This document shows positions 1-64,000 of a stretch of 64,000 nt of DNA, in pieces (the first letter of the stretch is position 1; each line of letters begins with the position of its first letter). The position numbers and the translations under genes are program-made. A model generated the notes under the pieces. The model saw only the letters and a program-made list of their open reading frames with translations, searched no databases and was not told the origin of the DNA. Origin of the DNA: Candidatus Rokuibacteriota bacterium (GTDB lineage: Bacteria > Methylomirabilota > Methylomirabilia > Rokubacteriales > CSP1-6); assembly GCA_030647435.1 (NCBI GenBank), contig JAUSJX010000115.1:1-64000 (forward strand), written 5' to 3'.

Positions 1-485
1 CATCTGCTGTTCGAGCCCGCCGAGTTCCTGGAGAAGTTGGCCGCGCTGACGCCGCGACCCGAGGTGCACTTGCTCCTCTACCACGGGGCCCGGGCGCCGC
101 ATGCTCGCTGGCGCCGGCAGATCGTAGGCTTTCGCAGGTCGCCGGCGAGCGAGGAGGCGGCCGGGCGGACTGAGCGCGGAGCATCACGCTGCCCGCGCTC
201 CTGGGCCTGGGCCCCCCTGATGCGCCGGGCCTTCGGGATCGACGGGCTCGCGTGCCCACGCTGCGGCGCATCGCCCCGGTGGAGGACCCGGCCGTGGTGG
301 GCACGATCCTCGCGCCCCTGGGCCGGCTCCACCCGGCGGACTCTCCGGGGCCGGCCCCGCCGTCGGCCACCCTGCGCGCTGCCGCCCCCTCCCCTCCGTC
401 ATCCGTCCCAGTCTCGGGGTTGGACTCTGCCCCGGCAGGCCGCGTCTTGACGGCCCCGCGGGCGCCGGCGCAAGCTCGCCGTTGA
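1..485 (+). pseudogene. IS91-family transposase, C-terminal fragment
   Basis: Frame 1 is open from the first base. It reads a short motif about a 'LLLYHG' strand and arginine-rich region, then MRRAFGID and a zinc-ribbon start CPRCG. This is the C-terminal layout of Y2-type (PF04986) IS91 transposases, which nick DNA for rolling-circle transposition. The 5' part lies outside the window. Compared with the second copy at 8896-9106, about 11 bases are missing after CPRCG (near position 264). The conserved EDPAVVG block therefore continues in another frame (252-485). The fragment is inactive. Family assignment is from motif recognition; the breakage is seen directly. Confidence 0.6.
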
Positions 486-612
486 TGACTGGCCCGGCTG
501 CGGGATCAACGATGCGCGACGCGCGGTGCTCTCGGCGCCAGCCACCCCGCCGTCGGCGCCCGTCGGCCCCGGCCCGGTCTGATACTGGCCTTTATGGCGC
601 CTACGCGCAGCG
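199..612 (+). repeat. IS91-end direct repeat, copy A
   Basis: About 410 bp that recurs as a direct repeat at 8896-9312 with high identity by eye. It covers the last third of the transposase frame, a GC-rich downstream stretch and a terminal motif ending in CTACGCGC (about 581-612). The last 70 bp also recurs alone at 7281-7350. The terminal block probably corresponds to one end of an IS91/ISCR-like element. No reading frame spans the shared downstream part. Confidence 0.65.
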
Positions 613-682
613 GACCGTACTCGAAATGGCGCTCCTGGCTCGCCTTCGTCGGTGCGACAATTATCGGTAGGGCCATCTTGCC

Positions 683-1549
683 ATGCCTGCGCCGGCCGAT
701 CCTCGCCACGCCTTCGGAGGCGTTCCGCTTGATCACTGGTCGATCCCCATCCAGGACGCCCAGCTCTTAGCGGGACAACCGCCGGGGACCTTTTCTCATT
801 CGCCTGTCATTGGCCCTGCCACCACCCTGAGACGTATCGGGTATCGCGACTATGTACATCCGTCTGATGTGACATTCCGTGAGTTCTTGATTGGCTTCGT
901 CGTCGAGCAGTTCGGTGGCCTGGAATGGTTGCAACGCGAGTTTCCTTTGCCCATTGCAGAACGTCATGTCGTGAGCGGCTGGTACTCGCGCACTGTGGCG
1001 TCTATCAACGAGGCACAGCGAGTCGCACAGGCCAGTCCCGGAGATGAAATCCGGATTCCGGCCTCAGGATACATGAGTGAGCTCTTAGCATTGGCCTACG
1101 ACCTAGCACTGTTGATCGATAGACACTGTCTGCCAGTTCCGCTTCTAGAACGACTCCGAGTGCGCACGGAGTATCAAGGTGCCCGCTTTGAGATGGCTGT
1201 TGCAGCTATCTCCGTCCGCGCGGGGTTCCGCGTCAACTTCATCAAGGACACGACCAAAACGGGGCCGGAGTTCATCGCTGAGGACCCAATCACTGCTACC
1301 AGCTTCGGTGTCGAGGCGAAGAGTCGCCATCGCGAAGGGGTACTTCATCGGCCCGGACAACTAGACCCGAAAAAGGCGGCCCGGGCAGACGTAGACAGGC
1401 TTATCACGGAGGCCTTGGCCAAGGACCGACGCGGCTTGCCCTACGTCGTCATGATTGATGTAAATGCGCCAATTGAACCCGGGAAGACTTCCCTTGAGCA
1501 GGCCTGGTTTGTGGATGCCTGGAGAAAGTTGGGTCCACATTCAAACTGA
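683..1549 (+). CDS. PD-(D/E)xK nuclease-like protein, probably interrupted
   Basis: A 288-residue protein of unknown family. Around residues 165-215 it has a restriction-endonuclease-like core: GARFE (E170), GPE (E196), then VEAK (E211, K213). The P-E ... E-x-K spacing fits a PD-(D/E)xK nuclease fold. After the TGA stop at 1547-1549 the same frame stays open. It reads GGERLAKIN and then a tryptophan-rich strand that looks like continued protein, merging with the next entry. The TGA may therefore be a nonsense mutation in a longer gene. The gene follows IS91 copy A directly and its codon use is less GC-biased than the core genes. Nuclease function is inferred from motif spacing only. Confidence 0.5.
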   Translation: MPAPADPRHAFGGVPLDHWSIPIQDAQLLAGQPPGTFSHSPVIGPATTLRRIGYRDYVHPSDVTFREFLIGFVVEQFGGLEWLQREFPLPIAERHVVSGWYSRTVASINEAQRVAQASPGDEIRIPASGYMSELLALAYDLALLIDRHCLPVPLLERLRVRTEYQGARFEMAVAAISVRAGFRVNFIKDTTKTGPEFIAEDPITATSFGVEAKSRHREGVLHRPGQLDPKKAARADVDRLITEALAKDRRGLPYVVMIDVNAPIEPGKTSLEQAWFVDAWRKLGPHSN

Positions 1550-1588
1550 GGGGGCGAGCGCCTTGCGAAGATCAATGCTCTCTGGTTT

Positions 1589-2209
1589 GTGAACTATGCA
1601 CGTCGCTATTCGGCCGATCAGGTCGTGCCTCCCTCAAACATGTACGGGACCATAAATGAGTATCCCGAGTATCCACTCCCGTCCGAGGTTCTCGGCCGCT
1701 TGGCGGCCGCCGTCACGGCACATGGACTGGTCCCAGACGAGATGCTTACGGAGGAGGACTTAGAGCGCCGCTTTGTTACATGCAGTGCCATCGATGTCAG
1801 TGACCCTCGCGCCGTGGTCGCGAGTTTCTTTGCTAGCCAGAGGATCACTCCTAGCACAGAACCCGATTGGGACAGGCCCGCTGCATTGTTTCACCCCAGT
1901 GGGATGGTCTACTACGAAACCGAGGGTCTCTATCGAGGATGGCGGCCTTTTCACGAGTATCTTGGGACTCTTCGTAAGCAATCACCATTCCTTGCGGTAG
2001 CAGACTTTGTCTTTTCGGTGGGAAGCCACATGAAGCCTACAGAGGACACGTTACGGCTGACGGTCCAATACGACTGGGTACTACAGACTGTGTCTGATGT
2101 GCTGTCTCGGGGTCACCCGCAGATTGACTTTCACTTATGGTATGGCAAGGGACGATGGTGGATCATCAGTCTGATCCTCCGGGACGGTCGGGGCGTCGTT
2201 GCCTATTGA
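1589..2209 (+). CDS. Hypothetical protein, 3' end replaced by the IS630 insertion
   Basis: 206 residues from a GTG at 1589, in the same frame as the nuclease-like ORF that ends at 1549. The upstream in-frame codons back to 1550 look coding, so this may be the C-terminal half of that protein rather than a separate gene. Residues 70-206 are rich in aromatics and weakly recall an NTF2/SnoaL-like fold; no firm family is assigned. Its last codon and stop (TAT TGA, 2204-2209) lie across the left boundary of the IS630 element. Removing the element and one TA would extend the protein by ten residues, to a stop at 3342-3344. Confidence 0.5.
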   Translation: MNYARRYSADQVVPPSNMYGTINEYPEYPLPSEVLGRLAAAVTAHGLVPDEMLTEEDLERRFVTCSAIDVSDPRAVVASFFASQRITPSTEPDWDRPAALFHPSGMVYYETEGLYRGWRPFHEYLGTLRKQSPFLAVADFVFSVGSHMKPTEDTLRLTVQYDWVLQTVSDVLSRGHPQIDFHLWYGKGRWWIISLILRDGRGVVAY

Positions 2210-3308
2210 GTCTTGCGTAAGCAATGGAAGGAGTCACGGTGTCCACGGCAACGCTGATGCGTAGATGCAGGACCACAGGAGATCTTGCGAGCGACGGAGG
2301 CGGCGAACCGCGGTGCCAAGAGCGTGGCGGAGTGCGGCGAGATCGTCCGGGGCGCCATTGGCGAGGGCGCGGTCGGCGTGGCCCCAGACGGACTCGGCGG
2401 GGTTGAGTTCGGGCGCAGAGGCGGGGAAGAAGTGAACGGGCAGCCGGGGATGGCGCGCGCGGAAGCGCTGGACGTTGCCGCGCCGGTGGATGGAGCCACG
2501 GTCTCAGAGCAGATCGACGGGGCCCCGGAGGTGGCGCAGCAGGTGTCGAAGGAAGGTCTCGATGTCGAGGCCGGTGAGATTGCGGGGGCGACCGTGGAGA
2601 TAGAGCGCGATCTGGCGCCGTCCGGGCGACACCGCCACCCCACTACAGACCGAGAGGCGATCGTGGCGATACCGATGGCGCAGATACGGAGTTCCCCCGC
2701 GGGGCGCCCAGGTCCGCCGGACAGTGGGGGTGAGCAGGAAGCCGCTCTCATCGACGAACACGAGGTGGGCGCCCCGGCGGGCGGCGTTTTTTTATCCGGG
2801 GCCACGCGCTCCGCTTCCACCGGGCGATGGCCGGTTCGTCCCGCTCGACGGCCCGCCGCTCGGGCTTCTGGCAGCTCCAGCCCAGGCCGGTCAGGACTTT
2901 CCACACGTGCGCCGGATGATAGCGAACGCCAAACTGCTGGCGGATCAGCGCGGCCACTCGGGGCAACGTCCAGAGATCGGTGCGGTACCCGGCCCGCAAC
3001 GGCCCGTGGCCCAGCAGCGTGACCAGCTTCGCTTTCTGGCCGGGCGATAATCGCGATGGGCGTCCTGGGGTGGGCTTGGGGCGCAGGCCCCGCGCCCCCT
3101 CGCGCTCGTACGCCTGCCACCACCGGGACACCGAACTCGCCGAGGCGGAGAACTGGCGCGCCACCGCCGACAGCGTCTGCCCGGCCTTCACCTGCGCGAT
3201 CGCCCGCCGCCGCCGTTGCTCCAGTTGCTCGGGTGTTCCGGCTGGTCTCATGCCTCATACGCTGTCACCCGATCCTCGAGAATCTCCCATTATTTCTGCA
3301 AGACTCAA
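2206..3308 (-). mobile_element. IS630-family element flanked by TA
   Basis: The left end (2206 onward) and the reverse complement of the right end (to 3308) share TTGAGTCTTGC and then a partly matching stretch of about 15 bases. This gives terminal inverted repeats of roughly 27 bp. Both ends abut TA (2204-2205 and 3309-3310), the target duplication typical of the IS630/Tc1 superfamily. The element is about 1.1 kb and carries one minus-strand transposase locus. The boundaries are exact, but the transposase frame is broken, so it could move only in trans. Confidence 0.8.
2234..3251 (-). pseudogene. IS630 transposase, disrupted
   Basis: The N-terminal part (3251-2748) is a helix-turn-helix domain with SVARQFSASASSVSRWW, followed by the winged-helix region. 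The DDE part (2761-2234) starts VFVDESGF, with the first catalytic Asp, and ends in LLWSCIYASALPW. Two defects are visible. Joining the halves needs a net +1 (or -2) shift at a run of seven A residues (minus strand, 2793-2787). The DDE half has TGA at 2506-2504, where the family has Trp before DRGSIH. The A7 run could allow programmed slippage, but the TGA would still cut the protein before the second catalytic Asp. I therefore call it a pseudogene. Confidence 0.75.
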
Positions 3309-3357
3309 TATGTCGCCTACGCGCATGAGCTGCATCCGCCCTGAACGCAGCGGCGAC

Positions 3358-4284
3358 CTAGCGAGCGGCGGATAGCTCCATCGGCTGCGCCTCGAAGGGG
3401 ACGCCGGCCGGGAACCCGACCAGCCTGATCTCGGGGTGGAGCGTGATGCCCAGCCGCGTCTCGACGCGCTCGCGAGCCATCTCCATGAGCGCGAGGATAT
3501 CGTGATGGGTGGCCCCGCCAACGTTGACGATCAGGTTGGCAGACTTCGAGGAGATCTCGGCGCCGTTCACGCGCTTGCCGCGGAGGCCAACCATCTCGAC
3601 GAGTCGGGCGGCGCGATCGCCGGGCGGATTCTTCCAGATGTAGCCCGCGGTCGCGAGGGTGAAGGGCTGCGATTCCTTCCACACTTTCAGCCGGTACTGC
3701 AGAGCCTTCTGGACGACCTGGGCCGGACGACGCTCGAGCTGCAGCCGGCAGCCCACGAGGATGCCGCCCGTCGGCAGATCGAAGGTCCGCCCGCCGGCAG
3801 GCCCTCCCGCGCGGTGCTCGCCCAGGGTCCCGTCGGGATGCACGAAGTAGACGGCCGAACAATGCTCGATGAGCGCGCCTTCGGCTGTCCGCGCCTTGGT
3901 CGCCAGCGCGCCCCCGACGGTGGCCGGAATCCCCGCCAGGTACTCGAGGCCGCCCAGACCCTGCGCCGCGGCCTCCCGGATGAGGGCAGAGAGCGGCATG
4001 CCCGCTCCCACCGCGACCTCGTCGCCGGCGAACTCGGCTCGACTGAGAATGCCCTGTAGCTTCACGACGACGGCCTGCAGGCCGCGGTCGGAGACGAGCA
4101 GATTGTTGCCGCCGCCGATCACGATGAGGGGCAGATCCTCCTGTTCGGCGAAGGCGAGAGCGTAGCGGAGATCAACGAGGTCCTGCGGCATGATGAAAAA
4201 CTCCGCGGGGCCACCGATCCGCAACGAGGTGTGGAAGCTGAGGGGTTCTCTGAACCTGACGGCGCCGGTGATTCGCCCTAACAT
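3358..4284 (-). CDS. MurB-like FAD-binding oxidoreductase
   Basis: About 308 residues. It has an FAD-binding PCMH-type domain (SFHTSLRIGGPAEF near the N terminus, then GGGNNLLVSDRG and GIPATVGGAL) and a MurB C-terminal domain (ISSKSANLIVN, LHPEIRLVG). MurB reduces UDP-GlcNAc-enolpyruvate to UDP-MurNAc in the cytoplasm. Several usual MurB positions differ: the AGS motif that holds the catalytic Ser reads AGY, the YRxS motif is not evident, and the MNAGA segment reads ATKAR. No mur or fts genes are adjacent. It may be a second, divergent paralogue. The ATG at 4284 is preferred because GGGAGG lies 5 nt upstream. Confidence 0.75.
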   Translation of the reverse strand: MLGRITGAVRFREPLSFHTSLRIGGPAEFFIMPQDLVDLRYALAFAEQEDLPLIVIGGGNNLLVSDRGLQAVVVKLQGILSRAEFAGDEVAVGAGMPLSALIREAAAQGLGGLEYLAGIPATVGGALATKARTAEGALIEHCSAVYFVHPDGTLGEHRAGGPAGGRTFDLPTGGILVGCRLQLERRPAQVVQKALQYRLKVWKESQPFTLATAGYIWKNPPGDRAARLVEMVGLRGKRVNGAEISSKSANLIVNVGGATHHDILALMEMARERVETRLGITLHPEIRLVGFPAGVPFEAQPMELSAAR

Positions 4285-4922
4285 CTGAGCCTCCCATTCG
4301 TCGGCCCATCGGCCGCGCGGCGTGAAGTTGCATTCGCGCACCTCTAGTGCACGACCGTTGCCAAGGCCCGATGTGCAAGGTTATCCGTCAGTTTGCTGAC
4401 ACTGGCCGACGAGGGCGTGACAGAGGGTGTCAGGATTTGTGACGGAGAATGGCAGTCAACTGGGCGGACTCTCGGACAAAGCCGGCGTACCCATCCGACC
4501 GCTCGCGCTGGGCTATGTACTGTACATCGGGAGCGTAGATAACATAGAGCCCGTTCTCAGTCATGGCGCCCCGCGGCCCAGGCTCTTTCCTCCTTGTCAC
4601 AACTCTTCCCCTTGTCAGCGCATAGGACGGACAAACGCTGTTCCCTCGGCTCCCTCGCCGCGCGAAGCGGGTGGGGGACATGCGGCCTCCCCTGCGGGCC
4701 CCAGCCTGACACCCGGCATTGCTCGCTTCACCGGGGCGAAGGCGAGCGTCAGCACCGCGATCGCCCTCTGACCGGGGCCATCCTGCGCCGCCACGGGCTC
4801 GCGGTCGAGAAGCGGGCGGAGGGGTGCGGCGGCGGGGCCGGGAGGGCGCCGGAGCGGGCCCGGTGGGCGAGAATGGCCTGCACCGCGAGGGGATCCTGCA
4901 CGGAAGTCGTCTTCCGACTTCT
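4285..4922. other. Intergenic accessory DNA with inverted IS-end-like motif
   Basis: No gene with family-like features was found. Positions 4529-4620, read on the minus strand, contain TGTGACAAGGA and later ACTGAGAACGGG then TATGTTATCTACGCTC. The same order recurs on the plus strand at 5949-6034, so the pcm gene lies between inverted copies. The rest is GC-rich sequence whose open frames look like chance. Confidence 0.5.
4529..4620 (-). repeat. Dispersed end motif, copy D (inverted relative to C)
   Basis: Minus-strand block with TGTGACAAGGA, a GC-rich spacer, then ATGACTGAGAACGGG and TATGTTATCTACGCTC. It matches 5949-6034 on the plus strand. The core also resembles the terminal motif of the IS91-like copies (CTGAGAATGG ... 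CTACGCGC), though more distantly. The likely role is as the end of a lost mobile element; this is inference. Confidence 0.55.
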
Positions 4923-5642
4923 TTACCGGGGCGGCCTCACCAGCGGCACGAAGCGGACGGGGATGGTGCGCTGCTGAACGATGCCGGTTGGCGTCCGCGA
5001 GACGAGCAGGATTTCCTGATAGGCGACGCCTACGGGAATGATCATGCGCCCGCCGACCGCGAGCTGATCCACCAGCGGCTGCGGCACGTGGTCGGGCGCC
5101 GCGGTCACCATGATCGCATCGAACGGCGCCTGCTCGGGCCATCCGAGGTATCCGTCGCCCGTGCGCACGTGCACGTTCCGGTAGCCGAGCTCCGCAAGCG
5201 TGTTGCGGGCGTGGTCGGCAAGCTGCGGCACGATCTCGATCGTGTAGACCTCGCGCGCCAGCTCGCCCAGGACCGCAGCCTGATAGCCCGACCCAGTGCC
5301 GATCTCCAGCACCTTTTTCTTGTTCGTGACCTGCAGCCCTTCGGTCATGTAGGCCACGATGTAGGGCTGTGAGATCGTTTGGCCGTAGCCGATCGGCAGC
5401 GGCCGATCGGCGTAGGCCTGCGGCACCACTCCGCTTGGCACGAACCGCTCGCGCGGCACCTTCAACATCGCGGCCAGCACCCCTTCGTCCTTGATGCCAC
5501 GCGCTTTGATCTGGTCTTCGACCATTCGATGTCGTCCGGCCAGCGGCGAGTCCTCGCGCGCCTGCGCCGCGAGGCGGCCGGTCCACGGCCAGTGGGCGTA
5601 TCCCACGACGAGCAGGCCGAGCACGATAAGGCTGAACTTCAT
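4923..5642 (-). CDS. pcm: Protein-L-isoaspartate O-methyltransferase, exported form
   Basis: 239 residues. Repairs isoaspartyl residues in damaged proteins by SAM-dependent methylation. The SAM site motif EIGTGSGYQAAVL is near residue 113, preceded by the PIMT motif GYGQTISQPY. The N terminus (MKFSLIVLGLLVVGYAHWPW) is a hydrophobic signal or anchor, so the enzyme probably works in the periplasm or at the membrane, unlike the standard cytosolic Pcm. It stands alone between two inverted repeat copies. Family assignment is firm; export is inferred from the leader. Confidence 0.9.
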   Translation of the reverse strand: MKFSLIVLGLLVVGYAHWPWTGRLAAQAREDSPLAGRHRMVEDQIKARGIKDEGVLAAMLKVPRERFVPSGVVPQAYADRPLPIGYGQTISQPYIVAYMTEGLQVTNKKKVLEIGTGSGYQAAVLGELAREVYTIEIVPQLADHARNTLAELGYRNVHVRTGDGYLGWPEQAPFDAIMVTAAPDHVPQPLVDQLAVGGRMIIPVGVAYQEILLVSRTPTGIVQQRTIPVRFVPLVRPPR

Positions 5643-6704
5643 GACCGGAGTGACCTATGTGCCCGCGAAAGAGAAGCGTCCACAATCGTAGCCGGCGCGA
5701 AGGCAACAAAAAGGCCGTTAGCGGCCCCGAGCCGGGGGCGCGTGGACACCGGGGGCGGGGCGGGCCGGCCCGACGGAGTGACTGACGAGGCGCTGACCGG
5801 CCAAGCCATGGCTGCGATCCTGCGCCGGGGAGCCCGGGTCCGTCAAGAAGTGCGCGGAGCGGACCAAGGCCTGGCCACGCCCCCGGGGGGCGGGGCCGCC
5901 GAGCCGGAGTCAGCGGTCGCGCCGGAGTCACGCCGCCCCGGCGCCGGGCCTGTGACAAGGAAGACCCGGGGGGAGAACCCTCGGGCGAGGCGGGCCATGA
6001 CTGAGAACGGGTCTTATGTTATCTACGCTCTTGAGGGCCCGAAAGCGCCCGGAGTTCATGAGTTGGCGGAGGCCCTCGGTGGCCGCACAGCGCCAGAGAT
6101 ACGTCGGACAACCACTCGCTCGAGTGAGCGGCCGGCGGCCAAGTCGGGACCGATTCGGGCTCGAATTCTTCAAAGATTCTAGTCCTCAACTTTCGCTCTT
6201 CTGTCCCTGAGTATCTGCTCGGAGCATTTCATTGGCTCCTGTCCGGGGCGAGGCGCTCTGTTGCATATCGCAGAACGCCAAGAGCCGCCGTAGGGAGGGT
6301 GGTCTCCGCTGCTGAATCTCGCCCCCAATTCGGATGGTCGCAATCCAACGGCGTCAGTCGCCTTTGAACTTGTGGCCCGTCGTCAAAGCCACGATCCCGA
6401 CTCCAAGAAACTTGCCGCCTAAGGCAAGTTACGACATCTTCGTCGCTCCTACCACTCACGCTGTAACTCTCAATTCCCTTATAAAGAGGCCGCCGGCACC
6501 GATAGCACCCGTATCTCACATAAGTATGGTTCATGACCATCGTCATGAGAAGGAGGTCGCGAGGCCGAAGGCATGAGCCGCAAAGCTGCGTTGGCCTGCT
6601 CTTACTAAAGCATACCGAGATAAATTTTCTATAAACTCTCCTTTGCTTTCGGGATGCTTGATCTTGCGTAATACGAAACTACAGTCTTAGACTATGACCA
6701 TTCT
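5643..6704. other. Long intergenic stretch, repeat remnants and AT-rich DNA
   Basis: The first half (to about 6050) is very GC-rich and ends in end-motif copy C. From about 6180 the base composition drops towards 50% GC and stays low to 8880, marking a foreign segment. A 105-codon minus-strand frame at 6229-6546 with several Cys and Arg residues is possible, but has no recognisable family and no clear ribosome site. I do not call it a gene. Confidence 0.5.
5949..6034 (+). repeat. Dispersed end motif, copy C
   Basis: Plus-strand partner of 4529-4620: TGTGACAAGGA, spacer, ATGACTGAGAACGGG, then TATGTTATCTACGCTC. It closes the GC-rich part just before the AT-rich segment. Same interpretation as copy D. 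Confidence 0.55.
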
Positions 6705-7274
6705 ATGTTTACCGTACCCGCCAACTTCATCGGCACTTTCAAGACTGGCGATAATATCAACTACAATCTGCGTCTCCTCGCGGTTTTATACAGGCACTAC
6801 GAAGAAGCGAATGCTGAAGAACAAAGCCTCCTATGCAAGCCGATAATATTGATTTTGGTGTCCATCATCGAAGCAATTCTGCACGATTTTCACATGCGTA
6901 TTCGCGTCTTCACCATTGAGGGAGTGAAGACCCTGGCAGATTCCGTAATTGCCTACATACAAGGGAAAGATCCCGATGAACTTGAAACCTATATCGCCAG
7001 CGCCAGGAAGCATAATTTGTTTGAGATGGCTAATCTTCGCTTTTACGACATCCTGACCGAATTGAGAAAACTTCGCAACCGCATCCACATTCAGAATACC
7101 AAAGGTCTGCCTCCGCCAGATGAGCACAACGCCTTTACGCAGGCTAAAACACTGCTCGCGGAAAAAGCCTTAGAACGGGTTGTAAAGAAAATGGCAGAGA
7201 AATATCCAAGAGGCGAGCACGTATCCGGATTCGTGGGTGATTTCGTGTTTCCGTGGTTAGCGCATTTCGCTTAA
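6705..7274 (+). CDS. Hypothetical HEPN-like protein
   Basis: 189 residues, mostly alpha-helical by composition, with codon use much less GC-biased than the core genes. Residues 121-130 read RKLRNRIHIQ, an arginine-to-histidine motif of the kind found in HEPN nucleases of toxin and defence systems. An N-terminal hydrophobic helix (about 45-60) may be buried rather than transmembrane. No partner nucleotidyltransferase is adjacent. The ATG follows an AT-rich leader. It ends immediately before the short IS91-end copy at 7281. The HEPN assignment is tentative, from one motif and the helical character. Confidence 0.5.
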   Translation: MFTVPANFIGTFKTGDNINYNLRLLAVLYRHYEEANAEEQSLLCKPIILILVSIIEAILHDFHMRIRVFTIEGVKTLADSVIAYIQGKDPDELETYIASARKHNLFEMANLRFYDILTELRKLRNRIHIQNTKGLPPPDEHNAFTQAKTLLAEKALERVVKKMAEKYPRGEHVSGFVGDFVFPWLAHFA

Positions 7275-7280
7275 GTCATC

Positions 7281-7350
7281 TCCCAGCCACCCCGCCGTCG
7301 GTGCCCGCCGGCCCCGGCCCGGTCTGATAATTGCCTTTCTGTCGCCTGCG
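7281..7350 (+). repeat. IS91-end repeat, short copy E
   Basis: About 70 bp matching the last part of copies A and F: CAGCCACCCCGCCGTCGG, then CCGGTCTGATAATTGCC and CTGCGCGC. No transposase sequence accompanies it. It sits exactly between the HEPN-like gene and the membrane hydrolase, as if marking a cargo junction. Confidence 0.65.
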
Positions 7351-7402
7351 CGCCGTGCGGCACTTTACCTCACGCGCTATGATAGCCGGTGGGCTTGTCC
7401 TT

Positions 7403-8581
7403 ATGACCGCTACGGATAATCTGCTCCAGGACGCTCGCACCGTCGCCATCGTTGTCCACGGCGTCGGTGATCATTCCGATGTCGACATTCTTGACGAAGC
7501 GGCAAAGGGTGCTGCGGCTTTCCAGGACTCCGGTTTCCTTGTTCGTCGAATCCAGTTAACGGGCATCCCGTCGGAACCTCCCCCATACCCTATATGGGAA
7601 AAGCACGGGGACGACAATCCATCACTCTCTTCACTCTCGATCGAGGTCGACGGGAGCAGGCATGTCATTCTCCCCATCGTTTGGTCGGATTTTCGCCTCC
7701 GTGCGCAATACTGGCCGAAGTGGAGCGACCCTGTCAGCATTGCAGTGAGTATTCCCCTGTGGGGATATTCGCTTTTGCTGCTTAGCGTGGACTGTCTCCG
7801 CTGCATTCCCAAAGCAAGGGCGCCATGGATACCGGCGCTCGCGGGCGTTGCGGTATTTGTGATTTGCGCGGCTCTGGGTGCGTATTTATCCGCGCGATTT
7901 GCAATCAACAATGTCTATGCGGCTGAAAGCATGTTTAGCCCGGTCTATGGAGCTTTCGGTCTGTTGCTTGTCGGTTGCATCGTAAAACTGACTACGCCGG
8001 CTTTTGATTTCGTGGGCGATGTCGTACGTTACGTGGCAAGTGATTCCTTTAGACAAAAGCGGATTGCAGCACTTGCAAACGTACTGGCGTACGTGTTGCG
8101 CGCCGCTCCGAAAGCGAAAACCATGGTGGTGGGGGACAGTCTTGGTAGCGTCTTGGTGGCCCAATCGGCACTTCATCTTGGTTCGACCGAGCACTCAGAT
8201 CGCATCGTCGTTGCAACGATTGGCTCACCGCTCCGGTTGATGTCGGATATGTTTAAGGGAACTGTGCCGAGTGCAGATGAATTGGTCAAAAGCTACTCCG
8301 AATCTCCGCTAATTGCGTTCTGGGCCAACCTTTGGCGAGACCAGGATTTCATCGGGCGGGCGCTTCGGCCAGATGCTCATGCTCGGTACGCCGAACGATC
8401 CCTCGGCAATGGCCCTCATTGGAATGCTTGGAGCGATAGCCGTCTTTGGAGAGCAATCATTGAAATCCTACTAGCTACACGCTCCGGGACGTTCGAAAAA
8501 CTACGGGAGTCCTGGAAACCCGCGCCGCTGGATGAGGAGGAACTGCGCGAATACGAAGCACGTTCCGAGAAACTCGCTTGA
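7403..8581 (+). CDS. Membrane-embedded alpha/beta-hydrolase-like protein
   Basis: About 392 residues from ATG 7403; ATGs at 7331 and 7379 are alternatives, but 7331 lies in the repeat. The N terminus has VVHGVGDHSD, an oxyanion-type HG motif after a beta strand. Around residues 115-190 there are two to three hydrophobic segments likely to cross the membrane. A nucleophile elbow GDSLGS follows near residue 246. The order suggests a serine hydrolase whose fold is split by membrane helices. The substrate is unknown. It is AT-richer than the core and is followed after 27 bp by a small membrane protein, forming a two-gene cargo between repeat copies E and F. Confidence 0.6.
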   Translation: MTATDNLLQDARTVAIVVHGVGDHSDVDILDEAAKGAAAFQDSGFLVRRIQLTGIPSEPPPYPIWEKHGDDNPSLSSLSIEVDGSRHVILPIVWSDFRLRAQYWPKWSDPVSIAVSIPLWGYSLLLLSVDCLRCIPKARAPWIPALAGVAVFVICAALGAYLSARFAINNVYAAESMFSPVYGAFGLLLVGCIVKLTTPAFDFVGDVVRYVASDSFRQKRIAALANVLAYVLRAAPKAKTMVVGDSLGSVLVAQSALHLGSTEHSDRIVVATIGSPLRLMSDMFKGTVPSADELVKSYSESPLIAFWANLWRDQDFIGRALRPDAHARYAERSLGNGPHWNAWSDSRLWRAIIEILLATRSGTFEKLRESWKPAPLDEEELREYEARSEKLA

Positions 8582-8608
8582 CTCGGATGGCTCTGGACTA
8601 CGGGTCTG

Positions 8609-8881
8609 ATGTTTCTCTACCTATGGGATATCTATCGCATGGGTTGGCCGCCCAGGCCCATTTTAGGCATGGCGTGGACGAGCATCGGGCTTGTCGCCGC
8701 CTCCCTATTTGGACTTGCTGCACTTATGGCGTGCAGAGTGATTACAAATCACGTTATGGATAAGCGCACACCCACCAGGGAATGGCTAGGTGATGTGCGT
8801 TTGGCAGAACCGATCTGCTTTGTACTAATAGTTCTCGCTCTCGTGCTGGCTGGCGTAAGCGGCATTCAGTATTTTGTCTGA
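8609..8881 (+). CDS. Small membrane protein
   Basis: 90 residues with two strong hydrophobic stretches (about 20-45 and 68-88) and a basic linker between them (DKRTPTREW). No family is recognised. It starts 27 bp after the hydrolase stop and shares its low GC, so the two are probably co-transcribed and acquired together. The stop falls about 15 bp before IS91 copy F begins. Confidence 0.5.
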   Translation: MFLYLWDIYRMGWPPRPILGMAWTSIGLVAASLFGLAALMACRVITNHVMDKRTPTREWLGDVRLAEPICFVLIVLALVLAGVSGIQYFV

Positions 8882-8895
8882 CCGCAAATAAAGGG

Positions 8896-9312
8896 GGCCT
8901 GGGCCACCCTGATGCGCCGGGCCTTCGGGATCGACGTGCTCGCGTGCCCGCGCTGCGGCGGCCGGCGGCGGCGCATCGCCACGGTGGAGGACCCGGCCGT
9001 GGTGGGCACGATCCTCGCGCCCCTGGGCCTGCTCCACCCGGCGGACTCTCCGGGGCCGGCCCCGCCGTCGGCCGCCCTGCGCGCTGCCGCCCCCTCCCAT
9101 CAATAATCCGTCCCAGTCCCGGGGTGGGACTCTGCCCCTGCAGGACGCGTCTTGACTGCCCCGCGGGCGCCGGCGCAAGATCGCGGTTGATGACTGGCCC
9201 GGCTGCGGGATCACCGATGCGCGACGCGCGGTGCTCTCGGCGCCAGCCACCCCGCCGTCGGCGCCCGCCGGCCCCGGCCCGGTCTGAGAATGGCCTTTTT
9301 GTCTCCTACGCG
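8896..9312 (+). pseudogene. IS91-family transposase 3' fragment and end, copy F
   Basis: The frame from WATLMRRAFGID through CPRCGG and IATVEDPAVVG to a stop at 9106 is the C-terminal end of the same transposase as at 1-485, here without the 11-base deletion. The downstream sequence to the motif CTACGCGC (about 9305-9312) matches copy A closely. Only the 3' part is present, so it cannot encode an active enzyme. It closes the accessory region. Confidence 0.65.
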
Positions 9313-9367
9313 CTTCGGCGACACGCTCCGCGACGCCTGGGACCCGAAGCTCCGCCGACAGGGCTGA
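9311..9367 (+). pseudogene. Possible remnant of an ABC permease C terminus
   Basis: Eighteen codons read RFGDTLRDAWDPKLRRQG then stop. This resembles the conserved tail of OppC/DppC-type permeases (GDxLRDxLDPRL). It abuts the IS91 end and faces an oligopeptide-type binding protein gene on the other strand. It may be what is left of a permease gene cut by the element. The stretch is short, so support is limited. Confidence 0.3.
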
Positions 9368-9379
9368 GCCGCTTGCGGG

Positions 9380-10918
9380 CTACTTTCCCTTCAGCGTGAC
9401 GTCCTCGTAGGGCGCCGAGTAGGCGTGGCCGGAGATGAGGCCGAGGCCCGACTCCTTGACGCGCGGCCCCACGCCGTTCAGGAAGGCCAGCTCCCAGATG
9501 GGCGCGTAGATAACCCTGTCCACGACGACCTGCTGCATCTTGTGCAGGATCGCCTCGCGGCGCTTCCGGTCCAGCTCGGCCGCCTGCTCCTGGAACAGGC
9601 CGTCGAGGTCCGGGTAGCTGCCGTAGACGTAGGTCCCGCCGGTGACGACGAAAGCATCGAGGCGCGTGGCGGCGTTGCCGAAGGCCCCGCTCGCTCCCTG
9701 GATGATGTTCTTGAGCTTCTTCTCCGAGTACGCGCTGAAGAACGCCGCTCGCTCGAGCGGGCGGAGCCTCACGCGAATCCCGGCCGCGTGGAGGTTGTTG
9801 CCGACGGCTTCGGCCAGGTTGGAGTAAGAGGCGTCGCAGAAGTACTCGCCGGCATCGAAGCCGTTGGGATAGCCGGCCTCCGCGAGGAGCTGCTTGGCCC
9901 GGGCGGCGTTATATGTGGGAGCAGGCGGCTGCCAGAAGAAGTCGAACGAGCTGGGGATGATGTTGCCGGTGAGCTTGGAATGCCCAAGGGTCAGCGCCTG
10001 GTTGATGGTCGGCCGGTCCATGGCCAGGCTCGCGGCCAGCCGCACCCGGCGATCGTGCCACGGCGACTTGGGGTCCCACTGGTCCGGGAAGTAGAGCCAG
10101 AATGCGGCCTGGATGACCGCGGGCTTGAGGGTGAGACCCGCCGTCCGCTGCAGCTCCTCGGCCAGCTCGCCGCGCACGGAATAGACGATGTCCACTTCGC
10201 CGCGCTTGAGCGCGGCCAACCGGGTGGACTCGTCGGAGATCACCCGGAAGACCAGGCGCTTGACGCTGGGGGTCTTTCGCCAGTACTGGTCGAAGGCCTC
10301 GAGGACCAGCTCGACCCCGGGGTTGAACGACACGAACTTGTAGGGCCCAGCGCCCACCGGCGCTTTCTTGAAGCCTTCGTCGCCCACCTTCTCGACGTAC
10401 TTCTTCGGCACGATCCAGCCCGCACCGGTGGCGCTCGAGTAGAAGGTCAAGAAATCAGGCCACGGCTGCTTCAGGCGGAAGCGGACGCGCGCAGGATCGG
10501 GCGCCTCCACCGCTGCCACCCGGTCCTTGATCATCTTGTTGGACGTGCCGCGGTACCGCTCGAAGGAGAACTTCACATCCTCGGCGGTGACGGGGTCGCC
10601 GTTGTGGAATCGGGCCCCTTTGCGGAGGACGAATTCGTAGACGAGGCCGTCCTTGGAGACGGACCACGATTCGGCCAGGCTCGGCGCCGTCGGCTGGCCG
10701 GGCATGGGCTTCACCACGGCGTCGTGCAGCGCATAGAGCACCATGAAGGGCGTGATCATCCCGATGGTGTCGGCGGGATCGAACCAGAGCGGGGCCAGCG
10801 AGACGTGCACGCCCCAGATGAGCTGGCCTTCGGGGGCGGCCAGCCCCCGGGCGGGCGCAACGGCGAGGACGAGCACGAGAACGGCGAGGCTCAGGACGAG
10901 CGCGCGTCGATAGGTCAT
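9380..10918 (-). CDS. ABC transporter substrate-binding protein, family 5
   Basis: About 512 residues. A signal peptide is clear (RRALVLSLAVLVLVLAVAP, then ARG-LAA). The body has SBP_bac_5 hallmarks: LAESWSVSKDGLVYEFVLRKG, FHNGDPVTAEDVKFSFER, and a closing region typical of oligopeptide, nickel or glutathione binders. It acts outside the membrane, delivering ligand to an importer. No permease or ATPase gene is adjacent, only the possible remnant at 9311. ATG 10918 is chosen because AAGGAGG lies 7 nt upstream. It is probably the last gene of an operon with the TauD and hydrolase genes. Confidence 0.88.
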   Translation of the reverse strand: MTYRRALVLSLAVLVLVLAVAPARGLAAPEGQLIWGVHVSLAPLWFDPADTIGMITPFMVLYALHDAVVKPMPGQPTAPSLAESWSVSKDGLVYEFVLRKGARFHNGDPVTAEDVKFSFERYRGTSNKMIKDRVAAVEAPDPARVRFRLKQPWPDFLTFYSSATGAGWIVPKKYVEKVGDEGFKKAPVGAGPYKFVSFNPGVELVLEAFDQYWRKTPSVKRLVFRVISDESTRLAALKRGEVDIVYSVRGELAEELQRTAGLTLKPAVIQAAFWLYFPDQWDPKSPWHDRRVRLAASLAMDRPTINQALTLGHSKLTGNIIPSSFDFFWQPPAPTYNAARAKQLLAEAGYPNGFDAGEYFCDASYSNLAEAVGNNLHAAGIRVRLRPLERAAFFSAYSEKKLKNIIQGASGAFGNAATRLDAFVVTGGTYVYGSYPDLDGLFQEQAAELDRKRREAILHKMQQVVVDRVIYAPIWELAFLNGVGPRVKESGLGLISGHAYSAPYEDVTLKGK

Positions 10919-11016
10919 GAACACGCCTCCTTCTGGTACGAACGTTCCCTACCTAGGTCTCCGCTTTCCGAAGGGACCGGGTCCAATCTCCTGACGGCCG
11001 TGCGTGCCCCCGCCGA

Positions 11017-12078
11017 TCAGGCGGGCACGGGCTGGGCGATGCCGCCGCGCGGCGCGCCCGGCGCCGTCGTGCCCCAAAGCGACTCGAAGCCCGGCGGCAG
11101 CTCGCGGCTGTTGGGCGGCGCGAGCCAAAGGCGCAGCAGGAGCCGGTCGCGGTCCGGCCCGTCCGCGTCTTCATACGCCGTACGCCCGTGGTAGACGACG
11201 TGGTTGTTGAGAAGCTGGAGGTCGCCGGGCTCGAGCTCCATGGTAAAGGCCAATTCTTCGCACACCTCGGCGTGCAAGTCGAGCGCTTCCTCCTGGGCCG
11301 GATTCAGGCGCGGGATCCCGGGAAGCTTCTGCGCAGCCTCCACGAAGGTCCGCGAGTACTGCGTGGTGAACTTGCCCTGGTGCCTTGCGAAGAGCGGCAG
11401 CGCGTACGTCTGGCGCTCGCCGCCGGCCTCCTCGCCCTGGCGGCTCCGCCAGTAGTCCTGCCAGAGAAACGCGTGGAGGTCGGGCCGCCGGGCGAGGATC
11501 GCGTTGGCCACGCTCACCGCGCTCACGATCCGGCTCAAGCCGCCGGCGCGTGCCTTGCGCACGCACAGGAGGCTCACGAGGTCGCAGCGGTCCGTGTGGA
11601 AGCGCAGCGGCCCGGCCGACCGCGCCTTCGAGCGCGAGGAGCGGCCGAGCGCCGAGTCCATCGACACCTCGCGGACCTGTCCATAGAGGCGATTCTCGTC
11701 CCGCACCTCGCCGATCAGCTCGCCCTGCGCGTTCTGGTAGCGGGCGCGGCCCAGGTGGGCGCCGAGGCCCCAGTAGAGGTTCCGGAGCTCCTCCGGCGTA
11801 TAGCGGCCGACGGGAATGCCTCGCAGGAGCACGAAGCCGCGCCCGCGCTCCAGCTCATCGAGGACGCTCGACAGCTCGCGCGAGAACGTCGGCAGCGGGA
11901 AATCGTCGCGGCCGAAGCGCGGCCAGGCGAGGCCGCGGCGCTCCATGTCGCGGAGCGCCGCATCCAACTCGGCGACCACTGTGGGGGATACGGGCACGAT
12001 CCATTCGCTGGATCGCACCATGTCGGCGCCCAGCCACGCCTCGGGTCCGGCGATCGGCTCTGCCCGCATCGTGCTCAT
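11017..12078 (-). CDS. TauD/TfdA-family Fe(II)/2-oxoglutarate dioxygenase
   Basis: About 353 residues. The metal triad is visible: HTD in the segment LRFHTDRCD (near residue 165) and a distal His in NNHVVYHGRTAYED (near 300). RLLLRLWLAPP carries the oxoglutarate-binding Arg. Such enzymes hydroxylate small organic acids, sulfonates or amino-acid derivatives; the substrate is unknown here. An upstream AAGGAG supports the start. The alpha/beta hydrolase stops 16 bp upstream, so the two are co-transcribed. Confidence 0.85.
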   Translation of the reverse strand: MSTMRAEPIAGPEAWLGADMVRSSEWIVPVSPTVVAELDAALRDMERRGLAWPRFGRDDFPLPTFSRELSSVLDELERGRGFVLLRGIPVGRYTPEELRNLYWGLGAHLGRARYQNAQGELIGEVRDENRLYGQVREVSMDSALGRSSRSKARSAGPLRFHTDRCDLVSLLCVRKARAGGLSRIVSAVSVANAILARRPDLHAFLWQDYWRSRQGEEAGGERQTYALPLFARHQGKFTTQYSRTFVEAAQKLPGIPRLNPAQEEALDLHAEVCEELAFTMELEPGDLQLLNNHVVYHGRTAYEDADGPDRDRLLLRLWLAPPNSRELPPGFESLWGTTAPGAPRGGIAQPVPA

Positions 12079-12093
12079 CACCGCTCCTTTTGG

Positions 12094-12975
12094 TCAGTCC
12101 TTGAGGAACTCGCGGATGATCCGGAGGAACTCGTCCAGGCGGTCATGGTGCAGCCAATGCCCCGCCTTGTCGATGCCGACGACGGTGGCGTCGCGAAACG
12201 GCGCGGCGCGGCCGTCCTCGGCCGGGTTGCCGGATTGGCTCTCCTTCCCGTACAGGAGAAGGGTCGGACTGTCGATCCGCGCCCACAGGTCTTTGATGTC
12301 GTGACTGGACATATCGTAGGGGGGCCAGGCGCGCACGTAGTTGTCGAACTTCCAGCTGTAGGTGCCGTCCTCGTTCTGGTTGACGCCCTGGGCGGTCAGG
12401 TGCCGCGCCTGCTCGGCGGAGAGATGCGGATTCTCCTCCTGCATGCGGCTGAAGGCGTCCTCGATCGACGCGTAGCGCCTGGGCATCCGACCGGCGAGGC
12501 CGCGCTGCTCGCGGATCCAGTCGTCCATGCGCTCGGCAATGGGCTTGGCGCCGCGGTCCGCGAGTATGCGGGGCGGCGGGCCGAGCCCCTCGATGGCCGC
12601 CAGCCTCGCCACCGTGTCGGGATAGATGCCGGCGTAGCGGAGCGCGATGTTCCCACCGAGGGAATGGGCGATGATCGTGACCGGGGCCAGCCGCTGCTGG
12701 TGGATGAGCTGAGCCAGGTCGTAGATGTAGCCGGCCGGCGTATAGGTGCCGTCGGGGGACCACTGGCTGTCGCCATGCCCGCGCAGGTCCGGCGCGATGA
12801 TGTGCCAGTCGTTCCTGAGCGCCGCGGCGGTCCAGTCCCAGTTCCGGCAGTGGTCGCGCCCGCCGTGGAGCAGGAGCAGCGGAGGCTTGCCGGCGTTGCC
12901 CCAGTCCACGTAGTGCAGCCGCAGGCGCTGAGAAAAGTACGTGTGTGAAGTCGGTCCCGGCATGCTGTCGGTCAT
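12094..12975 (-). CDS. Alpha/beta hydrolase
   Basis: 293 residues with a standard fold. It has the oxyanion HGG in LLLLHGGRDH, DLRGHGDS before the lid, nucleophile AHSLGGN (Ser near 118), and catalytic His in AGHWLHHDRLDEF near the C terminus. The usual acid-loop Asp is not obvious (LLLYGKESQ). It is probably an esterase or C-C hydrolase acting on the same substrate route as the downstream dioxygenase. It is first in the likely operon with TauD and the ABC binding protein. Confidence 0.85.
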   Translation of the reverse strand: MTDSMPGPTSHTYFSQRLRLHYVDWGNAGKPPLLLLHGGRDHCRNWDWTAAALRNDWHIIAPDLRGHGDSQWSPDGTYTPAGYIYDLAQLIHQQRLAPVTIIAHSLGGNIALRYAGIYPDTVARLAAIEGLGPPPRILADRGAKPIAERMDDWIREQRGLAGRMPRRYASIEDAFSRMQEENPHLSAEQARHLTAQGVNQNEDGTYSWKFDNYVRAWPPYDMSSHDIKDLWARIDSPTLLLYGKESQSGNPAEDGRAAPFRDATVVGIDKAGHWLHHDRLDEFLRIIREFLKD

Positions 12976-13018
12976 CGCGTCGGCTCGATCCCCCTGGAGC
13001 AGGGTACTCCGAAACCGG

Positions 13019-13153
13019 CTACAGCCGGCTCCCGCACGTCGTGCAGAACACCCCTCCCAGGACGGCGAAGATGGCGGCCGCCTGGATCGGGTTGATGGTG
13101 ACGAAGAAGGCGGCGAACGAAGCGAGGAGGAACTCGGACAGGGGCAGTACCAT
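13019..13153 (-). pseudogene. MarC-like N-terminal fragment (44 codons)
   Basis: A short minus-strand frame, MVLPLSEFLLASFAAFFVTI then NPIQAAAIF, resembles the first transmembrane segment and the NP(I) motif of MarC/UPF0056 integral membrane proteins, which are normally about 200 residues. It stops after 44 codons. A TTGACC box 17 nt upstream of CACCAT, 7 nt before the ATG, suggests it kept its promoter. It is either a decayed gene or a short membrane peptide. Confidence 0.4.
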
Positions 13154-13225
13154 GGCGCAGATGGTGCCAGACCGGCAGAGACGGGTCAAACCACCGGGCC
13201 CCGGGGCCTCCGCTACAATGGCGGC

Positions 13226-13657
13226 ATGAGCGAGGCGATCGTGGTTACGGAGACGGTGCGCGTTCCGTCATCGGCGCTGACGGTCCACGCCGTGCGGGCC
13301 TCGGGGCCGGGCGGCCAGAACGTGAACAAGGTCGCGACCAAGATCGACCTGCGCGTGGACCTGGCGGGCGTCGAAGGACTCTCCGATGCCGCCCGCGCAC
13401 GGCTGCGCGTGCTGGCGGGCCACCGGCTGGACGCCGACGGCCGGCTGGTGATCACGAGCCAGGCGACCCGCAACCAGGCGCGCAACCTCGAGGATGCCCG
13501 CGCCCGGGTCGCGGACCTGATCCGGGCCGCGCTCATCCCGCCGCGCCGGCGCGTGCACACGGCGCCGACGGCCGGCGCGCGGCGACGGCGGCTCGCCGGG
13601 AAGAAATTGCGCGGAGCCGTGAAGCGCTGGCGAGCCCGGCCGGGCGACGCCGACTGA
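13226..13657 (+). CDS. arfB: Alternative ribosome-rescue factor ArfB (GGQ peptidyl-tRNA hydrolase)
   Basis: 143 residues. It releases nascent chains from ribosomes stalled at mRNA ends. The catalytic GGQ is at residues 29-31 within GPGGQNVNK. The C-terminal tail is arginine- and lysine-rich (RRRRLAGKKLRG, KRWRAR) and would insert in the empty mRNA channel, as in YaeJ. A TACAAT box at 13214-13219 lies only 6 nt before the ATG, suggesting a leaderless mRNA. Length and motif order match the family. Confidence 0.9.
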   Translation: MSEAIVVTETVRVPSSALTVHAVRASGPGGQNVNKVATKIDLRVDLAGVEGLSDAARARLRVLAGHRLDADGRLVITSQATRNQARNLEDARARVADLIRAALIPPRRRVHTAPTAGARRRRLAGKKLRGAVKRWRARPGDAD

Positions 13658-13672
13658 GCGCGCGCTCCTTCT

Positions 13673-14782
13673 CTACGGCTCCAGTAGCGTCGGCGGATAG
13701 TACGGGCGATCGCCCAACGCGTCCACGGCAGCCCAGAACGCAGCACCACCCGCCTTACCCGGCTCCTCCAGCTCCCAGGTCTGCCGCCGGTAGCTCCAGC
13801 TCTCGGGATGCAGCCGGCGCGCCTCCGCCAGGTATGGCGCCGCCGCCTGCGCGTGTCCGCTCGCGTGGAGGTATTGTCCCAAGCGGAAGTTGGCCGCCGC
13901 GAGCGCGTGCTCCTCAGACGGCAGCGGCAGGCGCCGGCGCGCCGCGGCCTCAGGCAGCGCGTACGGGCTCGCGGGCCCGGTGACGGCCCAATCGCGCAGC
14001 GCATTGAGATACGCCCCGCGCACGCGCTCGCGCTCGGCCATGCCTGGAGCGCTCATCTGCTTGGTGGTGCGGTCCAGCTCCGTACGGAACGCGTCGCTCG
14101 TGCCCGCCGTCTCCGTCGGCCTCACGATCCGCCCGGCTTCGTCGATCCACACGGCCGAGGACACGTTCACGACGCCGTACAGCTCGGCTGTCACGTGGCG
14201 CTCATCGATCAGGCACGGATAGGTCGCCTTCGCGGCGCGGACCCACTGCTCGGTCTTCGCGGGCCCGCCGCTGTCGAGCGCGACCGAGATGACGATGAAG
14301 TTTCGCGCCCGCAGCTCGTCGTAGAGCGCCTGCCACACGGGCAGGTCGAAGCGGCACCCTCACCAGGACGCCCAGAACACGAGGAAGACCTTCTTGCCGC
14401 GATAGTCTGCCAGCGCGTGCGGACGGCCCTCGAGATCCGGCAGCGTGAAATCGGGCGCTCGGAGCGACTGCATCTCCGTGCGGCGGGCGGCGGCGCTTTC
14501 GCCGAAGAACCATACGCCGTGCGCGTCGTCGTGGACCACGGGCTCCGAGAGCAGCCGTGCCAGCGCGGCGAGATTGAAACGCGCGGGGCGCTCACGCAGG
14601 AACGCCGCTTCCCGGCCCCGGGGAATGGGCACGCACACGTCGCCGCGACACGCGCCTTCGGACCGAAGCTCCCAGCCGGTGGCCGCCGGCAGCTCGCTTG
14701 CCGGCACCCACAGGTCCCCGCCCTCCGCAGTGGCCGCGGCCGTATACGGCGGCCGCTCTTTGTACAGAATGGTCACGCTCAT
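13673..14782 (-). CDS. Thioredoxin/TlpA-like protein, candidate selenoprotein (UGA at codon 141)
   Basis: Read as one 369-residue protein, it has an N-terminal domain (1-105), a redoxin domain with APDFTLPDLEGRPHALADYR and VFLVFWASW, and a C-terminal helical repeat-like domain (250-369). The codon after FWASW is TGA (14362-14360), followed in frame by GCRFDLPVW. The Trx/TlpA family has its active-site Cys at this position, giving U141-G-C143. Both sides of the TGA are well-formed family sequence, and a SECIS-like hairpin follows. GGAGG precedes the ATG. It is probably a thiol/selenol reductase or peroxidase. The alternative is a nonsense mutation of a TGC or TGT codon. No sel genes lie in the window. 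Confidence 0.7.
14329..14362 (-). promoter_or_regulatory. Candidate bacterial SECIS element
   Basis: On the mRNA, the UGA is followed by 14 nt, then CCUGCC (14345-14340), a five-base loop CGUGU, and GGCAGG (14334-14329). The six-pair stem is perfect. The apical loop begins 20 nt after the UGA and has a G among its first two bases. These match the usual rules for SelB-dependent bacterial SECIS elements (loop 16-37 nt after UGA, G in loop). Function is inferred. Confidence 0.6.
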
Positions 14783-14842
14783 CGGATCCTCCGGTCTTCG
14801 TAGTCACACGCACGCGGCCTCTTGGCCGAGTGCTCCGTCCCT

Positions 14843-15172
14843 TCAACCGCCCGGCGTCTCCAGGCGATGGACGAACACCTCGATCTCTTTCTTGGTCTGG
14901 AGGTCGCCGGTCCGCGCCGCCACCTCGAGCCCCTTCCGGTACGCCGCCAGGGCTTCCTCGCGTCGTCCGGCCCGCTCCAGCGCCCGGCCGAGCCCGCGAT
15001 GCGCGGCGGAGTAGTCGGGCTTGAGCCGGATCGTTTCCTCATACTCGGCGATCGCGCTCTCGGCTTGGCCGGCCTCGAGGTACGCAGCCGCCAGGCCGAA
15101 CCGGACGACCGGATCGTCCGGCATCAGCTCGGCCACCTCCTTGAACTCGGCGATCCGATCGCGCTCAGCCAT
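14843..15172 (-). CDS. TPR-repeat protein
   Basis: 109 residues made almost entirely of tetratricopeptide repeats: PVVRFGLAAAYLEAGQAESA, then YSAAHRGLGRALERAGRREEA. It is probably a cytoplasmic scaffold. Its ATG is 2 bp after the nitroreductase stop, so the two are translationally coupled. The selenoprotein candidate begins 60 bp further on. No specific partner can be named. Confidence 0.8.
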   Translation of the reverse strand: MAERDRIAEFKEVAELMPDDPVVRFGLAAAYLEAGQAESAIAEYEETIRLKPDYSAAHRGLGRALERAGRREEALAAYRKGLEVAARTGDLQTKKEIEVFVHRLETPGG

Positions 15173-15174
15173 GG

Positions 15175-15837
15175 TCACTGCGACGGTCCGCCCCAGCGCT
15201 CGCGCATCGCGAACTCGGCGACCGGCTTGCGCTTGAGCTTCGTCAACGTGCGGACGGGCCGGCCGAGCGGCATGACCGCGCACACGGCGACGTGCTTCGG
15301 GATGCCGAGGAGCGCCTGGACCTTCGGCTCCTGGGCGGCGGCGAGCGTGGTGATGGTGCCTCCGAAGCCCTCGTGGCGCGCAGCCAGCAGGACGTTCCAC
15401 GCGAACGGGTAGATCGACGCGCCGCTCACGATGCCGATGCGCTCGAGGTCCTGGTCCATCGAGGCGACGACCTTGAGATCGACGCAGATGACCAGCACGA
15501 CGGGCGCTTTCGCGATGGGTTCCGTCAGGTGCGGCGGCGGAGGCGTGCGCTCGATGGTGGCGGCGTCCACGCCCGGCGGGTCGATGGTGTTCCAGGGGCT
15601 CTCGCCGTTCTTCACCTGGGCGGCATAGCGCTTGGCGGCGAAGCCGCTCAGGTCCGCCAGCACGCGCTTCGTGGCGGGGTCGCGGACGACGACGACGCGC
15701 CAGCCCTGCCGATTGCCGCCGCTGGGAGCGAAGCGGGCGTTGTCGAGGATCTTGCCGAGCGCTTCATCGGGCAACGGATCGCCCGTGAACTCGCGCGCGG
15801 CGAAGGTGGCGCGCATCACGTCGTAGAGCTCCATCAT
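15175..15837 (-). CDS. Nitroreductase-family FMN oxidoreductase
   Basis: About 220 residues. The FMN-binding N-terminal pattern (REFTGDPLPDEAL, then NARFAPSGGNRQGWR) and the C-terminal LLGIPKHVAVCAVMPLGRP are typical of the nitroreductase family. These are NAD(P)H-dependent reductases of nitro or quinone compounds, sometimes with other roles. ATG 15837 has GGAGG 4-5 nt upstream and is preferred over the longer frame. It is the first gene of a minus-strand operon with TPR and the Trx-like selenoprotein candidate. Confidence 0.85.
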   Translation of the reverse strand: MMELYDVMRATFAAREFTGDPLPDEALGKILDNARFAPSGGNRQGWRVVVVRDPATKRVLADLSGFAAKRYAAQVKNGESPWNTIDPPGVDAATIERTPPPPHLTEPIAKAPVVLVICVDLKVVASMDQDLERIGIVSGASIYPFAWNVLLAARHEGFGGTITTLAAAQEPKVQALLGIPKHVAVCAVMPLGRPVRTLTKLKRKPVAEFAMRERWGGPSQ

Positions 15838-15974
15838 GTGCCTCCAGCCGAGCGTTGGGTTGGACCGCACAGGAACGATACCACGGCCGGGGAGAGGTCG
15901 CTTGACGGCGCGTCCCGGCGTGTGCCCAATAGGGCCACCCGTTCCATTCTGCCGACATTCACGCGAGGAGATCT

Positions 15975-16550
15975 ATGACGCCGAAAGAGCTGGCCGCCGC
16001 GCTGCGCCGACAACTGAACCCGCGCCGGGCGACGTGGCAGAAGCCCGCCGTCCTCGTGCGGGCGCTCGGGCTGCGCCGCGGGCAGGTCGTGGCGGAGATC
16101 GGCTCGGGCCCGGGCTACTTCACCCCGCGGCTGGCGCGCGCGGTGGGCCCATCCGGTCACGTCTACGCGGTCGATCCCGAGGCGGCGGTGCTCAACGTGC
16201 TGCGCCGTCGCATGGCGCGCATGGGCGTGCGCAACGTCACGCCGGTGCTGGGCCGCGACGACGACCCGCTCCTGCCGCGCGGCCGCTGTGACGTGGCGGT
16301 GCTCATCAACGTCTACCACCACATGCGCGGGCGCGTCGCGTTCCTGCGCCGGCTGGTCGCGGCGCTGCCGAAGAACGCCCGCGTCGTGAACATCAACTGG
16401 GACGAAGAGACGGAGTTCGGCCCGCCGCCGAAGCGCCGCATCCCCCGCGCGCGCTTCCTGCGCGATGCGCGCCGCGCGGGGCTGCGGCTGGTGGCCGATC
16501 GCCCGCTCCTGCCGCACCAGTACTTCCTCGTCCTGCGCCGCGCGCGCTGA
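15975..16550 (+). CDS. Class I SAM-dependent methyltransferase
   Basis: 191 residues. Motif I is EIGSGPGYFTPRLA. Motif II carries the acidic residue in VYAVDPEA, and NVYHHM follows near residue 115. The length and arginine-rich N terminus suit a small-molecule methylase of the UbiE type. The start is preceded by GAGGAG. It converges with the SDR gene, whose stop lies 12 bp away. The substrate is unknown. Confidence 0.8.
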   Translation: MTPKELAAALRRQLNPRRATWQKPAVLVRALGLRRGQVVAEIGSGPGYFTPRLARAVGPSGHVYAVDPEAAVLNVLRRRMARMGVRNVTPVLGRDDDPLLPRGRCDVAVLINVYHHMRGRVAFLRRLVAALPKNARVVNINWDEETEFGPPPKRRIPRARFLRDARRAGLRLVADRPLLPHQYFLVLRRAR

Positions 16551-16562
16551 GCGGCGCCGGGC

Positions 16563-17345
16563 TCACCCGGCCGGCTCGCCCGCGTTGACGGCGAGGACCT
16601 GGCCCGACACGCTGCGCGTCATGTCGCTGCAGAAGAAGACCGTCGCGTCCACGATGTCGTCCGCCGTAACCATGCGCTTGAGCGGCGACCGCTCGATCAT
16701 GGCGGCCCGCATCTGGTCCACGGAGATGCCGCGCACCTGGGCCTGGCCGGCTATGACGCGGTCGATGCGGTCGCCCTCCACGGCGCCGGGGGCGACGCAG
16801 TTGACGCGGATATTGTGCGGCGCCAACTCGAGGGCCATGCCGAACGTCATGCCGACCTGGCCCGCCTTGGCCGAGCAGTAGCCGATGCGATAGGGTAATC
16901 CGCGGCGGCCGGCGCCGGAAGAAATGTTCACGATCGCACCGCCGCCGGCCTTGATCATCTCGGGTACGACGAAGCGCGTGCAGAGATACGAGCTGGTGAG
17001 GCAGGAGTCGATGGTATAGCGCCAGTCCTCCATCGAGTAGTCCTGCACCGGCTTGGTCACGCCGCCGTCGCCCGCGTTGTTGACGAGGGTGTCGATCTTG
17101 CCGAACTCCTTCACGCCCGCGGCCACCAAACGGCGGACCTCGTCCTCGTGCGAAGCGTCGCACACCACGGCGATCGCGCGGCCGCCCGCGCCCTTCACCT
17201 GCGCCGCCGTCTCCTTCACGAGGTCGGCTGAGCGCGCCGCGCAGACCACGGCCGCGCCTTCGCGGGCGAAGCGCAGGCTCAAGGCGCGCCCGATTCCCTT
17301 GGACGCGCCGGTGATGATGGCTACCTTTCCGTCGAGCAGACCCAT
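16563..17345 (-). CDS. Short-chain dehydrogenase/reductase
   Basis: 260 residues. Classical SDR: the cofactor loop TGASKGIG near residue 12, NNAG near 90, and catalytic Ser plus YCSAK (Y-x3-K) near 155-160. It ends in SGQVLAVNAGEPAG, the usual C-terminal motif. It reduces or oxidises an alcohol or keto group with NAD(P). Ribosome-site-like GGGAGG precedes the ATG. The neighbour on the same strand is the large Abhydrolase_10 protein, suggesting a shared degradation route. Confidence 0.88.
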   Translation of the reverse strand: MGLLDGKVAIITGASKGIGRALSLRFAREGAAVVCAARSADLVKETAAQVKGAGGRAIAVVCDASHEDEVRRLVAAGVKEFGKIDTLVNNAGDGGVTKPVQDYSMEDWRYTIDSCLTSSYLCTRFVVPEMIKAGGGAIVNISSGAGRRGLPYRIGYCSAKAGQVGMTFGMALELAPHNIRVNCVAPGAVEGDRIDRVIAGQAQVRGISVDQMRAAMIERSPLKRMVTADDIVDATVFFCSDMTRSVSGQVLAVNAGEPAG

Positions 17346-17418
17346 GTCGCTGCCTCCCTTGCCTTCAGTCCCATTGCCTTCGGTTGATGTCAGCTGCGTG
17401 GTGGCGGTTTGATGCCGC

Positions 17419-19344
17419 TCAGGCCTTCGGGGCCCATGCGTCCCACATCCGTGCCGCGAACGCGAGCGAGATCTCGACGTCTTCCTCGAGGAGGTAGCCT
17501 TCGGCGGCGAGCGCTCGCGCGGCCGCGCCCACGCGGGCCAGGTAGTCCTCGCGCGAGCGGTAGCGCTCGGCGATTGAAAGGCGCGGATCGCCGGCCGCCT
17601 CGCGCTCGGCGCGCGTCGCCGCGAAGGGCAGCGTCGCGCCGGCGAAGTAGAGGAGCTGCTCCGCGCCGCCGCTGTCGGGATGGCGGAGGTTCCAGCCGGT
17701 ATGCGTGGCCAGCGGCACGCTGAGCTCGGGCACGGCGATGCCCGCGCGCTCGTTGCCGTCGTCATCCACCGCGCTCACTCGGGTGCCGAAGGCGGGGCCC
17801 GGTCGCGGCGGCAGCGTCGAGAAGTCCTGGCGCTGCGCCCGCGCGCAGTGGCCGGGATAGCGGGCGCCGGGGATCCGCCCGAACACCCCGCCAAGCGTCG
17901 CGGGATCGACGGCGGTGCCGTCGCTGACCCGCGGATGACGGCCGGGCGGCGGCGGGACACCCTCCGTCACCCACCGGTCGAGGTTCACGAGGCACGCGCG
18001 GAGGAGCCGGCCGTAGTTCACGACGCCGCGGAGGTGCTGCGAGCGCTCGGTCCATCCGCGCGGATCCGCGGCGACGGCCTGCGCGTCCGCGGGCGGCCAC
18101 ACGCCGAGGCCGTGCTCGGTGCCGGCAAAGTGGTAGACGCGCACGTCGGAACCGTGCTCGACATCGCGCGTGCCCGCGGGATCGGTGTGGATCAGCGAGG
18201 CGTCGCCGCGGTGGTACTCGAACGAGGTGTTCGTGTAGAAGACCTTGAGGCCGCCCCGCGGCTCCACTTGGAACGGCTCGAAGTGGTCCATCATCGCCGG
18301 CCGGTCTTTCGAGTTCTGTCCGAAGCGGTCGTTGAACTCGCCGAGCATCCCGCCGGCCACGTTGGCGATGATGCCGTCGAGCGCGCGCCGGCCCGCCTCG
18401 TCAACGTTGAGATCGTGATGGATCATCGTGCGCAGGAGGCGCCCTGTCTGCGAGCGGCCGTACGCGTAGCCGTGACGAAGCGCGCCCGGCGCGGGGTTGC
18501 CCTCGGCTGCGCTCCCGTGCTTGAGCCACGCGGCGCAGTCGCGCAGCGCCGCCATCCCGAGGCCGAGCACGCGGGGGCCGACGGCGGTGTACGCGAGCTG
18601 GTAGATCCGGCCCTTGGCGAAGCCGCCGGCCAGATAGATATGGCGGGCGTCGGGGATGACGCGCTCGCCCTCCACGCGGGCGAAGCGCCACTTTGAGCGC
18701 GCGATGGCCTCGGGCGGGCCGTCGGGCTGGTCGCGTACCACGAGGACGGCGCCGGGCTCGTCGAGATCCGCGGCTTCGTATGCATCGTGGCCGCGGTCCG
18801 AGAGTAGAAAATCGGCCACATCCACCGGCGCCTGGATCTGGACGTAGACGCGCCCGGTGAGCCGCCGGCCGTCGGGGCCGAACGCCTCTGGAGCCTCGAG
18901 CCGCAGGAGGCCGGGCAGCCCTGGCGGAAGGTCGCACTGCCAGCCGCATGAGACGACGGCCCAGCCGCGCCGCATGAGCCAGCCGTCGCCGGCGTCGACA
19001 GGCGGATGCGGGTCGCCGCCTGGTCCTGCCGCCGGGCGCGTGGCGTGGTTGAAGTTCGGGACGGCGACCGTGTTGCCGCGGTTCACGACGTCCACGAGGA
19101 ACCTGCCGCTCATCCGCGCGCGATCGACAGGCAGCAGGATCGACACGTCGGCCGCGAAGGCGACGCGCCCGGCCGCATCCCGCGGCGCCAGCGCCACGTC
19201 GGTGATGGCGCGATTCGCCGCGTGCTGAGGATCGACCGCGAGGTGGAGCCTGCCCGTCAGCTCCTCGTAGCGGCCCGCGTCGCCGAACGCGCGTCCGCCG
19301 GCGAGCGGACGCCGCTGGGTCATCTCAAAGCGCGTGACAGGCAT
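17419..19344 (-). CDS. Abhydrolase_10-type large hydrolase
   Basis: About 641 residues. It is similar in organisation to the 'alpha/beta hydrolase domain-containing' family of about 640-residue proteins common in soil bacteria. The likely nucleophile is in YGRSQTGRLLR (near residue 313), with downstream FAGTEHG and HTGWNLRH blocks. No signal peptide is seen, so it is probably cytoplasmic. Function in the family is largely untested. A TTGACG-N18-CACTAT promoter lies at 19387-19416. It is followed by the SDR gene after a gap of about 70 bp. Confidence 0.75.
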   Translation of the reverse strand: MPVTRFEMTQRRPLAGGRAFGDAGRYEELTGRLHLAVDPQHAANRAITDVALAPRDAAGRVAFAADVSILLPVDRARMSGRFLVDVVNRGNTVAVPNFNHATRPAAGPGGDPHPPVDAGDGWLMRRGWAVVSCGWQCDLPPGLPGLLRLEAPEAFGPDGRRLTGRVYVQIQAPVDVADFLLSDRGHDAYEAADLDEPGAVLVVRDQPDGPPEAIARSKWRFARVEGERVIPDARHIYLAGGFAKGRIYQLAYTAVGPRVLGLGMAALRDCAAWLKHGSAAEGNPAPGALRHGYAYGRSQTGRLLRTMIHHDLNVDEAGRRALDGIIANVAGGMLGEFNDRFGQNSKDRPAMMDHFEPFQVEPRGGLKVFYTNTSFEYHRGDASLIHTDPAGTRDVEHGSDVRVYHFAGTEHGLGVWPPADAQAVAADPRGWTERSQHLRGVVNYGRLLRACLVNLDRWVTEGVPPPPGRHPRVSDGTAVDPATLGGVFGRIPGARYPGHCARAQRQDFSTLPPRPGPAFGTRVSAVDDDGNERAGIAVPELSVPLATHTGWNLRHPDSGGAEQLLYFAGATLPFAATRAEREAAGDPRLSIAERYRSREDYLARVGAAARALAAEGYLLEEDVEISLAFAARMWDAWAPKA

Positions 19345-19386
19345 CGGCCCTCCTCGGCGATTCACCCTGGTTCCCCATGGGGCACG

Positions 19387-19416
19387 ATAGTGATCTGTCG
19401 CACCCTGCCCCGTCAA
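19387..19416 (-). promoter_or_regulatory. Sigma-70-type promoter for the Abhydrolase_10 gene
   Basis: Read on the minus strand, TTGACG (19416-19411), an 18-nt spacer, then CACTAT (19392-19387). It lies about 43 bp before the ATG at 19344. Confidence 0.5.
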
Positions 19417-19451
19417 GCGACGCGCGGGAGCCGGAAACGGAAAGCACGCGG

Positions 19452-19457
19452 TATAAT
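19452..19457 (+). promoter_or_regulatory. Consensus -10 box TATAAT
   Basis: A perfect TATAAT in GTATAATCACCC lies 24 nt before the ATG of the lysine-rich mini-ORF. A GGAGGGGGG ribosome site follows. No convincing -35 box was found at the usual distance. Confidence 0.55.
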
Positions 19458-19481
19458 CACCCAACGGAGGGGGGTGAGCGC

Positions 19482-19538
19482 ATGGCGAAGGGCACGGGCA
19501 TGAAGAAGGAAAAGAAGAAGCCGAAGAAGAAGAAGTAG
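19482..19538 (+). CDS. 18-residue lysine-rich mini-protein or leader peptide
   Basis: ATG 19482 to TAG 19538 encodes MAKGTGMKKEKKKPKKKK. It has a strong ribosome site (GGAGGGGGG) and a perfect TATAAT upstream. It ends 6 nt before the ABC-F ATPase ATG. Eleven of 18 residues are Lys, with one Pro inside the lysine run, a context that slows ribosomes. It could be a leader peptide that couples translation state to ABC-F expression, or a small basic protein in its own right. Only coding potential and signals are seen. Confidence 0.55.
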   Translation: MAKGTGMKKEKKKPKKKK

Positions 19539-19544
19539 CGCCGG

Positions 19545-21341
19545 ATGACCCGGTCGCTGCTCCTCAGCTGTGAGGCGGTCAGCAAGGCCTACGGGACCCG
19601 GTCGCTCTTCGAAGAGCTGTCATTCGGGCTCTTCGAAGGCGACCAGGCCGGTCTCGTGGGTCCCAATGGCTCAGGCAAGTCCACTCTCCTCAAGATCCTG
19701 GCAGGGCTGGAGCCGGCCGACCGCGGCACGCGCTCCGTGCGCGGCGGCGTGCGCGTCGGCTACGTGCCCCAGGACCCGGTCCTTCCGCCGGGCGTCACCG
19801 TCGAGGAAGTCATCGCCCTGGCCCTGACAGGGGTGGACGAGGGCGAGCGGCCGGGCCGCATCGCGCAGGCACTGGGCCGCGCCGGCTTCGCCGACGGGCG
19901 CGCGGAGGTCGACGCGCTGTCCGGCGGCTGGAAGAAGCGCCTCGCGATCGCGCGCGCGCTGGCTGCCGCCCCCGACGTGCTGCTGATGGACGAGCCCACC
20001 AACCACCTCGACGTGGAAGGCATCCTCTGGCTCGAGGACGTCCTCGCCGAGCGCGTCCGCGCCGTCGTCGTCGTCAGCCACGACCGGTACTTTCTGGAGC
20101 ACGTGGCCACGCGCATGCTGGAGCTGAACCGCGCCTATCCTGCCGGCCTCTTCCAGACAGACGGGCGGTACAGCGACTTCCTCGCCCGCCGGGACGACTT
20201 TCTGCGTGGGCAGGCCGCCTATGAGGAATCGCTCGCCAACATCGTCCGGCGCGAGATCGAGTGGCTCCGCCGGGGCGCCAAGGCGCGCTCCACCAAGGCG
20301 AAGGGGCGCATCAAGGAGGCGGGCCGGCTCATCGCGGAGCTCGGCGACGTCCGGGCGCGCGCCGCCGCCGGCACCGCGGGGATCGACATCACCTCCTCGC
20401 AGCGCCGGACACGCCGGCTCATCGCCGTGCGCGGACTGTCCAAATCGCTCGGCGGCCGGTCGCTCATCCGCGATCTCGACCTCACCCTCACGCCCGGCAC
20501 GCGCGTCGGACTCATGGGCCCGAACGGCAGCGGCAAGACGACGCTGCTGAACCTGCTCGCGGGCACGCTCGCCCCGGATGCCGGCGTCATCGAGCGCGCC
20601 GACGGCCTCCGCCTCGTCCGCTTCGAGCAGCACAGGGCGGGCCTCGACCCCGGGCAATCGCTGCGCCGCGCGCTGGCGCCCGACGGCGACGCCGTCACCT
20701 GGAAGAGCCGGAGCGTCCACGTCGCCTCGTGGGCCAAGCGTTTTCTCTTCCGCTCCGAGCAGCTCGAAATGCCCGTCGGCCGCCTGTCGGGCGGCGAGCA
20801 GGCCCGGATCCTCATCGCGCGCGTGATGTGCGAGCCCGCCGACCTGCTGATCCTGGACGAGCCGACGAACGACCTCGACATCCCGACACTCGAGGTCCTC
20901 GAGGAGAGCCTCGCGGAGTTCGACGGCGGCCTCGTGCTCGTCACCCACGACCGGTTCATGCTCGACCGCGTGTCCACCGTGATCCTGGCGCTCGACGGCG
21001 AGGGCGGCGCCGAGACCTACGCCGACTACGCGCAGTGGGAAGCCGCCCGCGGCGCGCGCTCGCCGTCGCCGCGCGCCCAGGCCGGTGCGCCGCCCGCGCT
21101 GGCGCCGCGCCCGCGGACGAAGCGCCTCGGATACCTCGAGCAGCGCGAGTGGGAGAGCATGGAGCGGGCCGTCCTCGACGCGGAGACCGCGGCCGAGGCG
21201 TGCCGCCAGGCCGCGGAAGACCCGGGGGTCGCCGCCGACCCGGCGGCGCTACAGGCCCGCTACGCGGCCCTCGAGGCCGCTCGCACCGAGGTCGCCCGGC
21301 TCTACACCCGCTGGGCGGAGCTGGAAGCCAAGCAGGCCTGA
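19545..21341 (+). CDS. ABC-F family ATPase (Uup-like)
   Basis: 598 residues with two ABC domains and no membrane segments. The first Walker A GPNGSGKS is at 39-46, the signature LSGGWKKR and Walker B MDEPTNHLD follow. The linker (about 220-280) is rich in Arg and Lys. The second domain has GPNGSGKT, LSGGEQAR and LDEPTNDLD. The C terminus (about 525-598) is a charged coiled-coil like the Uup tail. ABC-F proteins act on ribosomes, relieving stalls or giving antibiotic tolerance. The lysine-rich mini-ORF just upstream may regulate it. Confidence 0.9.
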   Translation: MTRSLLLSCEAVSKAYGTRSLFEELSFGLFEGDQAGLVGPNGSGKSTLLKILAGLEPADRGTRSVRGGVRVGYVPQDPVLPPGVTVEEVIALALTGVDEGERPGRIAQALGRAGFADGRAEVDALSGGWKKRLAIARALAAAPDVLLMDEPTNHLDVEGILWLEDVLAERVRAVVVVSHDRYFLEHVATRMLELNRAYPAGLFQTDGRYSDFLARRDDFLRGQAAYEESLANIVRREIEWLRRGAKARSTKAKGRIKEAGRLIAELGDVRARAAAGTAGIDITSSQRRTRRLIAVRGLSKSLGGRSLIRDLDLTLTPGTRVGLMGPNGSGKTTLLNLLAGTLAPDAGVIERADGLRLVRFEQHRAGLDPGQSLRRALAPDGDAVTWKSRSVHVASWAKRFLFRSEQLEMPVGRLSGGEQARILIARVMCEPADLLILDEPTNDLDIPTLEVLEESLAEFDGGLVLVTHDRFMLDRVSTVILALDGEGGAETYADYAQWEAARGARSPSPRAQAGAPPALAPRPRTKRLGYLEQREWESMERAVLDAETAAEACRQAAEDPGVAADPAALQARYAALEAARTEVARLYTRWAELEAKQA

Positions 21342-21360
21342 CGAGACCGGCGGCGCCCTC

Positions 21361-22233
21361 TCACTTTCGTCGCCTACGTGCGGCTGATGCATTGGACTCG
21401 AGACGGCTCAGCCAGTGGAGCGCGACAGCTCCGGCGGCCGCCACGTTGAGCGAGTCCATCTCGGGCGCCATCGGGATGCGGACCTGCAGGTCGGCCGCCG
21501 CGAGAGCTTCCGCGCTGAGCCCGCGGCCTTCCGTGCCGAGGAGCAAGGCCACCCGCGCGGGCAGCGGGCGCCCGGCGCCCAGCTCGCCCCCGTTGCCCAG
21601 CTCACCGATGTCCACGGCCTCCGCCCGGGGCGTCAGCGCCAACACCGTGTAGCCGGCGTCGCGCAGCCGCTCGAGGTCGCGCGGCCAGTCGGCAAGCCGC
21701 GCGAAGGGCAGGGCCACGGTCGCGCCCGACGAGACGCGGATGGCCTTGCGGTAGAGCGGGTCGGCGGTGCCGGGGGCGAGGAACACGGCGCCGACGCCGA
21801 AGGCCAGCGCATTGCGGAAGAGCGCGCCGACGTTGCTCGAGTCGCCAAGCCCCTCCAGGACGACGAGCCGCGGGCGAAGCGCCTCGGCGAGGACGGCTTC
21901 CGCCGTGGGCTCGGCGCCGCGCTCGCCGGCGGCGAGACAGCCGTGATGGAACTCCATGCCAACCACGGCCTCCACGATGTCCTGACGGACCAGGTAGGTC
22001 GGGGCCCCCGCGGCGGCGAGCGCCTCGCCGAGCGCGTGGAGCGCGGGCGGCGTCACCAGCGCCGAGCGCACGCGGTAGCGCCCCGCGCTGAGAAGGCGGC
22101 GCACCACCTGGCGCCCCTCGGCAATGAACGTGCCGTCGCGCCGCCGCCGCTCCGCGTCGCGGATCTCGCGGTAGTCCGCGAGGCGCGGGTCCTCGGGGTC
22201 CTCGATGGTCTCGACGCTCGGCGCGCCGCTCAC
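21361..22233 (-). CDS. TrmH/SpoU-family RNA 2'-O-methyltransferase
   Basis: About 290 residues. An N-terminal substrate-binding domain (ERRRRDGTFIAEGRQVVRRL) is followed by the knotted SpoU domain: LVVLEGLGDSSNVGALFRNA, LLLGTEGRGLS and a C-terminal RIPMAPEMDSLNVAAAGAVA. It methylates rRNA or tRNA ribose using SAM. GTG 22233 overlaps the TGA of the upstream thioredoxin-like gene (GTGA), which fixes the start. The target is unknown. Confidence 0.9.
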   Translation of the reverse strand: MSGAPSVETIEDPEDPRLADYREIRDAERRRRDGTFIAEGRQVVRRLLSAGRYRVRSALVTPPALHALGEALAAAGAPTYLVRQDIVEAVVGMEFHHGCLAAGERGAEPTAEAVLAEALRPRLVVLEGLGDSSNVGALFRNALAFGVGAVFLAPGTADPLYRKAIRVSSGATVALPFARLADWPRDLERLRDAGYTVLALTPRAEAVDIGELGNGGELGAGRPLPARVALLLGTEGRGLSAEALAAADLQVRIPMAPEMDSLNVAAAGAVALHWLSRLESNASAARRRRK

Positions 22234-22964
22234 TTCTCCCCGACCACCAGCCTCTCGTGCAGCGCGCTGATGATTTCCCCGATCGCCGCGGACGCCCACA
22301 GGTCGAAGAAGGGCGATGCCTGCAGGGCCCCGAACTCCCGCATGCCGCGCTCCTTCGCCTGCGCGGGCGTCTCACCGGGCCGCGCCGCCTGCTGGCGCCC
22401 GCGGATGCGGTCCTTGTTGTAGATGGCCGGGTACTCGATGTAGCGACAGAGCTCCTGGAAATCCTTCGTGTAGACCACCGCGACCGGCACCGACGCCCAC
22501 TCCCCGCCGTTCTTCTTGTTCATGAACTCGAGCATGATGTCGTAGTTCGCGTCGGGCGCGGCGGCGGGATCAGGACGCCGCGTCCCCAGCACTTTCTTTC
22601 CGTCGCGGTTGAAGATGCGCAGCTCCATCCCGCCCGCCTCGGCGAGCCGCGCGAGCACGGGCACGTCGCGGCGGCAATCCGACGACCAGTCCTCGGAGAT
22701 CACGAGGATCTTCGCCGGCCCGTTGGGCTGCGCGACAAGCCACTTGATGGCGGCCGCCTGCTCGTCGCTGAAGCGCGCCTTGGCATAGCGCTCGCGGAGC
22801 ACCGCGCTGTTGTCCTTGCGCGGCGCGCCGCGGGCTCCGCCGTCGGGAAAATAGCTGCCAAAGGCCTCGCGGGCGAGGTTCTCGGCGCTGCCGGCGTACC
22901 TGACGTACTCATCGAAGGTCATACCCTTGGCGAACCGCTTGGGAGTGACGACACTCTTGGCCAC
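22230..22964 (-). CDS. Thioredoxin-fold family protein
   Basis: About 244 residues. The core LVISEDWSSDCRRDVPVLARLAE is a thioredoxin-like active-site region with SxxC in place of CxxC. This type occurs in a widespread family of thioredoxin-like proteins of unknown role. The C-terminal third is helical. GTG 22964 is preferred because AAGGAG lies 7 nt upstream; a GTG at 22968 is also possible. It overlaps the TrmH gene by four bases. Confidence 0.75.
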   Translation of the reverse strand: MAKSVVTPKRFAKGMTFDEYVRYAGSAENLAREAFGSYFPDGGARGAPRKDNSAVLRERYAKARFSDEQAAAIKWLVAQPNGPAKILVISEDWSSDCRRDVPVLARLAEAGGMELRIFNRDGKKVLGTRRPDPAAAPDANYDIMLEFMNKKNGGEWASVPVAVVYTKDFQELCRYIEYPAIYNKDRIRGRQQAARPGETPAQAKERGMREFGALQASPFFDLWASAAIGEIISALHERLVVGEK

Positions 22965-22988
22965 GTGCACGCTCCTTGGGGTGGTGAT

Positions 22989-24572
22989 CTACCGCGCCTT
23001 GTCTTTGTCCATGAGCACCCGGCGGAGGATCTTGCCGGACGCCGATTTCGGGATCTGGTCGATGAACTCGAGGTGCCGGATGCGCTTGTGGGGGGCGACG
23101 CGCTCGGCCACCCAGCCCATGATGGCGTCAGCCGGGGTCGCGCGCGAGGCTTCGTCCGCCTTCAGCACGATGAAGGCCTTGGGCACTTCGCCCGCCTCCT
23201 CGTCGGCCTTCCGCACCACCGCCGCGTCCAGCACCGCGGGATGCGTCACCAGCAGCGCCTCGAGCTCGGCGGGGGCAACCTGGAGCCCCTTGTACTTGAT
23301 GAGCTCCTTGGTTCGGTCCACGATGAAGAAGAACCCGTCGTCGTCCACGTAGCCGACGTCACCGGTGTGGTACCAGCCTTCGCGGTCGAGACACGCGGCG
23401 GTCTCCCCGGGCTGGTTGAGGTAGCCCTTCATGATCTGCGGCCCGCGGATCAAAAGCTCGCCGTCCTTGCCCTGTGGCACTTCCTCGCCGGTCACGATGT
23501 CGACGATCTTCACCTCCGTGTTCGGCACGACGCACCCGGCAGACCCCGGCTTCATCGGCGCGTTCTTCGTCGGGCTCAGGTGCGTCACCGGGCTCGCCTC
23601 CGTCATGCCGTAGCCCTGGACCACGGGGCACTTGAGCTTGCGGCCGAGCTCGCGCGCTATCTCCTCGCCGAGCGGTGCCGCGCCCGAGAAGACCAGCCGG
23701 ACGCTCGAGAGGTCGGACTGGGCGACGGCAGGATGCTTCACCATCCCGAGAACGACCGGCGGGACCAACGGAAGAATGGTCGCCTTGTATTTCTGGATGA
23801 GGCCGAGGAACTCCAAGAGGTCGAAGCGGGGCATCGACACGATGGTGCCGCCGCTGGCAAGTCCCAGCATCATGATGACGACCATGCCGTAGATGTGGAA
23901 GAAAGGCAGGAACGCGATCGTGACGTCGGCTTCGGCAAACCCTCCGAAGTTCTCCATGCCCTCGACCTGGCAGAGGTTCGCCACCAGGTTGCGGTGAGTC
24001 AGCATCACGCCCTTCGGGAGCCCGGTCGTCCCACTCGAATACGGCAGGACGACGAGGTCTTCTCTTGGGTCGATGCGCACGGCCGGCGGCTCGTCTCCCG
24101 CCTGGAGGAGATCGGAGAAGGGCGTGGCGCCTTCCGCCGTGCCGAACACGAAGACCTCCTCGATCGCGCTCTTCTTCGCGGCCTCCTGCGCCTTGTCGAG
24201 GAAGGCCGGCACCGTCACCAGGAACCGGGCCCTCGAGTCCACCAGCTGCTTCGCCAGCTCATCGGGCGTGTACAAGGGATTCGCCGTCGTGTTGATGCCT
24301 CCGACGGAGGCGACGGCGAGGAAGATCACCGCGTATTCGGGCAGGTTGGGGCTGTAGATCGCGAAGACGTCGCCCTTCTTGAACCCGCGCCGGCCGAGCC
24401 CGGCGGCCGCCCGCTTGACGCTCTCCGCGAGCTGGCGGTACGTCAGGGTGCGGCCGGTCGGCCCGTCGATCAGCGCCGGCTTGTCGCCGAGCCGGGCCGC
24501 GTGGCGCAGCACGTAGTCAGTGATCGGCACGTCGGGAATACGCACGTCGGGACTCTTGCTCTTCGAAATCAT
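22989..24572 (-). CDS. Acyl-CoA ligase (4-coumarate/long-chain type)
   Basis: 527 residues. ANL-family motifs appear in order: YSSGTTGLPKGV (P-loop), FHIYGMV, QGYGMTEASP, the hinge region YHTGDVGYVDDDGF and KYKGLQVAPAELE. The C-terminal catalytic Lys is in PKSASGKILRR. It activates a carboxylic acid with ATP and CoA. AAGGAG precedes the ATG at 24572. It lies downstream of an amidohydrolase gene on the same strand. The exact acid is unknown. Confidence 0.9.
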   Translation of the reverse strand: MISKSKSPDVRIPDVPITDYVLRHAARLGDKPALIDGPTGRTLTYRQLAESVKRAAAGLGRRGFKKGDVFAIYSPNLPEYAVIFLAVASVGGINTTANPLYTPDELAKQLVDSRARFLVTVPAFLDKAQEAAKKSAIEEVFVFGTAEGATPFSDLLQAGDEPPAVRIDPREDLVVLPYSSGTTGLPKGVMLTHRNLVANLCQVEGMENFGGFAEADVTIAFLPFFHIYGMVVIMMLGLASGGTIVSMPRFDLLEFLGLIQKYKATILPLVPPVVLGMVKHPAVAQSDLSSVRLVFSGAAPLGEEIARELGRKLKCPVVQGYGMTEASPVTHLSPTKNAPMKPGSAGCVVPNTEVKIVDIVTGEEVPQGKDGELLIRGPQIMKGYLNQPGETAACLDREGWYHTGDVGYVDDDGFFFIVDRTKELIKYKGLQVAPAELEALLVTHPAVLDAAVVRKADEEAGEVPKAFIVLKADEASRATPADAIMGWVAERVAPHKRIRHLEFIDQIPKSASGKILRRVLMDKDKAR

Positions 24573-24598
24573 CAGGTTCTCCTTGGAGTGAGTCTCGG

Positions 24599-25807
24599 CT
24601 AGCAGCAGCCCCCGGCGATGGCGCCTTTGGGCAGTACGCGATCGGGCTCCCAGCCCCACGGGCGCGGCCCGAAGTCGGGCGCGAACACCGTGCCCCGCTT
24701 CACCGTGAGATGCGGAAGGAAGGCGCGCTCGACGCGCAGGCCGGAGCCCAGGATGTCGTAGACCATCCAGTCGCCCTGCCGGAGCTCGAGGACCGAGACG
24801 TCGGCCTGGCGTCCAACCTCGAGACGGCCGAGCCGATGCTCGACGCCGATGGCCTTCGCGGGGTTCGTGGTCGACATCGCCACCACCTGCGCCGGCGTGA
24901 AGCCGAGGCCGAGGAAGCGCGTCATGATCTCGGTCATGCTGTGCACCGTCTGGAGACGCCCGGGCACAGTCAGGTCGGTGCTGATGCAGTGCGGAAGGAG
25001 GCCCTGGTCGATGATCCGGCGGCCGACGTCGAAGCTGAAGTTCATCCGGCCGTGCGCGGTGTCGAACCAGACGCCGCGGTCGGCGGCCTCGCGCGCCTCG
25101 GGCACGAGCTTGCCGTTGGCGTCGAGGACACCGCCGGGGTTCGGCGTGAAGTAGTGGGTCAGGATGTCCCCGGGCTCGAGCAGCGAGAGCAGCGGGTGAA
25201 TCACCTTCGGGTCATAGCGCTTCGTCGTGTCCCCGATGTGGACCATCAGCTTGATGCCGGCTTCGCGCGCCGCCCGCTTGGCCAGCTTTGGCATCTCCAT
25301 GCCCATGATCTCGAGCGCGGGCGATACCATGCGCGCCTTGATCCCGCGGATGAGCCCCTTGTACTGGCTGGCCACCCGCACCGTGTCATCGAGGTCCACG
25401 CTGCTCTCGGCGATGATGTCCGGGTTCGTGGCAAGCCCCGTCTGGCAGATATGGAGAAACGGCACGATCTCGGTGTGACACCGCGGGATGATGTGACGTG
25501 GGAAGGCGTCGAAGGTGGCCGCCCCCGCGCTCCCGGCGTCCACGATGGTGGTGACGCCGGCGTAGACGCCGGCCAGATCGGGATTGACCCCGGTGCGGTT
25601 GACGCCCTCGAACACATGGGCGTGGCAATCGATCAGCCCCGGCGTGACGATCTTGCCCCCGACCTCAACCACCCGCGCCGCCTCGCCGGCAGCGATGCCC
25701 GCGGCGATGCGCGCGATCTTCCCATTCCCGATCGCCACGTCAAGGACACCGTCGAGCCCGCTCGCCGCGTCAACAACGGTCCCACCCTTCAGCAAGAGAT
25801 CGTACAT
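24599..25807 (-). CDS. Amidohydrolase/deacetylase-family metalloenzyme
   Basis: 402 residues. The metal-binding HAH is in GLIDCHAHVFEG (near 62), a probable bridging Lys in IRGIKARMV, a His in LMVHIGDT, and a catalytic Asp in STDLTVPG. These are features of the TIM-barrel amidohydrolases close to dihydroorotase and EF_0837-like deacetylases. The natural substrate is unknown. It precedes the acyl-CoA ligase by about 25 bp and is probably in the same operon. Confidence 0.85.
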   Translation of the reverse strand: MYDLLLKGGTVVDAASGLDGVLDVAIGNGKIARIAAGIAAGEAARVVEVGGKIVTPGLIDCHAHVFEGVNRTGVNPDLAGVYAGVTTIVDAGSAGAATFDAFPRHIIPRCHTEIVPFLHICQTGLATNPDIIAESSVDLDDTVRVASQYKGLIRGIKARMVSPALEIMGMEMPKLAKRAAREAGIKLMVHIGDTTKRYDPKVIHPLLSLLEPGDILTHYFTPNPGGVLDANGKLVPEAREAADRGVWFDTAHGRMNFSFDVGRRIIDQGLLPHCISTDLTVPGRLQTVHSMTEIMTRFLGLGFTPAQVVAMSTTNPAKAIGVEHRLGRLEVGRQADVSVLELRQGDWMVYDILGSGLRVERAFLPHLTVKRGTVFAPDFGPRPWGWEPDRVLPKGAIAGGCC

Positions 25808-25867
25808 GTCTGTCCTCTCGGGAAGTCTTCCCCGCCAACGTCACGCTCGGGTGGGCATGTTGGATCG

Positions 25868-25881
25868 CAAGACCTGACCCC
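25868..25881 (+). repeat. CAAGACCTGACCCC repeat, isolated copy
   Basis: The motif CAAGACCTGACCCC also occurs at 57253 and, close to it, at 58015, with an inverted copy at 57172. Here it marks the left edge of the islet with the HslV-like gene. Confidence 0.6.
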
Positions 25882-25895
25882 AGATTCTACAAGCA

Positions 25896-25929
25896 ACAAG
25901 GCCGGCGCAGGGACCAGCGCCGGCCTTGT
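25896..25929 (-). terminator. Hairpin terminator of the HslV-like/peptide operon
   Basis: ACAAGGCCGGCGC (25896-25908) and its perfect complement GCGCCGGCCTTGT (25917-25929) form a 13-bp stem with an 8-nt loop, 19 bp after the stop of the 47-residue peptide. On the minus strand the stem runs into TTGTTGCTTGT, a moderate U-rich tail. Confidence 0.65.
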
Positions 25930-25947
25930 GCGTGAGCGTCAAGATCC

Positions 25948-26091
25948 CTAGGCTTTTGCTGGCTGCTTCTCCTTTTCTTCGGCGCTCTCCCGGACAGGGG
26001 GAATCACCCGCACACGGCCTGTCTTCAGATCTTCCTGACGGGCCGCCTGTTCCTGCTGGAGGCGCTCAAGATCTTCATCGACGTTACGCAT
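25948..26091 (-). CDS. 47-residue charged peptide
   Basis: MRNVDEDLERLQQEQAAR opens a highly charged, Gln/Glu-rich helix. It continues through a short hydrophobic stretch (VRVIPPV) to a lysine-rich end. ATG 26091 is 5 bp after the stop of the HslV-like gene, so the two are translationally coupled. The terminator follows directly. No family is recognised. It could be a substrate, adaptor or regulator of the hydrolase. It lacks a Gly-Gly C terminus and is not Pup-like. Confidence 0.55.
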   Translation of the reverse strand: MRNVDEDLERLQQEQAARQEDLKTGRVRVIPPVRESAEEKEKQPAKA

Positions 26092-26096
26092 GTCAG

Positions 26097-26942
26097 CTAC
26101 CCCCTATCCGCAAGTCTACGCCCCCCGGGGTGGTGGAGCAATTTCCCTGGGTGCCAGAGTATCTCTTGAACAGGCGCTGTCTTCAAGACCATCAGGTCTA
26201 TCGGGCCCCCGCAAAGCGGCTCACCAGGTAAGAACCGTTCCATCTGAACTTGGGTCGACGCAAGAAAGTACGCGAAGTCCATTGCGTCCTGGATGGGCAT
26301 CACCCCAACGGAGAGCTGCTCGATCGGCTTGAGTATCTTGAGCTGCCCAAGCGTGTGCCGCAACGCCTCGATACCCACGGGCTGATCCCCAACCTTGAGT
26401 TCGTCGGCCAACGCGGTCACAAGCCTGAAGTCGTAGCCGTACAACAGTGTAAAGACATTCCGGTACGATCCTTCGAAGTAGACAGGGTTGTCGATCCGCC
26501 CGACAGTGGTGTCCTGGCCACGATAAGCGATGCGCCAGACAACTGGCTCGCTGGAGGACGGTGACACTGCCGCTAGCATGAGTACCGTGTCTGGCCAGCG
26601 TTCGACCTGCACGTCCGCCCAATAAGCGTTTCGCATCTTCGCCATGTCTTCCGCGAAGCCACGGATCGCCTCGTCATGCTTCTGATAATCAGAATGGCCA
26701 GGCACCGTACTTGAGGCGATGTAGTCCATAAACGAGATGCGACCAAGGCTCGCACTCCCGGTGACCACGACCATCGCGGTGTTCGACTGATCCTTCACTA
26801 TCTTGGTGGCGTTCTCATACGTCTGGGGCACGACGATCGGCTCCCCGTTCGTGTCGAACCCGGCACGACCGTAGGTCGTCAGCCGGCTGTCAGCTGCAAA
26901 CACGACTGCTGTAGACGTCTGAATCGAGATTGCGATCGTCAC
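26097..26942 (-). CDS. Proteasome/HslV-like Ntn-hydrolase
   Basis: 281 residues from GTG 26942. After removal of the initiator the protein starts TIAISIQTSTAVVFAADSR. It aligns with HslV and proteasome beta subunits without gaps over T1 to D17 (VVxAxD). A Lys at mature position 46 (ENATKIV) fits the family's K33 after a 13-residue insertion, and TGSASLG follows like the conserved TGG-type loop. This predicts an N-terminal-Thr peptidase. It is longer than HslV and has no HslU-type ATPase nearby. The start is supported by a -10 box TATAGT 7 nt upstream. Family assignment is by motif alignment only. Confidence 0.55.
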   Translation of the reverse strand: MTIAISIQTSTAVVFAADSRLTTYGRAGFDTNGEPIVVPQTYENATKIVKDQSNTAMVVVTGSASLGRISFMDYIASSTVPGHSDYQKHDEAIRGFAEDMAKMRNAYWADVQVERWPDTVLMLAAVSPSSSEPVVWRIAYRGQDTTVGRIDNPVYFEGSYRNVFTLLYGYDFRLVTALADELKVGDQPVGIEALRHTLGQLKILKPIEQLSVGVMPIQDAMDFAYFLASTQVQMERFLPGEPLCGGPIDLMVLKTAPVQEILWHPGKLLHHPGGRRLADRG

Positions 26943-26949
26943 AGCTGGC

Positions 26950-26955
26950 ACTATA
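26950..26955 (-). promoter_or_regulatory. -10 box of the HslV-like gene
   Basis: Minus-strand TATAGT, 7 nt before the GTG at 26942. Transcription would begin at or next to the start codon, giving a leaderless mRNA. Confidence 0.5.
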
Positions 26956-27015
26956 CATCTGCAACCGCGGAACTTGGCGCACCTTGCAGGGTGTCTGGGA
27001 AGCAATACAGTCTAC

Positions 27016-27248
27016 GGCCCAAGCAGGAAGAGGCGATCCTCAAGAAGAGCATCGAGACGCTGACGCCCTTCACGGGGCGCCGTCCGGTCGGCTGGCGCGC
27101 GCCGTCCTGGCAGCTCTCGGCGAAGTCGCTCGATCTCGTCGCCAAGCACGGCTTCGAGTACTCATCGAACATGATGGACCGGCTCGTGCCGTACCTGCAC
27201 CCGGAGACCCACGGCGTCACCAACTTCGCCGTCGAATCCCATCACTGA
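27016..27248 (+). pseudogene. Partial copy of the polysaccharide deacetylase gene
   Basis: From CCCAAGCAGGAAGAG the sequence is nearly identical to 33808-34000 of the intact deacetylase gene, coding for a segment with GWRAPSWQLSAKSLD. It then jumps to the segment HGVTNF, which lies about 140 bp further on in the intact gene. The jump falls at a short repeated block (GAGGCCCACGGC and GAAGCGCACGGC in the intact gene), suggesting slippage or recombination. It ends soon after, at 27248. Not functional. Confidence 0.8.
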
Positions 27249-27667
27249 GCCCTCCTGATGACTTCCACGCGGCCGGCCTTCGGATCTACCCGGACCCGGT
27301 CCCCCGTCCGGATCGCCTCCATCGGGTCGGGTGAGAGCTGGTCCATGAGGGCGATGCCGGCCAGGACCGCTCCCTGGACCATGACGGGGTTGGCCCAGGT
27401 GAAGAGCATGGCGACCGGCGCGAGCCCCCGCGAGCGGAGATCGAACAGCGCCCACGAGGTCGCGAAGCCGCCTTTGGCGAGCGGGCAGACGAGGACCTTG
27501 CCCGCGATGGACGCTCCGTAGAGAGCGTGGGACTCCCGGGAAATACGGCCGGTGACACGGTCGAGATCGTAGCGGGCGCTGAAGCCGTCGGGGGAGACGA
27601 GGGCTAGGCCCTCCACCACCTCCCCGACCCCCGCGTGGCCTGTCAGGATCACGGGCGCCGCATTCAT
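27242..27667 (-). CDS. Aconitase X small (swivelling) subunit, DUF126
   Basis: 141 residues. LVSPDGFSARYDLDRVTGRI and KGGFATSWALFDL are typical of the DUF126 swivelling domain. It forms the small subunit of two-part aconitase X enzymes, such as bacterial cis-3-hydroxy-L-proline dehydratase. ATG 27667 overlaps the stop of the large subunit by four bases (ATGA), so the two are translationally coupled. Substrate is inferred only from the family. Confidence 0.85.
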   Translation of the reverse strand: MNAAPVILTGHAGVGEVVEGLALVSPDGFSARYDLDRVTGRISRESHALYGASIAGKVLVCPLAKGGFATSWALFDLRSRGLAPVAMLFTWANPVMVQGAVLAGIALMDQLSPDPMEAIRTGDRVRVDPKAGRVEVIRRAQ

Positions 27668-28911
27668 GCGGAGATCCTCCCCGTGACCGCCGCCTCCACG
27701 CAGTCGGCCGTCGGCCGGAAGATCGCGTTGTAGCCCGAGGCCGGAATGATGTTGGCGAGCTTGGCCGAGTCGGTCACGATGGTCCTGAACCCGTGCCGGC
27801 GCGCCAGTTCTCGCGGCGTCATGATGTAGTAGCACGCTCCCGCCAGGATCTTTCCGCCGGCCTCCTCGATGACGGCCGTGTAGCCCATGCTGTCGGCCAG
27901 CGCCTTGACGGGCTGGTTGGTGGTCAGGAGGAGCATCGTGTCACGGTGGACGCGCCTGCCCCGGAGTAGCTCGGCCAGGAGACGCACCTCGAAGAGGGAG
28001 AGATGCGGCGTCCCGAAGACGACCAGGTCGGCCTTTTCCTTTTCCGGGACAAAGCTCCGGTAGATGGAAGCGAGCGCGCCGGGCGCGACGACGATCCGTG
28101 CGCGGGGGGCCCGCCCGCCGAAGGCTTCCTCAAGCGTCCGGGCCTCGGGCGTCACGCCCACGATGTGGAACATGGCCAACGACCCGTAGGAGGCGAGGGT
28201 CGCACCGAGCTGCTTCAAGGCGTCGCCGCCGGGGGCGACCTGAAGCCCGGTGAAAACGGGGACGAGCCAGTAGTTCGTGAGCTGCCGGCCCACAAAGACC
28301 CCGAGGGCGCCCCAGTCGCTGACGGTTCGCGGCGAGTCGCGCACCTCGACGAGATGGGTCCCAAACCGGCACTCGGGCAGGTGCATGCCGTAGGCCGGCA
28401 CCCGCCCGGTGAGGGCAGCGCCGTAGGAGGCGGGCCCACCCTCGAAGTTGGAGCGGGCCCCGGCCACTGCGTTGGCGTAGATGACCGTGCCCGTGTCCCC
28501 CCACGCCAGGTGCTCGCCGAAGAGCGGCTGGCAGATCGTTTGGTAGTTGGTGCAGGAATCGAGGGCGACGCCACCCATCGCCACCACCAGTTCGCGGAGC
28601 CGCCGCTCCTTCGCCGCCACCTCCTCGGGCTGGCCCAGCTCCCGGTAGAGGTCGAAGTCCACGTTGCGCGCGTTGGTGGTTGTCGGCACGACGAAGCGGG
28701 CCCCCTGCCGGACCAAGTCCTCGACGAAGGCCAGGCCGGCGTCCCCCATGGACTCAGAGTCGCCCGTCAGGTGAGCCGAGGCGACGGGAACCATCTCGCG
28801 GGCGCCGAAGAACTCGCCCACGGCCATCTGCATCGCGAGAGCCCGGCCGGCCGGCTCTCCCCAGCGACCAGCCAGGATCCCGTCTTCCTCGGGCGTTAGC
28901 CGGAGCGGCAC
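27664..28911 (-). CDS. Aconitase X large (catalytic) subunit, DUF521
   Basis: 415 residues. It has the DUF521 pattern: LTPEEDGILAG at the start, ASAHLTGDSES, DSCTNYQTICQP with likely Fe-S or metal Cys residues, and NAVAGARSNFEGGP. Known two-subunit members dehydrate cis-3-hydroxy-L-proline; a related branch acts on mevalonate 5-phosphate. It follows the TctC gene after a 9-bp gap. The Tct system next door suggests import of a carboxylate that this enzyme then dehydrates. Confidence 0.88.
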   Translation of the reverse strand: MPLRLTPEEDGILAGRWGEPAGRALAMQMAVGEFFGAREMVPVASAHLTGDSESMGDAGLAFVEDLVRQGARFVVPTTTNARNVDFDLYRELGQPEEVAAKERRLRELVVAMGGVALDSCTNYQTICQPLFGEHLAWGDTGTVIYANAVAGARSNFEGGPASYGAALTGRVPAYGMHLPECRFGTHLVEVRDSPRTVSDWGALGVFVGRQLTNYWLVPVFTGLQVAPGGDALKQLGATLASYGSLAMFHIVGVTPEARTLEEAFGGRAPRARIVVAPGALASIYRSFVPEKEKADLVVFGTPHLSLFEVRLLAELLRGRRVHRDTMLLLTTNQPVKALADSMGYTAVIEEAGGKILAGACYYIMTPRELARRHGFRTIVTDSAKLANIIPASGYNAIFRPTADCVEAAVTGRISA

Positions 28912-28920
28912 CGGTCGGCC

Positions 28921-29904
28921 CTACCGGCGGATGCCGATCTTCCCGGCCATGTCGGTGTAGCCCTCGACCTCCTTCTCCACGAAGGCGCGCATGTCGGCGG
29001 CGTTCAGGAAATCGATGTTCATGTTGATCCGGTCGGCGCCCGCCAGGAAGGCGGGGTCCTTTGTCATCTCGGCGATGGCCGACTCCCACTTCTTCACGAT
29101 GGGGTCGGGGGTCGCGGACGGGAACGCCACGGCGGCCCACCACTGGACGCGTACCCCCTTCATCACGCCCTGCTCCTCAGCGGTCAGCACGTCGGGGAGG
29201 TACTTGACCCGCGAGGGCGAGAGGACAGCCAGGAGCCGGATCTTCCCGGCCGTCGTCAGAGCATGAGCTTCGGCCACCGAGTGGATCGACAGCAGGACGT
29301 GCCCCCCCGCGAGCTTGGTCAACGAGTCTGCTGCGCCCTCGGTGATGACCATCCTGGTCTTGCTTGGGTCCACGCCGATCTGGGTGAACCAGTCGAAGGC
29401 CGTGTAGCGGGACGGGCCGGAGGGTCCGACACTGGACCAGATGAGCTGGTCGGGGTGAGCCTTCACCCAGTCCGAGAGCTCCTTGAAGCTCTTCCACTGC
29501 GCGTCCACTTTGACGGCGAAGACCATCGGGTCCCGCACGATCCGGGCCGCGTACTTCCGGTCGGCCAGGGTGAGCTGCGGGGTCTTCCACGCGCCGATGT
29601 GCATCGAAGAGGTCGTGTGGATGTCTATGAGGACCGTGTAACCGTCGGGGCGGGAGTCCTTGAGCGCCGCCCGGGCCCCGATGATCCCGCCGCCACCGGG
29701 TTTGTTCGCGACGAGGATCGGCTGCCCCCACTTCTTCCCCATGTAGTCGGCGAGGAGGCGGGCGATCAGGTCCGTTCCCCCGCCGGGGGTGAAGGGGACG
29801 ACGATCTCGATGGGCTTGGTCGGGTAGTCCTGCGCCTCGGCGGCCAGGGGGCTCAGGAGCACGAGTGCAGCCACAAGCACTATCACGGTGCGAATCCAGG
29901 TCAT
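28921..29904 (-). CDS. tctC: Tripartite tricarboxylate transporter substrate-binding protein (TctC/Bug)
   Basis: 327 residues with a signal peptide (TVIVLVAALVLLSPLAAEAQ). Bug-family features: YPTKPIEIVVPFTPGGGTD near the mature start, NKPGGGGIIGARA and the carboxylate pocket region SSVGPSGPSR. It binds a carboxylate in the periplasm and hands it to TctAB. It is third in the tctB-tctA-tctC order on the minus strand, followed by the aconitase X genes. Confidence 0.9.
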   Translation of the reverse strand: MTWIRTVIVLVAALVLLSPLAAEAQDYPTKPIEIVVPFTPGGGTDLIARLLADYMGKKWGQPILVANKPGGGGIIGARAALKDSRPDGYTVLIDIHTTSSMHIGAWKTPQLTLADRKYAARIVRDPMVFAVKVDAQWKSFKELSDWVKAHPDQLIWSSVGPSGPSRYTAFDWFTQIGVDPSKTRMVITEGAADSLTKLAGGHVLLSIHSVAEAHALTTAGKIRLLAVLSPSRVKYLPDVLTAEEQGVMKGVRVQWWAAVAFPSATPDPIVKKWESAIAEMTKDPAFLAGADRINMNIDFLNAADMRAFVEKEVEGYTDMAGKIGIRR

Positions 29905-29937
29905 GGTGTCGGTTCCTCCTTGTAGGTGGCAGATGCG

Positions 29938-31449
29938 CTAGAGCGCCAGTTCCTCCGCGGTCTCCTCCTTCACGCGCCGGCGGGTGTAGCGCACGAGCGC
30001 GAGGGAGGTCAGCAGCAACAGCGCCGCGGCGACGATCAGCGCGAGGGAGATCCCGCGCTGGAAGAAGATCAGGGGGTTCCCGCCGCTCATGGAGAGCGAC
30101 TGGATCAGGTACTTCTCGAGGAGCGGGCCCAGGATGAAAGCCAGGAGCATGGGGGCGAGCGGCCACTGGTGCCTCCGAAGAAAGAAACCGATCGCGCCGC
30201 ACACGAAGCTCACCCCCACGTCGAACATGCTGTTCCGCACCGAGTAGGCGCCGATAAATGCCAACAATAGAATCACGGGCCCCAGGATGCCGTACGGGAT
30301 CCGCGTGAGCCACACCCACATGCCGATCAGGGGGAGGTTGAGGATCAGCAGGATCACGTTCCCGACGTAGAGGCTCGCGATGACGGTCCAGACGAACTCC
30401 GGGTTCTTCTGGAAAAGGAGCGGCCCCGGCTGGAGGCCGTACACGAGGAGCCCGCCGAGCAGAACGGCCAACGGCGCCGAGGCGGGGATGCCCAAGGCCA
30501 GAAGGGGGATGAAGCCGGCCGAGGAGGTTGCGTTGTTGGCCGACTCGGGCGAGGCCACGCCCTCGATGGCGCCCTTGCCGAAGCGCTCGGGATGCTTCGA
30601 GAGCTTCTTCTCGACGTCGTAGGCCATGAAGACGGTTACGCCGGGGGCGCAACCGGGCAGGAGCCCCAAGAAGAAGCCGATGCCCGTCCCTCTCAGGATC
30701 GCGGGAAAGGCCTCCCGGAGGTCGGCGAGGCGCGGGAAGACATTCCGGATCTTTTGCGTGATGGCCACGCGCTCCTCCTCGAGTCCGATGAAGACCTCGG
30801 AGATGGCGTAGAGGCCAACGATGAGGGCGATCAGGTCCACGCCGCCCATGAGCGGCCCCCAGTTGAAGGTGAAGCGCGGCTCCGCCGTGGACGGCCCCAG
30901 CCCGATCAGCGAGATGAAGTAGCCGAGGAACGCCATGGCGAAGCCCTTGACGAGCGAGCCGCCCGAGAGCGAGGCGATGACCGTGAAGGCGAGAACCATG
31001 AGGCCGAAGTACTCGGGCGGGCCGAACCTGAGCGCCTGATCCGCGAGGAACGGCGCGAAGAAGGTGAGCGCGACCACCCCCAGGGTGCCCGCGAAGAAGG
31101 AACCGATGGCGGAGATCCCGAGTGCGACCCCCCCGCGCCCCTGCTGGGCCATTGGGTAGCCGTCGAGGCAGGTCGGGACCGACGCCACCTCGCCCGGGAT
31201 GTTGAGGAGAATGGCGGTCGTGGAACCGCCGTACATGGCGCCGTAGTAGATTCCCGCGAGCATGATGATGGCGGGAGCGGGCGCGAGGACGGTGGTCAGC
31301 GGGAAGAGGATCGCGATCGCCGCCGTCGGGCCGAGCCCCGGCAGAACGCCGACCAGCGTGCCCAGGAGCGAGCCAAGGGCGGCCATCATCAGATTCGTGG
31401 GAGACAGCGCCGCTCCGAACCCGCTCGCGAGGTGGCCCAGGACGTCCAT
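29938..31449 (-). CDS. tctA: Tripartite tricarboxylate transporter large permease TctA
   Basis: 503 residues with about 11-12 hydrophobic segments. TctA hallmarks include GVLPGLGPTAAIAILFP, YYGAMYGGSTTAILLN, LNIPGE, and the second GLLPGCAPGVT. It forms the sodium-driven carboxylate channel with TctB in the inner membrane. Its ATG shares one base with the TctB stop (TGATG). Confidence 0.92.
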   Translation of the reverse strand: MDVLGHLASGFGAALSPTNLMMAALGSLLGTLVGVLPGLGPTAAIAILFPLTTVLAPAPAIIMLAGIYYGAMYGGSTTAILLNIPGEVASVPTCLDGYPMAQQGRGGVALGISAIGSFFAGTLGVVALTFFAPFLADQALRFGPPEYFGLMVLAFTVIASLSGGSLVKGFAMAFLGYFISLIGLGPSTAEPRFTFNWGPLMGGVDLIALIVGLYAISEVFIGLEEERVAITQKIRNVFPRLADLREAFPAILRGTGIGFFLGLLPGCAPGVTVFMAYDVEKKLSKHPERFGKGAIEGVASPESANNATSSAGFIPLLALGIPASAPLAVLLGGLLVYGLQPGPLLFQKNPEFVWTVIASLYVGNVILLILNLPLIGMWVWLTRIPYGILGPVILLLAFIGAYSVRNSMFDVGVSFVCGAIGFFLRRHQWPLAPMLLAFILGPLLEKYLIQSLSMSGGNPLIFFQRGISLALIVAAALLLLTSLALVRYTRRRVKEETAEELAL

Positions 31450-31946
31450 CAGAGTCCCAGTAGGCCCGTCGGGAGAGGCTGGAGAAGCCACACCCGGAAC
31501 AGGAGGTAGAGCAGGCCGGTCGTCGCGCCCCCGAGCAGGAGTGCCTGCGGCCAGCGGTAGCCGCCCATCGCGCGGAAGAGCCCCGTGGAGACGAGGGCTG
31601 TGCTCCCCGTGTAGCCGAGGTAGGGAACGATGACCCAGTAGGCCGCGAGGACGCCCGCCCCCAGGATCATTCGCATACGCGGCTCCCCGGACGGCCGGGC
31701 GACTTTCACCCGGGGGGGCTTCGCAACGAAGAGGATGCTCGCCCCAAGGAGGACCAGCGCCGCCCCGACGATAAACGGGAAGGTGTCGTCCCCCACGACG
31801 GCGCCGGCTACCATCTGGGTCCTGAGGGCGTGGAGCCGCCATCCCTCCCACAGGGAAAGGATCCCCAGGAGGACAAGCATCCCTCCCACCACCCTGCCTT
31901 CCCGGCCGCGCCTGGGTTCAGGCATGACTTGCACAGTCCCTTTCAC
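31449..31946 (-). CDS. tctB: Tripartite tricarboxylate transporter small permease TctB
   Basis: 165 residues with four hydrophobic segments, matching TctB. It is the small membrane partner of TctA. A GTG at 31946 and an ATG at 31925 are both possible starts; neither has a strong ribosome site. It begins the four-component transport operon that continues through tctA and tctC into the aconitase X genes. Confidence 0.85.
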   Translation of the reverse strand: MKGTVQVMPEPRRGREGRVVGGMLVLLGILSLWEGWRLHALRTQMVAGAVVGDDTFPFIVGAALVLLGASILFVAKPPRVKVARPSGEPRMRMILGAGVLAAYWVIVPYLGYTGSTALVSTGLFRAMGGYRWPQALLLGGATTGLLYLLFRVWLLQPLPTGLLGL

Positions 31947-31959
31947 TCAGATGGTTCAT

Positions 31960-33336
31960 TCAGATGCCCAGGGCCTCGGCCGTGAGCTTTCTCAGTTCCT
32001 TCCTCATCGCCTCGCGCACCTTCGCGCAAGCGGGATCGAAAGCGAGGTTCTGGAGCTCATAGGGGTCCTTCTCCAAGTCGTACATCTCGGCCATGCCTTG
32101 GTGCTGGGTCCAGTGGATGTACTTCCAGCGCTCGGTGCGCACCGCCTTGTAGCCCATGCCGACGATCCACGGCCAGGCGCCCTCGCTCCAGTACTCGCAC
32201 AGGAAGGACCGGCGCCATTTCTTCGTCCTGCCTTTCATCAGCGGCACCAGCGAGCGGCCCTGAATGGTGTCGCCGGGCTTGCCGCCGGCGAGCTCGATCA
32301 GCGTCGGCGCGATGTCGATCGTCAGGATCATCTGGCCGAGCTTCGTGCCCGCAACGATCCGCTTCGGATAGCGCGCGTAGAACGCGGTGCGGATGCCCTC
32401 CTCGTAGGCGAAGCGGCGCTCAATCGTGATCCCGTGCTCGCCGAAGAAAAAGCCGTTGTCGCCGAGGAAGACGATGCAGGTGTTGTCGAGCTGCCTGGTC
32501 TGCTCGAGCGCCTCGAGCAGCACGCCCACGCCCTCGTCCACCGAGGCCATCATCGCGGCGCGCTTCCGTATCTCCTCCTGCGTGCCGCCGTCCATCGCGG
32601 CGAGGATGTCGCGCGATACCGGGTCCGCGCGCATCTCGAACATCATCTTCAGCGCCGGCTTGTCCTTCGCCACCTGCTCGAGCGGCAGCATGTTCGGCCG
32701 GCTCGGATAGGTCATGCCCTTGTAGAGGTCCCTGTGGCGCTCTGGCAGGGTGTAGCCGCCGATGCTGCTCGCGTCGATGCTGCCGCTCGCATTCTGCGCG
32801 AGGTCCGGGTGCACCGCCTTGTGCGCGAAGAACAGCGCGAACGGCTGTTTCCTTTTCCTTTTCACGAACTCGACCGCGCGCGCATTCAGGATATCGGTCA
32901 TGTAGCCCTCGACCTGGTGCTCGCCGCCGTTCTCCCAGAGGATCGGGTCGACGAGCTTACCCTGCCCCTTGAAGCTCACCCAGTGGTCGTACCCGGGCCG
33001 CGGGCTCGAGTCGTTGCCCATGTGCCATTTGCCGACGTGCGCCGTTTCATAGCCGAGCGCCTGCAATGCGATGTGGTAGTTGTCCAGACGATAGCTCGCG
33101 ACGTCGCGCCCGACGTTGTCGATGATGCCGTGGCGCGAGGCGTACTGGCCGGTCAGGATCGACGCGCGGTTCGGCGAGCACAGCGGCGTGGGGTGGAACG
33201 CGTTTTCGAACATCGCACCCTCGTGCGCGAGGCGGTCGATGTGCGGCGTTTTCATGTACGGATGGCCCGAGGCGCTGGTTTCGTCGAAGCGCAGGTCGTC
33301 GATCAGGATCACAATCAGATTGGGTTTCTTGGCCAT
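31960..33336 (-). CDS. Sulfatase (formylglycine-dependent type)
   Basis: 458 residues. The N terminus IVILIDDLRFDE carries the metal-binding Asp pair. The key motif CSPNR at 53-57 matches C-x-P-x-R, whose Cys is oxidised to formylglycine. Downstream HVGKWHMG and FLGDNGFFFGEHG complete the active site. No signal peptide is seen, so it is probably cytoplasmic. It hydrolyses a sulfate ester or a related phosphonate/phosphoester substrate. A promoter at 33391-33419 drives it away from the divergent deacetylase gene. Confidence 0.88.
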   Translation of the reverse strand: MAKKPNLIVILIDDLRFDETSASGHPYMKTPHIDRLAHEGAMFENAFHPTPLCSPNRASILTGQYASRHGIIDNVGRDVASYRLDNYHIALQALGYETAHVGKWHMGNDSSPRPGYDHWVSFKGQGKLVDPILWENGGEHQVEGYMTDILNARAVEFVKRKRKQPFALFFAHKAVHPDLAQNASGSIDASSIGGYTLPERHRDLYKGMTYPSRPNMLPLEQVAKDKPALKMMFEMRADPVSRDILAAMDGGTQEEIRKRAAMMASVDEGVGVLLEALEQTRQLDNTCIVFLGDNGFFFGEHGITIERRFAYEEGIRTAFYARYPKRIVAGTKLGQMILTIDIAPTLIELAGGKPGDTIQGRSLVPLMKGRTKKWRRSFLCEYWSEGAWPWIVGMGYKAVRTERWKYIHWTQHQGMAEMYDLEKDPYELQNLAFDPACAKVREAMRKELRKLTAEALGI

Positions 33337-33390
33337 AGTGGTCTCTTTCCTGGTGGGAACAGCAGTCCGGCGGCCGCGATCATCGCGCCG

Positions 33391-33419
33391 ATCCTGCCAG
33401 ATCGCGTGGGACAGGTCAA
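33391..33419 (-). promoter_or_regulatory. Sigma-70-type promoter of the sulfatase gene
   Basis: Minus-strand TTGACC (33419-33414), 17-nt spacer, CAGGAT (33396-33391), about 55 bp before the ATG at 33336. Confidence 0.5.
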
Positions 33420-33475
33420 ACCGGAGGCCGAGAGGGCTGGCTCCTGGGCCCGGTCTGGGCTACTCTCTGAGCCCC

Positions 33476-34303
33476 ATGGCAGACGCCAAAGCGACGGCCC
33501 CCGCGGCACCCCGGTGGCCCGGCGAGACCCGGGCCGCCTGCGCCTTCACCTTCGACATGGACGCCGAGACGCTGTGGATGGCGCGGGACATCCACGAGCC
33601 CGTCGCGCTGTCGCAGGGGCGCTTCGGCCCCATCGAAGCGCTGCCGAGCATCCTGGCGCTGCTGGAGAAGGCCGACGTCCGCGCGTCCTTCTTCATCCCC
33701 GCGTGGGTCGCGTCGCACTATGCGGACGCCGTCCGCGCCATCGCGGCGGCGGGGCATGAGATCGGCTGCCACGGTGACGAGCACGAGCGCGTCTCCGAGC
33801 TCGAGCCCAAGCAGGAAGAGGCGATTCTCAAGAAGAGCATCGAGACGCTGACGCCCTTCGCGGGGCGCCGTCCGCTCGGCTGGCGCGCGCCGTCTTGGCA
33901 GCTCTCCGCGAAGTCGCTCGATCTCGTCGCCAAGCACGGCTTCGAGTACTCCTCGAACATGATGGACCGGCTGGTGCCGTACCTGCACCCGGAGGCCCAC
34001 GGCCGCGCGCTGGTCGAGATCCCCGTGTCGTGGGTGCTGGACGACGCGCCGTTTTTCATGTTCACGGGCCAGCGGAGCATCCAGGCGCCGGGGCCGGTGC
34101 TCCAGGGATGGATCACGGAGTTCGACGGCATCACCGAAGCGCACGGCGTCACCAACTTCACCTTCCACCCGCAGATCATCGGCAGGCCATCGCGCCTGGC
34201 GTGCCTGCGGGAGCTGCTCGATCATGTGAAACACACGCCGCGCGTCTGGACCGCGCCGCTCGGCGAGATCGCCGCTCACTGGCGGACCACCAAGCAGCCC
34301 TGA
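33476..34303 (+). CDS. Polysaccharide deacetylase-family protein
   Basis: 275 residues. NodB-type motifs: FTFDMDAETLW (catalytic Asp region), CHGDEH for metal binding, then GWRAPSW. It is close to the cyclic-imide/polysaccharide deacetylase group of cytoplasmic enzymes (no signal peptide). The natural substrate may be a small amide rather than a sugar polymer. TACTCT at 33461-33466 lies 9 nt before the ATG, suggesting a near-leaderless mRNA. A broken partial copy sits at 27016-27248. Confidence 0.85.
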   Translation: MADAKATAPAAPRWPGETRAACAFTFDMDAETLWMARDIHEPVALSQGRFGPIEALPSILALLEKADVRASFFIPAWVASHYADAVRAIAAAGHEIGCHGDEHERVSELEPKQEEAILKKSIETLTPFAGRRPLGWRAPSWQLSAKSLDLVAKHGFEYSSNMMDRLVPYLHPEAHGRALVEIPVSWVLDDAPFFMFTGQRSIQAPGPVLQGWITEFDGITEAHGVTNFTFHPQIIGRPSRLACLRELLDHVKHTPRVWTAPLGEIAAHWRTTKQP

Positions 34304-34316
34304 GGAGACCCCTGCC

Positions 34317-35447
34317 ATGATGGCGAAGCTCGACCGCGCCACGCCCGCTTCCCTCGACCTCGACCCGAAAGCGCTCGATCGCCTGCTCGAGACCGTGACG
34401 CGCCATATCGCCGAAGGGCGCTACCCGGGCGCGCAGATCGCGATGGCCCGCCGGGGTAAGCTGGCCCTGTTCGAGACCATCGGCGACGCCCGCATCGATC
34501 CCGCGCGGGCTACGGCGTCGGAGGACACGCTCTGGCTCCTGTACTCGAACACCAAGGTCGTGACGGCCTGCGCCGTCTGGCTCCTGGTCGAGCGCGGGGC
34601 GCTCTCGTTCACCGACCGCGTGGCCGAGCACCTGCCGGGCTTCGAGCAGAATGGCAAGGGCGACATCACCGTGATCCAGCTCCTGACGCACCAGGGCGGC
34701 TTCCCGAATGCGCAGGTACCCAAGACCGTGTGGGAGGATCACGACCTCCTGCGGAAGACCGTCTGCGCCTTCACGCTCGAATGGACGCCGGGCTCGCGCG
34801 TGCACTACCACAGCATGGCGGCCCACTGGACGGCGGCGGCGATGATCGAAGCGCTGACCAAGACCGACTACCGCGACTTCATCCGCGCCAACGTCATCGA
34901 GCCGCTGGGGCTTGGCAACGAGCTCTTCGTCGGCCTGCCGGATGCGGAAGCCGGCCGCGCCGTGGACATGCACGAGCCCGCGGCGGATGGCGGCCGGCAG
35001 GTCCGCCGCGCGGATGAGAACAATCCCGAGTTCCGCCGCGCGGGCGCGCCGAGCAGCGGCGGCTACGCGACGGCGCGCGCCATGGTGACCTTCTACCAGA
35101 TGATGGCCCGCGGTGGAGAGGTCAACGGCGTGCGGCTCCTCTCGCCGCGCATGGTCGAGTACGTCACGCGAAACTTCACGGGAGACCGCGTGGACGGCTA
35201 TATAAACATGCCCATGCACCGGGGCCTCGGCCCCCACTCGCGCGGGACGACGGAGACCATCCGCGGGCTGGGCTCGCTGGCCTCGCCGCGTGCCTTCGGC
35301 CACGGTGGAGTCGGCTCGTCGTATTGCTGGGCCGATCCCGAGTCGGGCGTCTCGTTCGCCTACCTGACCAATAGCCGCGTGCCGGATCCCTGGCACAGCC
35401 AGCGGATGGACGTCGTGTCGAACCTCGCCCACTCGGCGATCCGGTAA
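34317..35447 (+). CDS. Class C beta-lactamase-like serine hydrolase
   Basis: 376 residues. S77-N-T-K80 in LYSNTK is the SxxK motif; YHSMAAH supplies the Tyr-x-Ser/Asn motif, and the HGGVGSS segment stands where KTG is found in lactamases. It belongs with EstB-like esterases and amidases rather than true beta-lactamases. No signal peptide is seen. It starts 14 bp after the deacetylase stop, opening a plus-strand operon that runs to the membrane protein at 37548. Confidence 0.85.
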   Translation: MMAKLDRATPASLDLDPKALDRLLETVTRHIAEGRYPGAQIAMARRGKLALFETIGDARIDPARATASEDTLWLLYSNTKVVTACAVWLLVERGALSFTDRVAEHLPGFEQNGKGDITVIQLLTHQGGFPNAQVPKTVWEDHDLLRKTVCAFTLEWTPGSRVHYHSMAAHWTAAAMIEALTKTDYRDFIRANVIEPLGLGNELFVGLPDAEAGRAVDMHEPAADGGRQVRRADENNPEFRRAGAPSSGGYATARAMVTFYQMMARGGEVNGVRLLSPRMVEYVTRNFTGDRVDGYINMPMHRGLGPHSRGTTETIRGLGSLASPRAFGHGGVGSSYCWADPESGVSFAYLTNSRVPDPWHSQRMDVVSNLAHSAIR

Positions 35448-35450
35448 GCC

Positions 35451-36209
35451 ATGGTGAGACGCTCCGTGCTCGTCACCGGGATGAGCGGCCTGATCGGCCG
35501 CGCGCTCCGGAAACAGTTGGGAGGCCGCTTCGACCTGCGCGCGCTGAATCGCGGCGCAGTCGATGGTGTCCCCTGCCACCGGGCGGACATCGCGGACCTC
35601 GAGGCGATCGCGCCCGCGTTCGAGGGCGTGGACACCGTCGTGCATCTCGCGGCGGATGCCACGAGCCCGAACCCGCCGTGGGACAGCATCCTGCACAACA
35701 ACGTCACCGGCACCTACAACGTCTACGAAGCCGCGCGGCGTGCCAAGGTCAAGCGCGTGGTCTTCGCGTCGAGCGGCGCAACGGTCAGTGGCATCGAGAA
35801 GGACAAGCCGTACAGCGATCTGGTGGCGGGCCGTTACGACGGCCTGACTTCGTGGCCGATGCTGACGCATCTCTCGCCCGTCAGGCCCGCCGCGCTCTAT
35901 GGCGTCAGCAAGGTCTGGGGCGAGGCGCTCGGCCGCCAGTTCGCCGACACCCACGGGCTGTCGATCATCTGCGTGCGCATCGGGCGCGTGCACGCCGAGG
36001 ACAGGCCGGCATCGCCGCGCGACTTCTCGGTCTGGTGCAGCCAGCGCGACATCGTGCGCCTCATCGAGCGGTGCGTCGAGGCGTCGGAAGCGCTCCGCTA
36101 CGACATCTTCTTCGGCACCTCTCGCAACAAGTGGGGCTATCGCGACCTCGAGCACCCGCGTGCCGTCCTGGGCTGGGAGCCCGTGGACGCGGCCGAGACG
36201 TATCGCTGA
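35451..36209 (+). CDS. NAD-dependent epimerase/dehydratase (extended SDR)
   Basis: 252 residues. The cofactor loop TGMSGLIG is at 9-16, with DIADLEA, and the catalytic pair YGVSK follows near residue 147. The length is shorter than sugar epimerases and fits the NAD-dependent oxidoreductases of the uronate dehydrogenase type. The start is 4 bp after the upstream stop, showing tight coupling. Substrate unknown. Confidence 0.85.
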   Translation: MVRRSVLVTGMSGLIGRALRKQLGGRFDLRALNRGAVDGVPCHRADIADLEAIAPAFEGVDTVVHLAADATSPNPPWDSILHNNVTGTYNVYEAARRAKVKRVVFASSGATVSGIEKDKPYSDLVAGRYDGLTSWPMLTHLSPVRPAALYGVSKVWGEALGRQFADTHGLSIICVRIGRVHAEDRPASPRDFSVWCSQRDIVRLIERCVEASEALRYDIFFGTSRNKWGYRDLEHPRAVLGWEPVDAAETYR

Positions 36210-36252
36210 CCCCCCTGCTCCGCACCTATCCTTTAATAAGGAGACCCGACCG

Positions 36253-36609
36253 ATGGCCATCCAGACCCGCTACCTCTTCACCGCAGCCATGGACGTCGAA
36301 CCCGCGCAGGAGAAGCTCTTCAACGAGGTCTACGACACCGAGCACGTGCCCCTGCTGCTGAAGGTGCCGGGCGTGATCGCGGTCGCGCGGCTCAAGAAGA
36401 CCACGCTGACCATGATCATCGGCGGGGAGAAGAAGACCATCGTCGCGGAGAACGAGCCGACGTACTCCGCGACCTACGAGATCGAGAGCCCCGACGTGCT
36501 GACGAGCCCCGGGTGGGGCGCCGCGGTGGACCAGGGGCGCTGGCCCGGGCAGGTGCGCCCCTTCACCAAGAACCGCCGCCACGTCCTCTACCAGCGCATC
36601 CTGCCGTAG
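36253..36609 (+). CDS. Small dimeric alpha/beta-barrel-like protein
   Basis: 118 residues. YDTEHVPLLLKVPGV resembles the N-terminal pattern of EthD/DUF4286-type ferredoxin-like-fold proteins, where the His near residue 31 is typical. It is a probable cytoplasmic homodimer. AAGGAG lies 8 nt before the ATG. It is inside the operon between the epimerase and the Ddn-like gene. Function unknown. Confidence 0.65.
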   Translation: MAIQTRYLFTAAMDVEPAQEKLFNEVYDTEHVPLLLKVPGVIAVARLKKTTLTMIIGGEKKTIVAENEPTYSATYEIESPDVLTSPGWGAAVDQGRWPGQVRPFTKNRRHVLYQRILP

Positions 36610-36612
36610 CCC

Positions 36613-37044
36613 GTGGCCGCCCAGTACCAGCGCGGCCTCGCGCGGCGCGCGGCCAACGGGCTCGTTCGCATGCTGGTGCGGCTGGGACTCGGCCCCGCGC
36701 GCACGTATCTCTTGACCGTCACGGGGCGGCGGAGCGGCGTGCCCCGCTCCACGCCCGTGACGCTCGTGGAGGAAGGCGGGCGGCGCTGGCTCGTCTCGCC
36801 GTACGGCGAGGTCGCCTGGGTGCGAAACCTGCGCGCGACTGGACGGGCTACCCTCTCGCACTGCGGGCGCACCGAGGCGGTCGCGGTGCGTGAGATCAAG
36901 CCCGAGGAGGCCGCTGCCGTGCTCAAGTGGTACGTGACGCGCGTGCCGATCACCCGCCCGTATTTCGACGTGAGGCCGGAGTCCGACCTTGACGCCTTCC
37001 GCGCCGAGGCGCCGCGGCACCCGGTCTTCGCCATCGTGGGCTGA
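36613..37044 (+). CDS. F420-dependent nitroreductase-like protein (Ddn family)
   Basis: 143 residues from a GTG. TYLLTVTGRRSGVPRSTPV and the run LVSPYGEVAWVRNLRATGRA are the hallmarks of the DUF385/Ddn family, which use deazaflavin F420 to reduce quinones or other electrophiles. Three LLM-type enzymes in the window use F420 or FMN. It is 4 bp from the upstream stop. Confidence 0.85.
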   Translation: MAAQYQRGLARRAANGLVRMLVRLGLGPARTYLLTVTGRRSGVPRSTPVTLVEEGGRRWLVSPYGEVAWVRNLRATGRATLSHCGRTEAVAVREIKPEEAAAVLKWYVTRVPITRPYFDVRPESDLDAFRAEAPRHPVFAIVG

Positions 37045-37047
37045 CCC

Positions 37048-37548
37048 GTGCGACTGATCCCCGTGGGCCTCGGAGTCATCACGGTCCTTCAGACAGTCGC
37101 CGCCACTGCGGCCTATCCCGTTCTAACCTTGGCCGTCAGCCTCGCGGTCAGCGTTCTCGGCAACATGGTCAGCACCGATACCGGAGCGCGGACGGTCTTC
37201 TTCCTCTTCGGCCTGCCCACGGCCTTCGGCGTCCTGATACTAGCGGCCGTCTTCATGGCGGTGCCGCTCGGCGTGTGTGTCGCGGGCGCGATCGTCGTGG
37301 GGCGGCTGGGGCGCCGCCGTGACGCGACGGCCTCGATGGTTCAGCTGCTGAAGTTCGGCGCGGCGGTGGTCATCATCAACGTGGCGGTCCTGCTCGTCGG
37401 CGTCGTGTTCTGGCCCATCTGGTTCTACAGCGAGAAGCTGGCCACGCTCATCTCGCTCCGGCCGCTCGTCCTCTCCTTCGCCCTAAACGCCGTCCTCGAC
37501 GCCGCCCTCGCAGGCACCGTGCTCCGCTCCCAGCTCACGACGCGATAG
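37048..37548 (+). CDS. Four-helix membrane protein
   Basis: 166 residues with four hydrophobic segments (about 5-38, 48-85, 102-125 and 133-158). No family is recognised. It starts 4 bp after the Ddn-like stop and ends the operon. Function unknown. Confidence 0.6.
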   Translation: MRLIPVGLGVITVLQTVAATAAYPVLTLAVSLAVSVLGNMVSTDTGARTVFFLFGLPTAFGVLILAAVFMAVPLGVCVAGAIVVGRLGRRRDATASMVQLLKFGAAVVIINVAVLLVGVVFWPIWFYSEKLATLISLRPLVLSFALNAVLDAALAGTVLRSQLTTR

Positions 37549-37561
37549 ACGCACAGGCGAG

Positions 37562-37894
37562 ATGAACGAGAAAAGGCGGTACATCCTCCGACGGAGGAAG
37601 CAGGACGGGCAGGATGAGTACGTACCTGTCACAAACTTTACTGTGCAGATTTACCGATGCGGCCTCAGGGCGGGCGACCGTCTCAGACTCAAGAGGTCGC
37701 TGGCCGGGCTTGATGAAGCGGGAGTTCCCACCGGCTTGACTCATGAGGCCGGCCAACTCTGGACCGCTCTGACGGGCGCTCCGGAGGATCCAGAAACGCT
37801 GTGGCTACAGCAGCCTGATGGCGAGTTGCACAGCTGGTCAGACGACAGATCGATCTTCGAGTACTTCGAGAAGATGGAGAGGGCGGCGCCCTAG
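37562..37894 (+). CDS. Hypothetical protein
   Basis: 110 residues, starting 14 bp after the membrane protein. It contains KKxRRR-like basic residues near the start and a C-terminal acidic tail. No family is recognised; codon use is slightly less GC-biased than its neighbours. It may be a late addition to the operon. It is followed by the inverted repeat at 37922-38000. Confidence 0.5.
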   Translation: MNEKRRYILRRRKQDGQDEYVPVTNFTVQIYRCGLRAGDRLRLKRSLAGLDEAGVPTGLTHEAGQLWTALTGAPEDPETLWLQQPDGELHSWSDDRSIFEYFEKMERAAP

Positions 37895-37921
37895 TCCGGA
37901 TTATTCACGAACAGAGCGCCA

Positions 37922-38000
37922 CCCTCACCCGACCCTCTCCCTCTCCGAGGGAGAGGGAGCCGTTTCGATACCCTCGCCCCCGGAGAGGGCAGGGTGAGGG
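37922..38000. repeat. CCCTCACCC-type inverted repeat
   Basis: The outer arms CCCTCACCC (37922-37930) and GGGTGAGGG (37992-38000) enclose a perfect 11-bp hairpin, CCCTCTCCCTC (37933-37943) with GAGGGAGAGGG (37947-37957). A related block lies at 56747-56771. Such intergenic palindromes are common in high-GC proteobacterial-like genomes. Here it separates convergent genes and may also end transcription. Confidence 0.7.
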
Positions 38001-38055
38001 GGAGCCGAGGACGCGCAACACGTGCCCGTCGATAATTCAGGCTAGGAGAGCGCCC

Positions 38056-39489
38056 TCAGGACGCGATAGGCGGCTTCTTGTCGAACCAGGGGTGCGCTTT
38101 CTCGAGCTGGGCGCCCAGCGAGAGGATGGTGCCCTCCTCGCCGTAGCGCCCTGCCAGCTGGACCGCGATGGGGAAGCCCGAGGCCGTGCGGCCGAGCGGG
38201 AGCATCAGCGCCGGCTGGCCGGTGAGATTGAACCAGACGGTGAAGGGCGAGAAGGTGAAGACGCGGCGCCAGTACTCGTCCACGTCCTCCAGCATCATGT
38301 CGATCCAGCCGAGCTTGGGCGGCAGCGTGCCGAGGCCCGGCGTCAGCAGTACGTCGTAGCCCGCGTGGAAGGCCGCCATCTGCCTGCCGAGGCGGTGCAT
38401 CGTCTGCGTCGCGCGCACGTAGTCGGCGGCGGCGATCTTCTCGCCCTTCTGCGCCGTGCCCCACGTGACGTTCTCGACCTCGCCCTTGCGCGCCGGGCGC
38501 CCCGCCGTCGGGTGGCTCGCGAGGTTCACCACCATGTTGGCGGCGGCCAGCGTGAGGAAGGTCGGCACGACATCCGCGCGGTCGATCTCCGGATCGGCCT
38601 CTTGGACCTTGTGGCCCAGGTCCTTGCAGAGGACGACCGTCTCGGCGAGGGCTTTCAGATACTCGGTATCGACGGGAGCGCCGTTCGGCGCCGCGGTCGT
38701 GTAGGCGATGCGTAACGGCCTGCGCTCGGCCTGGACGTCGGCGAGGAAGGACCGCGGCGGAGGCGGCGCGACGTAGGGATCGCCGGGGCCCGCGCCGGCG
38801 GTGGCGTCGAGGAGCGCCGCGGTGTCGCGCACCGTAAGCGTCAGCGCGTGCTCGGTCGAGCAGCCGCCGAGCCCCTCGCCCGTATACGGCGCCAGCGTAT
38901 TGCGCCCGCGTGTGGGCTTCAGCCCGACGATGCCGCAGCAGGCCGCGGGGACGCGGATCGAGCCGAAGCCGTCCGAGCCGTGCGCCATCGGCAGCATGCG
39001 CGCGCCGACCGACGCCGCCGCGCCGCCGCTCGAGCCGCCAGAGATACGCGTGAGATCCCACGGGCTCTTGGTCGGGCCGTAAAGCTGCGGTTCGCAGGTC
39101 AGCGAGAGCCCGAGCTCGCAGGTATTGGTGCGGCCGAAGATGACGAGGCCCGCCCACTTGAGCCGCTTCACGTGCTCGCTGTCGGCCGTGGGCGGCGGCG
39201 CGTCGGCGAAGAACTTCGAGCCGCGCGTCATCTTGACGCCCGCCAGCGAAGCCGTCAGGTCCTTGAGGAGAAATGGCACGCCCGTGAACGGGCCGTCGGG
39301 CAGGCCGTCGGCGATGGTCTTGCGGCCGTAGTCGTAGAGCTTCATGGTCACGGCGTTGACCGCGCCGTTGCGCGCCTCGACGCGCTCGATGGCGGCCTCG
39401 AGCAGCTCGGTGGGCGAGACCTTGCCGCGCTTGACCTGATCCGCCAGGCCGAGGGCGTCGTACTGCTCGAAGTCCGCGAAGGCCTTCAC
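38056..39489 (-). CDS. Amidase signature-family enzyme
   Basis: 477 residues from GTG 39489. The Ser-cisSer-Lys triad is visible: VPFLLKDL (Lys), SGGSSGGAAASV (cis-Ser), and GSDGFGSIRVPA (nucleophile region, Ser). It hydrolyses amides of unknown chemistry. The start is 3 bp after the upstream LLM gene stop, which supports the GTG. Cytoplasmic. Confidence 0.9.
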   Translation of the reverse strand: MKAFADFEQYDALGLADQVKRGKVSPTELLEAAIERVEARNGAVNAVTMKLYDYGRKTIADGLPDGPFTGVPFLLKDLTASLAGVKMTRGSKFFADAPPPTADSEHVKRLKWAGLVIFGRTNTCELGLSLTCEPQLYGPTKSPWDLTRISGGSSGGAAASVGARMLPMAHGSDGFGSIRVPAACCGIVGLKPTRGRNTLAPYTGEGLGGCSTEHALTLTVRDTAALLDATAGAGPGDPYVAPPPPRSFLADVQAERRPLRIAYTTAAPNGAPVDTEYLKALAETVVLCKDLGHKVQEADPEIDRADVVPTFLTLAAANMVVNLASHPTAGRPARKGEVENVTWGTAQKGEKIAAADYVRATQTMHRLGRQMAAFHAGYDVLLTPGLGTLPPKLGWIDMMLEDVDEYWRRVFTFSPFTVWFNLTGQPALMLPLGRTASGFPIAVQLAGRYGEEGTILSLGAQLEKAHPWFDKKPPIAS

Positions 39490-39491
39490 GC

Positions 39492-40430
39492 CTACGCCTT
39501 GCGGAGAGCGGGAGCGACTTTCTCTATGAACGTGTCGAGCGGCTTGAGCTGGTCCTTCCCGAGGAACATGGTCGGGATGAAGAGCAGGCCGACGCCGGAC
39601 TCGCGGAGCTTGCCGAGCTTGTCCTGGATCTGGGCGACGCTGCCCGCGAGCAGGGTGTCCTTGGCCGACTCCTCGTCGCGTGCCATGCGCTTCATGAAAA
39701 TCTGCTGGATCTTGTCGATCTCGGCGCGGTCTTCGCTGAGCACCGGCACCATGACGGCCGAGCGCAGGATGGTCTTGGGATCGCGCCCGATGGCCGCGCA
39801 GTACCCGTCGAGGATCTTTCCCTTCGTCGCGAGGGTCTCCGGGCCGCCCCAGACGTTCCAGTGGTCGGCCCAGCGCGCGACGATCTTGAGCGTGACCTTC
39901 TCGCCGCCGCCGCCGATCATCAGCTCGGGGCGCGGCTTCTGGACCGGCTTGGGCATAAGTGGCGCGTCGTCGAGCTGGTAGTACTTGCCCTTGAAGGTCG
40001 AGCGCTCCTGGGTCCAGAGCATGTTCAAGACCTGGCAGGCCTCGTCGAGGCGCTGGAGCCGCTCGCCCACCGTGTAGAACGGCATGCCGTAGGCCGTGTG
40101 CTCGTTCTCCTGCCAGCCGGCGCCCATGCCGCAGATGAGACGGCCGCCCGAGATGATGTCCACGTTGGCGGCCATCTTGGCGAGCACCGCGGGATGGCGG
40201 TAGGTATTGCCCGAGACGATGGTCCCGACCCGCATCCGCTTGGTGAGCGCGGCCAATGCGGTGAGCGTCGTCCAGCTCTCGAGCATGTCGCCGACCCGGT
40301 CGGGGGTGTTCGGCATGAAGTGGTCGGTAACGCATGCCGCGTCCCAGCCCGTCTGCTCCGCGTGGCGCCAGAGCGCGACGACGTCGTTCCAAGTGGTATT
40401 GCCCATGCTGGAGAAAATGGCGAAGCGCAT
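39492..40430 (-). CDS. LLM-class F420/FMN-dependent oxidoreductase
   Basis: 312 residues. Luciferase-like fold: WRHAEQTGWDAACVTDHF, then VGTIVSGNTYRHPAVLAKMAANVDIISGGRL, which ends in the characteristic cofactor region. IGGGGEKV follows. It belongs to the F420-dependent LLM group by pattern. It is paired with the amidase as a likely ring- or amide-degrading step. Confidence 0.88.
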   Translation of the reverse strand: MRFAIFSSMGNTTWNDVVALWRHAEQTGWDAACVTDHFMPNTPDRVGDMLESWTTLTALAALTKRMRVGTIVSGNTYRHPAVLAKMAANVDIISGGRLICGMGAGWQENEHTAYGMPFYTVGERLQRLDEACQVLNMLWTQERSTFKGKYYQLDDAPLMPKPVQKPRPELMIGGGGEKVTLKIVARWADHWNVWGGPETLATKGKILDGYCAAIGRDPKTILRSAVMVPVLSEDRAEIDKIQQIFMKRMARDEESAKDTLLAGSVAQIQDKLGKLRESGVGLLFIPTMFLGKDQLKPLDTFIEKVAPALRKA

Positions 40431-40439
40431 GCTGGCTCC

Positions 40440-40934
<495 letters not shown>

Positions 40935-40948
40935 ACGCTGGAGACCGA

Positions 40949-40977
40949 ACGATGCCGCAGGCTATGCGGTTAGTCAA
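40949..40977 (-). promoter_or_regulatory. Sigma-70-type promoter of purE
   Basis: Minus-strand TTGACT (40977-40972), 17-nt spacer, CATCGT (40954-40949), with the start codon at 40934. Confidence 0.5.
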
Positions 40978-41002
40978 GCGGTTTCGGGGATAATAGGGCT
41001 CC

Positions 41003-41902
41003 GTGGCTCAAGAACCCATCGACACCCTCGTGATTCACCCAGGCGCGCTCGGCGACGTCCTCCAGGCCGTGCCGGCGCTCGAAGCGCTCGGGCGCCTCGG
41101 CCACCGGCTGACCTTCGCGGGCCAGCCGCGGCTGGGCGAGCTGCTCCAGGGCTCGGGCCTCGTGCTCGCGGCGACATCGTTCGACACCTTCGGCCTCGAA
41201 GCGCTCTTCGCCGACGTGCAGGTGCCGGACCGTCTCGCGTCGAGGCTTGGGCACTTCCGGCGCGTCGTCTCGTGGTTCGGCGCCCGCGAGCCCGGCTACG
41301 CAGGGCGGCTCGGCGCGCTCGTCCCCGACGTGATCGTGGCGCCGCCGGTGCCCGACGACGACTCTCCGCTGACCGTCTGGGAGCACCTCGTCGCGACGCT
41401 CCACCCGTGGGGCGTGGCGCGTCCTGCCGAGCTCCATGCGCTCGCGACCACCGAACGCTGGCGCATCGCCGCGCGAACCGCGCTCATGGTGCTTGGCGTG
41501 GACGAAGGCCGCCCGCTCCTCATCGCGCACCCAGGCGCCGGCGCGCGCTGGAAGCAGGCTCCGGCCGCGCGCTTCGCCCAGGCGCTCGAGCGCATGGTGG
41601 CAGGCGCCGGCTTCGAGGTCGTGGTGCACCAGGGTCCGGCCGACGGCCCCGCGGTGGACGCGCTCGTCACCACACTCGGCATCCCCGCGCATCGCTACCT
41701 CGAGCCGTCGCTGACGGAGCTGGCGGGCGCGCTGGCGCTGGCCCAGGCCTATTTCGGCAGCGACTCGGGCGTGAGCCACCTGGCCGCATGCGTGGGGACA
41801 CCGAGCGTCATCCTCTATCCGCCCGAGACGCTCAGGCAGTGGGCCCCGTGGGCGCCCACCGCCGTGGCGCTGGGCGTCGGATCCGAAGGAGACCTGCCAT
41901 GA
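41003..41902 (+). CDS. Glycosyltransferase family 9 (heptosyltransferase-like)
   Basis: 299 residues from GTG 41003. The start VIHPGALGDVLQAVPALEAL is the GT9 pattern; IAHPGAGARWKQAP marks the second nucleotide-binding domain, and YFGSDSGVSHLAACVGTPS carries the usual donor-binding site. Members add heptose or related sugars to outer-membrane glycolipids. GATAAT at 40989-40994 is 8 nt upstream of the start. It overlaps the next gene (ATGA). Confidence 0.85.
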   Translation: MAQEPIDTLVIHPGALGDVLQAVPALEALGRLGHRLTFAGQPRLGELLQGSGLVLAATSFDTFGLEALFADVQVPDRLASRLGHFRRVVSWFGAREPGYAGRLGALVPDVIVAPPVPDDDSPLTVWEHLVATLHPWGVARPAELHALATTERWRIAARTALMVLGVDEGRPLLIAHPGAGARWKQAPAARFAQALERMVAGAGFEVVVHQGPADGPAVDALVTTLGIPAHRYLEPSLTELAGALALAQAYFGSDSGVSHLAACVGTPSVILYPPETLRQWAPWAPTAVALGVGSEGDLP

Positions 41903-42672
41903 CGGGCGACATGGAGCTGCGCGCGCGGAGGCGGCGCCGGTGGGGCGAGGTCTCCGCCGATCCCGACGACCGGCGGTTCCTCGCGGGCCCCCAGTCGCGG
42001 CTCCGCGAGCTCCTGTGGGCGCTCAGGATCTTCGTCGAGTTCATCCGTGGCTTCAGGGCGCTGCACTTCATCGGGCCCTGCGTCACCGTCTTCGGTTCGG
42101 CCCGTTTCCCGGAGCAGCACAAGTACTACGAGATGGCGCGCCGGGTCGGGGCCCAGCTGGCACGGGACGGCTTCACCGTCATGACGGGTGGCGGCCCCGG
42201 GATCATGGAGGCGGCGAACCGCGGGGCCAAGGAGGCGGGCGGCCGCTCCATCGGGTGCAACATCGAGCTGCCCCAGGAACAAAAGCCCAATACCTACCTC
42301 GATCGGTGGGTGACGTTTCGCCACTTCTTCGTCCGCAAGGTGATGCTCGTCAAGTACTCCTACGCATTCATCGCTATGCCCGGAGGCTTCGGGACTCTCG
42401 ACGAGGTAACCGAGGCGGCGACGCTCGTCCAGACCCACAAGATCGCCGGCTTCCCGATCGTGCTCATGGGCGTCGAATTCTGGAAGCCGCTGCTGGACTT
42501 CATGCGCGCCTCGCTGGTCAAGGAAGGCACGATCGACCCCGTGGACGTGGACGAGTTCTTCGTGACCGACTCGCCGGAGGATGCGGCGGCCCACGTCCGC
42601 AACATCGGCCTGCAGCGCTTCGGGCTCACCTACGGGCCGAGGATGAAGCGCCGCTGGTTCCTCGGCGAGTAA
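41899..42672 (+). CDS. LOG-family protein (cytokinin riboside 5'-phosphate hydrolase-like)
   Basis: 257 residues. VTVFGSARFPEQH, then TGGGPGIMEAANRGA and PGGFGTLDE are the Rossmann LOG motifs. Known members hydrolyse N6-modified or other nucleoside 5'-monophosphates. The substrate here is unknown; the N-terminal 60 residues are an extension. It overlaps the GT9 gene by four bases. Confidence 0.88.
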   Translation: MTGDMELRARRRRRWGEVSADPDDRRFLAGPQSRLRELLWALRIFVEFIRGFRALHFIGPCVTVFGSARFPEQHKYYEMARRVGAQLARDGFTVMTGGGPGIMEAANRGAKEAGGRSIGCNIELPQEQKPNTYLDRWVTFRHFFVRKVMLVKYSYAFIAMPGGFGTLDEVTEAATLVQTHKIAGFPIVLMGVEFWKPLLDFMRASLVKEGTIDPVDVDEFFVTDSPEDAAAHVRNIGLQRFGLTYGPRMKRRWFLGE

Positions 42673-42705
42673 GGCGGTAGAATCACGCACGGGAGGATCC
42701 GGGCC

Positions 42706-43212
42706 ATGGCACACGCGAAAGTCAACGAGCTCCGCGGCCGCAGCGACAAGGCTTGGGCGCAGCTGAGATCGCAGCTCCAGGGCATGGAGCCGCACCTCGA
42801 CAAGAGCGACGCCCCGGGACAGTGGACCACCCGCGAGGTCCTCTGCCACATGCTCTTCGAGCCCGGCTGGAAGCCCGTGCCGGTGCTCAAATCCTTCGCC
42901 CACCAGAACCTGCCCGTGATCGACATCAAGCCGAGCGAGACCGACGTCAGCAGCGAGCGCAAGGCCATGACCCTCAAGCAGTACATGGACGCCCTCGACG
43001 CCCAGCGGCGCGAGGTGATGGCCTATCTCGACGGGCTCAGCGAGGCAGAGCTCAGCCGCAAGTCGCGCATCCCGCTCTTCAAGGAGATCATGGGCACCGA
43101 CGAGGTCGACATCCCGACCTACGTCGGCGCGCTCTTCGAGTACCACTGGAACGACCACGCGGGGCAAATCGCCAAGATCCGCAAGGCGGCAGGCCTGCCC
43201 GACGCGAAGTAA
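42706..43212 (+). CDS. DinB-like four-helix protein
   Basis: 168 residues. The pattern of His residues (W..REVLCHML, and YHWNDHAGQI near the C terminus) suits a DinB/YfiT-type metal-binding bundle. Some members are thiol transferases, but the role is unknown here. A TAGAAT box at 42676 and GGGAGGAT ribosome site precede the ATG. It converges with the Dps gene. Confidence 0.78.
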   Translation: MAHAKVNELRGRSDKAWAQLRSQLQGMEPHLDKSDAPGQWTTREVLCHMLFEPGWKPVPVLKSFAHQNLPVIDIKPSETDVSSERKAMTLKQYMDALDAQRREVMAYLDGLSEAELSRKSRIPLFKEIMGTDEVDIPTYVGALFEYHWNDHAGQIAKIRKAAGLPDAK

Positions 43213-43220
43213 AAGCGAGA

Positions 43221-43255
43221 ACGGGGCGGGACGGCTCGTCGCCGCCCCACCCCGT
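43221..43255. terminator. Bidirectional hairpin between DinB and Dps genes
   Basis: ACGGGG (43221-43226) pairs with CCCCGT (43250-43255), with further GGG/CCC pairing after one mismatch. It lies between converging stops at 43212 and 43274. No clear U-tract is seen. Confidence 0.4.
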
Positions 43256-43273
43256 GGTTGTGGAAGGACCGGG

Positions 43274-43750
43274 TTAGGCTTCGACGAACGCTCTAAGCAT
43301 CCAGGCCATCTTCTCGTGCTTCTCCATCAGGCCCGTGAGGAAGTCGCTGGTGCCGGCGTCGCTGAACTTGTCCATGGCGGTCGCGAGATCCCCACGCAGC
43401 GTCCGGATCACGTCCTCGTGGTTCGCCAGCAGGGCGGACAGCATGCCCGTGGCGTCCGGGTGCTGCCCAGGGTGCTCCTTGAGACGCGTGGCCTTGGTGA
43501 ACTCGGTCAGCGTGCCGGGTGACTTGGCGCCAAGCTGACGGATGCGCTCGGCGACCTCGTCCACGAAACCGTCGAGCTCCTCGTACTGCGCCTCGAAGAA
43601 CTTGTGCAGGTCGTTGAACTGCGGGCCCACCACGTTCCAGTGGTAGTTGCGGGTCTTGGTGTACAGCAGGTATTCGTCAGCCAGGAGTGGCGCCAAGAGC
43701 TTGATGACGCCGTCCCGGTTCGCGTCTGGGATACCAATATTGGGCTTCAT
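43274..43750 (-). CDS. dps: Dps-like ferritin-fold DNA-protection protein
   Basis: 158 residues. The pattern LLADEYLLYTKTRNYHWNV, then FFEAQYEELDGFVDEVAERI supplies the inter-subunit ferroxidase residues of Dps. It oxidises iron with peroxide and coats DNA under stress. An upstream AAGGAG supports the ATG. It is followed 3' by the bidirectional hairpin. Confidence 0.88.
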   Translation of the reverse strand: MKPNIGIPDANRDGVIKLLAPLLADEYLLYTKTRNYHWNVVGPQFNDLHKFFEAQYEELDGFVDEVAERIRQLGAKSPGTLTEFTKATRLKEHPGQHPDATGMLSALLANHEDVIRTLRGDLATAMDKFSDAGTSDFLTGLMEKHEKMAWMLRAFVEA

Positions 43751-43809
43751 GGGTAAGAACTCCTTTCTGCTTGTTTAGATGCCGCGGCGCGCCCGATGGT
43801 CGCAGGCCC

Positions 43810-44124
43810 TTACGCCAGGATTTCGCTGATCTGCATCTGCGGGGTCAGGTTGGTGAAGTTGGGCACGTCGCCCATGAGCTCCTTGCCGTGGGCCTTCATG
43901 CCCTTCTGGAAGTCGTCGAGGGAGTTCCAGTAGAGGTGGCCGGTACACACCTAGGGCGCAGCCTGCCCCGACGCACCTCCCGCGAGCCCCTTGTCCACCT
44001 CGGTGCGCACGAGACCGAGGGAGCCCAGGCGCTCGCGCACGAGTGCCATGTGCTTCTTGGCGTAGTAGTCGAGGTCGAACTTGCCCCCGTTCTTGCCGGC
44101 GTACATCACGGAAACGCGGAACAT
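43810..44124 (-). pseudogene. EthD-like protein with in-frame TAG
   Basis: 104 residues when the stop is read through. The frame starts MFRVSVMYAGKNGGKFDLDY and includes YYAKKHMALVRERLG, typical of EthD-type ferredoxin-like proteins. At codon 58 (43953-43951) a TAG interrupts SGQAAP*VCTGHLYW, where relatives usually have an aromatic residue. The sequence after it still matches the family through to the natural stop. It is probably a recent nonsense mutation. AAAGGAGG precedes the ATG. Confidence 0.75.
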
Positions 44125-44143
44125 GGGCCTGCCTCCTTTAATA

Positions 44144-44172
44144 CCGTGGGTATGGAGTCATTGTACCCACGG
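44144..44172. promoter_or_regulatory. 9-bp palindrome upstream of the EthD-like gene
   Basis: CCGTGGGTA (44144-44152) and TACCCACGG (44164-44172) form a perfect inverted repeat with an 11-nt spacer. It is 20 bp before the EthD-like ATG and 75 bp after the glycosyltransferase stop. It could be an operator or a terminator stem; there is no U-tract. Confidence 0.45.
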
Positions 44173-44246
44173 GGGGAAGGCTCTGCCAGCCGATGACCTG
44201 GAAGCCCCTCTCGTGGAGGCAGCGGCGGAGGACCCCCGGAATTTGT

Positions 44247-44930
44247 TCAGGGCTCGCGCCGGTAATACCAGCGGTGGAGCCGGGCCGGCGCAACCCCGGC
44301 CATATAGAAGAAGCGGAGCGCCCACATGAGGAGGATAGTCCGGAGCGCGCCCTCCCGCTCCCACTTCCGGGCCGACGTCGTCACGGCCATCCGCAGGGCG
44401 GCCATCTGCCCACGACGCTTGAGGCGTCGGCAGAGCTCGACGTCTTCCATCAGCGGCATGTCCGGATAGCCGCCCAAGGCTTCAAAGGGCTCCCGGCAGA
44501 CGAAGATGGCCTGATCGCCCGTCGAGATGCCGCTCCAGCGGGAGCGCTGGTTCATGAACCAGGCGATCATCCGGAACACGGGCCGCGGGTTGTCGAAGCG
44601 GACGTCGAAGCGCCCCGCGACGACGCCGGGATCTCTGGCCGCGGCTTCCACGGCGGCGAGCGCGCCGTCGGGCAGGAGCGTGTCGGCGTGGAGGAAGAGC
44701 AGGACGTCGCCGCGCGCCGCGCGCGCTCCCGCGTTCATCTGGCGCGCGCGCCCGCGGGGGCTCGCGAGCAGCCGGACTTGCGGGGAGCGCGCCGCGATGG
44801 CGGCCGTCGCGTCCGTGCTGCCGCCATCCACCAGGACGACCTCGGCGCCGGGGAAGCGCGCCACGAGATCGGGCAGCAGGCGTTCGAGGTTGGGCGCCTC
44901 GTCGAGGGCGGGGATGACGATGCTGATCAG
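44247..44930 (-). CDS. Family 2 glycosyltransferase (TIGR04283-like)
   Basis: About 227 residues. It has the GT2 opening ISIVIPALDEAPNLERLLPD, then VLVDGGSTDATAAIA, LFLHADTLLPDGAL (the DxD-type site), and the conserved MEDVELCRRLKRRG. The TIGR04283 subgroup is often linked to arsenosugar-type clusters. The only ATG/GTG start (GTG 44864) would remove the first strand, so translation probably begins upstream, at CTG 44930 or by coupling to the previous stop at 44953. The exact start is uncertain. Confidence 0.8.
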   Translation of the reverse strand: MISIVIPALDEAPNLERLLPDLVARFPGAEVVLVDGGSTDATAAIAARSPQVRLLASPRGRARQMNAGARAARGDVLLFLHADTLLPDGALAAVEAAARDPGVVAGRFDVRFDNPRPVFRMIAWFMNQRSRWSGISTGDQAIFVCREPFEALGGYPDMPLMEDVELCRRLKRRGQMAALRMAVTTSARKWEREGALRTILLMWALRFFYMAGVAPARLHRWYYRREP

Positions 44931-44952
44931 AAGGCGCGCCGGCGCCGGAGCC

Positions 44953-46401
44953 TCACGAGCTCCGCGCAGTATCGTTGAGGCTCCAGTCGTAGTCGAGGTA
45001 CGACAGCCCCACGTCGGTCAGCGCGCCGAAACGGGCGGCGACGTCCGGGCTCGACTTGGCGCGGATGAAGGCCGCCACGCCTCCCGAAGCCGCGAAGTCT
45101 CCGGCGAACCACTTGAAGATGGACGACGCGCGAGCCGTCTTGCCGTCGGCGCCGGGCTTTAGACCCTTGGTCGCGTTCGACAGGAACGCGGCCGCCTGCT
45201 GGTCGAGCTGGGTGTCGAGCCGCGTCGCGTCGAAGGGCTCAGCTCGGAGATCGGGGCACGACAGCGACGCGCAGACGATGGCGAAGTGCACGCGCGGCTC
45301 CCTGAACGCCTTGCGCAGGATGCCGTGCTCGATGTCATCGAGGGCATACGGCACGCCGCCGACCGTGGCGACCTTCTTCTTCCAGATGGGTGACAGCAGG
45401 CTGCCGCCATCCCTGATGCTCTTCGTCGGGTACTGGTCGAGCACGGCCTTGATCGCGGCGAGGTTGTAGGCGTTGACCCAAAAGGCGATGCGCTCGGCAT
45501 CACTCGTAAGAGCGTCCGGCCGAGACTCGGCCAGCGCATTGAGCGCCTGGGCGTACGCGGGATCGGCCTTGACGGCCCGGTAGTCCACGAGCGCGAGCTT
45601 GATGCCGCTTGCCGTCCCCGGCCTGACATGCGCCTTCAGCAGCCGTGCGTAGGCGTCGTCACCCGCGGCGTCAGCGGGCAGCGCGACGCCAAGGAGCGCC
45701 GCGATGACCGCGGCCTTCAAGAGATCGCCCGCCAGCTTGCTCCGGCGCTGGAGCCAGCGCGGGATCAGCGAGATGAGCACCAGCAGCACGCCCGCGATCG
45801 CCAGGTAGGCCAGCGTCCGCCTGACGTCGCCGCGCCCGTCGCTGAGCGCGCCGCCAGCGAAGGTGAAGGCCGCGGTGCCCGGCAGGATGCAGATGGACGA
45901 GGTGATGAGGTAGGGCCAGAAGCCGATGCGCGTGATGCCGTAGGCATAGTTCTGGAGGTTGAACGGGAAGATCGGGACGAGCCGCGTCAGCATCACGATG
46001 CGCCAGCCGTGCTTGGCCGCCTGCCCGTCTACCTTGGCGATGCGCGGGCTCGCCTGGACCCAGCGCTCCACCGTGCTGCGCACGGCATACCGCGCAACGA
46101 GGAAGGCCAGCCCCGCGCCGATCGTGGCCCCGATCCAGACGTAGAGCGTGCCCCACAGCGGCCCGAAGGCGACGCCGCCCAGCACCGTGATGGGCAGTCC
46201 GGGCACGAAGAAGACCGTGGCGAGGATGTACCCCACGACGTAAATGGCGGGCGCCAGCGCGCCGTAGCCCTCGATCCACAGCTTGAGCCTGGCGACGTTC
46301 TCGAGGCGGATCAGGTCACCCAGTCCGAGCGAGCGCGCCGCGACGATGCCGGCCGCGACGAGCAGCAGAGCGATAACCGGACGGACCCAGCCGCGCCTCA
46401 T
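44953..46401 (-). CDS. VTT (TVP38/TMEM64) membrane domain fused to DUF547
   Basis: 482 residues. Residues 1-235 carry five to six hydrophobic segments with the VTT-domain pattern VFFVPGLPITVLGGVAFGP and LTRLVPIFPFNLQNYAYGIT. After a linker, residues 250-480 match DUF547: FWVNAYNLAAIKAVLDQYP and HFAIVCASLSCPDLRAEPF. These domains are normally separate proteins, so this is a fusion. The Cys pair in CASLSCP is conserved in DUF547. ATG 46401 overlaps the upstream reductase stop (ATGA). The function is unknown; it may move or process a lipid-linked compound. Confidence 0.85.
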   Translation of the reverse strand: MRRGWVRPVIALLLVAAGIVAARSLGLGDLIRLENVARLKLWIEGYGALAPAIYVVGYILATVFFVPGLPITVLGGVAFGPLWGTLYVWIGATIGAGLAFLVARYAVRSTVERWVQASPRIAKVDGQAAKHGWRIVMLTRLVPIFPFNLQNYAYGITRIGFWPYLITSSICILPGTAAFTFAGGALSDGRGDVRRTLAYLAIAGVLLVLISLIPRWLQRRSKLAGDLLKAAVIAALLGVALPADAAGDDAYARLLKAHVRPGTASGIKLALVDYRAVKADPAYAQALNALAESRPDALTSDAERIAFWVNAYNLAAIKAVLDQYPTKSIRDGGSLLSPIWKKKVATVGGVPYALDDIEHGILRKAFREPRVHFAIVCASLSCPDLRAEPFDATRLDTQLDQQAAAFLSNATKGLKPGADGKTARASSIFKWFAGDFAASGGVAAFIRAKSSPDVAARFGALTDVGLSYLDYDWSLNDTARSS

Positions 46402-47912
46402 CGTGACCACCTCAGCCACGCGGCGAAGAGCCGCTTGACCTTGGGCGTGAGCCGCGTGCGGTTGAACATGTCGCCGACCTGGCGGATGGCCTCGGCCTGC
46501 GTCGGGTACGGGTGGATGACGGAGGCGAGGCGCCCGAGCCCGACGCCGGCCGTCATGGCGAGGGTCAGCTCGTTGATCATCTCGCCCGCGTGCCGGGCCA
46601 CGATGGTGGCGCCGACGATCTTGTCGCCGCCCTTGCGCACGTGCACCTTCACGAAGCCGTCTTCCTCGCCGTCGGCGACGGCGCGATCCACCTCGGAGAA
46701 CGGCCGGAGGTACGTGTCGATTGGAATGCCGCGCTTCTCCGCGTCGCGCTCGTACAGACCGACGTGGGCGATCTCCGGATCCGTGTAGGTGCACCGCGGG
46801 ATGGTCAGCGCCGACAGCGTCTTGCGCCCGAGGAAGAGCGCGTTCTGGATCACGACCCGCGCCGCGAAGTCGGCGGCGTGGGTGAACTTCTCGCTCATGC
46901 AGATGTCGCCCGCGGCATAGATCCGCGGGTTCGAGGTCTGCAGGCGGTCGTTGACCGTGACGCCGGCCTTCCGGTCGTAGGCGACGCCCACGGTCTCGAG
47001 GCCGAGGCCGTCCACGTTGGGCACGCGGCCGGCGCCCACCAGGATCTCGTCGACCACGACCCGCAGGGGCCCGCGCGGCGTCTCGCAGTGAAGCACTTTG
47101 CCGTCGGCGCTCGGCTCGACGCGCGTGAGCCTGGCGTCGAGGGCGAGGTGGATGCCCTCGTCGACGAAGGCGCGCTGGACGATCCCGGCCGCGTCCGCGT
47201 CCTCCCGGTTCAGGATGTGGCCACCGGTGTGAAGCAGCGTTACTTCGGAGCCCAGGCGCCTGAAGGCCTGCGCCAGCTCGCAGCCGATGGGACCGGCGCC
47301 GATGACGGCCAAGCGTCGCGGGCGCTCCGTCAGCTCGAACACGGTCTCGTTGGTGAGGAAACCCGCCTCGGCGAGCCCGGGGACCATCGGGTGGCGCGCG
47401 CGGGCACCCGTCGCGATGACGGCCTTCTTGAATCGGAGAGCCGTGCCGTTGACCTCGACGATGTCGGGCCCCGTGAAGCGCCCGTCGCCGAGGAAGACGT
47501 CCACGCCGAGCCCGTTGAAGCGCTCGGCGGAGTCGTGGCGGCTGATCCGCGCGCGGATGCCGCGCATGCGCTCCATCACCGCGCCGAAGTCTGGCTCGAC
47601 GGCTCCGTTTACCCTTACGCCGAGCGCCCCGGCCGCGCGGATATCACCGACCACCCGCGATGAACGGATGACGCACTTCGAGGGCACGCAGCCGACGTTG
47701 AGACAGTCGCCGCCCAGGAGGTGCCGCTCGATGAGCGCCACGCGCGCGCCGAGGCCGGCCGCGCCCGCCGCCGTCACCAGCCCGGCGGTGCCGCCGCCGA
47801 TGACGACCAGGTTGTAGCGCGGCGCCGGGTTGGGCTGGCGCCAGTCGGGCGGGTGGACATTCGCCACCAGTAGGGCGTTGTGGGCATCGTTGGGAAGCAC
47901 ATCCACTACCAT
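46398..47912 (-). CDS. FAD-dependent disulfide oxidoreductase (mercuric reductase-like)
   Basis: 504 residues. The FAD fingerprint VVIGGGTAGLVTAAGAAGLGAR is at 36-57, and the redox disulfide GDCLNVGCVPSK has C70 and C75. NAD binding at VIGAGPIGCELAQ, and the C-terminal interface motif HPYPTQAEA replaces the usual HPTxxE. There is no N-terminal HMA domain and no vicinal C-terminal Cys pair, so true Hg(II) reduction is unlikely. It is coupled to the VTT-DUF547 gene, a pairing often seen in this family. Confidence 0.88.
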   Translation of the reverse strand: MVVDVLPNDAHNALLVANVHPPDWRQPNPAPRYNLVVIGGGTAGLVTAAGAAGLGARVALIERHLLGGDCLNVGCVPSKCVIRSSRVVGDIRAAGALGVRVNGAVEPDFGAVMERMRGIRARISRHDSAERFNGLGVDVFLGDGRFTGPDIVEVNGTALRFKKAVIATGARARHPMVPGLAEAGFLTNETVFELTERPRRLAVIGAGPIGCELAQAFRRLGSEVTLLHTGGHILNREDADAAGIVQRAFVDEGIHLALDARLTRVEPSADGKVLHCETPRGPLRVVVDEILVGAGRVPNVDGLGLETVGVAYDRKAGVTVNDRLQTSNPRIYAAGDICMSEKFTHAADFAARVVIQNALFLGRKTLSALTIPRCTYTDPEIAHVGLYERDAEKRGIPIDTYLRPFSEVDRAVADGEEDGFVKVHVRKGGDKIVGATIVARHAGEMINELTLAMTAGVGLGRLASVIHPYPTQAEAIRQVGDMFNRTRLTPKVKRLFAAWLRWSR

Positions 47913-47925
47913 CTGCAGAGCCGCG

Positions 47926-48726
47926 TCAGAACTTGCCGCGCGAGCGTTCTCTGGATGGGAGGTTCTCGAGGCAGGTGGTCCACCAGCCGGTACGCACGGT
48001 CTCGGCGAACTCGGGCGGCAGCCCCTCCTGCTCCATCTGGCAGGCCAGCGTCTCGAAGTCGTAGTGCACGGGGATGAACTCGACCGAGAGGTCGGGCCCG
48101 GCGGTCAGCACCGTGTACCAGACGTTGCTCGAGCCGTCGTTCTCCGGTCGCCCGATCACGCCCACGTTGACGGCGTGCCTCCCGTCGGGCAGCGGCCGGT
48201 GCCACTTGATCCCCGTGTGCGTGCAGGCGAGCACGTCGGCCTCCGCCTGTCCCAGGAGGCGCTTGAGGAGCCCCGTCGGCGTCGCCGACTCCCAGAGGAA
48301 CTCGTTGATGACCCTCGGAGACCCGTGGCACATGAGCACCCGGTGGTTGCCCAGGCGGATCCGGCGGCCTCCCGGCAGCGCGCCGAGCCACGCCTTGTTT
48401 TCGGTCGAGGTGTTGGCGAACGTGTACTCGTAGCTGATGCGCGCGAAGTGATTGTCGCGCGGGTCGGTATAACCGCAGCCGCAGTCGGTCTTGCCCTGCG
48501 CCAGCGACTCGTCGTAGTTGCCCTGGATCGCGAGGACATCGTGGGCCTTCAAGAGAGGGAACACGCGGTCGGGATGAGGCCCGAAACCGCCCATGTCTCC
48601 GAGGCAGAACACCGCTTCGACGTCGCGCCGTCTCGCGTCTTCGAGCGTCGCGTGGAGAGCCAGCGCGTTGTTGTACACGCCGCCGAAGAGCGCCACGCGC
48701 CGGTACTCGGCTATCCGTTCTTGCAC
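47926..48726 (-). CDS. Metallophosphoesterase
   Basis: 266 residues from GTG 48726. The motif series is FCLGDMGGFGPHPDRV, GNYDESLA, CHGSPR and THTGIKW, the usual calcineurin-like metal ligands. It lacks the first D-x-H motif in its standard form; FGGVYNNA stands at that position. The 5' end overlaps the radical SAM gene by 16 bases. Substrate unknown. Confidence 0.8.
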   Translation of the reverse strand: MQERIAEYRRVALFGGVYNNALALHATLEDARRRDVEAVFCLGDMGGFGPHPDRVFPLLKAHDVLAIQGNYDESLAQGKTDCGCGYTDPRDNHFARISYEYTFANTSTENKAWLGALPGGRRIRLGNHRVLMCHGSPRVINEFLWESATPTGLLKRLLGQAEADVLACTHTGIKWHRPLPDGRHAVNVGVIGRPENDGSSNVWYTVLTAGPDLSVEFIPVHYDFETLACQMEQEGLPPEFAETVRTGWWTTCLENLPSRERSRGKF

Positions 48727-49616
48727 GTCATCCCCGTCTCGTGACAGGTGACACAGGAAGGATGGTAGAGGGGGGCGTCGCGGAACGAGGCTTCGAGGCC
48801 GCCGTCCGAGAGCTTCGCGCCTGGCAGACCCGCCAGGATGGGGCAGGCGTAGACGCCGCCATCGGCGACGACGCGGGACTCCGAGCACTGGAGCGTCCCG
48901 CGGTCGAAGCCCTCGAGGTCGTCCTCGGTGAGGCGGCGCCCGCCGCCGCGGCTCGAGCGCCCGAGAGCGAAGACCGGCATGATCTTCACGCGCGGCTTCT
49001 CGATGCCGAGGCCCGCGAGGAACCCGCGGAAGCGCTCGTACATCCCCCGCCCGCCCGCGTGCTCGTGGCTCGTGATCTCGGTCGCGGTCACGATGGGCAG
49101 GAGCCCGCGCTCGTGCAGGAGCTGGATGGCGCGCACGGCCTTGTCGAAAACGCCGGCTCCGCGGACCCTGTCGTTCTTCTCCGGGTCGGTGTCGTCGAGG
49201 CTCACGCGGATCTCGAGCGAGTAGGCGGCGCCCCGGGCCAGCGCGGCGAGCTGGTCGGCCATGGCGTCGTCGATGAGCGTGCCGTTGGTGAGGACCGTCG
49301 TCGGCGCCACCGCGAGCGCGTCGGCCAGGAGCGCCAGAAACTCGCCGTGGAGGAACGGCTCGCCGCCCGTGAAGTAGATCTCCTTGACGCCGAGCTCGTC
49401 GGCCTCCCGTATGGCCTCGCGCGCGACCTCGGGCGCGATGGGCTTGAGCCAAGGGTCGTCGGGGCCGGAGGCGTTGATGCAGTGGGTGCACTCGAGGTTG
49501 CACCAGGTGCCCGTGATCTGGATCCAGAGCGCCGAGAGGCGGAGGAAGGGCACGACCGGCGCGTGACCGGCGCCGGGCTCACTGCTCAGCAAGGGCAAGC
49601 TCATTCGGCTCGACAT
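48711..49616 (-). CDS. Radical SAM protein with SPASM-like C terminus
   Basis: About 301 residues. The cluster motif WCNLECTHC is C39, C43 and C46 counted from the ATG at 49616, and GGEP follows in YFTGGEPFLHGEF. The C-terminal part has further Cys residues (QCSESR, YACPI, SCVTCHETGMTC), as in SPASM or twitch domains that bind extra Fe-S clusters. Such enzymes modify peptides or small molecules. No peptide substrate gene is seen nearby. It overlaps the phosphoesterase gene, so the two probably work together. GTG 49631 is an alternative start. Confidence 0.85.
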   Translation of the reverse strand: MSSRMSLPLLSSEPGAGHAPVVPFLRLSALWIQITGTWCNLECTHCINASGPDDPWLKPIAPEVAREAIREADELGVKEIYFTGGEPFLHGEFLALLADALAVAPTTVLTNGTLIDDAMADQLAALARGAAYSLEIRVSLDDTDPEKNDRVRGAGVFDKAVRAIQLLHERGLLPIVTATEITSHEHAGGRGMYERFRGFLAGLGIEKPRVKIMPVFALGRSSRGGGRRLTEDDLEGFDRGTLQCSESRVVADGGVYACPILAGLPGAKLSDGGLEASFRDAPLYHPSCVTCHETGMTCKNG

Positions 49617-49686
49617 AGGCGCTCTCGTCACGCTCCCGGCTGTAGTGTACGGGCGGGTCCGGCCGGATTGTCACAACCCCGTGAAA

Positions 49687-50634
49687 TCAGGGGAAGATGC
49701 TCTCGGGCATGAAGGCGGAGACGATCCAGTTGGGCGCGTCCACGATCTCGCTGATCTTGAGATCGGCCGCCACGCTGCACACGATGTAGGCCTCCTCCCT
49801 GGAGAAACCGCGCTCCCTCACCAGGTGGTCGATCATGTGGCGGGTGGCCCGCTGCGCGGCCGCGAAGAGATCGGGTCCGTGGGCCGTCGTCGCGAACCAG
49901 GGCGCGGTGTTGGTCCCCGCGGCGAGCGGGCGGGTCGTGCGGAGCTGGGGCTCCTCGAGGCGGCGGCCCTTCTCGAGGCCGAAGCGGAGCGTTGCCTGCG
50001 CGCGCATCTCGACGGCGGTGACGCACACCTCGCCGTCGCCCTGCGCGGCATGCCCGTCGCCCACGCTGAAGAGCGCGCCCGGCACCCACACCGGCAGGTA
50101 GAGCGTCGCACCGCGCGTGAGCTGCTTGATGTCCATGTTGCCGCCGTTCTTCCTGGGCGGCATGGTGCTGTGCCCACCGGGCTCGTCGAGCGCCGTGCCC
50201 ATGACGCCGGGGAACGCCTCGATGGGCACGGCGACGCGGCGGTCCATGCGCGCGTGCGTGCCATCGGAGAGATCCCAGATCTGGAGAAACGGCTTCGAGA
50301 AATCCGACTCGGGCAGGAGCCCGCGCCCGGGACGGATCGCCGTCCAGCCGAAGTCGGCGGCGGGCTTCACGTCGAGGATCTCGACCACGAGCACGTCGCC
50401 GGGCGCGGCGCCCTTGACGCGCACGGGGCCCGTCAAAGGATGTCCGCGGAAGGGCCCGCGGTTGAGCACGTCGGCGTGGCTGGACGCCCGCGAGTAGAAG
50501 CCGTCGGCGGCGTCTCGCGTCTGGAAGACCACCGTGTCGCCGGGCTCGATCTCGAGCCGGGGCGCGATGGCGTTGTTCCACTCGTAATGCACCTGCCCCG
50601 CGTCGAGCTCGGGCATACTGGCGCCTGATGGCAT
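49687..50634 (-). CDS. Acetamidase/formamidase-family protein
   Basis: 315 residues. FmdA/AmdA pattern: HYEWNNAIAPRLEIEPGDTV, GPVRVKGAAPGDVLVVEI, GDGHAAQGDGEV. It hydrolyses short-chain amides, releasing ammonia. GAGGAGG 10 nt before the ATG at 50634 supports this start over 50616. The start overlaps the divergent GIY-YIG gene by seven bases, a very tight divergent pair. Confidence 0.88.
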   Translation of the reverse strand: MPSGASMPELDAGQVHYEWNNAIAPRLEIEPGDTVVFQTRDAADGFYSRASSHADVLNRGPFRGHPLTGPVRVKGAAPGDVLVVEILDVKPAADFGWTAIRPGRGLLPESDFSKPFLQIWDLSDGTHARMDRRVAVPIEAFPGVMGTALDEPGGHSTMPPRKNGGNMDIKQLTRGATLYLPVWVPGALFSVGDGHAAQGDGEVCVTAVEMRAQATLRFGLEKGRRLEEPQLRTTRPLAAGTNTAPWFATTAHGPDLFAAAQRATRHMIDHLVRERGFSREEAYIVCSVAADLKISEIVDAPNWIVSAFMPESIFP

Positions 50635-51107
50635 GGGTCTGCTACCTCCTCGAGTGCGCCGACGGCACGCTGTACACCGGTATCTCGAACGACCTGCCCC
50701 GCCGCCTCGGCCAGCACGCCCGCGGGGTCGCGTCGAAGTATACACGGAGCCGGCTGCCCGTCAGGCTGAGGTGGTGCCAGCGGCATCGGGACCGCTCCGC
50801 CGCCCTCCGGCGCGAGGCCGCGATCAAGCGGCTGCCGCGCGCCCGCAAGCTGGCCCTTGCCCGCCGGGGGGCGCCGCGGCGATTGCTCCGCGGACAGCGC
50901 TGGTGTAGACTCCCGCGCATGGCAAAGAAGAAGACCGCTCCGAGGAAGGCCGCGAAGAAGCCCGTAGCGAAGAAGCCGGCAGCGAAGAAGGCGTCGGCCC
51001 GGAAGCCGGCGGCGAAGGCCTCGTCTCGCAAGGTCGCCGCCTACACACCGAAGCCCGTGGCCGGCATCGGCTGGGCGCCCTTCCGCTACCCCGTGCCGCT
51101 CATCTAG
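50628..51107 (+). CDS. GIY-YIG nuclease domain protein with lysine-rich tail
   Basis: 159 residues. MAWVCYLLECADGTLYTGI is the GIY-YIG opening, and the catalytic Arg lies in LPRRLGQH. YhbQ-type members are about 90 residues. Here the frame continues for 60 residues of Lys/Ala repeats (KKPVAKKPAAKK), then PVAGIGWAPFRYPVPLI. The tail could be a DNA-binding extension, or a separate gene starting at 50919. YhbQ-type proteins are thought to act in DNA repair. Confidence 0.8.
   Translation: MAWVCYLLECADGTLYTGISNDLPRRLGQHARGVASKYTRSRLPVRLRWCQRHRDRSAALRREAAIKRLPRARKLALARRGAPRRLLRGQRWCRLPRMAKKKTAPRKAAKKPVAKKPAAKKASARKPAAKASSRKVAAYTPKPVAGIGWAPFRYPVPLI
50919..51107 (+). CDS. Possible nested gene: 62-residue histone H1-like basic protein
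   Basis: An in-frame ATG inside the GIY-YIG gene gives MAKKKTAPRKAAKK, a series of KKPAAKK repeats, and a C-terminal FRYPVPLI. TAGACT (50906-50911) is 7 nt upstream, the same -10-to-start spacing as other leaderless genes here. It may be made alone as a small nucleoid protein, in addition to or instead of the long fused product. Confidence 0.45.
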   Translation: MAKKKTAPRKAAKKPVAKKPAAKKASARKPAAKASSRKVAAYTPKPVAGIGWAPFRYPVPLI

Positions 51108-51158
51108 CGAGCCCGGCTTCTCGCCCCGGCACCGTATCGCGGGGTATGCTGTGCGCCT

Positions 51159-51896
51159 ATGACCGCGCGCGCATGCCGCCTCGTCGTGCTCGCCTGCGCT
51201 CTCGCGACGGTGTCAGGCTGCTCCACGCTCGAGCGGACCCGGGGCGACTGGTGGCAGCTCTCACGCGAGCCGTCGGGCCAGGCGCCCGATCCGGCCACCA
51301 CGCCCGAGGCGGTGGTGCAGGTCTACGCCGCGCGCACCGTCGGCTTGCGCGGCCTCCTGGCCGTGCACACGTGGATCGCCGTCAAGCAGAGCGGCGCCTC
51401 TTCCTACACCCGCTACGAAGTGATGGGCTGGGGCGTGGACCGCGGCGCGCCGGCCCTGCGCGTCAACCGCACCGGACCGGACAACCACTGGTTCGGCAGC
51501 CGGCCCGATCTCCTGGTGGATCTCCGCGGCCCCGACGTGGACGCGGTCATCGAGAAGGTCCAGGCCGCGGTTGCCGCCTATCCCTACGGCGCGTCGTACC
51601 GAACCTGGCCAGGCCCCAACAGCAACACCTTCACCGCCTTCGTCGCGCGCGGGGTGCCGGAGCTCCGGCTGAACCTGCCGCCGACGGCCATCGGCAAGGA
51701 CTATCTTCCAGACGGCGCGCCCATCGGCGTGGCTCCGAGCGGCACGGGCCTCCAGCTCTCGGCGCTGGGCCTGCTGGGCGTCATGGCCGCCTGGGACGAA
51801 GGGCTCGAGGTCAACGTGCTCGGTCTCATCTTCGGCCTCGACCTGAAGCGTCCCGCGGTGAAGCTTCCCGCCGTCGGCCGAGTGGGCGTGCCCTAG
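51159..51896 (+). CDS. DUF3750 lipoprotein
   Basis: 245 residues. The signal peptide ends in a lipobox, TVSGC (Cys21), so it is lipid-anchored. VVQVYAARTVGLRGLLAVHTWIAVK is the DUF3750 hallmark, and TWPGPNSNTF follows. The family is of unknown function. TATGCT at 51145-51150 is 8 nt before the ATG. It converges on the MaoC gene; the stops overlap by four bases. Confidence 0.8.
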   Translation: MTARACRLVVLACALATVSGCSTLERTRGDWWQLSREPSGQAPDPATTPEAVVQVYAARTVGLRGLLAVHTWIAVKQSGASSYTRYEVMGWGVDRGAPALRVNRTGPDNHWFGSRPDLLVDLRGPDVDAVIEKVQAAVAAYPYGASYRTWPGPNSNTFTAFVARGVPELRLNLPPTAIGKDYLPDGAPIGVAPSGTGLQLSALGLLGVMAAWDEGLEVNVLGLIFGLDLKRPAVKLPAVGRVGVP

Positions 51897-52342
51897 CCGC
51901 CTGCCGGACGGCGGCGGAAGAAGTTGACGCCCTTCGTGGTCATGACGATCTCGCCGTGCTGGTTCACCACCTCCATCAGCGAGCGGACGATGCCGCGGTC
52001 GGGCTTGCTGCGCGACGCCGCGGTCTCCAGCACGGTGAGTCGCACGGTGAGCGTGTCGCCGGGGCGCACGGGCTTGAGCCAGCGCAGCTCGTCGATCCCG
52101 GGCGAACCCAGGCTCGCCGTGTCCTTGAGGTAGCCGTCGTAGAAAATGCGCATCAGCACGCTGCCGGTCAGCCAGCCGCTGGCGATGAGCCCGCCCCAGA
52201 TGCTCGCCTCGGCCGCCTTCTCGTCGGTGTGGAACGGCTGCGGGTCGAACTCGCGGGCGAATGCGACCATGCGGTCCTTCTCCATGGTCCGACTGCCGAG
52301 CTCGACAACCTCGCCTTCCTTGATGTCATCCCAGTAGCGCAC
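51893..52342 (-). CDS. MaoC-like hot-dog-fold dehydratase
   Basis: 149 residues. FDPQPFHTDEKAAEASIWGGLIASGW is the MaoC/R-hydratase motif with the catalytic Asp-His pair. It hydrates or dehydrates an acyl-CoA thioester. It is a single hot-dog domain, so it would act as a dimer. It may belong with the acyl-CoA ligases in the window. Confidence 0.88.
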   Translation of the reverse strand: MRYWDDIKEGEVVELGSRTMEKDRMVAFAREFDPQPFHTDEKAAEASIWGGLIASGWLTGSVLMRIFYDGYLKDTASLGSPGIDELRWLKPVRPGDTLTVRLTVLETAASRSKPDRGIVRSLMEVVNQHGEIVMTTKGVNFFRRRPAGG

Positions 52343-52437
52343 GGATCGTCTCCTCCTCGTGGTTGCGGGCCCCGTCTCCGGCCGCCCGGCTCCCGTATCT
52401 TACACGCGCGGAGGCGCGACGCTGATAGAATGCCGCC

Positions 52438-53001
52438 ATGTACAGCGGGCTGGCGCGGAACTGGAAGGCCCTGGCGGCTCGGGGCGTCCTGGCTATCCTC
52501 TTCGGGCTCTTCGCGCTGACACGGCCCGGCATCGCGCTGCCCACCCTCGTGTTGGGGTTCGGCGTGGCCGTGCTCCTGAGCGGCATCCTCGCCATCGTCG
52601 CCGGCGTGCGGTCCGAGGAAAACCGGGAGCGCTCCTGGCCGCTCACCACCGAGGGTGTGATCGCCGTCGCCGTCGGGCTCCTCGCCCTGCTGCGCCCCGA
52701 CGCGGCCGCCCGCTTATGGCTCTTCGTCGTGAGCGGCTTCGCCTTCGCGAGTGGCATCCTCCACATCTTCGCCGCCATACGGCTCCGCCGCGACATCCGG
52801 GACGAGCGCGTGCTGGTCGTCAACGGCGCGCTGACGGCGGCCTTCGGCGTGCTGATGGTCCTGCTGCCGTGGGCGGGGCTCCTGGCGCTGGGCTGGCTGG
52901 TGGGCGCGTACTCGCTCTGCTTCGGAGTGCTGCTGGTCGCCGTGGCCCTGAGACTCCGGACCCAGTGGCACGCACAGCACCCGAAAACGCACCGCGCCTG
53001 A
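52438..53001 (+). CDS. HdeD-family (DUF308) membrane protein
   Basis: 187 residues with six hydrophobic segments arranged as three repeats, as in HdeD. Segment starts show the repeated pattern RGVLAILFGLFALTRP and EGVIAVAVGLLALLRP. HdeD has been tied to acid resistance, but this group is broadly of unknown role. TAGAAT at 52426-52431 is 6 nt before the ATG. Confidence 0.85.
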   Translation: MYSGLARNWKALAARGVLAILFGLFALTRPGIALPTLVLGFGVAVLLSGILAIVAGVRSEENRERSWPLTTEGVIAVAVGLLALLRPDAAARLWLFVVSGFAFASGILHIFAAIRLRRDIRDERVLVVNGALTAAFGVLMVLLPWAGLLALGWLVGAYSLCFGVLLVAVALRLRTQWHAQHPKTHRA

Positions 53002-53011
53002 CCCGCAGAAC

Positions 53012-54592
53012 CTAGTTAATTCGCTTCTCGCGGCCCTTCCACTCTTTGTCGCGCAGGACGAACTTCTGGACCTTGCCGGTCGAGGTCTTCGGTAGGTCCC
53101 CGAACTCGATCGCCGCCGGCGCCTTGAAGTGCGCAATGTGCTGCTTGCAGAACTCGATGATGTCCTTCTCGGTCGCCTGCTGGCCCGGCTTGAGCGTGAC
53201 GAAAGCCTTGGGCCGCTCGCCCCACTTCTCGTCCGGCACGGCGACGACGGCGCACTCCATCACGGCCGGGTGCTTGGCCACGCACTGCTCCACCTCGATG
53301 GTCGAGATGTTCTCACCGCCCGAGATGATGATGTCCTTCTTCCGGTCGCGCAGCTCGATGTAGCCGTCGGGGTGCCAGACCCCGATGTCGCCCGAGTGGA
53401 ACCAGCCGCCGCGGAAGGCCTCCGCCGTCGCCTCCGGCTGCTCGAAGTAGCCCTTGGCGCAGTTGTTGCCGACCATGACGACTTCGCCCAGCGTCTCGCC
53501 GTCCCGCGGCACGTCGTTCATCTCCTCGTCCACCACGCGGACCAGGTCGAAGATCGCGTAGCCCTGCCCCTGCCGCGCGGCCAGCGCCGCCTGCTTCTCG
53601 GCGGGCAGGCTGTCCCACTCCTTGTGCCAGGCGCAGACCGTGTGCGGGCCGTACGTCTCGGTCAGGCCGTAGACGTGCACCGGGCGGAAGTTCAGCTCCT
53701 TCAACTTGCCCAGGAGCGTCGGCGAGGGCGGCGCGCCGGCGACGGTGACCGTGACCGGACGCGCGAGTCGGTGGGCCTTGAGGTCGTTGACCACGCCGAT
53801 CTGGACCGTGGGCGCGCCGCAGTAGTGCGTGATGCCCTCGGACTCGAGCAGCTCCCAGATGCGCGTGGACTCGACGCGTCTCAAGCAGACGTGCGTTCCC
53901 GCGACCGCCGTCACCGCCCACGTGAAGCACCAGCCGTTGCAGTGAAACATGGGGAGCGTCCAGAGGTACTTCGTCTCGAAGTTCATCCCCGTCTCGACGA
54001 TCTCGCCCATCGCGTTGACCCAGGCGCCGCGGTGCGAGTACATGACGCCCTTCGGGCGGCCCGTCGTGCCCGAGGTGTAGTTGATCGAGATCATCTCCTC
54101 CTCGTCCTCGAGGACCGGCTCGACGGCGCCGGGCGCGCCCGTGGCGAGAAAGTCCTCGTAGGGGTCGCCGGCGGCGCCCGTGTCGTCCACGCGGACCACT
54201 TTAAGGCCGGAGAGATCGAGGTGCTTGATCACGGGCTCGAACTCGGCGTCCACGAACAGGAACTTCGAGCTCGAGTGCTTGAGGATGTAGTCGATCTCGT
54301 CGGAGGAGAGCCGGATGTTGATCGCGACCAGGATACCGCCCGCCAGCGGGACCCCATAGTGCGCCTCGAGCATGGCCGGAATGTTCGGACAGATGAACGC
54401 GACCCTGTCGTGCCTCTTCATGCCGGCCTTGCGGAGCCCGGACGCCAGGCGGTTCACGCGCTCCGCGAACTGCCGGTACGTGTAGTGCCGGCTGCCGTGG
54501 ATGACGGCCGTCTTGTCCGGGAAGACGTAGGCGTTGCGCTCGAGAAAGCTCACGGGCGTGAGCTCGGTCCGGTACACATCGCGATGCTTCAT
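53012..54592 (-). CDS. Acyl-CoA synthetase (medium-chain/long-chain type)
   Basis: 526 residues. SINYTSGTTGRPKGVMYSH, YGLTETYGP, FHSGDIGVWHPDGYIELRD, and the catalytic Lys in LPKTSTGKVQKF are ANL-family motifs in the right order. It is close to the AMP-ligases of the alkK/medium-chain group. GGAGG precedes the ATG. The promoter at 54651-54678 has a perfect TTGACA. Confidence 0.9.
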   Translation of the reverse strand: MKHRDVYRTELTPVSFLERNAYVFPDKTAVIHGSRHYTYRQFAERVNRLASGLRKAGMKRHDRVAFICPNIPAMLEAHYGVPLAGGILVAINIRLSSDEIDYILKHSSSKFLFVDAEFEPVIKHLDLSGLKVVRVDDTGAAGDPYEDFLATGAPGAVEPVLEDEEEMISINYTSGTTGRPKGVMYSHRGAWVNAMGEIVETGMNFETKYLWTLPMFHCNGWCFTWAVTAVAGTHVCLRRVESTRIWELLESEGITHYCGAPTVQIGVVNDLKAHRLARPVTVTVAGAPPSPTLLGKLKELNFRPVHVYGLTETYGPHTVCAWHKEWDSLPAEKQAALAARQGQGYAIFDLVRVVDEEMNDVPRDGETLGEVVMVGNNCAKGYFEQPEATAEAFRGGWFHSGDIGVWHPDGYIELRDRKKDIIISGGENISTIEVEQCVAKHPAVMECAVVAVPDEKWGERPKAFVTLKPGQQATEKDIIEFCKQHIAHFKAPAAIEFGDLPKTSTGKVQKFVLRDKEWKGREKRIN

Positions 54593-54650
54593 TGCAGAGC
54601 CTCCGAATGGGGTTGCGGTCTCCGCCCGCCGCCGTGGCAGGGCGCGCTCT

Positions 54651-54678
54651 AGCCTAGTCGAAAGGCGCGGTTTGTCAA
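54651..54678 (-). promoter_or_regulatory. Sigma-70-type promoter of the acyl-CoA synthetase gene
   Basis: Minus-strand TTGACA (54678-54673), a 16-nt spacer, then TAGGCT (54656-54651). The start codon is at 54592. Confidence 0.55.
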
Positions 54679-54777
54679 TCCGTCAGCAGGAAGGGCCCCG
54701 GCCTTGCGCGAGGCCTCGTCGTGGGGCAAAATTGGCGGGCCGAGGCGCACGCCTCGTCTCCCAAGGAGGGAACCTGC

Positions 54778-55857
54778 ATGCGCGTCGGCATGGCCGCCGT
54801 CTTCCAGAACCCCGGCAGGGCCCGCAGCGACTTCGACGTCTACCGTGACGACCTCCGGCTCGCCGATCTCTGCGAGCCGCTCGGCTTCGACTCCATCTGG
54901 AGCGTCGAGCACCACTTCACCGACTACACCATGTGCCCCGACGTGCTGCAGTTCCTGACGTACATGGCAGGGCGAACGACGCGCGTCGCGCTGGGCTCCA
55001 TGGTGGTGGTGCTGCCGTGGCACGACCCGATGCGCGTCGCGGAACAAATATCGATGCTCGATAATATATCGGGCGGCCGGATGATCCTGGGGCTGGGGCG
55101 CGGCGCGGGCAAGGTCGAGTTCGAAGGTCTGCGCGTGCCCATGGACGAAAGCCGCGACCGCTTCGTGGAATACGCGCGGATGCTGCTCGAAGGCCTCGAG
55201 AAGGGCTACTGCGAGTTCGACGGGCAGTTCGTCAGCCAGCCGCGCGCCGACATCCGTCCCGCGCCCTTCAAGAGCTTCCGCGGCCGGACCTACGCCGCGG
55301 CCGTGTCGCCCGAGTCGGTGAAGATCATGGCGGAATTGGGCGTGGGCATCCTCATCATCCCGCAGAAGCCGTGGCCCGAGGTCGCCAAGGAGCTCGTCGA
55401 GTACCACGCGCTCTACCGGCAGATCAACGGCGTCGAGCCGCCGGCGCCGATCTCGGCGGGGTGGACCTTCTGCGATCCCGATCCGGCGCGCGCGCGCGAA
55501 GAGGCCCGCCGATGGATCGGCGGCTACTTCCGCACCGTGCTCGACCACTACCAGTTCGGCGGCGACCACATGGCGAAGACCAAGGGCTACGAGTACTACG
55601 CCAAGATGGCCGACAAGATCCATACGTACGGCGACGAGAAGGTCATAGACTTCTTCGTGGACCTCCAGGTGTGGGGCACGCCCGAGCAGTGTTACGAGAA
55701 GATCCTCGATATCCGCCGCCGCGTCGGCAACGACCACTACGTCGGCGTCTTCTCCTACGCGGGCATGCCGGCCGCCGAGGCCGAGCGCAACATGCGCCTG
55801 TTCGCGAAGGAAGTCATGCCCGCTCTGCAGCGCCTCGAGCAAGGGGCCTCCCGGTGA
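54778..55857 (+). CDS. LLM-class flavin-dependent oxidoreductase
   Basis: 359 residues. The luciferase-like opening RVGMAAVFQNPGRAR, then FDSIWSVEHHFTDY and MLDNISGGRMILGLGRGAG mark the fold. The HF/HHF at residue 42 is like bacterial luciferase alpha-type members, which use reduced FMN. AAGGAGGG precedes the ATG. It overlaps the NudC-like gene (GTGA). Confidence 0.88.
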   Translation: MRVGMAAVFQNPGRARSDFDVYRDDLRLADLCEPLGFDSIWSVEHHFTDYTMCPDVLQFLTYMAGRTTRVALGSMVVVLPWHDPMRVAEQISMLDNISGGRMILGLGRGAGKVEFEGLRVPMDESRDRFVEYARMLLEGLEKGYCEFDGQFVSQPRADIRPAPFKSFRGRTYAAAVSPESVKIMAELGVGILIIPQKPWPEVAKELVEYHALYRQINGVEPPAPISAGWTFCDPDPARAREEARRWIGGYFRTVLDHYQFGGDHMAKTKGYEYYAKMADKIHTYGDEKVIDFFVDLQVWGTPEQCYEKILDIRRRVGNDHYVGVFSYAGMPAAEAERNMRLFAKEVMPALQRLEQGASR

Positions 55858-56726
55858 CGACACCGCTGTCCGTCTACCTGCCCTTCAACCGCGAGGTGCT
55901 GGGCGCCGACTTCGAGCCCGCCAAGCGCGGCGGCGGCCCGCCCGAGGGGCGCGGGCTCTGGCTGCTCGTCCAGGACCAGCAGCTGGTCGTCGTGCCCGCC
56001 GGCGACGCGCTCCGCCTGCCCGAGGGCGCCCTGCCGGCCGGGCTCGAATCGGCGGTCAAGGAGCCGTTCTGGCTCGGCACGCTGCGGGGCGCGCCCTGCT
56101 TCACCGCCGAGCTCCCGAAGGACGCCGCCCTTCCGGAGGGCTTGAAGCGCGAGACGCTCGTCCCCATGCGCGGCACGAAGCTGCCGGACGACCTCCTATC
56201 CCTGGGCGGCATGGCCATGCAGGCGCTGTGGTGGCAGAGCACGAGCGGCTTCTGCCCCCGCTGCGGCGAGCCGACCACGCGCATCGAGGGGGAATGGGGC
56301 AAGCGCTGCCCGCGCTGCCACTACGAGCACTACCCGCACCTGCACCCGGCGGTCATCATCATGGTGCGCGACGGGGGCCGCGTGCTGCTCGCGCGCAAGG
56401 CCGAATGGGCGCCCGGCCGCTACGCGCTGGTCGCGGGCTTCGTGGACAACGGCGAGTCCCTCGAGGGCTGCGTGGCGCGCGAAGTCAAAGAAGAGGTCGG
56501 CGTGGACGTGAAGGACATCCACTACGTCGGCAGCCAGAACTGGCCCTTCCCGAGCCAGATCATGCTGGGCTTCGTCGCGACGTACGCCGGCGGCGAGATC
56601 CGCGTGGACCACTCGGAGCTGGAAGACGCGCGCTGGTTCCCCGGCGACGCTCTGCCCCACCGTCCCTCCCGCCACAGCATCGCGGGCTTCATCATGGAAC
56701 ACTACGCCAACCCCGCGGCGCCATGA
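55854..56726 (+). CDS. nudC: NADH pyrophosphatase-like Nudix hydrolase
   Basis: 290 residues from a GTG overlapping the previous stop. The zinc ribbon is FCPRCGEP ... RCPRCHYEHYPHLHPAVI, then the Nudix box GFVDNGESLEGCVAREVKEE (G-x5-E-x7-REVKEE). It ends in the NudC-type SQNWPFPSQ motif. It cleaves NAD(H) and can decap NAD-RNA. The N-terminal 100 residues are divergent, as usual. Confidence 0.9.
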   Translation: MTTPLSVYLPFNREVLGADFEPAKRGGGPPEGRGLWLLVQDQQLVVVPAGDALRLPEGALPAGLESAVKEPFWLGTLRGAPCFTAELPKDAALPEGLKRETLVPMRGTKLPDDLLSLGGMAMQALWWQSTSGFCPRCGEPTTRIEGEWGKRCPRCHYEHYPHLHPAVIIMVRDGGRVLLARKAEWAPGRYALVAGFVDNGESLEGCVAREVKEEVGVDVKDIHYVGSQNWPFPSQIMLGFVATYAGGEIRVDHSELEDARWFPGDALPHRPSRHSIAGFIMEHYANPAAP

Positions 56727-56746
56727 TCCCCAGCCCCCTCACCCTA

Positions 56747-56771
56747 CCCTCTCCCCCGATGGGGGAGAGGG
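56747..56771 (+). terminator. Hairpin terminator after the NudC-like gene
   Basis: CCCTCTCCCCC (56747-56757), loop GAT, and GGGGGAGAGGG (56761-56771), followed by ATTTT. This is an 11-bp perfect stem 20 bp after the stop at 56726. It belongs to the same repeat type as 37922-38000. Confidence 0.7.
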
Positions 56772-56818
56772 ATTTTCGGACTCTGTGACCCTCTCTCCCC
56801 TCTAAGGAGGACACTCAA

Positions 56819-57166
56819 GTGAGCATCCAGCGGCTACAGCCCGGCAAGCGCCTGAGCGCCGCCGTCGTCCACGGCGACACCATCTACATCGCCGGCCAGA
56901 TTGCCGGTGACGCCGCGACGGACGTCAAGGGCCAGATCCAGCAGATCCTCAAGAAGTTCGACGACCTCCTGGCCGCGGCGGGCAGCAGTAAGTCCAAGCT
57001 GCTCTCGGCCACCATCTGGCTCGCCGACATGCGTTACTTCGACGACATGAACAGCGTGTGGGACGCCTGGATGGACCCGGCGAACCCGCCCGCGCGCGCG
57101 ACGGTCGAAGCGAGGCTGGCCGCGCCGAAGTACTTCGTCGAGATCGCGGGCGTCGCCGCGAAGTAA
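56819..57166 (+). CDS. RidA-family protein
   Basis: 115 residues from GTG 56819. VVHGDTIYIAGQIAGD is the RidA start; the conserved Arg is in PARATVEAR, and the terminal VEIAGVAAK is typical. RidA proteins deaminate reactive imines. AAGGAGG precedes the start. Tail fragments of similar genes occur at 58190 and 62428. Confidence 0.9.
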   Translation: MSIQRLQPGKRLSAAVVHGDTIYIAGQIAGDAATDVKGQIQQILKKFDDLLAAAGSSKSKLLSATIWLADMRYFDDMNSVWDAWMDPANPPARATVEARLAAPKYFVEIAGVAAK

Positions 57167-57171
57167 CAGCA

Positions 57172-57265
57172 GGGTCAGGTCTTGAATTCACGCATCCGCG
57201 GCCCAGTCCTGTCGCGGTCGGCCAGCCATCCCCGAAGGCTGATGCCGTATTTCAAGACCTGACCC
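57172..57265. repeat. 15-bp inverted repeat element (REP/MITE-like)
   Basis: GGGTCAGGTCTTGAA (57172-57186) and its exact complement TTCAAGACCTGACCC (57251-57265) enclose 64 bp. The right arm recurs as CAAGACCTGACC at 58015-58026 and at 25868-25881. The element lies between RidA and the toxin-antitoxin genes. Confidence 0.75.
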
Positions 57266-57323
57266 CCAGGTGGACCGATAGCATGTTGCGATATCGCTGC
57301 TAGCATGAGACGCTATCGACACT

Positions 57324-57551
57324 ATGGCGACGATCATCATCCGGAATCTCGATGACGAGGTGGCCGAGCGGCTGCGGCTGCAGGCCCGCCTTCGCGGCGT
57401 ATCGGTCGAGCAGGAGGCGCGGCGAGTCCTCGCCGACGGCACGCGGGTGAGCCGGGCGGAGATTGCCGCGCGGGCTGCGGCCATTCGCGCCCGCCAACGC
57501 CCCCACCGCTCCAGCGGAGTGGATTCGATCCGGGAAGACCGGGCGCGATGA
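57324..57551 (+). CDS. vapB: VapB/FitA-like antitoxin
   Basis: 75 residues. IIIRNLDDEVAERLRLQARL is the ribbon-helix-helix antitoxin pattern of the FitA/VapB type. The basic tail after residue 45 would wrap the toxin. It binds its own promoter and neutralises VapC. Its stop overlaps the toxin ATG (ATGA). Confidence 0.85.
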   Translation: MATIIIRNLDDEVAERLRLQARLRGVSVEQEARRVLADGTRVSRAEIAARAAAIRARQRPHRSSGVDSIREDRAR

Positions 57552-58024
57552 CGCCACGCCGGGCCGCGAGAGCGCCCGCCCGACGCGTGCGCGAGCGCGG
57601 CTCGCGATACACTTCGGCGATCTCGGAGCCCATCGTCGTCGACGCCTCGATCGCGTTTCTGTGGTTCGCCAACGAGCCGGACAGGTCCGGAGCCGACAAG
57701 CTGCTCGAAAGCGACTCTACCCTGCTCGCTCCCGACCTGATGGCCGTCGAGGCGACCAACGCCTGGTGGAAGAAGCTCCGTCGTCATGAGATGGAGCGGG
57801 CGGACGTCGAGCAGGCCATCACGAATTTGCTTGCCCTGGGAATCGCCTGGACGCCTTCGGCGATGCTCCTTCCGTCTGCCGCTCGACTGGCCGTCGAGCT
57901 CGGGCATCCGGTCTATGACTGCCTCTACCTCGCGCTCGCTGTGTCGCACGCCGCCCCTATCGCGACTGCCGACAAGCGACTTCAGCAGGCGGCGGGGCGA
58001 ATCGGCGTCCGGGTCAAGACCTGA
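57548..58024 (+). CDS. vapC: VapC-like PIN-domain toxin
   Basis: 158 residues. The four PIN acidic residues are visible: VVDASIA (D32), AVEATNA (Glu), HPVYDCLYLALA (Asp) and ATADKRL (Asp). It is a Mg-dependent RNase that arrests growth when free. The first 28 residues are an unusual arginine-rich extension, so the true start may be later. The last codons and stop (58022-58024) lie within the CAAGACCTGACC repeat. Confidence 0.88.
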   Translation: MTPRRAARAPARRVRERGSRYTSAISEPIVVDASIAFLWFANEPDRSGADKLLESDSTLLAPDLMAVEATNAWWKKLRRHEMERADVEQAITNLLALGIAWTPSAMLLPSAARLAVELGHPVYDCLYLALAVSHAAPIATADKRLQQAAGRIGVRVKT

Positions 58025-58188
58025 CCTCGGGGCCACCTCGGGCCGCAAAGTAGCGCGCGGCGCCCTCGTGGAAAGGGCCACCCGGTTCGAGGTGCGCTCG
58101 ACCCGGATCGAAGCTCGCGGGCGCCGGATGGATGGCGCGCAGGCGCTCGGGGTCGTCACAGATGGCTGCGGTGATGGCGAAGACGACC
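58014..58188 (-). pseudogene. Remnant of a TAXI-type TRAP binding protein (C terminus)
   Basis: A minus-strand frame reads VVFAITAAICDDPERLRAIHP and, further on, GGPFHEGAARYFAARG. It resembles the closing region of TAXI-family TRAP substrate-binding proteins (ITKAI ... HPxA ... PLHPGAxRYY). Upstream coding sequence is lost; a RidA tail begins at the break. Confidence 0.5.
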
Positions 58189-58189
58189 T

Positions 58190-58266
58190 CCGCCCGCGCG
58201 ACGGTCGAAGCGAGGCTGGCCGCGCCGAAGTCCTTCGTCGAGATCGCCGGGATCGCCGCGAAGTAA
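58190..58266 (+). pseudogene. RidA tail fragment, second copy
   Basis: GCGCGACGGTCGAAGCGAGG and following bases repeat 57095-57166 with few changes, coding the ending VEIAGIAAK and TAA. No start is present. It joins the TAXI remnant at about 58188, showing a rearrangement junction. Confidence 0.7.
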
Positions 58267-58299
58267 ACGAGGTAGGCCAGCCGAGCCGGAGTCAATCCG

Positions 58300-59253
58300 T
58301 CAGCGCCCGACCTTCGGCCGGACATCGGCCGCGAAGCGCTCGAGGACGTCGAGCATTTCGGGCACAGTGGGCACCGAGAAGTCGAGGACGAAGTGCTCGA
58401 CCCCGGCTAGGACGTAGGCCGACAGATCCTCGGCGATCTGGGCCGGCGAGCCGGTCAGCGGCACGCGGTCCTTCGGGGCCGCGGGGTCGAGCTTCACGGG
58501 TCCCTTGAAGGTGATGGTGATCTCGCGCGGGTCGCGCTTGGCGGCGACCGCGAGATCCCGAAGGTGGCGCACGGCGGCCGCCATCTCCGGCGGGTAAAGC
58601 GCGACCGGCGGGCGGAGCCCCAGCGGGTGCCAGCCGTCGCCGATGGCCACGACGCGCCTGAGCGCGGCCTCGCTGTGGCCGCCGATCCAGATGGGAATGT
58701 GCGGGCGCTGCGCCGGGTGCGGCCGGACTCCGCCGGCCTCGGCGATGCGCCAGAATCGTCCCTCGAAGGCGACGCGCGGCTTGGTCCAGATCTCCTTCAT
58801 GATCCGCAGGCTCTCGACGGTGCGCGCCGCGCGCTCCGCGAACGGCACGCCCACGGCCTCGAACTCCTCCCGCCACCAACCGATGCCGGCCCCAAGGATC
58901 ACGCGCCCGCCCGAGAGGTAGTCCGCCGTCGCCAACGCCCGGGCCGTGAACACCGGGTTCCGGTACGGGATGATCAGCACGCTCGTGCCGACGTGGATGC
59001 GTTGGGTGATGGTGGCGAGCCACGTCACCGCCGTGAGCGCCTCGAGCCACGGCTCGTCGGGCCCCAGCGGGAAGGCGCCTGTCGGCGAGTACGGATAGCC
59101 CGACGTGCTCGCGACGGGAATCAGCATCCGGTCGCTGACGAAGATCGAATCGTAGCCGAGCGCGTCGGCGCGCCGGGCCAGCGTGCCCAGGCCCTCGCGA
59201 TCCGCCAGCGCGCCGCGACCCTGGACCGAGAAACCGAAGCGTATCGTCGTCAT
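58300..59253 (-). CDS. LLM-class F420-dependent oxidoreductase
   Basis: 317 residues. RFGFSVQGRGALADREGL, SIFVSDRMLIP and YLSGGRVILGAGIGWWREEFEAVGV are typical of the F420-dependent TIGR03619-like LLM group. ATG 59253 overlaps the ABC permease stop (ATGA), so it is part of the transporter operon and may act on the imported compound. Confidence 0.88.
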   Translation of the reverse strand: MTTIRFGFSVQGRGALADREGLGTLARRADALGYDSIFVSDRMLIPVASTSGYPYSPTGAFPLGPDEPWLEALTAVTWLATITQRIHVGTSVLIIPYRNPVFTARALATADYLSGGRVILGAGIGWWREEFEAVGVPFAERAARTVESLRIMKEIWTKPRVAFEGRFWRIAEAGGVRPHPAQRPHIPIWIGGHSEAALRRVVAIGDGWHPLGLRPPVALYPPEMAAAVRHLRDLAVAAKRDPREITITFKGPVKLDPAAPKDRVPLTGSPAQIAEDLSAYVLAGVEHFVLDFSVPTVPEMLDVLERFAADVRPKVGR

Positions 59254-60086
59254 CCTTTGAGTCCTCCCGTTCCCCAACCCGCCACCAGATGGCGCTGCAC
59301 CGCCATGAAGAAGGCAAGCGCGGGGATGGTGATCAGCATGCCGGCCGCCATGACGAGCCCCCAGTCCACGACGGCGGCGGAGAAGAGGTCCTGGACGCCG
59401 ACGGGCAGCGTCTTTAGCTCGTCGGACACGATCAGGATTCGCGTGAAGATGTAGTCGTTCCAGGCCAACGTGAAGGTGAAGATCGACGTCGCGATGAGCC
59501 CCGGCAGCGCCAGGGGGGCGACGATGTAGATGAGCGCGCGCGGCCGCCCGGCGCCGTCCACCTGCGCCGCCTCCTCCAGCTCGATCGGGATGGACTGGAA
59601 GAAGGCGCGGAGCAGCCACAGCGAGAATGGCAGGCAGAAGGAGGAGTAGGAGAGCACCAGCGCGGTATGCGTGTCCACGATCCCGAGCCGGCGCGCGAGA
59701 ATGTAGATCGGCACCACGATCATGATCGGCGCGAACATGTAGGTGCAGAGGATCAGGCGGGCGATGCTCTCGCGCCCCGGGAAAGGAAAGCGCGTGAGGC
59801 TGTAGGCGCCGGCGGCGCCCACCGCCATCGTGAGCAGCACGGTCAGGCCGGACACGACCATGCTGTTGAGGAAGTACGTGACGAAGGCCGTCTGGGTCAG
59901 CAGCCGGGCGAAGTTCTCGAGCGTGGGCGCCGCAGGGATGAGTGTCGGCGGGGTCGCGAGAACTTCCCGCGGCGGCTTGAGCGAGGTCGAGAGCATCCAG
60001 AGCAGCGGCAGGATAGCCTGGGCGCAGAGCCCCAGGGCACCGAGGTAGAGACATACCGGGCCGAGGCGGGCGCCGACCTGCCTCAC
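59250..60086 (-). CDS. ABC sugar-type permease (MalG-like)
   Basis: 278 residues with six hydrophobic segments. The EAA-like loop EEAAQVDGAGRPRALIYIVAPL contacts the ATPase. It pairs with the upstream permease, whose stop its ATG overlaps. No ATPase gene is in the window, so a shared MsmK-type ATPase is likely. Inner membrane. Confidence 0.9.
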   Translation of the reverse strand: MRQVGARLGPVCLYLGALGLCAQAILPLLWMLSTSLKPPREVLATPPTLIPAAPTLENFARLLTQTAFVTYFLNSMVVSGLTVLLTMAVGAAGAYSLTRFPFPGRESIARLILCTYMFAPIMIVVPIYILARRLGIVDTHTALVLSYSSFCLPFSLWLLRAFFQSIPIELEEAAQVDGAGRPRALIYIVAPLALPGLIATSIFTFTLAWNDYIFTRILIVSDELKTLPVGVQDLFSAAVVDWGLVMAAGMLITIPALAFFMAVQRHLVAGWGTGGLKG

Positions 60087-61021
60087 GCCTTCTCCTCGTC
60101 ACGCCAGAAGAGCCGGAAGTAGAGCCCCGTCGCCGCCATCAGCATGAGGAACATGACGACCGACAGCGCCGCGCCGAAGCCCGCCTGGTAGTACGTGAAC
60201 GTCCGCATGAAGGTGTAGATCGGCAGGGTCCGGATCTCGGCCCCGGCGCCTGCGCCCTCGCCCCACAGCCACACCGTGTCGAACTTCGTGAACATCCAGA
60301 TCCCGCGCAGCAGGATGACGACGAACATCACGGCCCGGACCTGGGGCAGCGTGATGAAACGGAACCGGGCCCACGCCGAGGCGCCGTCTACCCGCGCGGC
60401 CTCGTAGAGCTCGAGCGGGATGGTCTGCAGCCGCGCCAGCACGGAGAGCGTCACGAAAGGCGCGAACTGCCAGACGCTCATGGCGATGAGCGACGTCATG
60501 ATATGGTCCACGCCCAGCCAGGCGATGGGCTGCCGCGCGAGCCCCCAGGCGACGAGCACGTAGTCCACGAGCCCGAAGGTCTCGTTGAGCAGCCACCGCC
60601 AGACGATGACCGCGACGATGGTGGGGATCATGTAGGGAAAGAGCACGAGGGCGCGCACCACCGTCCGGCCGCGAAAGGCCCGGTGGAGCAGGAGCGCAGA
60701 GGCTAATCCGAAAACGAGCTGCAGCGCGGTCGTGCCGGCCGCGTAGACGGTCCCCTTCCAGAGGCTGTCCCAGAACTCCGGGTCGCGGAGCAGGCGCGCG
60801 TAGTTGCCGAGGCCGACCCATCGCTCGGCCGGGAAGAACGAATGCTTGTCGAAGAAGGAGAGCCAGATCGCGTAGGCGACGGGGTAGAGGATGAGGACGC
60901 CGATCAGAACGAGGGCGGGGAGAATGCCGCAGAGCCCCAGGAGCGCGGGGGACAGTCGGCGGCGCGGCCGCGCCGGGACCCCGGGGGCGCCCGGCGCGGC
61001 CGCGTCGGCAAAGCTTGGCAC
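60083..61021 (-). CDS. ABC sugar-type permease (MalF-like)
   Basis: 312 residues with six hydrophobic segments and the loop YEAARVDGASAWARFRFITL. It is the first permease after the binding protein; the gap is one base. The pattern suits carbohydrate or polyol importers, class CUT1. Confidence 0.9.
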   Translation of the reverse strand: MPSFADAAAPGAPGVPARPRRRLSPALLGLCGILPALVLIGVLILYPVAYAIWLSFFDKHSFFPAERWVGLGNYARLLRDPEFWDSLWKGTVYAAGTTALQLVFGLASALLLHRAFRGRTVVRALVLFPYMIPTIVAVIVWRWLLNETFGLVDYVLVAWGLARQPIAWLGVDHIMTSLIAMSVWQFAPFVTLSVLARLQTIPLELYEAARVDGASAWARFRFITLPQVRAVMFVVILLRGIWMFTKFDTVWLWGEGAGAGAEIRTLPIYTFMRTFTYYQAGFGAALSVVMFLMLMAATGLYFRLFWRDEEKA

Positions 61022-61022
61022 G

Positions 61023-62357
61023 CTACTTCTTCAGGTAGCCGCCCTGGACCAGCAGCTCCTCGACGCGCTTCTGCGCCTTGGCGGCCGCCTCCGCCGAAGG
61101 CATGCCCTTGACGGAGTCGAACACCATGTCCACGAGGATGCCGGAGCCCATGACTTCCAGCAGGTAGGGCTTCTGCATGTCGCTCCAGTCGGTCACGAGC
61201 ACGGGCTTGATCCAATCGTTGCGGAAGTACTTCTCCTGCATGTCCACCCATGGCCGCCACTTGGCGATGGTCGCGTTGTCGGCATACTTCGGGTTCTTGT
61301 ACGTGGACTTCTTGATGGAGAGCAGGTGGATGGGCACCGAGTGCAGGTACGGGATGTAGTTCTCGTCCCTGAAGAAGAACTTGAGGAAATCGACGGCCTC
61401 AGCGCCGCCCTTGGCGTCCTTGAAGACCATCCAGGGCTCGCAGTCGAGCTGCGCCGCCGGCGACTTCCCCGACGGACCGACCACCTTGTCCGCGACAGCG
61501 TAGTGGTCGGAGTCGGCGAGCTCCTTGGGCGCGTACTTCTCGATGTAGCCGACGCCGCGGCCGTAGGCCTGGTACAGCATCGCCGCCTTGCCGTTGGCGA
61601 GGTTGGCGAAGGTGTCGAGGTAGCCGTGGCCCGTCCAGCCGGGCGGCAGCACGCCGTTGAGCTTCTTGTAGAAGTCCAGCAGCTCGATCACCTGCCTGGA
61701 GGTGAGCGTCGGCCGCCCCTGCTCGTCGAAGAGCCGGCCGCCGTTCGTCTTCAGCAGCTCGCCGATGCCGATATTAATGAAGAGCGGCGCGCCGGTCATC
61801 GTGAGCCCGTAGCGGACGACCTGGCCGTCCTTGGTCTCCCTGAGCGCCTCAGACACCTGGATCAGCTCGTCCCAGGTCTTCGGCACCTTGAGGCCCTTCT
61901 GAGCGAGCAGATCCTTGCGGTAGACGAAGACAGAGGACGCCGGGGAGTGACCGACGCCGTAGGTCCGCCCCTGCCAGCGGCAGAGGTCGCGGAAGGCGTC
62001 CACGATGTTGTCCTTGCCGAGCGAATCGGCCAAGTCCTCGACCGGGCGCAGCAGCCCCTTGGCCGCGAAGGACACACAGGTGATGGGCTGGCCGTGGGTG
62101 GCGTCCGGCGGCGCTCCCGCGGCGAGCGCGGCGGTGAGCTTTTTCTCGAGATCCCCCCAGGCGAGCCCCTCGATCTTGATCGACACGTCCGGATGCGTCT
62201 TCTCGTACGCCGCGGCGATCTGGTTGAGGACCGCCATGGTCTGGGGCTCCGTCTCCGTCTGCCAGAGGCGGATCACCTTCTTGTCGGCGGCATGGGCGGA
62301 GCTGGTGAGGAACAGCAGGGCGGCGGTGACGGCGGCGGCCAGCAAGCGCGTACTCAT
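61023..62357 (-). CDS. ABC transporter sugar-binding protein
   Basis: 444 residues with a signal peptide ending in SSAHA. The core follows family 1 binding proteins: VIRLWQTETEPQTMAVLNQI and YEKTHPDVSIKIEGLAWGDL. It binds a sugar or polyol outside the membrane. It opens the minus-strand operon binding protein, permease, permease, LLM enzyme. AGGAGG-like bases precede the ATG. Confidence 0.9.
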   Translation of the reverse strand: MSTRLLAAAVTAALLFLTSSAHAADKKVIRLWQTETEPQTMAVLNQIAAAYEKTHPDVSIKIEGLAWGDLEKKLTAALAAGAPPDATHGQPITCVSFAAKGLLRPVEDLADSLGKDNIVDAFRDLCRWQGRTYGVGHSPASSVFVYRKDLLAQKGLKVPKTWDELIQVSEALRETKDGQVVRYGLTMTGAPLFINIGIGELLKTNGGRLFDEQGRPTLTSRQVIELLDFYKKLNGVLPPGWTGHGYLDTFANLANGKAAMLYQAYGRGVGYIEKYAPKELADSDHYAVADKVVGPSGKSPAAQLDCEPWMVFKDAKGGAEAVDFLKFFFRDENYIPYLHSVPIHLLSIKKSTYKNPKYADNATIAKWRPWVDMQEKYFRNDWIKPVLVTDWSDMQKPYLLEVMGSGILVDMVFDSVKGMPSAEAAAKAQKRVEELLVQGGYLKK

Positions 62358-62427
62358 CGTTGAGCCCTCCTTAGTGGGGGAAGCGGCCGGAGTCTCGCAC
62401 GTTTCGCGCGGGTAGACAAGAGCGCGT

Positions 62428-62465
62428 CACGGTTCGTCGAGATCGAGGGCGTCGCGGCGAAGTAG
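62428..62465 (+). pseudogene. RidA-like tail remnant, third copy
   Basis: TTCGTCGAGATCGAGGGCGT then CGCGGCGAAGTAG repeats the end of the RidA gene (VEIxGVAAK, stop). Only about 35 bp remain between two minus-strand genes. Confidence 0.5.
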
Positions 62466-62500
62466 GCGCGACGAGGGAGGCGGATCGCCGCCCGGCCGGG

Positions 62501-63826
62501 CTAGAATTCCGTGAAGTCCCGCATCGAGTCCAGGTGAGTGGCCACCTTCCGCTGGAGGAAGTGCAGGTTCCAGGACGCGAAGTGGGCCTCCTTGTAGGGC
62601 ACGGGCAGCCGCCTGGCGGCCGAGCCAAGCGTATAGAAGTCCCGCCGGATCTTCCCGACCCGGTGAACCAACTCCTCCGGAGTGTAGCGGAGCGGCTTGA
62701 AGTGGCAGGAGAGCTCGGGCCATCTCTCCATGTTCTCCTCGTCGATGAGGCGGCCCTCCGTCTTGAGCTGCTCGTACACCGACGTGCCGCGAAGGGGAAC
62801 CAGGATGTTGAAGTAGGCCGTCTGGGCCTTGTGCTCGAACAGGAACTCGAGCGTCGTGCGAAACACGTCCTCCTCCTCCTCGTCCGAGCCGAAGACGAAG
62901 TTCAGCGAATAGCTGATGTCGCGGCTGGTCAGATTGTGAATCACGTCCCCGTACTGCCTGACCCTGTTGGAGTCCTTGTTCATGGCGTGCAGGGTCTTCT
63001 GGTCGATGCTTTCCACCCCCATGTTGACGTGCAGGAGGCCCGACCTCTTGGCGAGGTCCATGAATTTCTCGTCGAGGCAGAAGTGGGCGGACACCAGGGT
63101 GGACCAGCGCACCTTGAGCGGAATGAGGGCTTCCATCAGCTCCATCGCGTGGGCCTTGTTGCCGGCGAACTGGCTGGCCGCGAAGAAGATGTGCCTGCTG
63201 CCGCATCGCTTGATGTCCTCGACCACATCCTCCGTGGGCCGATACCGGTAGCCATAGTCCCCGTTCAGGCGCCTCTCGGCGCAGAAGCCGCACGTGTAAG
63301 GACAGCCGCGTGAGTACTGGATGACGAAGGGCCTGTAGAAGACGTACTTGCGAGGGTCGAGCAGATCCCAGCGGGGGGCCGGCAGGCCGGCGAGAAGCGC
63401 GGGGCGTTCCGCCTGATAGGTTTTCTTCAATCGGCCCGCCGCGGCGTCCTCCAGCATGGCGGGGAAGACCTCTTCGGCTTCACCGATGCACACCGCGTCG
63501 GCATGCTCCGCGACCTCCGCCGCATAGAACGTCGCATGGGGCCCGCCCATCACCACGGGAATCTTCCTGTCCCTGAACCTGGCGGCGATCTCGTATCCCC
63601 GCAGAGAGGTCACTGTCCTGATGGTGATCGCGACCACGTCCACGTCGGCGTCGTAGTCCACGTCCTGCGTCGCGTCGTCGACCAGCGTCACCTCCCACTC
63701 CTTCGGCGCAAGCGCCGCAAGGTGGGGCAGCACGGCGCCTACGAGCTTTCGCTTGCGAAGCTTGTAGGGGACCCGGAGATCACGGAAACGATAACCGGTC
63801 GCCTGGATGATCATCAGCTTCGGCAT
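62501..63826 (-). CDS. B12-binding-domain radical SAM protein
   Basis: 441 residues. An N-terminal cobalamin-type Rossmann domain (VDVVAITIRTVTSLRGYEIA, then VVMGGPHATF) is followed by the radical SAM motif SRGCPYTCGFCAERR (C-x3-C-x2-C). The Elp3-like middle region has VNMGVESIDQKTLHAMNKD. Members carry out methylation or ring-forming steps in hopanoid, cofactor or natural-product routes. ATG 63826 is used. It has no adjacent partner gene in the window. Confidence 0.85.
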   Translation of the reverse strand: MPKLMIIQATGYRFRDLRVPYKLRKRKLVGAVLPHLAALAPKEWEVTLVDDATQDVDYDADVDVVAITIRTVTSLRGYEIAARFRDRKIPVVMGGPHATFYAAEVAEHADAVCIGEAEEVFPAMLEDAAAGRLKKTYQAERPALLAGLPAPRWDLLDPRKYVFYRPFVIQYSRGCPYTCGFCAERRLNGDYGYRYRPTEDVVEDIKRCGSRHIFFAASQFAGNKAHAMELMEALIPLKVRWSTLVSAHFCLDEKFMDLAKRSGLLHVNMGVESIDQKTLHAMNKDSNRVRQYGDVIHNLTSRDISYSLNFVFGSDEEEEDVFRTTLEFLFEHKAQTAYFNILVPLRGTSVYEQLKTEGRLIDEENMERWPELSCHFKPLRYTPEELVHRVGKIRRDFYTLGSAARRLPVPYKEAHFASWNLHFLQRKVATHLDSMRDFTEF

Positions 63827-64000
63827 GAATGGCGCTCCCCGGCGGTGTCGGCTGGATCCGTGGCGTGCGATTGCGATCGTTGGTGGACGCGAGGCTGATC
63901 TTCCATGGGGAGGATCATACTTCTTCGAGCCCTCCGCGATAGAGGTAAGCGGGCCCGTCACCTCCGCCCGTGATGCATTTGGCCCGGCTTGGATGGAGCA
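63827..64000. other. Window end, no gene seen
   Basis: This 174-bp stretch contains the upstream region of the B12-binding radical SAM gene. No convincing start or RNA gene was found. Confidence 0.4.

Follow-up and report, generated by a model that had tools for sequence, protein, structure and literature searches.

The locus and its surroundings

Two genes on the reverse strand of the window (the whole 64,000-nucleotide stretch analysed, from contig C115 of a 5.8-Mb genome of Candidatus Rokuibacteriota) stand out: a 281-residue protein that is, by predicted structure and profile comparison, a proteasome-fold Ntn hydrolase, and a 47-residue peptide encoded directly after it (Table 1). Both open reading frames lie where an earlier reading made from the DNA letters alone (the sequence-only reading) had placed them, and the peptide's ATG follows the hydrolase stop by 5 bp, as claimed there. 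The 5-bp gap is identical in the same-genus genome G059, and in a further relative (G064, L004) stop and start overlap as ATGA. We hypothesize that the two genes would form a co-transcribed unit that is probably translationally coupled.

Table 1. Features of the hydrolase-peptide locus (positions in the window)
Feature	Position	Strand	Basis
Islet	25824..27254		Lower G+C; unrelated DNA in sister genome G058
13-bp inverted repeat, terminator-like	25896..25929	-	Sequence, pattern scan
47-aa partner peptide	25948..26091	-	ORF, ATG start
Gap, hydrolase stop to peptide ATG	26092..26096	-	5 bp, sequence
Proteasome-like Ntn hydrolase	26097..26942	-	ORF, 281 aa, GTG start
Truncated polysaccharide-deacetylase/allantoinase-like duplicate	27017..27215	+	96% to 33805-34003; islet's right edge

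The reported 13-bp hairpin is present, 19 nt past the peptide stop; its T tract is poor, and in G059 the stem recurs with a diverged loop. At the other end of the unit, a promoter box had been offered in support of the GTG start. The hexamer TATAGT does lie just ahead of the GTG, with no sigma-70-type match, and if it served as the promoter the mRNA would be nearly leaderless, so that it makes a weak promoter candidate.

The pair sits in an islet whose G+C is 58-60%, against 66-70% around it, and third-position G+C is 0.72 in the hydrolase gene and 0.63 in the peptide gene, against 0.91 in the neighbouring amidohydrolase gene. A different origin for this DNA, which the sequence-only reading had proposed, is borne out by the same-genus genome G058 (C2, L099), where flanks 94% identical to the window (25500-25823 and 27255 onwards) enclose different DNA in place of the 1431 bases of the islet. 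By reading of translations, the G058 slot holds a rhomboid-like remnant and an ORF with a CBS domain. Of the two boundaries that had been described, the broken deacetylase copy stands: it is a 199-bp duplicate of part of an intact 395-aa ORF (gene at 33.1-34.3 kb) and still matches TIGR03212 (E 1.7e-5). The dispersed repeat fades, with short matches of 27-71 bp elsewhere and an 11-mer core in no clear excess within the window. Because G058 carries a replacement and the hydrolase is patchily distributed (3/95 genomes of the phylum), the evidence supports gain of the islet by transfer, or a variable slot, and the slot may be an exchange hotspot.

A predicted proteasome fold

Searched singly, neither protein of the pair matches anything in Pfam, NCBIfam or PHROGs; the hydrolase sequence alone likewise has no significant PDB match, and it found no relatives when used as the query against plasmids and phages (tblastn) and in IMG/VR scans. 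An AlphaFold2 model from three sequences was useless (pLDDT 37), and relatives were therefore gathered first. With an alignment of 27 sequences, the window hydrolase and 26 homologues, AlphaFold2 reached pLDDT 89.2 and pTM 0.85, and the structure prediction called for by the sequence-only reading returned the Ntn proteasome fold. All 50 PDB fold matches listed by Foldseek are proteasome subunits or Anbu (E 1e-7 to 6e-6, probability 1.00), the best being proteasome beta subunits and Anbu. Their TM-scores are moderate, about 0.6 by target, which is consistent with the insertions predicted in the hydrolase. The 27-sequence profile finds almost only proteasome beta and Anbu among PDB sequences (best E 0.0019), and against the HslV, PrcB and C12 homologue of the same genome hhalign gives probability 94 and E 1.4e-7. 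PHROG 5990 is matched by 20 of the 27 aligned family members, the window hydrolase itself falling below the threshold.

The model contains the beta-sandwich proteasome fold, S1-S11 with H1-H4 (H1/H2 at residues 71-77 and 86-111). The S3/S4 region is drawn out into a lengthened beta hairpin, extra helices lie between H3 and H4 (188-200 and 206-209), and the chain ends in a strand (260-267) and a disordered tail. This C-terminal tail, PGK-x-LHHP, is conserved; in the close family GK-x-[LV]HHP (residues 263-272) is invariant even though disorder is predicted, and it could be a candidate binding site for the peptide.

The window hydrolase has the catalytic residues T1, D17 and K46, counting from the residue that follows the start. 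Each of the 26 homologues in the deep alignment begins M-T or M-S, and residue 1 is Thr in 21 and Ser in six of the 27 sequences; the Asp17 position, the Lys33-equivalent lysine and the oxyanion-type glycine (Gly47-equivalent) are each kept in 26/27. The two residues on which the sequence-only reading had staked its assignment, the one after the start and Lys46, are thus held by the family, as Thr/Ser in 27/27 and Lys in 26/27. The M-T/M-S starts of the homologues, together with their conserved D and K, indicate that the GTG start is correct; this part of the earlier claim stands on the homologues and not on the promoter. From the conserved residues, the protein is predicted to be an active hydrolase.

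Of the label "HslV/proteasome-like", the Ntn proteasome fold was upheld and the HslV name was not, since profile and fold point to the wider proteasome-like superfamily. The window protein matches neither Pfam PF00227 nor the NCBIfam HslV model, whereas the genome's true HslV matches PF00227, and no HslU adjoins it, HslV-HslU forming a separate locus on contig C22. The two share the proteasome-type fold and the Thr1/Asp17 register, but the window hydrolase has 281 residues against about 175, a 13-residue longer S3/S4 region and the H3/H4 insertion. As the sequence-only reading had noted, no AAA+ ORF lies around the window gene. The same genome also encodes a 20S PrcBA with PafA/Dop-type ligases on C154 (L005/L007), besides the HslV-HslU of C22 (L006), and a fourth proteasome-like protein on C12 (L008), which reads MTLLVALKGSDGLVLAADSR....

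Anbu, a bacterial group II relative, likewise exposes Thr1 directly after the start Met and is close in fold (5nyw, E 1.5e-6; 5nyj, TM 0.49/0.58), but the sequence match is not significant (profile E 0.15 to 0.9), the extended C-terminal coiled-coil helix H5 of Anbu is absent from the window model, and the window hydrolase has a peptide partner instead. By architecture, the hydrolase resembles the uncharacterised PMI group II, beside which we set it on published descriptions. A 2021 survey by Fuchs, Alva and Lupas described 22 new families of proteasome homologues (PMC8665760). Common to PMI-1 to PMI-6 and the modelled window protein are the proteasome beta-like core, an initial Thr/Ser1 with no propeptide, Asp17 and the Lys, a patchy distribution in bacteria and phages, and no AAA+ partner. 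A helical insertion between H3 and H4, at residues 188-209 of the window hydrolase, has been described in PMI-2 to PMI-6 (PMC8665760). The difference lies in the conserved peptide gene after the window hydrolase, as neither an informative genomic context nor co-occurrence nor an AAA+ partner is reported in the survey for the new homologues (PMC8665760).

A conserved partner peptide

Relatives of the hydrolase were gathered step by step. That of G059 (L003) is 97% identical and cut by a contig end, that of G064 is 45% identical, and that of G095 (L002), a genome from a Centralia soil metagenome that is filed under Proteobacteria, is 41% identical; G502 (L019) and G615 (L020) hold further close members, and distant members occur in other genomes and IMG/VR contigs. 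Of six close members that appear intact, drawn from two phylum-level groups, five (the window, L003, L004, L019 and L020) have the peptide directly after the hydrolase, and two more peptide homologues lie beside hydrolase remnants (L012, L106). The co-occurrence that the sequence-only reading proposed to look for is found: in a profile search of the 95 phylum genomes, strong matches occur in the three hydrolase genomes only, adjoining the hydrolase each time (3/3 versus 0/92; Fisher p = 7e-6, a value that ignores relatedness). Among 193 relatives of G095, the profile finds G095, G502, G615 and the remnant genome G528 only. Three weak matches were taken as chance, one (L051) lying antisense within an aminopeptidase ORF and two (L052, L054) at places with no such gene.

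The peptides share a layout in which a predicted-helical N-terminal part leads through the motif G[KRE][VI]R[VL] to a variable charged tail, the full motif being Q-x5-R-x6-G[KRE][VI]R[VL]. Across the seven peptides, two of them from remnant loci, M1, Q12, R18, G25 and R28 are invariant and a hydrophobic residue is conserved at position 29. Comparison of the window with G059 gives a dN/dS of 0.10 (hydrolase) and 0.13 (peptide), which indicates that both are maintained as proteins. This comparative evidence makes the 47-aa ORF a genuine gene, conserved and under purifying selection; no homologue of known function was found for its peptide. That the peptide is a passenger ORF, functionally unconnected with the hydrolase, would be conceivable in G+C-rich DNA, which often yields chance small ORFs (0.22 expected by shuffling for the window alone, ATG starts), but sequence conservation over two phylum-level groups, purifying selection and strict co-occurrence leave this explanation almost no credence.

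At two loci the hydrolase has decayed and the peptide has not. A second copy in G095 (C18) has lost about codons 106-265 of the hydrolase to an internal deletion, the tail KTLHHP surviving out of frame, and keeps an intact peptide. In G528 (C5), at a contig end, only the last ~12 hydrolase codons are left (YPGKALHHPRDHR, stop), followed by an intact peptide. The intact hydrolase of G095 has no adjoining peptide, so that this genome holds one intact hydrolase and one intact peptide at separate loci, an arrangement consistent with peptide action in trans. Peptides that outlive their hydrolase, here at two loci, both in metagenome-assembled genomes and one at the end of a contig, are suggestive of a trans-acting partner that is safe or useful to keep.

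A putative regulator of the hydrolase

Our best reading, in which we would place about even confidence, is that the locus encodes a hydrolase that works without an ATPase and has its own small regulator, possibly an inhibitor. Thr1 would be exposed once the initiator Met is cleaved off and would act with Asp17 and Lys46. The enzyme would be a stand-alone threonine hydrolase of PMI-like type (group II), presumably active without an unfoldase, no dedicated AAA+ protein being encoded. The peptide would be its short cognate regulator, acting in cis and in trans, and most likely binds and restrains the hydrolase, or helps to assemble it; we infer both the binding and the sign of the regulation. The peptide is conserved alongside the enzyme and outlasts it, and for this reason the "peptide-regulated" option of the sequence-only reading is favoured, regulation as such remaining the conjectural part, and the regulator is favoured over the roles of substrate, adaptor and antidote.

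The most conserved stretch of the peptide, a short motif between the helical N-terminal part and the variable tail, looks like a recognition site. The peptide could accordingly be a dedicated substrate, cleaved or ligated at G[KRE][VI]R[VL], much as connectase acts on its tag, to yield a signal or modifier. There is precedent in connectase, a proteasome-fold homologue that acts as a sequence-specific ligase and is no protease (PMC8665760). Like the window hydrolase, connectase has no propeptide and has an insertion that could give specificity, but it is archaeal, lacks H1/H2, which the window hydrolase keeps, and has a two-helix S3/S4 insertion. Asymmetric loss speaks mildly against a pure substrate, which would not be needed where the hydrolase is deleted, and the peptide lacks a C-terminal di-Gly or similar conjugation end; we regard this role as unlikely. 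The acidic modifiers Pup and UBact, too, are small charged proteins encoded near a proteasome-type gene, but their GG[EQ] C-terminus is absent here, the window peptide ending in PAKA and its homologues variably, and no ligase is encoded at the window locus, the PafA-type ligase lying with the 20S genes on another contig.

Clp-type proteases commonly have small adaptors, and the peptide might similarly recruit to the hydrolase its substrates or a house-keeping unfoldase. This would suit an enzyme with no nearby AAA+ gene; Fuchs 2021 found no AAA+ partner for any of the new homologues (PMC8665760). Nothing specific favours such a role, however, and an orphan adaptor should decay with its protease, so that we consider it quite unlikely.

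If the peptide is the favoured regulator, the pair would show control of a proteasome-type core without an ATPase. The persistence of the peptide with the enzyme across distant bacteria suggests an enzyme-plus-regulator pair, of a kind undescribed in the literature searched. The functions of the 22 new families have been without a handle, as neither context nor partner emerged from the survey (PMC8665760), and the co-inherited conserved peptide provides a concrete one for a single lineage.

Small partners in the wider family

Across the wider family, a small ORF directly follows the hydrolase in 26 of 31 loci, where dinucleotide shuffles predict 6.1. An ORF was counted if it began with ATG on the same strand, was 40-115 aa long and started -25 to +50 bases from the stop; this criterion was set after the pattern had been seen, and some of the 31 loci are related. 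As a control, 23/95 of the remaining long ORFs at these loci have such a neighbour (Fisher p 4e-9); this control still includes two family members (L014, L029), which makes the true baseline somewhat lower. The small downstream proteins are mostly not recognisably alike, and those of the distant relatives have no recognisable homology to the window peptide. In 6/31 loci, all of distant relatives, the order is hydrolase, small ORF, toxin gene, the last being MazF/PemK (L014, L015), Fic/Doc (L016, L070) or VapC-type (L030, and L017, so called for its close similarity to L030). No report of this small-partner/toxin arrangement was found in the literature searched, which comprised open-access papers. 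The family-wide small ORF, at times with a toxin gene after it, offers testable hypotheses for many more lineages.

These neighbourhoods raise the question of whether the window pair is itself a toxin-antitoxin-like or immunity module, in which the hydrolase plays a toxin-like role and the peptide serves as antidote. At 2/2 decayed loci the hydrolase was lost ahead of the peptide, the distribution is patchy and islet-like, and several distant relatives stand immediately upstream of antitoxin-sized ORFs and MazF, Doc or VapC. The sample of decayed loci is small, however; the window unit contains no toxin fold, neither member of the pair matches a type II toxin family, and toxicity of a closed ring-type hydrolase would be unexpected a priori, so we hold the antidote role to be very doubtful. 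A broader form of the idea joins an addiction- or immunity-like pair of potentially harmful hydrolase and peptide antidote to PMI-type homologues in small-partner operons generally, including the hydrolase-small protein-MazF/Doc/VapC units. It strikes us as rather improbable; were it true, relatives of the proteasome would have a part in toxin-antitoxin or phage-conflict biology. A role in toxin-antitoxin operons was set aside as the main reading, as the arrangement occurs in those six loci only and not in the window family.

Two further arrangements were seen in the wider family. A separate subgroup, on three IMG/VR contigs (L066, L067, L068), has a conserved small partner of its own, MSDQIRKEKEIVGK..., which overlaps the hydrolase stop by 8 bases and is not homologous to the window peptide. 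On a Rhizobium gallicum plasmid (L040; NZ_CP017104.1, 5274-9062), a longer relative of 413 aa is encoded close to a multiubiquitin-domain protein and a ThiF-type adenylyltransferase.
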